Shown here in pieces: positions 1 to 32,477 of a stretch of DNA of 32,477 nt; positions within the stretch are counted from its first letter, which is position 1; the number at the start of each line of letters is the position of its first letter. A program made the position numbers and the translations under genes. Origin of the DNA: Clostridia bacterium (GTDB lineage: Bacteria; Bacillota; Clostridia; Christensenellales; Aristaeellaceae); NCBI GenBank assembly GCA_017410455.1, contig JAFQQT010000071.1, forward strand, positions 1-32,477, in the 5' to 3' direction. The notes beneath the pieces are model-generated. The model made no database searches and was not told where the DNA came from. It was given only the letters and a program-made list of their open reading frames with translations.

Positions 1-2
1 TG

Positions 3-47
3 GATGTGGTGTGCAGCGGCATCCTTTGCAAGCTCTGCGACGACTGA
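3..47 (+). CDS. C-terminal end of a truncated upstream gene (possible)
   Basis: An open frame enters from the left edge and ends at TGA 45-47, encoding the tail DVVCSGILCKLCDD. The frame stops 18 bases before the next start, as expected for a gene immediately upstream in the same direction. Three closely spaced cysteines (CxxxxCxxC) are visible. Only 14 codons are in the window, so the call rests on position and frame alone and no family can be named. Confidence 0.35.
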   Translation, partial: DVVCSGILCKLCDD

Positions 48-65
48 GAAAGCAGGTATACACAC

Positions 66-479
66 ATGTCTTTCACCATCGACGAACTCTACGACGCCCT
101 CTGCTGGCACCCGACCGGGGACATCCCGCCGGAGGTCATCGAAGCCGCCATGGAGATCCGCAATCTGCACGTCTTCGTGCAGCCCATGCTGAACCCGCCG
201 GAAAGGAGCAAGGCCGTGTGGGACGGCTGCGCGATGATCCTCGCCCGCCACAGCGACGAGGAGCTGCGCCCCCACCTTTCCCGCCTGCTGGAGTGGCTGC
301 AGGATCCGAACTGGCCCGGAGCACGCATCATCGAAGCCCGCCTGCTGAACATGGATCGGAAATACCTGCAGTCCGCTCTGGAATCCAGCATCCGTCAGGC
401 CCGGAAGCTGGACGACACGGAGTGGCTGTACTGGCTCACAGAGTTCCGGCAGGAATACGACGCCCACCACGCCGAATAA
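66..479 (+). CDS. DUF5071-like hypothetical protein
   Basis: This is a 137-residue soluble protein with no signal peptide or membrane segment. The central segment LLEWLQDPNWPGA matches my memory of the DUF5071 family, whose members share a Leu-rich helix followed by an NWPGA-type motif. The rest is predicted helical, with many acidic residues and tryptophans. The start is the first ATG after a modest AGCAGGT ribosome site. A GC-rich hairpin begins directly after the stop codon, so the gene probably ends its transcript. Its biochemical role is unknown, although DUF5071 proteins often sit in small unlinked gene sets. The family assignment is from memory of the motif and is moderately sure. Confidence 0.7.
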   Translation: MSFTIDELYDALCWHPTGDIPPEVIEAAMEIRNLHVFVQPMLNPPERSKAVWDGCAMILARHSDEELRPHLSRLLEWLQDPNWPGARIIEARLLNMDRKYLQSALESSIRQARKLDDTEWLYWLTEFRQEYDAHHAE

Positions 480-481
480 CA

Positions 482-519
482 AAGGCGACCCACCCGATGC
501 TTACCGGATGGGTCGCCTT
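482..519. terminator. Bidirectional hairpin between convergent genes
   Basis: AAGGCGACCCA pairs with TGGGTCGCCTT around a short loop, with one internal mismatch. It has A residues on the left and T residues on the right of the stem, so it can end transcripts arriving from the DUF5071-like gene and from the small Cys protein gene. Confidence 0.75.
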
Positions 520-529
520 CATATTGCCG

Positions 530-769
530 TCAGAACAGCCCGCCGGAGCAGCTCATGCGCTTCTCCGGCCCCTGCTGCCCGGAGATATACCGGGCGCGGA
601 AGGCCGCGTTGCATTCGCGCAGCTCCATCTCGCCATCGATGTAAGCCTGATACATCTCCGCCAGACCGGGCATGCAGCCGTCGCAGCTGGCCTCGATGTT
701 GCCCAGCGCATCGGCGACGATCTGCTCCCGCTCCTCGCGGGTGGTGTCCTTGATCAAGTAGCTCTGCAT
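530..769 (-). CDS. Small cysteine-containing protein, function unknown
   Basis: This 79-residue protein begins MQSYLIKDTTREEREQIV and contains a CDGC pair near residue 30 and a C-terminal MSCSGG. I recall similar short Clostridial proteins with the same N-terminal segment and a central Cys cluster. Some are mislabelled as purine biosynthesis proteins in databases, but nothing here supports a PurH role. A clear AAAGGAG precedes the ATG. It lies 12 bases downstream of the GNAT gene on the same strand and is probably co-transcribed with it. The paired cysteines suggest metal binding or a disulfide, which is inference only. Confidence 0.7.
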   Translation of the reverse strand: MQSYLIKDTTREEREQIVADALGNIEASCDGCMPGLAEMYQAYIDGEMELRECNAAFRARYISGQQGPEKRMSCSGGLF

Positions 770-781
770 GGCGATTCTCCT

Positions 782-1336
782 TTATCTGTCCTGCCATTCC
801 CGCTTCAGGATGGCGTACTGAATGGTGTCTTCATATCTGGGCGTGCCGTCCTCGTTGCTGACGAAGGACACGAACTCCACGAACACGCCCTCGCGCCGCA
901 TGCCCAGGCGCTCGCACAGGCGCTGGCTGCGGTGGTTGTCCATCTCCGTGTAGGCGTAGATACGCCGCGCGCCCTTGACGCGGAACAGGTAATCAAAGAA
1001 GGCCCGCGCCGCCTCGAGGGCGTAGCCATGGCCCTGATAGGCCGCGTTCAGCATCCAGCAGGGGCTGAAGGTGTCCGCAGGCGCTTCGCCCGGCGCGGTG
1101 GATTCCGGGTGCGCCCCGATCTCCCCGATGACGCGCCCATCCGCTTTGCAGACGATGGCCAGGCAGTATTCGCCGTCGCGGGAAAGCGCCTCCGCCTCAT
1201 GCCGCGCCGCCTCCATGCCCTGCAGGCGCCTGCAGGCAAAGCAGGTCGGCAGCGGCCCGGAGCGGTAAGCCAGCAGGTCGGCGGCGTCGGTGGCCTCAAA
1301 GGGCCGCAGCAGCAGCCGCTGAGTATCGATCCGCAT
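782..1336 (-). CDS. GNAT N-acetyltransferase, RimJ/RimL-like
   Basis: The 184-residue product begins MRIDTQRLLLRPFEATD, the usual N terminus of RimJ/RimL-type acetyltransferases, which move an acetyl group from acetyl-CoA to an amine. The segment around YQGHGYALEAARAFFDY corresponds to the acetyl-CoA pyrophosphate-binding loop (Q/RxxGxG/A). It is followed by the NHRSQRLCERLGMRREG segment typical of the family. The start was placed at 1336 because GGAGGTGA lies just upstream; a longer frame begins at 1369 but lacks a ribosome site. The substrate cannot be deduced. Confidence 0.88.
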   Translation of the reverse strand: MRIDTQRLLLRPFEATDAADLLAYRSGPLPTCFACRRLQGMEAARHEAEALSRDGEYCLAIVCKADGRVIGEIGAHPESTAPGEAPADTFSPCWMLNAAYQGHGYALEAARAFFDYLFRVKGARRIYAYTEMDNHRSQRLCERLGMRREGVFVEFVSFVSNEDGTPRYEDTIQYAILKREWQDR

Positions 1337-1357
1337 CGCATTCACCTCCGATGTGCA

Positions 1358-1392
1358 CAAAACAGCCACGGCAGCGTGTCCACCGTGGCTGT
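1358..1392 (-). terminator. Intrinsic terminator after the lone ABC ATPase gene
   Basis: ACAGCCACGG (1362-1371) and CCGTGGCTGT (1383-1392) form a perfect 10-bp stem. On the minus strand the stem is followed by TTTTG. It lies between the ATPase stop codon and the start of the GNAT gene, separating the two. Confidence 0.75.
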
Positions 1393-1404
1393 GAAGATTG
1401 CGGG

Positions 1405-2487
<1,083 letters not shown>

Positions 2488-2566
2488 ACCATTGCCTCCT
2501 TGAGCATGCGCCGCCCGAGGGCGACTGCCTGACGGGAAACCCGCCTGTATTTTTCCGAAATTCACA

Positions 2567-2595
2567 TGGACAAACCGGAGTTCATTTGCTATAAT
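2567..2595 (+). promoter_or_regulatory. Sigma-A-type promoter of the AraC regulator gene
   Basis: TGGACA (2567-2572) and a perfect TATAAT (2590-2595) are separated by exactly 17 bases. The AraC start codon with its AAAGGAG site follows at 2625. Confidence 0.8.
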
Positions 2596-2624
2596 GGTCG
2601 TATCCCATCGAAAGGAGTCCGGCC

Positions 2625-3398
2625 ATGAACGATATCACCTTTGTCGGGCGGCACACCGCCGTGTTCAACGTGTCCCAGCACACCCACGACGCCTGGGAGT
2701 ATGTGTACTGCACCGCAGGGAGCGGCGTTTTCCATTTCCCGGACGGCAGTTTGCCTTACAGCCGGGGTGACGTTGTCATCATCCCCCCCGGCATCCCCCA
2801 CACGAACGAGAGCACCCAGGGGTTCAACAACATCCACATCAACATGGCTTCGCCCATCCTGACGTTGAAGGATCCGACCGTCATTGTGGATGACAGCAAC
2901 CAGTTCCTGCTGCAGGCCTTCCACGCCGCCTTCTACCACTACTATTCAGACCGGAAGGAGCGCACGGCTCTGCTGTCCGCCTACGGGAACCTCATCTGCT
3001 ACTATCTGATTGCCTATCAGACGGATTCGCGCCGTTCGGGCGTGGTGGATGAGATCGAGCATCACATCATCAACCACTACGCGGACTGCGATTTCAAACT
3101 GGACGTCTACCTGGAATCCCTGCCCGGCAGCATCGACTACCTCCGCAAGCTCTTCCAGAAGGAGTTCGGCGTCACGCCCCACCAGTACCTGAACAACAAG
3201 CGCCTGCAGATCGCCGCGGAAACGCTGCTGAACTGCTCGGACACCGTTGCGGACATCGCCGTGATGTGCGGCTTCCGTGATCCGCTGTACTTCTCGCGCA
3301 TGTTCAAGAAGAAATACGGCATGTCCCCCAGCCTGTACGCCCGGATGAAGGCTTCAGGCGAAGCCCCCGCACCGGCTGCCCCCGAAGGGGAGGCCTGA
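2625..3398 (+). CDS. AraC-family transcriptional regulator
   Basis: A 257-residue regulator. Residues 1-120 look like the cupin-type AraC ligand-binding domain, with the HTHDAWEYVYC and PPGIPH segments. Residues about 150-242 form the double helix-turn-helix DNA-binding domain, including the second-helix segment VADIAVMCGFRDPLYFSRMFKKKYGMSP. The last 15 residues are an Ala/Pro tail. AAAGGAG precedes the start. The gene is divergent from an MsmK-type ATPase gene and converges on the nine-gene transporter operon with only eight bases between stop codons. It is therefore the likely regulator of one or both, probably sensing a sugar. The ligand is unknown. Confidence 0.93.
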   Translation: MNDITFVGRHTAVFNVSQHTHDAWEYVYCTAGSGVFHFPDGSLPYSRGDVVIIPPGIPHTNESTQGFNNIHINMASPILTLKDPTVIVDDSNQFLLQAFHAAFYHYYSDRKERTALLSAYGNLICYYLIAYQTDSRRSGVVDEIEHHIINHYADCDFKLDVYLESLPGSIDYLRKLFQKEFGVTPHQYLNNKRLQIAAETLLNCSDTVADIAVMCGFRDPLYFSRMFKKKYGMSPSLYARMKASGEAPAPAAPEGEA

Positions 3399-3406
3399 GA
3401 GACGCT

Positions 3407-4045
3407 TCAGCGCCGCGCGGTCGCCTTTGCATCGGCCACGATCTGCTTCATCGTCCGCTTCATCAGCAGGAAGAGCATGTCCCACCCCATGGTGAACAGG
3501 CCGAAGAGGATCGGCTCCACCCCCAGGGGCACCGTGCCCTCCGGGAAGCTGAAGAGCAGTATCAGCAGGCCGTTGATGACCTCGTACGTCTGAACGACCA
3601 GGAACATCAGCACCAGCGCATAGAGGATGTTCAGCGGGAGGGAGAAGAAGCCCTTCACGCCCACGAAGATCCAGGGGCTGTTCTGCCCCGGGGACTCCTC
3701 CATGAAGCGCAGGAGGTTGTTGAGCAGGATATCGATCACAAAGCCCATGGCAACGCCCGTGATGACGATCTGATCGATGATGTTGGGCAGGATCACGCCC
3801 AGCCCCCAGATGAAGAAGAAGCTCGTGGCCGCCATGAACCAGGCCTTGATCAGCACGATTTTGAGCCACCGGGGCATCTTCTTCTTTCCGCCGGATCTGT
3901 AGCGGTACAGCTCCTCCTCGCTCACCGGGGGGGAGTTGCTTTCGTCCGCCGTCACCAGATCCTCCACAGCCTGCGTATTCAGCCTGTAGTAATCGGCAGC
4001 CGCCCGCTTTTCATCACGGGCAGGCGCCGTTTTCTTTTTACCCAT
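3407..4045 (-). CDS. Multi-pass membrane protein of the transporter operon, unknown function
   Basis: The 212-residue protein has a charged cytoplasmic N terminus of about 65 residues, rich in Lys and Glu, then four hydrophobic segments: WLKIVLIKAWFMAATSFFFI, IDQIVITGVAMGFVIDILL, ILYALVLMFLVVQTYEVI and PILFGLFTMGWDMLFLLM. A basic tail follows. I recognise no family. It is the last gene of the minus-strand operon and follows another unknown 4-TM protein after 48 bases. The ATG at 4045 is preferred, with GGGTGA nine bases upstream; a TTG start at 4054 would abut that site. Operon membership suggests a role tied to the importer, but this is inference. Confidence 0.78.
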   Translation of the reverse strand: MGKKKTAPARDEKRAAADYYRLNTQAVEDLVTADESNSPPVSEEELYRYRSGGKKKMPRWLKIVLIKAWFMAATSFFFIWGLGVILPNIIDQIVITGVAMGFVIDILLNNLLRFMEESPGQNSPWIFVGVKGFFSLPLNILYALVLMFLVVQTYEVINGLLILLFSFPEGTVPLGVEPILFGLFTMGWDMLFLLMKRTMKQIVADAKATARR

Positions 4046-4093
4046 GATTGACAATCACCCGATATCCGGCCGGGGCAGCACCCCCGCAGCCGG

Positions 4094-4630
4094 TTATTCC
4101 GCCTGATCCAGCTCCAGCTCGCCCATTTCCTCATTCTCTTCAACGTCGATGGAGGTGTTGATCTTTCGGATCAGCGGCGCATAGACCGGCAGCAGCACCG
4201 CCAGCGCTACGCCCACCGCCACCAGGACGATGTGCACCCGCAGCATCCCCTGCGCGGTGATGATGTAGGGGTTCCCCTCGGCGCTGATGGGGTTGTTGGC
4301 GCGGTTCATGGCCGTGGCAATGCAGTTGCCATAGTAGACGTCGCAGAAGATGACCACCGCGAGCATGGCCACCATCAGCACCAGCATGGGGATGTTGATG
4401 GGCTTGCGGCGCGGGTAGGCGTTGAGGCAGCACACCAGCGCCAGCAGGGAGAACAGCATCGTCACAAAGCCGCTCAGGCCCATGCCCGTGGTCTGGATCT
4501 TCGCCGTGGTGTCTGACACGCTCGTCAGGTTGAGCGAGTAATACAGGAACGCGATCAGCAGCGCCGCCAGGGGAATGATGTCCGGCTTGCGCTTCAGGCC
4601 GACGAGCAGCTTGCGGAAGAATTCCTTCAT
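4094..4630 (-). CDS. 4-TM membrane protein of the transporter operon, unknown function
   Basis: This 178-residue protein begins MKEFFRKLLVGLKRKPDIIP. It has four predicted helices: IIPLAALLIAFLYYSLNL, GFVTMLFSLLALVCCLNAY, INIPMLVLMVAMLAVVIFC and VHIVLVAVGVALAVLLPVY. The C-terminal tail is strongly acidic (VEENEEMGELELDQAE). A polar segment between helices 3 and 4 contains NPISAEGNPY. The start lies three bases after the stop codon of the ATPase gene, so translation is probably coupled. No recognised domain is visible. A polytopic accessory subunit of the sugar importer is a reasonable guess from position only. Confidence 0.78.
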   Translation of the reverse strand: MKEFFRKLLVGLKRKPDIIPLAALLIAFLYYSLNLTSVSDTTAKIQTTGMGLSGFVTMLFSLLALVCCLNAYPRRKPINIPMLVLMVAMLAVVIFCDVYYGNCIATAMNRANNPISAEGNPYIITAQGMLRVHIVLVAVGVALAVLLPVYAPLIRKINTSIDVEENEEMGELELDQAE

Positions 4631-4633
4631 GCC

Positions 4634-5704
4634 TTATGCCTCCCCTCTGATGGCGTTGGTGGTGGTCTTGTCGAAGAAATGCTTGCGGCCGAAATCCACC
4701 CGGAGCTCGTCGCCCGGACGGTACTGCGCCCAGCCGCGGAGCTTGGCGCACACGCGCAGGCCGTCGCCCATATGGCCGTACACCAGCGTGTTCATGCCCA
4801 GGTTCTCGTTGGAGAAGACCTTCACCGCAACGTCGCTGCCCTCGCAGATATCCTCCGGACGCACGCCCAGGGTGATGTCCTGACCGTTGTAGGCGCGCAG
4901 GGTATGGCGCTCCGCGTCCGTGAGCTGCACGGTGAAGCCCTTGCCCTTCAGCTGGCCCTCCTCGAAGCGGACGTCAAAGAAGTTCATCGGCGGCAGGCCG
5001 ATGAAGCCCGCCACGAACAGGTTCGCCGGCGTATCGTAGAGCTCCAGGGGCGTGCCGATCTGCTGCACATGGCCCATGGACATGCACACGATGCGGTCCG
5101 CCAGGGTCAGGGCCTCGGTCTGGTCGTGGGTCACATAGAGCATGGTGGCCTGCAGGCGCTTGTGCAGCAGCAGGATCTCGCGGCGGGTGGCGCCGCGGAG
5201 CTTGGCGTCCAGGTTGGACAGGGGCTCATCGAACAGGAAGACCTTGGGGTTGCGCACGATGGCGCGGCCCATGGCCACGCGCTGGCGCTGGCCGCCGGAA
5301 AGCTGGGAGGGCTTCTTGTTCAGCTGGTTGGTCAGATCCAGGATCTCCGCCGCCGCCAGCACCTTCCTGTGGATCACATTGGGGTTCTCCTTGCGCAGCG
5401 TCATGGAGAAGGCCATGTTCTCGTACACGGTCATGTGGCCATACAGCGCATAGTTCTGGAACACCATGGCCATGTCGCGGTCCTTGGCGGGCATGCTGGT
5501 GATGTCGCGGCCATCCAGCATCAGCTTACCGGCGGAGATGTCCTCCAGGCCGGCAACCATGCGCAGCGTGGTGGACTTGCCGCAGCCAGAGGGGCCAACC
5601 AGCACGATCAGCTCGCCATCCCTGACGTCCATGTTGAAGTCAAAGACCGCCTGCACGTTGTTGTCATAGATTTTGTCGATGTGCTGCAAACTCAGCTCAG
5701 CCAT
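4634..5704 (-). CDS. Sugar ABC transporter ATP-binding protein, MsmK/UgpC type (operon copy)
   Basis: A 356-residue ATPase that hydrolyses ATP on the cytoplasmic face of an oligosaccharide importer. Walker A is GPSGCGKST (37-45), the Q-loop Gln is 83, the signature LSGGQ is 135-139, Walker B ends at D159-E160, and VTHDQTEA holds the switch His. The C-terminal TOBE-like domain is of normal length. It resembles the lone ATPase at 1405-2487 over its whole length, but the TOBE region has diverged. Unusually, the gene is flanked on both sides by pairs of unknown 4-TM membrane proteins rather than by the permease genes, which lie further upstream in the same operon. Confidence 0.94.
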   Translation of the reverse strand: MAELSLQHIDKIYDNNVQAVFDFNMDVRDGELIVLVGPSGCGKSTTLRMVAGLEDISAGKLMLDGRDITSMPAKDRDMAMVFQNYALYGHMTVYENMAFSMTLRKENPNVIHRKVLAAAEILDLTNQLNKKPSQLSGGQRQRVAMGRAIVRNPKVFLFDEPLSNLDAKLRGATRREILLLHKRLQATMLYVTHDQTEALTLADRIVCMSMGHVQQIGTPLELYDTPANLFVAGFIGLPPMNFFDVRFEEGQLKGKGFTVQLTDAERHTLRAYNGQDITLGVRPEDICEGSDVAVKVFSNENLGMNTLVYGHMGDGLRVCAKLRGWAQYRPGDELRVDFGRKHFFDKTTTNAIRGEA

Positions 5705-5716
5705 TTGTACGCCTCC

Positions 5717-6196
5717 TTACGCCGCCTGCTTCTCAAGCGAAGCGACATGCGCCGCCAGCTGACGGCTCTTGATCAGGTTGATGACAGCGCTGGCAACGCA
5801 GCACACAGCCGAAAGGATCAGGCAGATGATCACCCACAGATACTGCCCGTCGTCCATGACGGGGACATTCTTGACCAGCGCAGCATGCGCCATGCGGGGC
5901 AGGATGAAGATGCGCACAATCTGGCCCGCTCCCAGGGCGATCAGCAGCCAGGAATAACCGGGCTTGTAGTTCTTCACGCCCTCGGAGGACAGGAACGCCA
6001 TGAGCATGAAGATCAGATTATACAGAACGGAAGCGCCCATGAGGATATTGTAGTAGTACGTACCCACATTGGACTGATAGATGCTGACGAAGTAGAGCAC
6101 GTCAAAGACGATGGCCAGCAGCGCCAGGGCGGAGGAGAGGCTGTTCTTGGTATAGCGCATGCGGTCGAGCTTCACAAGGCGATCATCGTTCGTCAT
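5717..6196 (-). CDS. 4-TM membrane protein of the transporter operon, unknown function
   Basis: A 159-residue protein with a short charged N terminus (MTNDDRLVKLDRMRYTKN), then helices SALALLAIVFDVLYFVSIYQ, ILMGASVLYNLIFMLMAFL, YSWLLIALGAGQIVRIFIL and LWVIICLILSAVCCVASAV. The tail is helical and basic (KSRQLAAHVASLEKQ). Its ATG overlaps the stop of the upstream membrane protein gene by four bases (ATGA), so the two are translationally coupled. It ends 12 bases before the ATPase start. The tight coupling suggests that the two membrane proteins form a complex; no known family is recognised. Confidence 0.8.
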   Translation of the reverse strand: MTNDDRLVKLDRMRYTKNSLSSALALLAIVFDVLYFVSIYQSNVGTYYYNILMGASVLYNLIFMLMAFLSSEGVKNYKPGYSWLLIALGAGQIVRIFILPRMAHAALVKNVPVMDDGQYLWVIICLILSAVCCVASAVINLIKSRQLAAHVASLEKQAA

Positions 6197-6849
6197 GCGG
6201 ACACCACCTTTCCAACTTCGGACTCCGGCTGCGGGCCCGTGCCCGACAGCAGCTGCCGTTCCTGCTTCATCAGACTGAACTTCCAGATCATATTCAAAAT
6301 CAGCAGCACCGCCACCAGGAGGGACAGTGCGAGGACGAAGTAGTGCGCGTCGAACCAGAAGGTGGACACAACGCAGGGCTTCTTGAGCTTGTCAAGCACC
6401 CATTTGAGCACTTCCACGTCGATTTTCACATACTGCGCTCTGAACGCCACGACCTGCGTGTGCGCCCAGAGAGCGACAGCCACATTGCCGGCCGCAGCCA
6501 GCGTGGAGCTGATGATGTTACCAATGTAATACTTCCTGCGCGTGGCTGTATTGGTGATATACAGCAGACCGGACAGGAGGATCAGGCCAATGCTGGCCAG
6601 CAGCAGCTGCGAGTTGAACGGCTGCATCTCCTTGTAGATACCAAAGCCCGTCTCCGGGTAGGGTTCGCCCTTGGGGAGGCTCTTGTAGACCTGCTTCTGC
6701 GCCATGGTCACATAGCGGTCCGTCACGGGATACAGACTGTCATACAGATCCGTCATCAGACCGAGCGCGTACACAAAGGTCACCACGCTCGCAATTATCG
6801 ACAAAAGACAGATGACCTTCTGTGCAGTCATTTGCTTCTTATACATCAT
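6193..6849 (-). CDS. Membrane protein with large outer loop, transporter operon, unknown function
   Basis: A 218-residue protein beginning MMYKKQMTAQKVICLLSIIAS. It has one helix, then an extracytoplasmic-looking loop of about 70 residues (from LYPVTDRYVTMAQ to GIYKEMQPFN). Helices LLASIGLILLSGLLYI and NIISSTLAAAGNVAVALWA follow, then a second polar loop with FRAQYVKIDVEVLKW, and a last helix YFVLALSLLVAVLLILNMI. GGGGGAAG precedes two adjacent ATGs, so the start is 6849 or 6846; the open frame continues upstream through the hairpin repeats but has no start support there. It is coupled to the next gene by an ATGA overlap. No family is recognised. Confidence 0.78.
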   Translation of the reverse strand: MMYKKQMTAQKVICLLSIIASVVTFVYALGLMTDLYDSLYPVTDRYVTMAQKQVYKSLPKGEPYPETGFGIYKEMQPFNSQLLLASIGLILLSGLLYITNTATRRKYYIGNIISSTLAAAGNVAVALWAHTQVVAFRAQYVKIDVEVLKWVLDKLKKPCVVSTFWFDAHYFVLALSLLVAVLLILNMIWKFSLMKQERQLLSGTGPQPESEVGKVVSA

Positions 6850-6867
6850 GACTTCCCCCGTTTCCGA

Positions 6868-6969
6868 CTCCCCCGCCCGCCCCCCGGAGGGGACGGGCAG
6901 GTTCGTGGTTACTGATTTGCGGCCATCTCCCCCGCCCATCCCCCGAAGAGGACAGGCGGGTTTGTGGCT
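6868..6969 (-). repeat. Tandem RNA stem-loops with UNCG tetraloops between operon genes
   Basis: Two imperfect direct copies (6868-6909 and 6927-6969) lie between the binding-protein stop codon and the next gene. Read on the minus strand each folds into a 13-bp GC-rich stem. The copy at 6871-6900 closes on C(UCCG)G and the copy at 6930-6960 on C(UUCG)G, the extra-stable UNCG tetraloop class. The copies differ at several stem positions, and every difference keeps pairing, through GU or AU/GC swaps. No U-run follows, so these are not classic terminators. They probably stabilise the 3' end of the binding-protein message or dampen expression of downstream genes. Confidence 0.75.
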
Positions 6970-6996
6970 GCAGCATGTTTCCTTTGGTGATACCGA

Positions 6997-9075
6997 TTAC
7001 TCGAAGGTGGCGTAGTAGTCCTGCAGCTCCATCCAGGCCAGCTCCTTGATGAACAGGTAGCCGGAGCCGTTCCAGGCGTTGGTCAGGGTCTCGACGCACT
7101 CCTCGGGGCTGGACAGGCCATCCTCAACGAAGCCGTTGACGATGATATCCACGAACAGGTTGGAGCCGCCCTTGGCGCTGGAGAAGCGGCCGGAGGCGCT
7201 CAGCTCGGTGTAGCCAGCCAGGGTGTTGTTATCCTCGGTGGTGTGAGGCAGCACGGTGGGCACGGAGGTGTACCAGGGATTCTCGGCGATGGCCAGCTCG
7301 GGGTGCTTGATGGTGCCCAGGCCGATGGCCACGGAGATGTAGCCGGCGCCTTCCTTGCCAACATCGTGGGTGCACTGGTACTCGAACGCCTGGCTCTTGA
7401 CGAAGCTCAGGGTGGAGCCCAGGTACTGACGGGCGTAGTTGGTGTAGTTGCCGGAGGCCTTCTCCCACAGCTCAGCGTAGGTCGCGTCGGCGATGACGGG
7501 CATCTGCTGGCCGTTGAAGTTGAAGGTGACGTAGGAGCCATCCTCATTGGTCTTGATGAAGGCGTCGGGGCCGTAGGACATGAGGATCATGCCTTCGGGA
7601 GAGTAAGCGTAGTCGATCAGGGCCAGAGCGGCGTAGAGCTTGTTGTCGTCGCCGGCAACGCCGTCGATGGAGATGGCCCAGCCGTCCGTCTTCACAGAAC
7701 GCCAGGACTCGGTGAAGCGCATGTAGACGCCTTCCTCGTTGGTGCCGTCGAACCAGCGGGCAACGGGAACCATCACAGCCATGTACTTCTCGCCATCCTG
7801 CAGCTTGGTCTCGTTCAGGATGGTCTGGGTCTGGTTGTAGTCGTAGTGCATGAAGCCCAGGTCGTTCTCCAGCATGGTGGAGGAGGACTCCTTGGACATG
7901 TTCACGAAGGAAGCGGAGATCAGGCCTTCCTGAACCAGCGCGTTCATGCGGCCCAGGGCAACGTAGGTGTCAACTTCCTGACGGGCGTCGTGCAGCATGC
8001 CGTCGGTGCCAACGTACAGGTAATCCTGGCGGGACTCCAGGCCGCGCACGCCGAACAGGGTGCCAGCGAAGCGGAACATGTCCACGCGGCGCTGGTTGTT
8101 GTCGTCCTCACGGGAGAACAGGCCCTGCACAGAGTCGGTGCCGTTCAGGGTCTGGGGGTTGGCGACCACGCAGCGCAGCAGCGCGACGAGCTCGTCAGCA
8201 TCCCACGCAGCGTTCTGGCCCACGAACAGGTTGGAGCGCTGGGTGCCGTAGTAGCCGTTGTAGGCCACGTCGATGTAGGTACGCAGCATATTGACCGCGT
8301 CCACACCGGAGATGGGGCCGGCGGCGTTCATCAGAGCAACGATGTTGCCAGCGGCGTCGTAGTTCTTGGTCACGGTCTCCACGGCGGTGCCGTCAGCGGT
8401 CACAACGTCAACGGTCACGGAGCCGGCAGTGGGCATGTAGGGCTCATAGACGGGGGCAGCGGTCATGTTGGAGGCCTCGGCGGTGAACTCGCCCTCGCCG
8501 TCCAGCAGCTTCACGACCCAGTCAACGCGCATCAGGGGCATGCGCTCGATGTCATCCACGCCATCGAAGTAGGGGGAGAAGTAGATGGCGCCGGTGGTGG
8601 TGTTGCCGGTGATGGACAGGCGGACGATGGTGTTCGCCTCCAGGTACGCCTTGAAGTTGGGCATGACGTCCAGGTACTCAGCCAGGTTGACCAGCTTGCC
8701 AGCCTCGCCGAACTCAGACAGCGCGGAAGCGTTGCCGGAGATCATGTCGACCTCGTTCAGGCGATCCTTCCAGAACTTGAACTCGTTCGTGGCGGAGTTG
8801 CCCTGGTACTTGTCCTCGAACTTGACGCCGAGGATCTCTTCGACCGCAACCCAGGTGGGCTTCAGGTCGCCGGCATTGTAGGTCTTGCCGTCGGCCAGGG
8901 TGATGCCGGAGCCGGCAACGCCCGCGTCAAAGAACAGGCCAGTCTTGGTGTTGTTGTAGCCGGTGGCCATGCGCAGCACGGTACCCTCGGCGTAGTTCTT
9001 CTCCTCAGCAGTGGCGAAGGTCGCAAGGGACATCACCATCACCAGGGCCAGAACCAGGGAAAGGATTCTCTTCAT
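6997..9075 (-). CDS. Extracellular solute-binding protein, LplA-like (large)
   Basis: The 692-residue mature-length protein has a Sec signal MKRILSLVLALVMVMSLATF ending ATA|EE near residue 23. It continues with a family-1-like solute-binding fold that includes VDMISGN, LAEYLDVMPNFKAYLE and a C-terminal ECVETLTNAWN segment seen in LplA-type lipo-oligosaccharide-binding proteins. It captures a carbohydrate outside the cell and hands it to the LplB/LplC-type permeases encoded just upstream. It is longer than the usual 500-560 residues. It lacks the lipobox Cys expected for membrane anchoring in a monoderm. AAGGAGG precedes the chosen start; earlier in-frame ATGs lack such a site. The ligand is unknown. 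Confidence 0.88.
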   Translation of the reverse strand: MKRILSLVLALVMVMSLATFATAEEKNYAEGTVLRMATGYNNTKTGLFFDAGVAGSGITLADGKTYNAGDLKPTWVAVEEILGVKFEDKYQGNSATNEFKFWKDRLNEVDMISGNASALSEFGEAGKLVNLAEYLDVMPNFKAYLEANTIVRLSITGNTTTGAIYFSPYFDGVDDIERMPLMRVDWVVKLLDGEGEFTAEASNMTAAPVYEPYMPTAGSVTVDVVTADGTAVETVTKNYDAAGNIVALMNAAGPISGVDAVNMLRTYIDVAYNGYYGTQRSNLFVGQNAAWDADELVALLRCVVANPQTLNGTDSVQGLFSREDDNNQRRVDMFRFAGTLFGVRGLESRQDYLYVGTDGMLHDARQEVDTYVALGRMNALVQEGLISASFVNMSKESSSTMLENDLGFMHYDYNQTQTILNETKLQDGEKYMAVMVPVARWFDGTNEEGVYMRFTESWRSVKTDGWAISIDGVAGDDNKLYAALALIDYAYSPEGMILMSYGPDAFIKTNEDGSYVTFNFNGQQMPVIADATYAELWEKASGNYTNYARQYLGSTLSFVKSQAFEYQCTHDVGKEGAGYISVAIGLGTIKHPELAIAENPWYTSVPTVLPHTTEDNNTLAGYTELSASGRFSSAKGGSNLFVDIIVNGFVEDGLSSPEECVETLTNAWNGSGYLFIKELAWMELQDYYATFE

Positions 9076-9176
9076 GGTAGGTTCCTCCTTTTCTTTATCG
9101 ATCATCGCCAGCACCGACATTTCGTCTGGCGTTGATTCCTGTGTCTTCATGTGCCTTTGCGGCACGGCGGTCATCC

Positions 9177-10067
9177 TTATTCCTTCACGCCGCCGACGTT
9201 GACGCCCTTGGCGAAGTACTTCTGGATGAAGGGGTAGATGATCAGGATGGGCACGATGGAGCAGACGATCAGCGCGTAGATGACCGAGTCGGAGGCGTAG
9301 ACCTCATTCCAGCCGGCCATGGCCTCGGGGTCGGTGAACTCCTCCAGCTTCAGGCGGATGAAGACCTGCAGCGGGTGCTCGTTCTTGTTGGAGATCATCT
9401 GGCGGGCCCAGAAGTAGCCGTTCCAGCGGGAGATGGCGAAGAACAGCGACACGGTGGCGATGGTGGACTTGCTCATGGGGATGTACACCTTCGAGAGCAC
9501 CTGGAACTCGGTGGCGCCGTCGACGATGGCTGCCTCCTCGATCTCGCTGGGAACGCCCTCAAAGGCATTGCGCAGGAGGATGATGTTCATTGCCGCCATG
9601 CCCATGGCGATGACGACCAGCCACTTATCATCCGTGATGCCCACGGCGTTGAACACTTCCTTGGTGGCCAGGTAGTTCAGGTACTGGGGGACCAGACCGG
9701 CGGAGAACCACATGGTGAACACAAGGATGAAGTTGAAAGTCTTGCGGAAGAGCAGGCGCTTCTTGCTCAGCGCATAGGCGCCCAGGATGGAGTACACCAG
9801 CGACCAGACCGTGCCATACACCGTCAGGAACAGCGTGTTGGAATAGGAATTCCAGAACATGTTGTCATTGAACATCCTGGCGAAGGCCTCGAACTGGATA
9901 TCCTTGGGCAGCAGAACCACTTCGCCGTATTCCACCGCATGCTTGCCGCTCACAGAAGCGCTGACCGCGTACAGGAACGGGTACAGGCAGGCAATGGCAA
10001 AGATGGTCAGCAGCGTGCAGCTGATGATGCGGAAAATCAGCTCGGAGATCTCAAGTTTTCTTTTCAC
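9177..10067 (-). CDS. Carbohydrate ABC transporter permease, LplC/CarB type
   Basis: A 296-residue inner-membrane permease with about six helices and the cytoplasmic EAA loop EIEEAAIVDGATEFQVLSKV, which docks onto the ATPase. The C terminus FAKGVNVGGVKE is characteristic of LplC-type permeases. It works with the LplB-type permease encoded 18 bases upstream and with the binding protein encoded about 100 bases downstream. The start follows a GGGAGGT-type site. The family call is firm; the transported sugar is not visible. Confidence 0.93.
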   Translation of the reverse strand: MKRKLEISELIFRIISCTLLTIFAIACLYPFLYAVSASVSGKHAVEYGEVVLLPKDIQFEAFARMFNDNMFWNSYSNTLFLTVYGTVWSLVYSILGAYALSKKRLLFRKTFNFILVFTMWFSAGLVPQYLNYLATKEVFNAVGITDDKWLVVIAMGMAAMNIILLRNAFEGVPSEIEEAAIVDGATEFQVLSKVYIPMSKSTIATVSLFFAISRWNGYFWARQMISNKNEHPLQVFIRLKLEEFTDPEAMAGWNEVYASDSVIYALIVCSIVPILIIYPFIQKYFAKGVNVGGVKE

Positions 10068-10085
10068 AGCTGAAACCTCCCTTCA

Positions 10086-11219
10086 TCAGTAAAGCGACAC
10101 GTTGGACGCCTTCTGGGCAATCTTGTTCGCGCCGATGACCAGCATCATGCCGATCACGTTGTTCATCATTTCCGCCGCGGAGGCCAGGCCCTTGCGGGTG
10201 CCTTCGATACCATGCCGCTGGGCGAAGGTGGAAACCACGTCCGCGGTGACATAGGTCTTGTCGTTGTAGAGCAGCAGCACCTTTTCGTAGCCGATGTTCA
10301 GGAGCGAACCGATTCGCGTGATGAGCATGATGACAATGGTGGAGATGATGGAGGGCAGCACGACGTAGCGCATCTGCGCCATCTTGCCTGCGCCATCGAT
10401 CTGCGCCGCCTCATAGCTGGTGGGCGAGATGGCGATGATGGCCGCGAAGAACACGATGGAGTCGTAGCCCGCGCCCTCCCAGATGCCGGAGATCTGGTAG
10501 ATGCCGCGGAAGAAGTCCGGGTTGTTCAGCAGGCCCGCCGCCGCCGTCTCCTGCGACAGGAAAGTCACCGTCACGTTCTGCAGGCTCGCAATGTTCAGCC
10601 AATCCCCCAGGCCCGACAGAAGCTGGGTAACGATGTGCCCCATATCCACCAGGAGCTGGGAGATGATGCCCATGTTGGTCGTCAGCGACTGCTGCTTGAC
10701 CAGCATCGTCACCAGCGAGGTCATCACAACCGTGGACATGAACTTGGGCAGATACGTCATCACCTGCAGGGCACTGCGGCCGATGTTGGAGCGCACCTCA
10801 TTGAAGAACAGCGCCAGGATGATGGGCATCGGGAAGCCGAAGCACAGGCCGTAGAAGCTCAGCAGGAAGGTGTTGCGCAGCGCGCGCCAGAAATCCGTGG
10901 AGACCTGCTGGCCGCCCACCAGGAGCTCCTTGAAATAGGAGAAGCCCGAAAAGTCCTGCTGGGCAACAGGCAGCACCTCATCCGGCACCTTGAACGCGCC
11001 CAGCAGCTCATACATGGGCAGGTAGCGCCAGAACAGGAAAACCAGCAGCATCGGCACCAGCATGACGTAAAGGCGCCAATCCTTGAGGATGGTGCGACCC
11101 ACATGGAGCCAGTAGTGCTTCTCCACATCGTCGCGCACCGCCTGCTCGGGGTCCTCCCGATAGGTGCCGCTGGCCGGATCATAGAGCAGATAATCCGCCG
11201 CTTTCGCCTTCCCCTTCAT
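10086..11219 (-). CDS. Carbohydrate ABC transporter permease, LplB type
   Basis: The 377-residue permease starts with a hydrophilic cytoplasmic extension of about 45 residues (MKGKAKAADYLLYDPASG), longer than usual for LplB proteins. Then come a first helix (YVMLVPMLLVFLFWRYLPMYELLGAF) and the normal six-helix core. The ATPase-docking EAA loop is SYEAAQIDGAGKMAQMRYVVL. The C terminus, IGANKIAQKASNVSLY, is typical. Its ATG overlaps the TGA of the preceding gene by one base (TGATG), indicating coupling. It pairs with the LplC-type permease downstream to form the membrane channel of the importer. Confidence 0.92.
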   Translation of the reverse strand: MKGKAKAADYLLYDPASGTYREDPEQAVRDDVEKHYWLHVGRTILKDWRLYVMLVPMLLVFLFWRYLPMYELLGAFKVPDEVLPVAQQDFSGFSYFKELLVGGQQVSTDFWRALRNTFLLSFYGLCFGFPMPIILALFFNEVRSNIGRSALQVMTYLPKFMSTVVMTSLVTMLVKQQSLTTNMGIISQLLVDMGHIVTQLLSGLGDWLNIASLQNVTVTFLSQETAAAGLLNNPDFFRGIYQISGIWEGAGYDSIVFFAAIIAISPTSYEAAQIDGAGKMAQMRYVVLPSIISTIVIMLITRIGSLLNIGYEKVLLLYNDKTYVTADVVSTFAQRHGIEGTRKGLASAAEMMNNVIGMMLVIGANKIAQKASNVSLY

Positions 11220-11803
11220 CAGTAACTCTCCCTTTCTTCCTCCTGCTCGCGCTGCACGCGCAACAGGTAGTTGATCTGATCCTCGAATATCCCGTCCAGC
11301 CGGCGGACGATCCACATCACCACCGCCGTGAACAGCAGCGTGATCACGTCCGTGGTGAAGAATACGATCATCCCGCCTGCCGTGCCGCCAAAGAGCAGCG
11401 ACAGCAGCGCCCGGCCCAGCTGCATCAGCAGCGCCGTCAGCAGGCCGAAGCCCATCGTCAGCAGCGCGTCCTGCCGGATGCGCTCCTTTCCCGGGGCGTG
11501 GAAGAGCAGCAGCGCCGCCAGCCCCAGCAGGTTGCCCCCGCAGTAGACCGCCCACTGCGCCGCCGTTGCGCCGCTGGCCCAGCAGTACACCGCGCCGCCC
11601 AGCGCCGCGTGGATGGCCGCCCAGGGCCCCCAGCGCATCATCACGATGGCCGTCATCACCGGCACGATGCTCAGCGTGTACAGCTGGTCGCTGAACCAGA
11701 ACCGCCCCGCGTGGATCACCAGCCACTCGCTCACGGCCATCATCACCGCAAACAGCAGCAGATCCACCACGCGGTATTGCCCGACCGTGCGTCTGCGCTC
11801 CAT
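11219..11803 (-). CDS. Six-TM membrane protein, ECF S-component-like
   Basis: A 194-residue protein with six hydrophobic helices. It contains the segment IVPVMTAIVMMRWGPWAAIHAALGGAV, which resembles the substrate-specificity (S) subunits of ECF vitamin transporters, as do its length and topology. The basic tail RRLDGIFEDQINYLLRVQREQEEERESY is a distinctive feature. It is the first gene of the operon and couples to the LplB-type permease gene by a TGATG overlap. An S-component heading a classic ABC sugar operon would be odd. It may be a regulatory or structural partner instead. The start follows GAGAGGTGA; the family call is tentative. Confidence 0.65.
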   Translation of the reverse strand: MERRRTVGQYRVVDLLLFAVMMAVSEWLVIHAGRFWFSDQLYTLSIVPVMTAIVMMRWGPWAAIHAALGGAVYCWASGATAAQWAVYCGGNLLGLAALLLFHAPGKERIRQDALLTMGFGLLTALLMQLGRALLSLLFGGTAGGMIVFFTTDVITLLFTAVVMWIVRRLDGIFEDQINYLLRVQREQEEERESY

Positions 11804-11873
11804 GCTTTCACCTCTCCGGTTTTGCCCGGCCTGCGTTGTCCGCAATAACTGATTTGTCCATATCTACCTTTTC

Positions 11874-11879
11874 ATTATA
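11874..11879 (-). promoter_or_regulatory. -10 box of the transporter operon promoter
   Basis: A perfect TATAAT on the minus strand lies about 70 bases upstream of the first operon gene. No good TTGACA-like box sits 16-18 bases above it, which fits a promoter that needs an activator such as the nearby AraC protein. Confidence 0.6.
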
Positions 11880-11924
11880 CGTCATTTGCAGAAATGCGTA
11901 CATAGAAAAAATCATATTGCTTAT

Positions 11925-11958
11925 GTACAAAACAGACATTTTCGAACCGTTTTTGTAC
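11925..11958. promoter_or_regulatory. GTACAAAA/TTTTGTAC dyad, candidate regulator site
   Basis: Perfect 8-base inverted arms GTACAAAA (11925-11932) and TTTTGTAC (11951-11958) are separated by 18 bases. A further GTAC occurs at 11898-11901. They lie just upstream of the operon -10 box, where an activator would bind. Which protein binds is unknown. Confidence 0.45.
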
Positions 11959-12218
11959 TTATTTTGTCCCAAAAGATAAAAGTTACATGTAAGCACTGCC
12001 AACAGCTATGTCCATATCCGCCGCACGCCGTATCCGTGTAACCTTTATGTCACTTCCCGTCGACGCTGCGTCACCATGCGCCTTATGGCCTTGTTTGACC
12101 TGCTGCCGGGCAGCTCGGGAGCTGCATCTGATATGGAAGCAACACGCGCCCGCACGCTCCGGCACAGCTCCCCCACCCCCTGCAGAAGCCCCCGGGAACG
12201 CCATTCCGGGAATTTGGG
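11959..12218. other. Gene-free part of the divergent control region
   Basis: No credible gene is seen. A 16-base palindrome GCAGCTCGGGAGCTGC occupies 12110-12125, and a shorter dyad around ATTCCGGGAAT lies near 12204. Short open frames here lack ribosome sites and have unlikely composition. Confidence 0.5.
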
Positions 12219-12232
12219 GGTAAGCGCTTTCA
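12219..12232. promoter_or_regulatory. cre-like (CcpA/LacI-family) operator
   Basis: GGTAAGCGCTTTCA matches the catabolite-responsive element consensus TGWAARCGYTWWCW at 13 of 14 positions, including the central AAGCGCTT palindrome. It lies about 60 bases upstream of the reductase gene -10 box and between the two divergent transcripts. Carbon catabolite control is inferred. Confidence 0.6.
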
Positions 12233-12289
12233 CTTCCGGAAATTTCCGTGAATAATTTCACAAATAGGGTTTCTTTTATGGATAAAGCG

Positions 12290-12298
12290 TGTTATACT
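12290..12298 (+). promoter_or_regulatory. Extended -10 promoter of the flavoprotein reductase gene
   Basis: TG-T-TATACT forms an extended -10 element, with no strong -35 box. It lies 50 bases before the start codon. The leader contains a hairpin TCTGCC-TGT-GGCAGA and CCATGT/ACATGG arms that reach into the ribosome site. Confidence 0.65.
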
Positions 12299-12347
12299 AT
12301 CCATGTCTGCCTGTGGCAGAACAATACATACATGGGAGGATACTACC

Positions 12348-14210
12348 ATGAAGCGTATCATCGCCCTGCTGGTCGTCCTGTGCATGATGCTGAGCATCGT
12401 GCCCGCGATGGCCGAGACCGTGACCGGCACCGGCACCGCCAAGGGCTTTGGCGGCGATGTGACCGTCACCGTGACCCTGGAAGGCGGCGTTATCACCGTC
12501 ATGACCGCCGAGGGCGCCAATGAGACCCCCGGCATCGGCACCCCCGCGCTGGAGTCCATCCCCGCCGCGATGGTGGCCGGCAACACCGTGAATGTGGACG
12601 TCATGTCCGGCGCCACCTTCACCTCTAACGGCGTGATCGAGGCCGCCAAGGCTGCCCTGACCGCCGCTGGCGTGAATCCCGACGACTACATGGCTGCTGC
12701 TGCCGCCGAGGTGGCTGAGGACGCCGTGTACGACGCGGACGTCGTCATCGTTGGCGCTGGCGGCGCCGGCATGACCGCTGCCCTGACCGCCTCCGAGTAC
12801 GGCGCGAAGGTCATCGTGGTCGAGTCCCAGGCTGTGGTGGGCGGCAACTCCGTGCGCGCCACCGGCGGCATGAACGCCGGCGACACCCCCTACCAGGACA
12901 ACGCTGAGTTCGCTCAGGCCGCTGGCGTGGAGAAGACCCTGGCCGGCATCAACGCCTACGCCGACAACGAGGTCATCGTTGCCCTGGCGGAGGAAGTCAC
13001 CTTCCAGTGGGCTGCCTACCAGCAGAACCCGGTGGGCTACTTTGACACCGTCGAGCTGATGCAGCTGGACACCATGATCGGCGGCAAGGGCATCAACAAC
13101 CCCGCCCTGGTCGAGGTGCTGGCTGAGAACTCCGCCGAGGGCGTGGAGTGGCTGCGCAAGTACAACATCAACCTGGAGAACACCGGCGCCTTCGGCGGCG
13201 CGTCCGTCAACCGCATCCACTGGCCCAAGGTGGACGGCAAGAAGACCAACGTCGGCTCCTACATGATCCCCCTGCTGGAGGAAGCCTGCAAGGCCGATGA
13301 GGACATCACCATCCTGCTGGAGACCACTGCCACCGCCATCACCATGGTGGACGGCAAGGCCGCTGGCATCGTCTGCACCGGCAAGAACGGCGAGACCGTC
13401 ACCATCAACGCCGGCGCTGTCATCCTGGCCACCGGCGGCTTCGGCGCCAACCTGGAGATGGTCGCCGAGCTCAAGCCCGAGCTGGAAGGCTTCATGACCA
13501 CCAATGCCCCCGGCCTGCAGGGCCAGGGTATCGCCATGGCGCAGGCCGTGGGCGCCAACGTGGTTGACATGAACCAGATCCAGATCCACCCCACCGTTCA
13601 GGCTGACACCGCCGCCCTGATCACCGAGGGCCTGCGCGGCGACGGCGCGATCCTGGTCAACGCTGAGGGCCTGCGCTTCATCGACGAAGTCGGCACCCGC
13701 GACGTGGTCTCCGCTGCTGAGATCGCCCAGACCGGCTCCTACTCCTGGCTGATCGTGGACGACGCGATGCTGCAGGCTTCCGCCACCATCCAGGGCTATG
13801 TGAAGAAGGGCTTCGTCTTCACCGGCGCCACCTACGAGGAGCTGGCCACCGCCATCGGCGTGGATCCCACCACCTTCGCTGCCACCATGAACACCTGGAA
13901 CGGCTATGTGGCTGACAAGAACGACCCCGACTTCGGCCGCGTGTCCTTCGCCAACCCCCTCGATACCGCTCCCTACTACGCCATCAAGGTGACCGCTGGC
14001 ATCCATCACACCATGGGCGGCGTTGAGATCAACACCCAGACCCAGGTCATCGACGTCAACGGCAACGTGATCCCCGGCCTGTACGCGGCTGGCGAGGTCA
14101 CCGGCGGCGTCCACGGTGCGAACCGTCTGGGCGGAAACGCCGTGTCCGACTTCGTGGTCTTCGGCCGCATCGCCGGCCAGGAAGCCGCGGAGCTCGCTCT
14201 GGCTGACTGA
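12348..14210 (+). CDS. Secreted FMN/FAD-dependent reductase (fumarate/urocanate reductase type)
   Basis: A 620-residue protein. Residues 1-22 form a Sec signal ending AMA|E. Residues 23-110 are an FMN-binding domain with DVMSGAT (84-90), whose Thr90 is the expected site of covalent FMN attachment by ApbE. A FAD_binding_2 domain follows, with GAGGAG at 136-141. Residues that hold the dicarboxylate in flavocytochrome c fumarate reductases have counterparts here: His414 in IQIHPT, Arg430 in LRGDGA, His553 in IHHTMGG and Arg593 in GANRLGG. It should reduce an alkene-type acceptor such as fumarate, urocanate or a cinnamate outside the membrane; the real acceptor is unknown. GGGAGGA sets the start. 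There is no heme motif and no lipobox. Confidence 0.92.
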   Translation: MKRIIALLVVLCMMLSIVPAMAETVTGTGTAKGFGGDVTVTVTLEGGVITVMTAEGANETPGIGTPALESIPAAMVAGNTVNVDVMSGATFTSNGVIEAAKAALTAAGVNPDDYMAAAAAEVAEDAVYDADVVIVGAGGAGMTAALTASEYGAKVIVVESQAVVGGNSVRATGGMNAGDTPYQDNAEFAQAAGVEKTLAGINAYADNEVIVALAEEVTFQWAAYQQNPVGYFDTVELMQLDTMIGGKGINNPALVEVLAENSAEGVEWLRKYNINLENTGAFGGASVNRIHWPKVDGKKTNVGSYMIPLLEEACKADEDITILLETTATAITMVDGKAAGIVCTGKNGETVTINAGAVILATGGFGANLEMVAELKPELEGFMTTNAPGLQGQGIAMAQAVGANVVDMNQIQIHPTVQADTAALITEGLRGDGAILVNAEGLRFIDEVGTRDVVSAAEIAQTGSYSWLIVDDAMLQASATIQGYVKKGFVFTGATYEELATAIGVDPTTFAATMNTWNGYVADKNDPDFGRVSFANPLDTAPYYAIKVTAGIHHTMGGVEINTQTQVIDVNGNVIPGLYAAGEVTGGVHGANRLGGNAVSDFVVFGRIAGQEAAELALAD

Positions 14211-14220
14211 TTTCCCTTCG

Positions 14221-14246
14221 GGGCCTCTTCCTTCGGGAGGAGGCCC
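14221..14246 (+). terminator. Reductase gene terminator hairpin, first (split) copy
   Basis: GGGCCTCTTCC and GGAGGAGGCCC pair around a TTCG tetraloop directly after the reductase stop codon. The expected T-run does not follow; element copy A begins at the next base, and the T-run is found after the second copy of the hairpin. Confidence 0.75.
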
Positions 14247-14434
14247 TCAAAGCATCGACAAAGTCGATGGTTTGCAGACCTTCAAAAAGTCTGCAAGCCA
14301 AGGCGGCAAAGATGCAAATCCGGGAGTTTACTTCGCGGTAAATGACCGGATTTGCAGCTGCAGCCAACGCAGGAAGCATCATTTCCGGCATCCCTGCCGG
14401 AAATGATGCGGTTGCGGGCTTTTTTGATGGTCTG
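14247..14434 (+). mobile_element. Terminator-nested structured element, copy A
   Basis: This 188-base non-coding element is about 95% identical to the stretch at 27824-28012. Its ends form imperfect terminal inverted repeats: TCAAAGCATCGACAAAG against TCAGACCATCAAAAAAG, 13 of 17 matching (the last base of the 3' end is G here, A in copy B). It folds into four hairpins: CATCGAC/GTCGATG (14253-14269), TTGCAGAC/GTCTGCAA (14272-14296), GCAAATCCGG/CCGGATTTGC (14314-14355) and a perfect 15-bp stem at 14376-14409 followed by six T (14420-14425). It is flanked on both sides by copies of the host terminator hairpin. It encodes no plausible protein. It could be a miniature mobile element, a mobile structured RNA, or both. 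Confidence 0.75.
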
Positions 14435-14467
14435 GGGTCCTCTTCCTTCGGGAGGAGGCCCTTTTTG
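14435..14467 (+). terminator. Reductase gene terminator hairpin, second copy with T-run
   Basis: The hairpin repeats the one at 14221-14246 with a single inserted T in its left arm, and is followed by TTTTTGTTTT. It looks like the original terminator tail, now downstream of the inserted element. Confidence 0.75.
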
Positions 14468-14492
14468 TTTTGCGGAATGCAGGCCCGCAGCT

Positions 14493-15098
14493 TCAGGCAG
14501 ACGGCTGCTCCTCCCGGGCCCACTTCAGGAATGTCTTGTGCGAAACGCCCAGCTCGCGGGCGGCCTGCCTCGCCGAGATGGCATGGTTCCGCCACGCCTG
14601 CAGGCATACGGCGAAATTGCCGGGCTTTGGCTTCGGCTTCGGCCCGAAGATCACGCCCCGGGCCCTGGCCGCCGCGATGCCCTCAGCCTGGCGGGTGCGG
14701 ATGTACTCGCGTTCCGTCTGCGCCACGTAGGACAGGAGCTGCAGCACGATGTCGGCAATCAGCGTGCTGGTCAGGTCCCGCCCCTCCCGGGTGTCCAGCA
14801 GGGGCATGTCCAGCACGACGATCGCCGCGCCGATCTCCTTGGTGATGATCCGCCATTGCCGGAGGATCTCATCATAGTTCCTTTCCAGGCGGTCGATGCT
14901 CTTGACGACCAGCACGTCCTTCGCCTTCAGCCGGTGCAGCAGCTTCGTGTAAACGGGGCGGTTGAAGTCCTTCCCGGACTGTTTCTCGACATGGATGTGC
15001 CTTGCATCGATCCCGAATTCGGCCATCGCGCGGATCTGTCTGGCCTCATTCTGGTCCTTGCTGGATACCCTGACATAGCCGTACATGTTACCCGACAT
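14493..15098 (-). CDS. Small serine site-specific recombinase (resolvase/invertase)
   Basis: A 201-residue recombinase. The N-terminal catalytic domain has YVRVSSKDQNEARQ with Arg10 and the catalytic Ser12, and the IDRLERNYDEI segment of the active-site helix. After a KPKPKP linker comes a C-terminal helix-turn-helix (SARQAARELGVSHKTFLKWARE) that binds the recombination site. Such enzymes cut both strands of paired sites through phosphoserine links to resolve cointegrates or invert DNA. The start follows AGGAGGG. The gene lies 26 bases from the terminator that encloses element copy A and has a long dyad just upstream of its start. No transposase is nearby. Confidence 0.92.
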   Translation of the reverse strand: MSGNMYGYVRVSSKDQNEARQIRAMAEFGIDARHIHVEKQSGKDFNRPVYTKLLHRLKAKDVLVVKSIDRLERNYDEILRQWRIITKEIGAAIVVLDMPLLDTREGRDLTSTLIADIVLQLLSYVAQTEREYIRTRQAEGIAAARARGVIFGPKPKPKPGNFAVCLQAWRNHAISARQAARELGVSHKTFLKWAREEQPSA

Positions 15099-15123
15099 GG
15101 TCTTCCCTCCTGCAAATGAAAAT

Positions 15124-15161
15124 GCGGTTATGACGAAGGCTCATCCTTCCATCATAACCGC
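15124..15161. promoter_or_regulatory. Long dyad upstream of the resolvase gene, candidate res site
   Basis: GCGGTTATGA (15124-15133) and TCATAACCGC (15152-15161) are perfect inverted arms enclosing a second dyad GAAGG/CCTTC. The 38-base length and position 26 bases upstream of the resolvase start fit a recombination and autoregulation site. There is no T-run for a terminator. Binding is inferred. Confidence 0.45.
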
Positions 15162-15255
15162 TGCCATTCGCCGCAGGCGTGCGCAGCCATGACGCCATCG
15201 GAAGGCGGAGACCTTCCTCTACATCATACCTGCCAGGGGAATGACTGATATCCAT

Positions 15256-16233
15256 TTATTCGGGTTTCACCATCGTCCGGATGGCCGCATCCATGTAGGG
15301 GCGGGCCTCCGCGTCGTCCGGCACGATCCACATGAAGGAGCCGTAGTAGCCATGGCCCTCATGGATGAAGGCGATGTGCTGCATGTTGATGCCGCTCTCT
15401 TCGATCAGCGTCCAGGCTTCAATGCCGCCCAGCTGCTCCAGGGTGATGGCCTCGGGCACGGCGTTGCCGGCGTAGCCCCGCATCTGCAGATAGGCTTCCA
15501 GCAGGTCGCGGCCCTCGCCATCCTCCCAGCCCCTTGCGTACAGCAGCTGGATCATCCAGCGGTACTCCTCCTTCTCCAGGATGAAGGCGGTGTCCGGCAG
15601 GAGCAGGCCGGGGTCGGTGACGATGTTCCAGCCCTCGTCCAGCTGCAGCTTCAGGCCGTGCTCGCAGCTGACGAACGCGCCGCCATCCAGCTGCGTCTGC
15701 CGGAGCTGAAGCAGATCCTGCTCGATCTGATCATCCGCGCCGAAGGAGCGCATCACGGCCAGCAGCGCCTCGTCCCACGCCTCCGTCGGCTCGCCGCTCA
15801 GGGTCATGTTGTAGCCGTATGCCTCCGTCGTTGCCTCGAACCACAGGGTGTGCATGGCGTCCCCGCGCATGAGCTGCCAGCGGAGCTTCACGCCGTTCGG
15901 CAGCGTTTCCTCAGCGATCTCCGTTTCGCTGTATCCGCCGCCGCTCAGGGCATAGAGCAGCGACACGCGGTTGTCCAGGTCGCGCCCTGCGGTATCGGCA
16001 TACGTCTCCAGCGGGGCGTAGCTGGCATAGACCGGCCAGGCCAGCTCGCTGACGTCGCAGCGCAGGTCGGCCAGCACATTGCTCTGCACGGGCCCGGGCG
16101 ACCAGTCCTCAGGGATTTCCACCCAGAACAGCCCGAAGGCCATCTCCAGCCGCTGCGTCCCCGCCTCCCCGAGGGCTGCGGCAGGCAGCAGCAACGCGAT
16201 CATCAGCAGGCACAGGAGCATTCTCTTCATCAT
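15256..16233 (-). CDS. Secreted protein of unknown function with two similar halves
   Basis: A 325-residue protein with a Sec signal (MMKRMLLCLLMIALLLPAAALG, cleavage near residue 22) and no other membrane segment. The mature part has two related halves. Each opens with a strand pair around an EDW or EGW motif (FGLFWVEIPEDWSPG and HGLKLQLDEGWNIV), continues with acidic, Trp- and Tyr-rich sequence, and ends with an MRSFGA or IRTMVKPE helix. This resembles the general layout of DUF1795/PsbP-like folds, but I cannot assign a family. The ribosome site is weak. It has its own promoter, and is followed by the MerR gene upstream on the same strand. Confidence 0.75.
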   Translation of the reverse strand: MMKRMLLCLLMIALLLPAAALGEAGTQRLEMAFGLFWVEIPEDWSPGPVQSNVLADLRCDVSELAWPVYASYAPLETYADTAGRDLDNRVSLLYALSGGGYSETEIAEETLPNGVKLRWQLMRGDAMHTLWFEATTEAYGYNMTLSGEPTEAWDEALLAVMRSFGADDQIEQDLLQLRQTQLDGGAFVSCEHGLKLQLDEGWNIVTDPGLLLPDTAFILEKEEYRWMIQLLYARGWEDGEGRDLLEAYLQMRGYAGNAVPEAITLEQLGGIEAWTLIEESGINMQHIAFIHEGHGYYGSFMWIVPDDAEARPYMDAAIRTMVKPE

Positions 16234-16271
16234 GGATGCAACACCCTTTCATTGGTGGATTTTGTGCATTC

Positions 16272-16299
16272 AGTATAACATGAACATCCCCCCTCGCAA
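16272..16299 (-). promoter_or_regulatory. Promoter of the secreted two-half protein gene
   Basis: On the minus strand TTGCGA (16294-16299) and TATACT (16272-16277) are 16 bases apart, with a TG one base before the -10 (extended -10). Confidence 0.65.
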
Positions 16300-16333
16300 G
16301 CATTCCGGCAAAGTTTTACAAGTGTAAACGCGG

Positions 16334-17212
16334 TCACTTCCGGCGCTTCAGCACGAAATGATTCGCCCCATCCCCGCTGCGCTCCACCGAGCAGCCCTTG
16401 CAGCGGAAGGCTCCGCGCTCCAGCATCAGCACGCCGATGAAGAACATCGCATAGGACAGATCCTTCGGGTAAACGAAGTCAGCCACCTCCACGCAGAGCT
16501 CGTAAGGCTTCTCCCCCGTCAGCGGCGGGATCTTCGGCAGAAGCTCCGCCGGGTGCGACCAGCCATGCTTCTCCCACACGGGCTCGTAGTCGCCGTCCTC
16601 ATCCGTTACGCTGCCATCGGTGAAGTACACCGTGTCCCCGTAGGTGTCCCGGGGCAGCCCGGCCAGCTTTTCCGCCACCGGCCCGACGCCCTCGGCGCGT
16701 TCGCCGTTAACCTCCAGCGCGACCTGCCCCGTCTGCATGGGCGGCACGGTGAAGGTGCTCTCCAGCCACGTCCGCAGCATGGTCATCACCCGGTCGTAAT
16801 CCGCCTCCTCATAGCCGAACTCCCGCAGCACGGCAGGCGTGCGGCAGCCCTCAAGCAGGTAGTCGATCATTCCGTTCAGCAGCTTTTCCATGGCGTTCTT
16901 CTCGCGGAGATATGTGCGTTGAATTTCGCGGATGCGCTGGAGCTTCTCCTCCTGCGCGGCGATCTTCGCGTCGAAGGCAGCATACACCGCCTCATCCGGT
17001 TCCCGCAGCAGCAGCTCGATCTCGCTGATGGCGAAATCCGCCGCCTGCAGGTTCCTGATCTTCACAAAGTCGAGGGCCTGCCGCTCCTCATAGTAGCGGT
17101 AACCCGTCCACTTGTCCACCTGCGCCGGACGCAGCAGCCCGATGCGGTCGTAGTACCGCAGGGTCTGCGCCGTGCAGCCGCAAAGCTCCGCGAATGCCTT
17201 GATGGTCATCAT
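16334..17212 (-). CDS. MerR-family regulator with C-terminal effector domain
   Basis: A 292-residue regulator. Residues 1-70 form the MerR winged helix (IKAFAELCGCTAQTLRYYDRIGLLRP, then TGYRYY). A coiled-coil dimerisation helix with KIAAQEEKLQRIREIQRTYL follows. The remaining 170 residues are a soluble domain containing VYFTDGS, GWSHPAELLPKIP and a Cys pair FRCKGC near the end, presumably for ligand or metal sensing. GGAGG precedes the start. It has a MerR-type 19-base-spacer promoter and therefore probably controls its own synthesis, and perhaps the similar promoter at 17495-17525. The effector is unknown. Confidence 0.9.
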   Translation of the reverse strand: MMTIKAFAELCGCTAQTLRYYDRIGLLRPAQVDKWTGYRYYEERQALDFVKIRNLQAADFAISEIELLLREPDEAVYAAFDAKIAAQEEKLQRIREIQRTYLREKNAMEKLLNGMIDYLLEGCRTPAVLREFGYEEADYDRVMTMLRTWLESTFTVPPMQTGQVALEVNGERAEGVGPVAEKLAGLPRDTYGDTVYFTDGSVTDEDGDYEPVWEKHGWSHPAELLPKIPPLTGEKPYELCVEVADFVYPKDLSYAMFFIGVLMLERGAFRCKGCSVERSGDGANHFVLKRRK

Positions 17213-17235
17213 ATCCCCGACCTCCTTTCGCCGTC

Positions 17236-17266
17236 ATCGTATCATTATAGCACGCTGCAAGGTCAA
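17236..17266 (-). promoter_or_regulatory. MerR-type promoter P1 (19-base spacer)
   Basis: On the minus strand TTGACC (17261-17266) and TACGAT (17236-17241) are 19 bases apart, the overlong spacing that MerR proteins correct by DNA distortion. A TATAAT also occurs inside the spacer at 17244-17249. It lies directly upstream of the MerR gene. Confidence 0.6.
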
Positions 17267-17451
17267 TCCCCTTTTTCAGAAAAAATCAGGCTCCCGCTGC
17301 GCAGCCCGATCATGTTCATCTGCCGCACGCGCCGCGGCGGCTCATGGGTGTTGTATCGATGAAGAGAATGATCCTGCTCCCGCTGATGATCGTCATTCTG
17401 CACGGACGCCCCGCCGCAGAACAACCGCCTGATCGCCCGGATAAACCACAT
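17263..17451 (-). CDS. Small basic protein, unknown, under a MerR-type promoter (possible)
   Basis: A 62-codon frame beginning MWFIRAIRRLFCGG, preceded by AAAGGGGGGAG six bases before the ATG and by promoter P2. The middle, rich in His, Asp and Arg, is antisense to the signal-peptide-like remnant at 17346-17392, so part of the sequence may be accidental. The frame ends inside promoter P1 of the MerR gene. Ribosome site and promoter argue for expression; composition argues for a recent or decaying gene. No homologue is recognised. Confidence 0.4.
   Translation of the reverse strand: MWFIRAIRRLFCGGASVQNDDHQREQDHSLHRYNTHEPPRRVRQMNMIGLRSGSLIFSEKGD
17346..17392 (+). pseudogene. Inverted remnant of the 5' end of the secreted-protein gene
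   Basis: This stretch matches the ribosome-site and signal-peptide start of the secreted-protein gene (minus strand 16246-16197) at 42 of 47 aligned bases with one 3-base gap. It would encode MKRMILLPLMIVIL, against MMKRMLLCLLMIALLL in the intact gene. Similarity ends after this point and the frame runs into unrelated sequence. The two copies are inverted relative to each other and flank the MerR gene. Confidence 0.55.
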
Positions 17452-17494
17452 GCTGCTCCCCCCTTTCACCGGATGCCCGGCCATTTTCAGGGAG

Positions 17495-17525
17495 ATGGTA
17501 TCATTGCAGCAAGGGCGAAGGTCAA
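17495..17525 (-). promoter_or_regulatory. MerR-type promoter P2 (19-base spacer)
   Basis: TTGACC (17520-17525) and TACCAT (17495-17500) are 19 bases apart on the minus strand. It shares TTGACCTT and AATGATAC with promoter P1 at matching positions. It drives the possible 62-codon gene and may also read through to the MerR gene. Confidence 0.55.
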
Positions 17526-17535
17526 GGCCCCATGC

Positions 17536-17573
17536 AAAAAAAGCGGAGAGCCGCGCCGAATGCAGCTCTCCGC
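17536..17573 (-). terminator. Intrinsic terminator after the DUF6171-like gene
   Basis: GCGGAGAGC (minus strand, 17573-17565) pairs with GCTCTCCGC (17551-17543), followed by seven T. It ends the arabinofuranosidase/DUF6171 transcript. Confidence 0.85.
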
Positions 17574-17578
17574 CCGTG

Positions 17579-17854
17579 TCAGTCTTCGATTTTCGTCCAC
17601 CGGGGCGGCACCATCGGGCAGGCCATGCCTTTCTTGGCCGCGCGGGTCTCCACATAGCAGCCGCAGAGGCGGCAGGTGCCGTTCATCAGCGCATCGCAGC
17701 CCTCGCAGACGGCCAGGCGCGCGCGGTAGTCCACCTCCGCCGTGCGGACGGCTTCATCCAGCATGGCGACGTACTCGGCGATGCTGGCGGCCATCTCCGC
17801 TTCACCGGCCTCCTTCAGCAGGCACCGGCACTGCCTGCGGGGCGCATCAGCCAT
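17579..17854 (-). CDS. DUF6171-like zinc-ribbon protein
   Basis: A 91-residue protein with an N-terminal CRC motif, a helical middle, and a C-terminal cluster [24 protein letters not shown] followed by MACP. This gives seven cysteines arranged as in small zinc-ribbon proteins, and matches what I recall of DUF6171. It probably binds zinc; its cellular role is unknown. Its ATG overlaps the end of the arabinofuranosidase gene by eight bases (ATGGCTGA), so translation is coupled, although no functional link between the two products is known. Confidence 0.8.
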
Positions 17855-19313
17855 TGATGGTGACCTCGACCACGGAGCAGGCGGGCAGGTTCAGCACCAC
17901 GCCGCCCCCGGTGACGGTGAAGTCCGTGAAATCAACGATCTTCACGTTCTCCTTGTCCTCGAAGGTGTTCTTGTCGTGCATCTCGCCAGTCAGGATGCGG
18001 GCGGTGACACGCTGCACGTCGCAGTTCGCGATCTCCACGGTCACCTGCTGGGCGCTCTCGCAATCCACGTTGGCGGCGGTGACGGTGATGACGCTGTCCT
18101 TCACAGACGCGGAGGCAGTGATGCTCTGCACGCCCTCGGCAGCCTCGCCGCACTCGATTTCGCTGGGCAGCAGGGTCGCGTCCTGGTGCGCCTTGAACAG
18201 GTCGAACACATGGTAGGTGGGGGTCAGCAGCATCTGGTCGCCATCGGTGAGGATAACGGCCTGCAGCACGTTCACCATCTGGGCCAGGTTCGCCATCACC
18301 ACGCGGTCGCAGTGGCTGTTGAACAGGTTGAGGTTGATGGCGGCGACCATGGCGTCGCGCATGGTGTTCTGCTGGTAGAGGAAGCCGGGGTTGGTGCCGG
18401 GCTCCACGGTGAACCAGGTGCCCCACTCGTCCACGATCAGGCCGACCCTGTGCCTGGGGTCATACTTGTCCATGATGGCCAGGTGGCCCTTGAGCAGCTC
18501 CTCCATGTAGGCGGTCTTGCGCAGGGTCAGGTAGTACTCGTCAGCGTCGAACTGGGTGGCGCTGCCCTTCTTCTCCCAGCCCTGGGGATGGGTGTAGTAG
18601 TGCAGGGTGATGGCGTCGCAGAAGCGGCCGGCCACCTTCATCACGCCGTCCATCCAGGCCCAGTCATTGATGTTGGGGCCGCAGGCGATGCGGTAGAGCT
18701 TGTTGTCGCCATAGTTGCGGCAGTAGGTGTTGAAGCGACGGAACAGGTCGCCGTAGTACTCCGGCCGCATGTTGCCGCCGCAGCCCCAGTTCTCGTTGCC
18801 CACGCCCCAGTACTTCACGCCCCAGGGGTCCTTGCGGCCGTTCGCCCAGCGGCGCTGAACCACGGTGGAGTCGCCGGGGCTGTTGAGATACTCGACCCAC
18901 TCGGACATTTCCTTCACCGTGCCGGAGCCGACGTTGCCGTTGATGTAGGGCTCGCAGCCGATCTGTTCGCACAGCTCCAGGAACTCGTGGGTGCCGAAGC
19001 TGTTGTCCTCCACCACGCCGCCCCAGTGGGTGTTGACCATGCGCTTGCGGCTCTCGCGGGGGCCGATGCCGTCCTCCCAGTGGTACTCATCGGCAAAGCA
19101 GCCGCCGGGCCAGCGCAGCACGGGCACCCTGATGTGCTTCAGGGCCTCCACCACATCGGTGCGCATGCCCCTGACGTTGGGGATGGGGCTGTCCTCGCCG
19201 ACGAACAGGCCGCCATAGATGCAGCGGCCCAGATGCTCGGAGAAGTGGCCGTAGATGTTCCTGTTGATGACCGCGCCAAGGTTATGCGCGTCCAGTCTGA
19301 TCTTCGCGGACAT
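17847..19313 (-). CDS. abfA: Alpha-L-arabinofuranosidase, GH51
   Basis: A 488-residue enzyme that releases terminal alpha-L-arabinofuranosyl groups from arabinan or arabinoxylan oligosaccharides. The catalytic acid/base is Glu174 in WGVGNENWG and the nucleophile is Glu296 in IVDEWGTW, both in the standard GH51 context. The N terminus ([15 protein letters not shown]) and [23 protein letters not shown] are also diagnostic. There is no signal peptide, so it acts in the cytoplasm on imported oligosaccharides, consistent with the ABC importers in this window. Length is normal. The start follows GGAGGTAA. Regulation may involve a CGAATC-AA-GATTCG dyad upstream near 19393-19406. Confidence 0.95.
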
Positions 19314-19466
19314 GGAATTACCTCCATACTCGTGGGGTCATTGACCCATTCTCATTGCCCGATGATACCCCTTACACGTGGGGGCACATCAGGTCGAATC
19401 TTGATTCGTGATGGAAGCGCGAATTCCTGCCGGGGTTTCGTTTTTTCTTGCAAGAACAGGTGTTAT

Positions 19467-20672
19467 TTATTCGCCCCAGTCCAGCGTCATGTACCACGGC
19501 TCGGTGCCATACCTATCGCAGGAGATATAGCGCACCTCGCCTGTGGCGGCATTCCATGCGAACATGGTGACATCGTGCCAGCGGTACCGCTCGGACATCT
19601 CAAAGGGAACGCACAGCTCCTCTGCCACGGCCAGGTACGCGAAGTCCCCGTGAGAACCCCGGATGTACCCCGCTTCGTTCGCCATCAGCGCCTCCACCCG
19701 GGCGACTTCCGCCGCCAGTTCCTCCGCACTCAGCTGCCAGGCGGCATACAGGTCGTACTTTCCATCGTAGTTGTTGTAGTAGTGATACGTCACTTCCGTG
19801 GCCAGCTGCTGATACGCGCCCTCCTGCCAGGTGTAGGTCATCGTATGGGGTTCATCCGGGAACAGCTCCCAGGCCAGCTGCGGCATCCAGAAGCTCCTGT
19901 CCGTCTGCAGGTAATGTGCCGGATTATCCGTGGTGGACTCATAAAGCGTGAAGCCGAAGCCGAAGCAGCTCAGGATCAGCGACACCGGCATGTACAGCAC
20001 GCACAGCACCACCACCATCACCCGCGTCGCCGTCCGCACGGGCTTGAAGCGGAAGCGGTCGACCAGCTTCACTACGCCGATGGCGATGGTCGGCAGCAGC
20101 ACAGGGACGATGAGCCACGGCAGCACGCGGAGGAAGTCGCCATACTGCAGGAACTTCATGTCGAAGGCCGTCCAGATGACGATTGACAGCACCATCGCCA
20201 CCGGCAGCAGCATCACGACCCACTCCGGCGTGGCCTTCAGCCAGCTGACGAGCCGCTCCTTCCAGTCGGTCATCCGGTCCGTCTTCGGCACCTCCACCTC
20301 CCTCACCGGCTCAACGAGCGCCTCCGCCAGTTCGGCCACGGTATACGCCTTCTCCGCCTCCAGCCGGGCGAGGGCGTCGAGGTTTTCGCCCTCCTGCCGG
20401 ACGGTCTCCTCCTTGCGCGCCCGCACCTCCGCGACAATGGCGACGCTCTCCTGCGGGTCGGTCAGAATCCGCCGGATCTCCTCCACCGTGAAGCCGAACT
20501 TGCGCAGCGTGGCCACGTGGTTCAGGGCGGCCACGTCGCTGTCGCTGAAATCGTAGGCGCGGCGACCCATGTAGTTCTCCGTATACGACGGGGACAGCAG
20601 CCCTTCCTCGATGTAGTAGCGGATCGCCCGGTCGGTCAGGCCGGTGGCCTCGCAGACCTGCTTGATCTTCAC
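19467..20672 (-). CDS. Membrane-anchored MerR regulator with outer C-terminal domain (copy 1)
   Basis: A 401-residue protein. Residues 1-70 form the MerR DNA-binding winged helix (MKIKQVCEATGLTDRAIRYY). Residues about 72-122 form the coiled-coil dimerisation helix. Three hydrophobic helices follow (about 151-170, 182-203 and 216-240). The last 160 residues, rich in Tyr and Trp and ending YMTLDWGE, lie beyond an odd number of helices and so should be outside the cell. This predicts a one-component system in which an external domain controls DNA binding. It overlaps the upstream paralogue by four bases (ATGA) and was probably formed by tandem duplication. No target or ligand is visible. Confidence 0.85.
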   Translation of the reverse strand: MKIKQVCEATGLTDRAIRYYIEEGLLSPSYTENYMGRRAYDFSDSDVAALNHVATLRKFGFTVEEIRRILTDPQESVAIVAEVRARKEETVRQEGENLDALARLEAEKAYTVAELAEALVEPVREVEVPKTDRMTDWKERLVSWLKATPEWVVMLLPVAMVLSIVIWTAFDMKFLQYGDFLRVLPWLIVPVLLPTIAIGVVKLVDRFRFKPVRTATRVMVVVLCVLYMPVSLILSCFGFGFTLYESTTDNPAHYLQTDRSFWMPQLAWELFPDEPHTMTYTWQEGAYQQLATEVTYHYYNNYDGKYDLYAAWQLSAEELAAEVARVEALMANEAGYIRGSHGDFAYLAVAEELCVPFEMSERYRWHDVTMFAWNAATGEVRYISCDRYGTEPWYMTLDWGE

Positions 20673-21931
20673 TGCGCTGCCTCCTCTCCCCAGTCGAGGG
20701 TCATGTAGTAGGACGACTCCGGATCCCAGCTCTCGTTGGCCGGGTAGGTGTAGTAGTTGAACATGTACCGCACGCGCCCGGTCTCCTCGTTCCAGGCAAA
20801 CATCGCCATCGTGGCATAGGAGTCGTACAGATGCTCAAAGGGCCGCTCACCGATCCAGAAGGCAATGCAGGTGTAGTCGCCCTGCTCGATCGTCTCCAGC
20901 ACGCCCTGCCCCTCCTGCGCATGCGCCCGGGTCAGGAGCGCCTCCACCCGCTGACGCTCTGCCGCCAGCTCATCCGGGGTCAGCGTCCACTCGGCGAACA
21001 CCTCGTAGCTCGGCTCCAGACGGCAGGCGTAGCGATAGAAATACCGCGGCTGCGTGCTCTGCTCCTCGAAGCCCTTCTCCCCCAGCACGTAAGCCGTCGT
21101 GTGCGGCTGAGCCGGGAACAGGCCGTACACCAGCTCCTCGTACCGCGCGTCGCATCCCCGGTCGACCTTCAGGTAGTGCCGGACGTCCTCGGTGATGGAA
21201 TAGTACGGGTTCGTGATATGCGACGAGATCTGAAGCAGCACGCTCACCGGCAGGTACAGCGCGCACAGGATCACCAGCGCCCATTTGAGTCCCCTGAGCT
21301 TCCCCCGGCGGAACCAGAGGAACCACGCAGGCAGCAGCACCAGCGTCGGCACGAGCGAGAGCACCATAAGAATCAGGTATTCCTTCAATTCACATGTCGC
21401 AAATCTGGGGTAGCGGAAGAAATACGGGATCGACAGGTTGAGCGTCAGCACCAGAAGCAGGGGAATCAGCGCAATGATCCACACCGCGCCGTTCCGCAGG
21501 AACCCCTGCGCCGCCTCGCGCCATGTAATGTGCCTGTCCTCCTTCGGCACCTCCACCTCCCTCACCGGCTCAACGAGCGCCTCCGCCAGTTCGGCCACGG
21601 TATACGCTTTCTCCGCCTCCAGCCGGGCGAGGGCGTCGAGGTTTTCGCCCTCCTGCCGGACGGTCTCCTCCTTGCGCGCCCGCACCTCCGCGACAATGGC
21701 GACGCTCTCCTGCGGGTCGGCAAGGATCCGCCGGATCTCCTCTACCGTGAAGCCGAACTTGCGCAGCGTGGCCACGTGGTTCAGGGCGGCCACGTCGTTT
21801 TCTGCAAAGTCGTAGGCGCGGCGGCCCATGTAGTTCTCCGTGTAGGCGGGGGACACGAGGCCCTCCTCGATGTAGTAGCGGATCGCCCGGTCGGTCAGGC
21901 CGGTCAGTTCGCAGACCTGTTTGATCTTCAT
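20669..21931 (-). CDS. Membrane-anchored MerR regulator with outer C-terminal domain (copy 2)
   Basis: A 420-residue paralogue of the downstream gene with the same order: MerR winged helix, coiled coil, three hydrophobic helices (around VWIIALIPLLLVLTLNL, LILMVLSLVPTLVLLPAWFL and WALVILCALYLPVSVLL) and a C-terminal outer domain that also ends YMTLDWGE. The N-terminal 130 residues are nearly identical to copy 1, while the membrane and outer parts have diverged. The two proteins may therefore heterodimerise or bind the same operators while sensing different signals. AGGAGG precedes the start. It is first in the two-gene operon. Confidence 0.85.
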   Translation of the reverse strand: MKIKQVCELTGLTDRAIRYYIEEGLVSPAYTENYMGRRAYDFAENDVAALNHVATLRKFGFTVEEIRRILADPQESVAIVAEVRARKEETVRQEGENLDALARLEAEKAYTVAELAEALVEPVREVEVPKEDRHITWREAAQGFLRNGAVWIIALIPLLLVLTLNLSIPYFFRYPRFATCELKEYLILMVLSLVPTLVLLPAWFLWFRRGKLRGLKWALVILCALYLPVSVLLQISSHITNPYYSITEDVRHYLKVDRGCDARYEELVYGLFPAQPHTTAYVLGEKGFEEQSTQPRYFYRYACRLEPSYEVFAEWTLTPDELAAERQRVEALLTRAHAQEGQGVLETIEQGDYTCIAFWIGERPFEHLYDSYATMAMFAWNEETGRVRYMFNYYTYPANESWDPESSYYMTLDWGEEAAQ

Positions 21932-22334
21932 GTTTGTCCTCCTGTGGTGCGGGTACTCCCTCAGTCAGCGAGCAAGCTCGCTGCCAGCTCCCTCGGGGAG
22001 GGCGCCCTTTTGGCCCCGTTTCGCCGCCATTTTACGCTTTAACGCGGCGTGGAAGTCAAGGGTTTTCGCGGAATTTCCGCAAAAAAGCGTATGCAGGACG
22101 GTTTTCCGCAGGGGAGAGGCTTGCCTCTCCCGGATCCTCGTGGTTCGTGCAGTGAATGGGAGTGGCAAGCCCCTCCCCTACGGCGTTCATCCGGCCGTGG
22201 CATCTACTGCGGCAGCGGCACAGCCCCCATCCCTGAGGGAGGTGGATTCGTTCACGATTGAAAATCGGGAACGAAGACGGAAGGAGCCCCCCCGGCAAAC
22301 GGCACGCCATTGAATTGGCCTCCTTCTCTACCAG
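21932..22334. repeat. Gene-free stretch with hairpin repeats
   Basis: No credible gene lies here. It holds three dyads: CAGCGAGC-AA-GCTCGCTG (21966-21983), GGGAGAGGC-TT-GCCTCTCCC (22112-22131) and GGGAGTGGC-AA-GCCCCTCCC (22158-22177, one mismatch). CTCCCTCGGGGAGGG lies nearby at about 21989. The pattern CTCCCTCAGTC followed by a dyad and AGCTCCCTCGGGGAGG resembles short palindromic repeats that I recall as common in intergenic DNA of gut Clostridia. Sequence near 22170-22190 (GCCCCTCCC, then GTTCAT) recurs inverted near the right end of the window. Confidence 0.5.
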
Positions 22335-22337
22335 AAA

Positions 22338-22367
22338 GGCGGACACGCCAGTCATGACGCGTCCGCC
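22338..22367 (-). terminator. Probable terminator of the wall-binding protein gene
   Basis: On the minus strand GGCGGAC and GTCCGCC pair around a loop of about 16 bases that can add two further GC pairs. TTTCT follows. It lies 34 bases after the stop codon; the T-run is weak. Confidence 0.55.
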
Positions 22368-22401
22368 CATATGGCAGAATCAATATGCGGTTCTCAACGA
22401 A

Positions 22402-25107
22402 TCAGTCGATCATCGCCTGCACCGCCGCCCAGGCCAGGTCAACAGCTTTTTGATGCTTGGTGGCGTAGGGGCCGATGGCGGTCACCTGCGCCATGGTGCG
22501 CGGGAAGTGCAGGCAGCTGTGGCCGGCAAAGTTGTTGTCGGTGATGTGCTGCACTTCATGGGGCACGGAGTGAGTGGTGGCGATGCGGATGGTGCCATCG
22601 GCGAAGATGACCCACACGGCCTTGGGCGTCCAATCCTGGTAGCCGCAGGCCTGGTACATCTTCTCGGTGTCCGCAGCGGTCAGGGGCTCAATCTCCGCAT
22701 GCTTGCCGTAGGAGAACATGTGCACCTGCCAGCTGATGCCCGTGTCCGGATCGTACAGCGTGCAGTAGGGGTACTTGCGGCAGGCGGCGCGCACGGTGGA
22801 GTACCAGTACTCGTACACGACGTTCTCCGGGATGACCTGCACGGTGGTGCCCAGGCTGACGCTGGCGCCGGGCTTCACGGTGACGCTGGGCGCGCTGGCG
22901 GAGGGGCCGGAGGTGCCGCTGTTGCTGATGCCGGCGGTGTTGAGGGCCGCCAGGGTCTGCTTGCCGGCGATGCCGTCCGCATCCAGGGCGTTGGCGCGCT
23001 GGAAGGCCAGCACCGCGCGGTAGGTCTTGGGGCCGAAGTTGCCGTCAGCCGCCCCGTCCAGGTAACCCAGGGCGATCAGCTTCTGCTGCATGGCCTTCAC
23101 GCTGCTGCTCACGTCGCCCTGCTTGAGGGTGGTGGCGGTGTTCAGGGTGATGGTGGATGGAGCCGTGGTGGCCGCCGGGGTGCTGGTGGGCGCGGGGGTG
23201 GCAGCGCTGACGCTGTAGAGGGCCGCCAGGGTCTTGGGACCCGCCACGCCGTCGCGGCTCAGGCCGTTGCGCTTCTGGAAGTTATAGACCGCCTCGGCGG
23301 TGTCCGTGCCGTAGATGCCGTCCGCCGTGCCGCTCAGGTAACCCAGCTTGATCAGCCGCTCCTGCAGCTGGCGCACGTCTTCGCCCTTCATGCCCTTCTT
23401 GAGGGTGGTCAGGGTGTCCACCACGCTGCCGGCCATCTGGCCATTGTCCATAATGGCGGTGGCGGTGTAGAGGACGCTCTGGGTGTCGTATCCGGCCACG
23501 CCGTCCACATCCAGGCCGTTCATGCGCTGGAAGGCGCGGATGGCCGCCACATCGTCCGCCTTGCACACGCCATCCATGGCTGCGCTGTAGTAGCCCAGCT
23601 GGGTCAGGCGCTGCTGCAGGCGGAGCACCGCTGTGCCCGTCACGCCCTGGCGGATGACGACGACGTTCTCCTTCGTCACCGCCTCATAGGTGGGGGTGGG
23701 CGTGGGCTCGGCATAGGGCGTCGCCGTGGGGACGGTGGGTGCCACATAATCCGCCGGGATGGCCAGGTGGCTGAAGAGCACCGCATTGGTGCCGCTGCCG
23801 GCCACGCCGTCCGCCTTCAGCCCGTTCTTGGTCTGGAAGGCCTTGAGCGCCTTGACGCTGGCCGTGCCGAAGGCGCCATCCGCCTTGCCGTCGAGGTAGC
23901 CCAGGTCGATCAGCCGCTGCTGCACCAGCCTGGCGTCCGCGCCACGGCTGCCCTGGCGGACCTTGCCGTCCGGGAGCTCGAAGGTGGGCAGGGGCGTGGG
24001 GGTCGGGGTGGGCGTGGGGGTGGGCGTCGCGCCGGAGGACAGCGCCCCCGTTCCCAGCAGGAGGGCCTGGGTGCTCGCGCCGCACACGCCATCCTGCTTC
24101 AGCCCGTTCGTCTTCTGGAAGGCGCGCACGGCCTTGGTGGTGGCTGTGTCATAAACGCCGCTGATCGTGCCGGTGTAATAGCCCAGCTCCTTCAGGCGGC
24201 TCTGGATGGTGCGCACGAGCATGCCGCGGCTGCCGGAGGAGGCCGTAACCCCCTCGATGGCCGGCAGGGTCTTCACCTCAGTCTTGTCGCCGTCGGCATT
24301 CAGGGGCTTGCCGTTGAAGATGAAGGCCTGCAGGTTCGCATCCGCAATGCCGGTGATGGGGTAGGAGTTCTGCCGCTGGAAGGCCATGACCGCCTGCGCC
24401 GTGGCGCTGCCGTACACGCCGTCCGCCGTGCCCTTGAGGTAGCCCAGCTCAATGAGGGCCTCCTGCAGGGCCATGACCTGATCGCCATCAGAGCCGGACT
24501 GCAGCACCTGGTAGCCGCTGGCGTCCTCCCCGGGAGAAAGGGTGGGGCCCGCGGTGGGCGTGGGGGTACCCTTGACGATGGTCGCCAGGCGCAGATAATC
24601 CTTCTTGCACCAGCCGGTCTGGCCGTCGTAGGTCACCTTGGCCCAGCTGCCGTTGAGGGCCAGCACCGTCACCTTGCCCCCCACGGGGATGGTATCCAGC
24701 TTCTTTGCGGACGTGGAGGCCGTCTTGCGCAGGCTCACCTGCTGGATGCACACGGTATCATAGGGATAACCCGTGGCCGTGAAGGCGGCGCTGTCCGAAC
24801 TGCCGCCGGAAGCCGTGCCGCCCTTGTCCACGTATTTCTTGAATACATAGCCGGTCTGCCCGTCATACTCGATGCGGTAGAAATTTCCCGACGCACCGGT
24901 GACCTGGATCACTTCTCCCTCGGGGACGCGGGCAATCACGTTGCTCTCGTTGGACTTGGGCGTGCGGCGCAGGTTCGTTTCCGCATTGATCGTACCCGTG
25001 AAGGGATAGCTCTCCGCCAGCGCGGTGCACGCCAGAATCGCCACCAGCAACACGGCCAGCAGCATCTGCACGCCCGCGCGACCCTTCATTCGTTCCCATA
25101 AACGCAT
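22402..25107 (-). CDS. Secreted wall-binding protein: 2 SH3, 6 PG-binding repeats, Cys/His domain
   Basis: A 901-residue protein. An N-terminal signal/anchor helix (residues 11-31) precedes two bacterial SH3 domains (about 36-95 and 115-173). Six PG_binding_1 repeats follow, each with an LGY-x6-DG-x-[YF] core, joined by Thr/Pro linkers. The final 140 residues form a separate domain with His850, His854, His863, Cys865 and His867 in PHEVQHITDNNF and GHSCLHFPRT. The layout His-x(12-14)-HxC recalls L,D-transpeptidases, but is not their SHGC motif. I recall this domain at the end of similar Clostridial proteins with GHFCIHF. It may be a wall hydrolase or transpeptidase. GGAGGA supports the start at 25107. 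Confidence 0.88.
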   Translation of the reverse strand: MRLWERMKGRAGVQMLLAVLLVAILACTALAESYPFTGTINAETNLRRTPKSNESNVIARVPEGEVIQVTGASGNFYRIEYDGQTGYVFKKYVDKGGTASGGSSDSAAFTATGYPYDTVCIQQVSLRKTASTSAKKLDTIPVGGKVTVLALNGSWAKVTYDGQTGWCKKDYLRLATIVKGTPTPTAGPTLSPGEDASGYQVLQSGSDGDQVMALQEALIELGYLKGTADGVYGSATAQAVMAFQRQNSYPITGIADANLQAFIFNGKPLNADGDKTEVKTLPAIEGVTASSGSRGMLVRTIQSRLKELGYYTGTISGVYDTATTKAVRAFQKTNGLKQDGVCGASTQALLLGTGALSSGATPTPTPTPTPTPLPTFELPDGKVRQGSRGADARLVQQRLIDLGYLDGKADGAFGTASVKALKAFQTKNGLKADGVAGSGTNAVLFSHLAIPADYVAPTVPTATPYAEPTPTPTYEAVTKENVVVIRQGVTGTAVLRLQQRLTQLGYYSAAMDGVCKADDVAAIRAFQRMNGLDVDGVAGYDTQSVLYTATAIMDNGQMAGSVVDTLTTLKKGMKGEDVRQLQERLIKLGYLSGTADGIYGTDTAEAVYNFQKRNGLSRDGVAGPKTLAALYSVSAATPAPTSTPAATTAPSTITLNTATTLKQGDVSSSVKAMQQKLIALGYLDGAADGNFGPKTYRAVLAFQRANALDADGIAGKQTLAALNTAGISNSGTSGPSASAPSVTVKPGASVSLGTTVQVIPENVVYEYWYSTVRAACRKYPYCTLYDPDTGISWQVHMFSYGKHAEIEPLTAADTEKMYQACGYQDWTPKAVWVIFADGTIRIATTHSVPHEVQHITDNNFAGHSCLHFPRTMAQVTAIGPYATKHQKAVDLAWAAVQAMID

Positions 25108-25251
25108 CGCTGTGTTCCTCCGTCCTGCCCTCCGGCGCGGCCTCCCGCCCCGGAATACAGACATTTTTCCTATCTTATTTTATGTCAGATCACGCCTCCT
25201 GTCAACATGATGATGTAACAATTCCCTTCATATTTCCAGTCCTTTCCCGTT

Positions 25252-25290
25252 ATATACCCCATTCTCGCATTCCCACAATATACCTCAACG
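25252..25290 (-). promoter_or_regulatory. Paired GGTATAT motifs upstream of the wall-binding protein gene
   Basis: On the minus strand GAGGTATATTGTGGGAA and GGGGTATATAACGGGAA lie about 28 bases apart in the 190-base gap before the gene. The same motif occurs at 25327-25338 and in the caspase promoter at 26997-27009. One copy may supply the -10 box; the repetition suggests a shared regulator. Confidence 0.4.
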
Positions 25291-25294
25291 CATC

Positions 25295-25327
25295 AAAAGG
25301 CGGCGCAGTCCCGTGAACCACGCCGCC
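25295..25327 (-). terminator. Terminator of the caspase-like gene
   Basis: GGCGGCG (minus strand, 25327-25321) pairs with CGCCGCC (25305-25299), followed by TTTTG. It lies 17 bases after the caspase-like gene stop codon. Confidence 0.75.
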
Positions 25328-25343
25328 CAATATATACCTTATT

Positions 25344-26867
25344 TCACCCGACCATCGCCAGCAGCATGACCGGCCCGGACAGGAACTCGTACTTTTCCTC
25401 CCCCACATAGGCCTTCACCAGAATGCGGTACTCGCCATCGGGCAGGCGCACACCATCGCCGTCCATGCCGTCCCAGGTGAAGCAGGTGCCCGCGGGGTCA
25501 AGCATCTCCGGGCGGGAAGCCTGGCGCGAGGAGAGGCGGCGCACGGTGCGCCCATCCCCGTCAACGATGGTGACGGAGAGCTCGCAGGGCACGTCATGGC
25601 GCACGATGAACGTCAGCTCCTCGAAGCCGTCGGGGCAGAACGCAGCAGGCGCTTCCACCGACAGGAGGGGATCCCCCGTTTCCGGCGGCACACAGAGCAC
25701 CCGCGAAGACGCCACCGAGGGCACGCCGCGCTCGATGGTCAGCAGCTGCAGCAACACATAGCCGGAATCGCCCGTGGCCTGCCGGTCCACGCCGATGGTG
25801 CGCTGGTGGATGCCGGGGTCCAGCGTACGCCCGGGCAGCGCCCAGGCACCGAAGCGGCCGTTGTTGTCGTAGATGATCTGGGCATTGTCAAAGTCCCAGC
25901 GACCCTGGCGGTGATAGACGATCTGGTAGGCCACCTGCACGCTGCTGACCACGTTGAAGGTGAAGGAAACCGCAGGCTCCTGGGGCAGCAGCACGTCGGA
26001 TTCGAAGCTCACGCCCTCCACCAGCGCCTCCCTGCGGCGGGCGCTGTGCTGCTCCGTGTCGTAGGTGAAGAGGACGAAGTCGCTCTCCTCCGGATAGCTG
26101 CGCACGAGGGACGCACCGTGGGTGTCCAGCAGGCAGCGCTTGAGCTCGGTGAGGGTGATGGCACCATCGCGGTTGTCATCGGCGCAGAAGCCACCCTCCA
26201 CGCTCAGGGCACGCACCAGCGCGTTGGAGAAATACCCCGCGCCCGCCAGCCGCTCGCCGTCGATCTCGCCGGACCAGTACCAGCTCTCCTCCGCGCCGCC
26301 CGAGGAGCACAGCACCACATAATCCGGCCCGGCGAACACGTTCACCAGATGGCCATCAACGCCCTTGCCGATCATCGCGCCGGCGTGGCAGGCGTCCAGA
26401 ATCAGCACCTTCTGGCCGGGGATCTGGTCAAAGAGGGTGCGCAGGGCAACGGCGGTCACGCCCACCTCCCGCACGCCATCGGAAAGCAGCAGCGTCATGC
26501 CGCTGGAGCCCATGCCATCCTGCCACAGGCCGTGGGTGCTGATGTAGAAGATGCTCACATCGTCCTCGTCCGCCCCGTCGAAGGCGTCCAGCACCAGCGC
26601 CGCCAGCTCGCCCATGGAGCCCACGCCGTCGGGCGCCGTCAGCAGCAGATCCAGCCCCAGCGTGCCGCCGCTGAAGGTGGCCGCCATCCGGCTGACATTG
26701 TTGGCCGAAGAGGGCGTGGTGTCCGGCTGGCTCAGGAAGCGGTCGCAGCCCACCAGCAGCGCGCGGTTCACCCGCCCGTCCTCAATTGGCTGCGCTTCCT
26801 CGCCCAGCACGGTAAAGGGCAGGCAGAGCCACGCCAGCAGCAGCGCCAGCAGCCCGCGCATCTTCAT
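25344..26867 (-). CDS. Secreted caspase-like (C14) protease with EF-hand and FlgD-like domain
   Basis: A 507-residue protein with a signal peptide (cleavage near residue 22). Residues about 33-275 form a caspase/metacaspase domain, with the catalytic His112 in FYISTHG and Cys160 in LILDACHAG. Inside the fold lies a perfect EF-hand loop, DDNRDGAITLTE (230-241), with Ca ligands at positions 1, 3, 5 and 12, so calcium activation is likely. The middle is beta-rich, and the C terminus has a FlgD-like Ig motif (CFTWDGMDGDG, then LPDGEYRILVKAY). Bacterial caspase homologues cut after basic or acidic residues; the target here is unknown. The next gene on the strand encodes a wall-binding protein. Confidence 0.9.
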   Translation of the reverse strand: MKMRGLLALLLAWLCLPFTVLGEEAQPIEDGRVNRALLVGCDRFLSQPDTTPSSANNVSRMAATFSGGTLGLDLLLTAPDGVGSMGELAALVLDAFDGADEDDVSIFYISTHGLWQDGMGSSGMTLLLSDGVREVGVTAVALRTLFDQIPGQKVLILDACHAGAMIGKGVDGHLVNVFAGPDYVVLCSSGGAEESWYWSGEIDGERLAGAGYFSNALVRALSVEGGFCADDNRDGAITLTELKRCLLDTHGASLVRSYPEESDFVLFTYDTEQHSARRREALVEGVSFESDVLLPQEPAVSFTFNVVSSVQVAYQIVYHRQGRWDFDNAQIIYDNNGRFGAWALPGRTLDPGIHQRTIGVDRQATGDSGYVLLQLLTIERGVPSVASSRVLCVPPETGDPLLSVEAPAAFCPDGFEELTFIVRHDVPCELSVTIVDGDGRTVRRLSSRQASRPEMLDPAGTCFTWDGMDGDGVRLPDGEYRILVKAYVGEEKYEFLSGPVMLLAMVG

Positions 26868-27068
26868 GGCTCTCCCTCCCCTTCGGTCGTTTACATACGT
26901 TTCAGCATGACATAATTGTACACCTTTTTAGACGCGGCCGCCACCGGAAATGTTCGCATTTCGATGAAAATTCTGCGAAAAATCATGCATTTCTCCCATT
27001 ATATACCTCATTATCCGCGCCGCAACCCAGGGTTTCCCCGGAACAAAGCAGATTCCATCTGGAATGTA
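26868..27068. other. Divergent intergenic region between caspase-like and XRE genes
   Basis: No gene is seen. On the minus strand TTGCGG (27020-27025) and TATAAT (26998-27003) are 16 bases apart within the GAGGTATATAATGGGA motif, giving a probable promoter about 130 bases before the caspase-like gene. A second weaker TACAAT lies closer to it, near 26919. Confidence 0.6.
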
Positions 27069-27097
27069 TGGCCAAAGAGCCGCTTGCGCGCTATAAT
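27069..27097 (+). promoter_or_regulatory. Promoter of the XRE regulator gene
   Basis: TGGCCA (27069-27074) and a perfect TATAAT (27092-27097) with a 17-base spacer lie 35 bases before the start codon. Confidence 0.75.
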
Positions 27098-27131
27098 ATC
27101 CCTGTACGCACCACAAAGGAGGATCGGACCC

Positions 27132-27785
27132 ATGACCATCGAAAGCGCAAATCATCTGGCTGAGCTCCGCCGGGCACACGGCCTGTCGCAGGAGGATCTG
27201 GCCGAGCAGCTGGGCGTGAGCCGGCAGGCCGTATCCAAATGGGAGCGGGCGGAGTCCTCGCCCGACACGGACAACCTGATCGCCCTGGCGCAGCTCTACG
27301 GCGTGACGCTGGATGAGCTGCTGGGGCTGCGGCTGCCCCCGGAAACGCCCGCCCCGGAGACGGCTGCCCCGGAAGCCGCCATCCCGGAGGCAGCTCCCGC
27401 TGAAGCCCCCGACCCGGATGACCCCCTGCCCGAGGGCAGCTATTATGAGCATCTGGCTCAGAAGGCCGCCCGCGAAGCCGAGGAAGCCGCCCGTCAGGCG
27501 GAACAGGAGCGCCACCGCCGTCGCGCGCGCTTCCCCTATCCCCTCTTTGTCACCATCGCCTACCTGGTGCTGGGCATTTACTTCCACATGTGGCACCCGG
27601 GGTGGATCATCTTCCTGACCATTCCGCTGTATTATCTGCCGGAAAGCGAGCGCGCGCCCCTGCGCCTGCTGGGCAATCCGGTGATGGTCACCATCATTTA
27701 CCTGCTGCTGGGCACGATGTGCAACCTGTGGCACCCGGGCTGGCTGATCTTCCTGCTCATCCCGCTGCTCAATGCTTCCCGCTGA
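27132..27785 (+). CDS. XRE-family regulator with C-terminal membrane hairpins
   Basis: A 217-residue protein. Residues 1-65 form the Cro/CI helix-turn-helix (LSQEDLAEQLGVSRQAVSKWERAESSP). A low-complexity Pro/Ala/Glu linker and a charged helix (about 75-135) follow. The C terminus contains two repeats of a membrane hairpin. The first holds TIAYLVLGIYFHMWHPGWIIFLTIP and the second VTIIYLLLGTMCNLWHPGWLIFLLIP; both carry a WHPGW turn. This predicts membrane tethering of a DNA-binding protein through internally duplicated hairpins. GGAGG precedes the ATG at 27132; the frame extends upstream but the promoter lies inside that extension. The target is unknown. Confidence 0.88.
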   Translation: MTIESANHLAELRRAHGLSQEDLAEQLGVSRQAVSKWERAESSPDTDNLIALAQLYGVTLDELLGLRLPPETPAPETAAPEAAIPEAAPAEAPDPDDPLPEGSYYEHLAQKAAREAEEAARQAEQERHRRRARFPYPLFVTIAYLVLGIYFHMWHPGWIIFLTIPLYYLPESERAPLRLLGNPVMVTIIYLLLGTMCNLWHPGWLIFLLIPLLNASR

Positions 27786-27795
27786 AAACGCGAAA

Positions 27796-27823
27796 GGGCC
27801 GGCTGTCGCATGACAGCCGGCCC
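27796..27823 (+). terminator. XRE gene terminator hairpin, first (split) copy
   Basis: A 12-bp stem (GGGCCGGCTGTC/GACAGCCGGCCC, loop GCAT) lies 10 bases after the XRE stop codon. It is followed not by T residues but by element copy B. Confidence 0.75.
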
Positions 27824-28012
27824 TCAAAGCATCGACAAAGTCGATGGTTTGCAGACCTTCAAAAAAGTCTGCAAGACAAGGCGGCAAAGCTGCAAATTCG
27901 GGAGTTTACTTCGCGGTAAATGACCGGATTTGCAGCTGCAGCCAACGCAGGAAGCATCCTTTCCGGCACCCTTGCCGGAAAGGATGCGGTTGCGGGCTTT
28001 TTTGATGGTCTG
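27824..28012 (+). mobile_element. Terminator-nested structured element, copy B
   Basis: This 189-base element differs from copy A (14247-14434) by eight substitutions and one base in an A-run. Two of the substitutions form one compensatory A-T to C-G exchange in the 15-bp stem (GCATCCTTTCCGGCA/TGCCGGAAAGGATGC). The loop of that stem changes freely, from TCCC to CCCT. The third hairpin is longer here (AGCTGCAAATTCGG pairs with CCGGATTTGCAGCT, with one GU). A T-run of seven follows at about 27998-28003. The flanking 32-base direct repeats (27795-27826 and 28013-28044, one mismatch) are copies of the XRE terminator hairpin. Orientation relative to the host terminator is the same as in copy A. 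Confidence 0.75.
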
Positions 28013-28013
28013 A

Positions 28014-28051
28014 GGGCCGGCTGTCGCATGACAGCCGACCCTCACTTTTTT
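28014..28051 (+). terminator. XRE gene terminator hairpin, second copy with T-run
   Basis: This repeats the stem at 27796-27823 with one G-to-A change, and is followed by TCACTTTTTTG. It may also act weakly on transcripts from the lipoprotein gene on the other strand. Confidence 0.75.
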
Positions 28052-28076
28052 GCTTCAGTCGATCCGCGTCGCAGGC

Positions 28077-29510
28077 TCAGTTGCCCAGCAGATCATAGTT
28101 GATATAGATGCGGTAATTCGCCGCCTCGATCCACAGGTTCAGCGTCTGGGAGAAGCTCTCCTCCTGCCGGGTGGCCAGCAGCTCCGCCGTCATCGCCTCG
28201 CGGACGGTTTCCGCATCCACCGCACCCTGGGCCACATCGCCGGTGTAGAGGATGATGTAGCAGCCGTAGCCGTCGTCATACACGCCCTGGGTCCACTGGC
28301 CGGGGGCAGTCAGCGCCATCGAGGCGTTGAGGTAGTCCTCCGTCACATAGGGGAAATCCGCGCACACCACGGGGCTGCCGGAGTACATCTCCGTGTCGTC
28401 GTTGTAGTGCTCCTGCACCAGATCCCAGCTCTCGCCGTTCTCCAGCCGGCGGAGGGCTTCCTCCACCTCAGGGGCGATGGCCGCTTTGCTCGCCTCCACC
28501 GCCAGATCCAGCTGCTGCTGATAGGCCGCTTCCAGCGCGCAGGCCTTCGCCAGGGCGATCACCGCCGCAGCAGCGTCCTCGGCCAGCTCCGTATCAAAGG
28601 CTGCCACAGCCTCCTGCACGGTGATACCCACCGTGTCGGTCACCTCAGAAAGCGTCACATCCACCTGCGCGACCAGCGCGTCCAGGTCAGCTTCATCGCC
28701 CAGCAGGCCGCGGGCGGTCTCCTCGCAGTTATCCGCATCCGTAACGGCTGCATCCAGCGCGTCCTCAATGCTGTAAAGCTGCTCCACCGCATCCTCAGAG
28801 GCAGCGATGTAGATCCAGTCCAGCTCGCGGTAGCCCGCGGGGGCGTACAGGGGCGTTTCGCCATTGAGGATCGTCAGGCCATACTGGGTCACGTCGGCGT
28901 CCATGGTGGCCTTCTCGCTCTCCACCCGCTCGTTGAAGGCGGCGAGGAACTCGGCCTCAGAGACCGTCACATCGCTGACCGCCCAGTTCTGCGCCTTCTC
29001 GATGATGTAGGCTTCCCACTCGCTGCGGTAGACCTTCTCGCGGGTGACGCCGGCCTCCAGCAGGGCCGCATCGATGGCGGCTTCGCGATCCTGCGCCGTC
29101 GCGTCCTCCGGCAGGGTCAGCCCCGCCTCGGCAGAGGCGCGGTACTCCTTCATGGTCGCGGTGGTGCGGCGGCTCAGCTCGCGCTGCTCATCCTCGGTCA
29201 GCTCGGTCAGGCCCATCTGGTGCGCCTTGTCCAGCACAACGGCCTGGGTGGACAGGTTGTTGACCACTTCGTTGCGGATCTCCTCATCCGTCATGGCCAC
29301 GCCCGTGATGCCATACATCGCGTAAAGCTGGTTCAGCTGGTCGTAGTACGCACGATTGGCGTTCTCAGCCGACAGCACGTCTGCATAGGTGTAGCTGATG
29401 CTGCCCACGCGGATGGCCACGCTCTCCATCAGCTTGGCTTCGTCCTGCGCGCAGCCGCTCAGACCCAGCGCCAGCAGGATCGCCAGCGCCAGCAGTGCCA
29501 GTTTCTTCAT
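28077..29510 (-). CDS. PrsA/SurA-like lipoprotein (peptidyl-prolyl isomerase type)
   Basis: A 477-residue lipoprotein. The signal MKKLALLALAILLALGLSGC carries a lipobox with Cys20, so it is anchored on the outer face of the membrane. The N-terminal half resembles SurA_N chaperone domains (VNNLSTQAVVLDKAHQMGLT, EDEQRELSRR). The C-terminal portion looks like a parvulin-type isomerase remnant (ALRRLENGESWDLVQEHYNDD, then GCYIILYTGDV), although the usual catalytic His/Cys/Asp set is not clear. A helical Ala-rich insert separates the two. It should assist folding of exported proteins. M at 29510 is chosen because AAGGAG lies nine bases upstream; ATG 29516 is too close. Confidence 0.83.
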   Translation of the reverse strand: MKKLALLALAILLALGLSGCAQDEAKLMESVAIRVGSISYTYADVLSAENANRAYYDQLNQLYAMYGITGVAMTDEEIRNEVVNNLSTQAVVLDKAHQMGLTELTEDEQRELSRRTTATMKEYRASAEAGLTLPEDATAQDREAAIDAALLEAGVTREKVYRSEWEAYIIEKAQNWAVSDVTVSEAEFLAAFNERVESEKATMDADVTQYGLTILNGETPLYAPAGYRELDWIYIAASEDAVEQLYSIEDALDAAVTDADNCEETARGLLGDEADLDALVAQVDVTLSEVTDTVGITVQEAVAAFDTELAEDAAAAVIALAKACALEAAYQQQLDLAVEASKAAIAPEVEEALRRLENGESWDLVQEHYNDDTEMYSGSPVVCADFPYVTEDYLNASMALTAPGQWTQGVYDDGYGCYIILYTGDVAQGAVDAETVREAMTAELLATRQEESFSQTLNLWIEAANYRIYINYDLLGN

Positions 29511-29590
29511 AATCATTCACTCCTTATAAATTCCTGCTGCCCTGCAGCATGTCCATTATACTGCATCCCTCTGCTTTGCGCAAGCCCCGC

Positions 29591-30487
29591 TCAGCCGCCA
29601 TAGGTCATGCGGACATAACCTTCCAGGTTGCCGTATTCGCTCACGCTGATCTCCTCCACGCCCAGGGTGCGCATGCAGGCCAGGAGGATGCACACGCCGT
29701 GGACGATGATGTCCGCGCGGTTGGGCTGCAGGCCGGGCAGCTCCCGCCGCTGGGCCAGGGGCATGTCCGCCAGCATGCGGGCAATGCTCTCCACCTGCGT
29801 AAGGGGCAGCACCGTGCCATGCATGTAGGTGCGCTCCGTCCAGTGCACGCGCCGGGCGATGGCCGCCAGGGTGGTGAAGGTGCCGCCGGTGCCGTACCAG
29901 CGCGCCGGAAGGGTCAGCGTGGGGTGCCGATCCAGCTGCTCGAGCAGGATGGTGCGGGCCACCTCCTCCACATAGGGCAGGTCGCCATGGTCGCCGATGG
30001 GGTGGAGCCCCGCCAGGCGTACCGCGCCCATCTGGCAGCTCATGGCGCAGCGCAGCTTCATCCCCGCGCCGACGATGATCTCCGTGGAGCCGCCGCCGAT
30101 GTCCATCACGCCGCACTCGCCGCCTCCGCTGGCGCCCAGGAAGGACAGTGCCGCCTCCCTTTCGCCCGAGCAGATCTCCATCTCCAGCCCCGCCTTCTCC
30201 GCCAGCAGGGCCGCGAACTCCGCCTGATTGGCCGCGTCGCGGGTGGCGCTGGTGGCAAAGAGGTGGATGCGCTGCGCACCGGCTGCCCGGGCGTCCGCAG
30301 CCATGCGGCTCACCGCCGCTGCCGTGGCCTCCATCGCCTGTGCCGACAGGCGGCGCTGCTCATCCAGCCCGGCGAACAGGCGCGTGCCCTCACGGTCGCG
30401 CCAGAGGCGGCGCATCTCCCCCTCGCCAGCCTCCGCCAGCAGCATACGCACCGAATTGGACCCGATTCCGATCACCGCCACGAGCAT
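29591..30487 (-). CDS. Ppx/GppA-type phosphatase
   Basis: A 298-residue member of the exopolyphosphatase/guanosine pentaphosphatase family with the ASKHA fold. Phosphate-binding loop 1 is IGIGSNSVRMLLAE (residues 5-18) and loop 2 is GVMDIGGGSTEIIVG. The catalytic-type Glu lies in CSGEREAALSF, and GTGGTFTTLAAI is the third conserved loop. It hydrolyses polyphosphate or pppGpp; the sequence does not decide between them. It is shorter than bifunctional Ppx proteins and lacks an HD domain. It lies downstream of the divIC-like gene, separated by a terminator. Start 30487 follows GGGAGG; the upstream extension lacks support. Confidence 0.92.
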   Translation of the reverse strand: MLVAVIGIGSNSVRMLLAEAGEGEMRRLWRDREGTRLFAGLDEQRRLSAQAMEATAAAVSRMAADARAAGAQRIHLFATSATRDAANQAEFAALLAEKAGLEMEICSGEREAALSFLGASGGGECGVMDIGGGSTEIIVGAGMKLRCAMSCQMGAVRLAGLHPIGDHGDLPYVEEVARTILLEQLDRHPTLTLPARWYGTGGTFTTLAAIARRVHWTERTYMHGTVLPLTQVESIARMLADMPLAQRRELPGLQPNRADIIVHGVCILLACMRTLGVEEISVSEYGNLEGYVRMTYGG

Positions 30488-30519
30488 CTGCCCATACCTC
30501 CCATCCGCGTCGGTCGTGC

Positions 30520-30552
30520 AAAAAGAGGCCTTTGCAGCACGCAAAGACCCCT
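30520..30552 (-). terminator. Terminator at the end of the divIC-like gene
   Basis: On the minus strand CTTTGC and GCAAAG pair, with flanking GAGG and CCTC extending the stem, followed by TTTTT. It overlaps the stop codon of the divIC-like gene. Confidence 0.7.
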
Positions 30553-30902
30553 CAGTAGGTTGTGTACAGCTCTTCATCCATGATGATTTCCCATTCCGCC
30601 TTGGTGTAGTAGCTCAGCGTTTCCGGGTCGGAGAACTCGAAGCGGATCTCACCGTTGCGCACATAGTCATAGCGGGTGCGGGCCTCGTTCTCCACGTAGC
30701 CATCCGTACCCACGCGATCCAGCTCATTGCGCAGCTCCGCCACCTGCCGCTCCATCTCCACGATGGTCTGCTGCTGCTGCAGATACTGCGCCTCCATGGC
30801 ATGGCGGCTGGAGATCACCCCGAAAAGCGCCACGAAGAAAACGGCGGCGAACGCACCTGCGATGATCAGCATACCGCGCCAGGTCAGCACCTTCCCCCGC
30901 AT
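30552..30902 (-). CDS. divIC: Septum formation initiator, DivIC/FtsB family
   Basis: A 116-residue bitopic protein. It has a short basic cytoplasmic N terminus (MRGKVLTWRG), one membrane helix (about 11-33), then a coiled coil (QYLQQQQTIVEMERQVAELRNELDRV) and a C-terminal outer segment with GYVENEARTRYDYVRNGEIRF, the usual DivIC/FtsB ending. It takes part in assembly of the divisome with FtsL and DivIB. Its position next to yabQ and yabP matches the conserved yabP-yabQ-divIC order in Bacilli and Clostridia, which supports the name. GGGAGGGAG precedes the chosen start. Confidence 0.88.
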   Translation of the reverse strand: MRGKVLTWRGMLIIAGAFAAVFFVALFGVISSRHAMEAQYLQQQQTIVEMERQVAELRNELDRVGTDGYVENEARTRYDYVRNGEIRFEFSDPETLSYYTKAEWEIIMDEELYTTY

Positions 30903-30977
30903 GTGGCTCTCCCTCCCTTTCCCGCAGCTGCGGCAATGTATCATATCAGTACACGAGTTATTCTGCGTCCGCCGCCC

Positions 30978-31304
30978 TCATTCCTGCCTGCGGCGGAAAA
31001 TTTCCTGCGCCGCATCCGCCAGCAGACCCGCTCCGGCCCGGCTGAGCGCCGCGCCCAGCAGCACCCCCAGCAGCGCATAGAGCCGCAGCCCGTCGCCGGA
31101 CAGCAGCGTCCCGCCCAGCAGCAGGCCACCCATGGCCGCCGCGCACAGCGCATCCGCAGCGATCCCCAGCCAGCGGGCCCGCCGGTGCAGCCAGCTCGAC
31201 AGCAGCGTCAGCAGCCCCAGGGCCAGGCCGCCCGCCAGCAGCAGCATGAATGTGCGCCCCTGGGCCGCCCGGGCGAAGAGCACCTCCAGCGCAGGCCGCT
31301 TCAT
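30978..31304 (-). CDS. yabQ: Spore cortex biosynthesis protein YabQ
   Basis: A 108-residue membrane protein with an N-terminal amphipathic part (MKRPALEVLFARAAQGRTF) and three to four helices. The segment GDGLRLYALLGVLLGAAL matches the conserved GxLRxYxxLGxxLG motif of YabQ. YabQ localises to the outer forespore membrane and is needed for cortex formation. Its ATG overlaps the yabP stop by four bases. It is somewhat shorter than the Bacillus protein and has an Ala/Leu-rich composition, so sequence alone gives moderate certainty; the neighbourhood makes it strong. Confidence 0.82.
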   Translation of the reverse strand: MKRPALEVLFARAAQGRTFMLLLAGGLALGLLTLLSSWLHRRARWLGIAADALCAAAMGGLLLGGTLLSGDGLRLYALLGVLLGAALSRAGAGLLADAAQEIFRRRQE

Positions 31305-31591
31305 CCCAGGGCGCGGCGGAGGAACCCGCCCTTGCGCGCGCCCCCCCTGCAGCCGTGGAGCGCCGCATCGTAGCTGGCGCTGTCGATGACGCCCTCCAGG
31401 TGCAGGCGGCCCTCCTCCAGCTGCAGGCTGGACACATGCAGCCCCGATCCCGTCAGCGTCAGGCGGCCGCCGTGGGTCTGGAGCACCACCTCGCCCTCGT
31501 CAAACCGCTCCACATCCGTCACGCCCGTCAGCACGGCCTTCTCGCGCCTGTCCAGCGTCAGGCCGAAGGGCTTCCCAGCCGGTTCATTCAT
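31301..31591 (-). CDS. yabP: Sporulation protein YabP
   Basis: A 96-residue soluble protein with the YabP pattern. LDRREKAVLTGVTDVERFDEGEVVLQTHGGRLTLTG corresponds to the hallmark RExLxISGVxDVxSFDE region, and GLHVSSLQLEEGRLHLEGVIDS to the LHIxxLxLEEGxLxxEGxIDS region. It works with YabQ in spore coat and cortex assembly in the mother cell. The C terminus (GCRGGARKGGFLRRALG) is basic. The internal Met at 31591 is preferred, since AGGAGG is eight bases from it and only two from the ATG at 31597. It is the first gene of yabP-yabQ-divIC. Confidence 0.9.
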   Translation of the reverse strand: MNEPAGKPFGLTLDRREKAVLTGVTDVERFDEGEVVLQTHGGRLTLTGSGLHVSSLQLEEGRLHLEGVIDSASYDAALHGCRGGARKGGFLRRALG

Positions 31592-31634
31592 GGACATCGC
31601 CTCCTGCGAAGAGGCTATGCCGCCCGCTTCCGCC

Positions 31635-32189
31635 TTATGCCCGGTGCACCCAGTAATCCAGGATGGGCGTGCCGTCGTGGCAGCGAACCGCCCCCGGCGC
31701 GGGCACGAAGCCGTGCCGTCCCAGCGCCGCCAGCCGCTCCCCGCTGCCGGAGAACGCCTTGGTCAGCACCTGCGCGCAGCCGAAATCCCGGTGGCAGCAG
31801 GGCAGCAGGGCGGGCAGCAGCTCATCGAAGACCCGGCCGCGCTCGTAGCGGCTGTGCAGATCGATGCGCAGCACCCCGCAGCCCCGGCCATCCGGGCCAT
31901 CGTCCCGGCGGAACATCTCCGCCGTGCCCACCGGCGTTTCCCCGTGCAGGATCGTCCAGCGGACGAAGTAGCCGTGCTCATACGACCACATCCACATGTT
32001 CACGCACTCGATCATCTCCGGCAGGCGGGTGTAGCGGAAGTCGCTGGTGCAGTTGTCGGCGTTGAAGAAGGGCTGGGCCTTCGGGTCGCTGTAGACCTTC
32101 AGCAGCCCTCCTGCGTCCGCCCGGTGGACAAGGCGCAGCATCAGGTGCTCCGTGGTGATCTCCGGGCAGGACTCATAAACGTTCATCAT
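31635..32189 (-). CDS. GNAT-family N-acetyltransferase
   Basis: A 184-residue acetyltransferase of the RimJ/RimL type. It opens with ITTEHLMLRLVHRADAGGLLKVYSDP. The central strand region ETPVGTAEMFRR and the helix YERGRVFDELLPALL lie where acetyl-CoA binds, and the end has ERLAALGRHGFVPAPG. It is only distantly similar to the GNAT at 782-1336. GAGGAGGT precedes the start. It lies upstream of yabP on the same strand with a 43-base gap. The substrate is unknown. Confidence 0.82.
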   Translation of the reverse strand: MMNVYESCPEITTEHLMLRLVHRADAGGLLKVYSDPKAQPFFNADNCTSDFRYTRLPEMIECVNMWMWSYEHGYFVRWTILHGETPVGTAEMFRRDDGPDGRGCGVLRIDLHSRYERGRVFDELLPALLPCCHRDFGCAQVLTKAFSGSGERLAALGRHGFVPAPGAVRCHDGTPILDYWVHRA

Positions 32190-32280
32190 ATCGACCTCCT
32201 CGTGATAGGAATGTATGTTCTATTCGACACGCGAACAGATATTCCTTCTTTTTTGTCGAACAAATTTTCGCAAAATAAAA

Positions 32281-32302
32281 TGTCCCCGCAGGGGGGGGCA
32301 CA
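32281..32302 (-). terminator. Terminator abutting a structured tail related to the nested element
   Basis: On the minus strand TGTG-CCCC and GGGGACA can pair (with one bulged G), followed by ATTTTATTTT. Immediately upstream in transcription is GGCTTTTTTGACAGTCTG (32320-32303), very like the 3' end of elements A and B. It would end a transcript entering from beyond the right edge. Confidence 0.5.
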
Positions 32303-32320
32303 CAGACTGTCAAAAAAGCC

Positions 32321-32477
32321 AAGAATGTAGTCACAATTATTCGCCGTCGGCAGACTGTAAATCGGAAATCGGCGACATGCGCGGCGATTTCCGCGCGATT
32401 TTGCTTGCAAAATCGCTTCCTTACACGAATGAACGGCCGGGAGGGGCGTTTACGCCCCGACCAGTGAATGAGTGCAA
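32321..32477. repeat. Gene-free right edge with hairpins
   Basis: No credible gene is seen. Dyads are GCGATTTTGC-AA-GCAAAATCGC (near 32395-32416), GGAAATCG/CGATTTCC (near 32363-32393) and GGGGCG-TTTA-CGCCCC (32443-32458). The last resembles, inverted, the hairpin at 22158-22190. Confidence 0.5.

What the first reader, a model, noticed from the sequence alone, without database searches (positions are those of the whole stretch)
14221..14467. 189-base element nested inside a duplicated terminator hairpin (copy A)
The reductase terminator stem appears twice, at 14221-14246 and 14435-14461, with element A exactly between the copies and only the second hairpin carrying the T-run. The same arrangement is found at 27795-28051 around an unrelated terminator. 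In each case the flanking repeat is the host terminator itself (26-28 bases here, 32 at the other site), not a sequence shared by the two sites. This is what an insertion that duplicates a whole terminator hairpin would leave. Long, variable, structure-defined target duplications do not fit ordinary DDE transposition, and might fit target-primed copying of an RNA.
Basis: partly seen in the sequence, partly recalled or inferred. Interest (0 to 1): 0.88.

Follow-up and report, generated by a model that had tools for sequence, protein, structure and literature searches.

The report
Mobile DNA that doubles terminator hairpins
A short non-coding jumping element, apparently moved by enzymes of a known transposon family, inserts at the hairpins that end genes and leaves a complete copy of the hairpin on each side, which suggests that the enzyme may choose its target by DNA shape.

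Summary
Copy A is a 187-bp element (14248-14434) between two 28-bp copies of one terminator hairpin; copy B (27825-28012) sits the same way in another hairpin. The genome holds 25 near-full copies and one partial. In 25 of 26 the flanks are locus-specific duplicates scoring above all 650 mismatched flank pairs.

In same-genus genomes lacking the element, one hairpin is seen at four of the loci compared.

The RNA-copying idea is not supported. The ends (CA(A/G)...CTG, imperfect inverted repeats) resemble those of IS1182-family DDE insertion sequences. Of 61 autonomous IS1182 copies with both ends resolved, from several phyla, 47 carry a whole-hairpin duplication (18-34 bp) and 14 carry two different hairpins; the one such copy tested looks like a recombinant. 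Four of four plasmid insertions tested have uninterrupted counterparts with one hairpin, the best 100% identical over 420 nt.

Verdict: a MITE mobilised by IS1182-type transposase, whose target duplication is set by DNA structure. IS1272, the studied family member, deletes its hairpin; in the papers I could search, duplication appears only as a hypothetical pathway. No autonomous partner was found in this assembly.

The parts
14220..14247 (+). left copy of terminator hairpin (target duplication), site A
14248..14434 (+). MITE copy A, 187 bp, ends CAAAGCATCGACAAAG...CTTTTTTGATGGTCTG
14248..14263 (+). left terminal inverted repeat of copy A (resembles IS1182 left ends ...CAAAGTC)
14419..14434 (-). 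right terminal inverted repeat of copy A (CAGACCATCAAAAAAG read inwards)
14435..14462 (+). right copy of terminator hairpin (target duplication), site A; keeps the T-run
14463..14471 (+). T-run of the original terminator, site A
12303..14210 (+). host gene whose terminator was hit: FMN/FAD-binding reductase
   Evidence: FAD_binding_2, FMN_bind
27795..27824 (+). left hairpin copy, site B
27825..28012 (+). MITE copy B, 188 bp
28013..28042 (+). right hairpin copy, site B, followed by CAC and six T
26916..27785 (+). host gene upstream of site B: HTH-domain protein
   Evidence: HTH_3

Best explanation
The 187/188-bp element is a MITE, a non-coding element mobilised in trans by a DDE transposase of the IS1182 family. 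It is one of 25 near-full copies in this genome and belongs to a larger group in the same taxonomic family. Shown: the element has imperfect terminal inverted repeats resembling IS1182 ends; 25 of 26 insertions here are bounded by two copies of a locus-specific hairpin, often with a T-run on the outside; sites without it hold one hairpin where the comparison was clear; autonomous IS1182 copies from several phyla do the same, with duplications of 18-34 bp centred on the palindrome. [quoted passage not shown] Inferred consequence: the copy next to the gene loses its T-run while the distal copy keeps it, so termination survives and insertion is nearly harmless.
For: Copies and flanks: (25 of 26). 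Relatives: 14 of 21 MITE loci examined from other genomes have a hairpin duplication (lowest score 13); 120 control scans at shifted places reach at most 6. Empty sites for the MITE: (8 of 17 regions with one similar hairpin, at four loci; both sides aligned in four regions, mainly one side in the other four); 6 of 6 homologues of the copy-A reductase gene examined in relatives are followed by a hairpin with a T-run and no element core within 600 nt. IS1182 identity of autonomous relatives: NCBIfam NF033551 over cut-off for five complete proteins; D150, D300 and E427 invariant in six transposases, consistent with a DDE triad. Autonomous copies: 61 of 80 loci resolved; 47 of 61 whole-hairpin duplications; 2 of 3660 mismatched pairs reach that score. 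Of 49 perfect duplications 48 are centred on the palindrome. One-hairpin empty sites for 4 of 4 plasmid insertions tested, four records 100% identical over 420 nt. Shared ends: 16-20 of 24 bases with the best IS end; shuffled ends average about 10, maxima 15-18.
Against: No autonomous IS with matching ends was found in this genome: its single IS1182 transposase, on contig 81, has other ends and no hairpin duplication. The genome is 92% complete and in 93 contigs. Apart from the window genome only G068 is in both the MITE list and the IS1182 list. For two of the ten MITE ends compared, the left end of the window element among them (16 of 24), the match only equals the best of 300 shuffles. One of 26 MITE copies lacks the duplication, and for one of 8 plasmid copies no ends were resolved. 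In 14 of 61 IS copies the two hairpins differ; only one (L143) was tested. In 9 of 17 fetched regions the hairpin was not clearly conserved, the place held extra sequence, or the alignment was poor. The one homologue of the site-B gene examined has no hairpin close behind the gene. Cruciform extrusion and strand-transfer positions are not observed.
Confidence: 0.86

Rival explanations
1. Same family and same duplication, but the target is a single-stranded hairpin (for example on the lagging strand or behind RNA polymerase), not a double cruciform; the second strand is handled by replication or repair.
For: The target hairpins are strong (fold energies) and could form in single strands; nothing here shows extrusion from duplex DNA.
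Against: Duplications are symmetric about the palindrome in 48 of 49 cases, which fits equal treatment of both strands; two 3' ends have to be joined to two strands.
Confidence: 0.25
2. Target-primed copying of an RNA: the element is a retroelement that lands at terminators, as group IIC introns do.
For: Element is highly structured as RNA (z -11.1) and sits at terminators; group IIC introns do target terminators (recalled).
Against: Terminal inverted repeats; no Rfam match at gathering score; relatives with similar ends and the same duplications encode DDE transposases.
Confidence: 0.02
3. The hairpins were doubled first (tandem terminators) and the element, or a recombination event, came between them later.
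For: Tandem terminators exist in bacteria (recalled).
Against: Eight regions lacking the element show one hairpin in the alignment; plasmid empty sites match the one-hairpin prediction over the full 420 nt in the best records.
Confidence: 0.02
4. The hairpin travels with the element, like an attachment-site core of a site-specific recombinase.
For: The two copies flank the element exactly.
Against: Hairpins differ between loci (47 distinct sequences in 47 IS copies; for MITEs) and are present at empty sites.
Confidence: 0.01

Closest known systems
IS1272 / TnSha1 (IS1182 family), stem-loop-replacing transposition (PMC5678879, PMC4923244; passages read)
   Same: Same transposase family; targets hairpins, some of them terminators, without sequence consensus.
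   Different: There the hairpin is removed wholly or partly and there is no target duplication; here the whole hairpin is duplicated. PMC5678879 draws whole stem-loop duplication as a possible pathway b (Fig 13 legend).
IS1182-family elements such as ISBspe1 (name seen in the annotation of Alkalihalophilus pseudofirmus plasmid pBpOF4-01)
   Same: IS1182 transposase, CAG...CTG ends, whole-hairpin target duplication (20 bp).
   Different: Autonomous, about 1.5 kb, encodes the transposase; the window element is non-coding and 187 bp.
Bacterial MITEs with terminator-like structure (BOX, RUP, SPRITE; passages of review PMC10969869)
   Same: Short, non-autonomous, structured, intergenic.
   Different: The passages read do not describe duplication of a complete terminator hairpin; the term IS1182 does not occur in that review.
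Group IIC introns (recalled, not read)
   Same: Prefer sites at terminator hairpins.
   Different: Intron RNA with reverse transcriptase; no terminal inverted repeats and no hairpin duplication.

Membership tests
MITE of IS1182 type | Terminal inverted repeats matching those of an IS1182 element | tested here: met
   24-nt ends of five MITE variants share 16-20 bases with the best IS1182 end, shuffles average about 10, maxima 15-18; weakest for the left end of the window element (16, equal to the best shuffle)
MITE of IS1182 type | Same target-duplication type as the autonomous IS | tested here: met
   whole-hairpin duplication in 25 of 26 MITE copies and 47 of 61 resolved IS copies
MITE of IS1182 type | Autonomous partner in the same genome | tested here: not met
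   one IS1182 transposase with different ends; assembly 92% complete
MITE of IS1182 type | No transposase gene inside | tested here: met
   187 bp; the transposases seen are 445-515 aa
MITE of IS1182 type | Mobilised in trans by the transposase | not testable with these tools
   needs an assay
IS1182 family (autonomous relatives) | Transposase over the curated family cut-off | tested here: met
   NF033551, 356-442 bits against cut-off 270 for five complete proteins; the fragment L072 scored 147
IS1272-type stem-loop replacement | Target hairpin removed, no duplication | tested here: not met
   hairpin present twice; empty sites hold one
Group II intron or other RNA-copied element | Intron RNA fold or reverse transcriptase | tested here: not met
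   no Rfam family at gathering score in the window; relatives encode IS1182 transposases; no separate search for a reverse transcriptase was made
IS200/IS605-type single-strand transposition | No terminal inverted repeats and no target duplication (recalled) | tested here: not met
   both are present

The most novel reading that the evidence does not exclude
A widespread clade of DDE transposases, together with the MITEs it mobilises, chooses targets by DNA secondary structure and cuts at the 5' feet of an extruded cruciform, so that the size of the target duplication is read off the hairpin itself. By re-creating an intact terminator on the far side the elements accumulate (25 near-full copies here, perhaps about 90 in one relative) without damaging host transcription.
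Probability: 0.6. Interest if true: 0.7.

Novelty: new variant of a known kind. Interest (0 to 1): 0.58.

Why it matters
Ordinary DDE transposition gives a short, roughly fixed target duplication set by the geometry of the enzyme. Here the duplication varies from about 18 to 39 bp and equals the hairpin. That is strong indirect evidence that a DDE transposase can use extruded hairpins as targets, and it supplies the missing outcome of a model published for IS1272. It would also explain how such elements reach high copy number harmlessly, gives a ready signature for annotating IS1182 insertions and MITEs, and offers a natural record of which hairpins form in cells.

Tried and rejected
Considered and rejected: RNA target-primed copying; pre-existing tandem terminators; a hairpin carried along by a site-specific recombinase (the resolvase-like ORF beside copy A was not pursued); IS200/IS605-type movement. 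The own-genome IS1182 copy on contig 81 was considered as the partner and rejected: its ends are TTGGGTCTGTTGACAAAC-like and no hairpin duplication was found.

Led nowhere: none of the papers listed in nine searches whose passages I read (PMC5678879, PMC4923244, PMC10969869, PMC4438569) reports whole-hairpin duplication by an IS1182 element or MITE; the others I saw only as listings. That ISfinder lists long variable direct repeats for this family is my recollection, not checked; curators may already know of such duplications. The terminator scan found two overlapping matches at site A against 0.9 expected and none at site B, where three bases separate stem and T-run. The abutting-hairpin test was too permissive to weigh much: 61 of 61 IS copies pass on both sides, but so do 240 of 591 control positions. 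The script stopped with an error in its second half; the first half was used and the second half was redone.

Rows dropped before counts: one search used 21 of the 27 loci that one search gave from other genomes (six short weak matches left out). One search used 14 of the 16 joined sites made.

Full report
WHAT IS THERE. At site A a 187-bp element (14248-14434) lies between two 28-bp copies of the terminator hairpin that follows a reductase gene; at site B a 188-bp copy (27825-28012) lies between two 30-bp copies of another terminator-like hairpin. The element starts CAAAGCATCGACAAAG and ends CTTTTTTGATGGTCTG, so both ends read CA(A/G)... inwards and form an imperfect terminal inverted repeat.

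IN THE SAME GENOME. The genome (3.3 Mb, 93 contigs, 92% complete) holds 25 near-full copies, 86-100% identical to copy A, and one partial copy. Each left flank was compared with its own right flank: 25 of 26 score 16-39, above every one of the 650 mismatched flank pairs (maximum 11). Each hairpin is specific to its locus. The exception, L015, lacks the right tip. In contig orientation at least four of the eight bases after the right-hand hairpin are T in 19 of 26 loci, and at least four of the eight before the left-hand hairpin are A in 14 of 26 (no background was computed). These runs lie outside the pair of hairpins; what follows the inner side of each hairpin is the element itself. So for a gene reading towards the element the nearer hairpin loses its T-run and the farther one keeps it.

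IN RELATIVES. A search of 120 genomes found matches in 14, the window genome included; five of the 14 (G005, G012, G024, G037, G119) have only short weak matches, and the tool scored only a few candidates per genome. Of 21 loci examined from other genomes, 14 show the hairpin duplication (scores 13 and up; the same scan at 120 shifted positions reached 6 at most). The other seven lack a resolved end, are fragments or lie at a contig edge. At L056 (G016) two elements stand in tandem with three similar hairpins, before, between and after them. Other genera carry a variant with ends CAGGATGTTGACAAAG / CAGAGCGCTGACAAAG.

EMPTY SITES OF THE MITE. Joined flanks of 14 loci were searched in 18 genomes of the genus, the window genome included, and 17 regions were read. 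Eight show one hairpin of similar sequence and no element: the L008 locus in four genomes (one 90% identical), the L004 locus in two, and L011 and L013 in one each. In four of the eight both sides align (L190, L192, L196, L198); in the other four mainly one side does (L201-L204). The remaining nine: at L016 and L019 the element is absent but the hairpin is not clearly conserved (five regions); at L019 in G010 there is an extra stretch without the element's core; L018 in G010 and regions L205 and L206 align poorly past one side. No region aligned across both sides of copy A or B was recovered. Six homologues of the copy-A reductase gene were examined; each is followed by a hairpin with a T-run and no element core within 600 nt, and in two of them (L164, L165) another palindrome lies further on. 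The one homologue of the site-B gene has no hairpin close behind it.

THE AUTONOMOUS RELATIVES. IS1182-like transposases were found in 12 of 120 genomes at E below 1e-20, the window genome included; the five complete ones tested score over the IS1182 cut-off in NCBIfam. Two of them, L068 and L069, are flanked by perfect whole-hairpin duplications of 25 and 20 bp. Ends were chosen by their inverted repeats and a consensus, not by the duplication. Both ends could be resolved in 61; 12 were cut by a contig edge and 7 were unresolved. Of the 61, 47 have a hairpin duplication of 18-34 bp (median 22), all distinct in sequence; 2 of 3660 mismatched pairs reach the same score. They come from Bacillota, Pseudomonadota and Lentisphaerota, several of them from one multi-copy genome (Mesorhizobium sophorae). 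Among 49 perfect duplications (including L068, L069 and seven plasmid copies) 48 are centred on the palindrome; 40 begin with A and 37 end with T.

THE EXCEPTIONS. The other 14 of 61 have one hairpin on the left and a different one on the right, scattered over the tree (12 of them are in the tree). This is expected if two copies recombine. One was tested: for L143 in Rhizobium metallidurans the left and right flanks were sought in 148 genomes. In the 11 other genomes where both were found they lie on different contigs in 10 and 1.2 Mb apart on one contig in one. The other 13 were not tested.

EXACT EMPTY SITES. Eight plasmid copies were fetched and seven have perfect hairpin duplications of 19-28 bp (no ends resolved in the Vibrio copy L212). 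For four of these seven the joined-flank prediction with one hairpin was searched. B. subtilis: four plasmids identical over all 420 nt and one at 99.5%. B. pumilus: 99.5% and 98.6%. Rhizobium: 97.4%, and 99.8% for the best of 26 records covering at least 80% of the query.

LINK BETWEEN MITE AND IS. Ten ends of five MITE variants were compared with the collected IS ends. Over 24 bases the best matches are 16-20; shuffled ends average about 10 at best, with maxima of 15-18 in 300 shuffles, and for two ends the match only equals that maximum. For the window element the right end matches 17 (L072, from the same taxonomic family, and L068) and the left end 16 (L085, L086). The left end reads ...CAAAGTC like those IS left ends, and the right end ...AAGCCC resembles IS right ends ...AAACCC. 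Invariant D150, D300 and E427 in six transposases fit a DDE triad; the assignment of these residues is mine.

MECHANISM. Shown: whole-hairpin duplication on insertion. Inferred: recognition of an extruded hairpin, joining at the two 5' feet, and gap filling. This is pathway b in the Fig 13 legend of PMC5678879, given there as a possibility; in IS1272 itself the hairpin is removed and there is no duplication (PMC5678879, PMC4923244; passages read). Both papers cite a review as saying that some IS1182 members target palindromes; I have not read that review.

WEAK POINTS. No partner with matching ends is in this assembly, and of the relatives only G068 is in both the MITE list and the IS1182 list. 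Trans-mobilisation and target extrusion are untested. The novelty claim covers only the searched library, and ISfinder was not consulted.

Noticed in passing
window 14376-14410 and alignment A2 columns 130-166: The internal hairpin of the MITE has at least four unrelated stem sequences among 24 copies, nearly all well paired, between nearly invariant flanks, as if whole stems had been exchanged. Unexplained.
   Followed up: partly
G016 C37:27036-27443, in L056 at 1237-1735: Two MITEs in tandem with three similar hairpins before, between and after them, as if a duplicated hairpin had been hit again.
   Followed up: partly
G068: 93 forward and 93 reverse matches to the degenerate end motif against 4 and 5 for the reversed control, suggesting roughly 90 copies in one relative.
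   Followed up: no
window 14493-15098 (-): Protein with a resolvase N-terminal domain and a weak helix-turn-helix match directly beside copy A.
   Followed up: no
window 20274-20573 and 21533-21832: A 300-nt segment 95% identical between two adjacent MerR-type regulator genes, suggesting recent duplication or gene conversion.
   Followed up: no
window 22402-25164 (-): A 920-aa protein with six peptidoglycan-binding stretches and SH3 domains.
   Followed up: no
window 25344-26867 (-): A caspase-like (Peptidase_C14) domain joined to a FlgD-type Ig domain.
   Followed up: no
L062 / G000 contig 81:278-1615: The only IS1182 transposase found in this genome belongs to a distant subgroup with other ends and no hairpin duplication; L064 in G058 groups with it and has an apparent 6-bp duplication.
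   Followed up: partly
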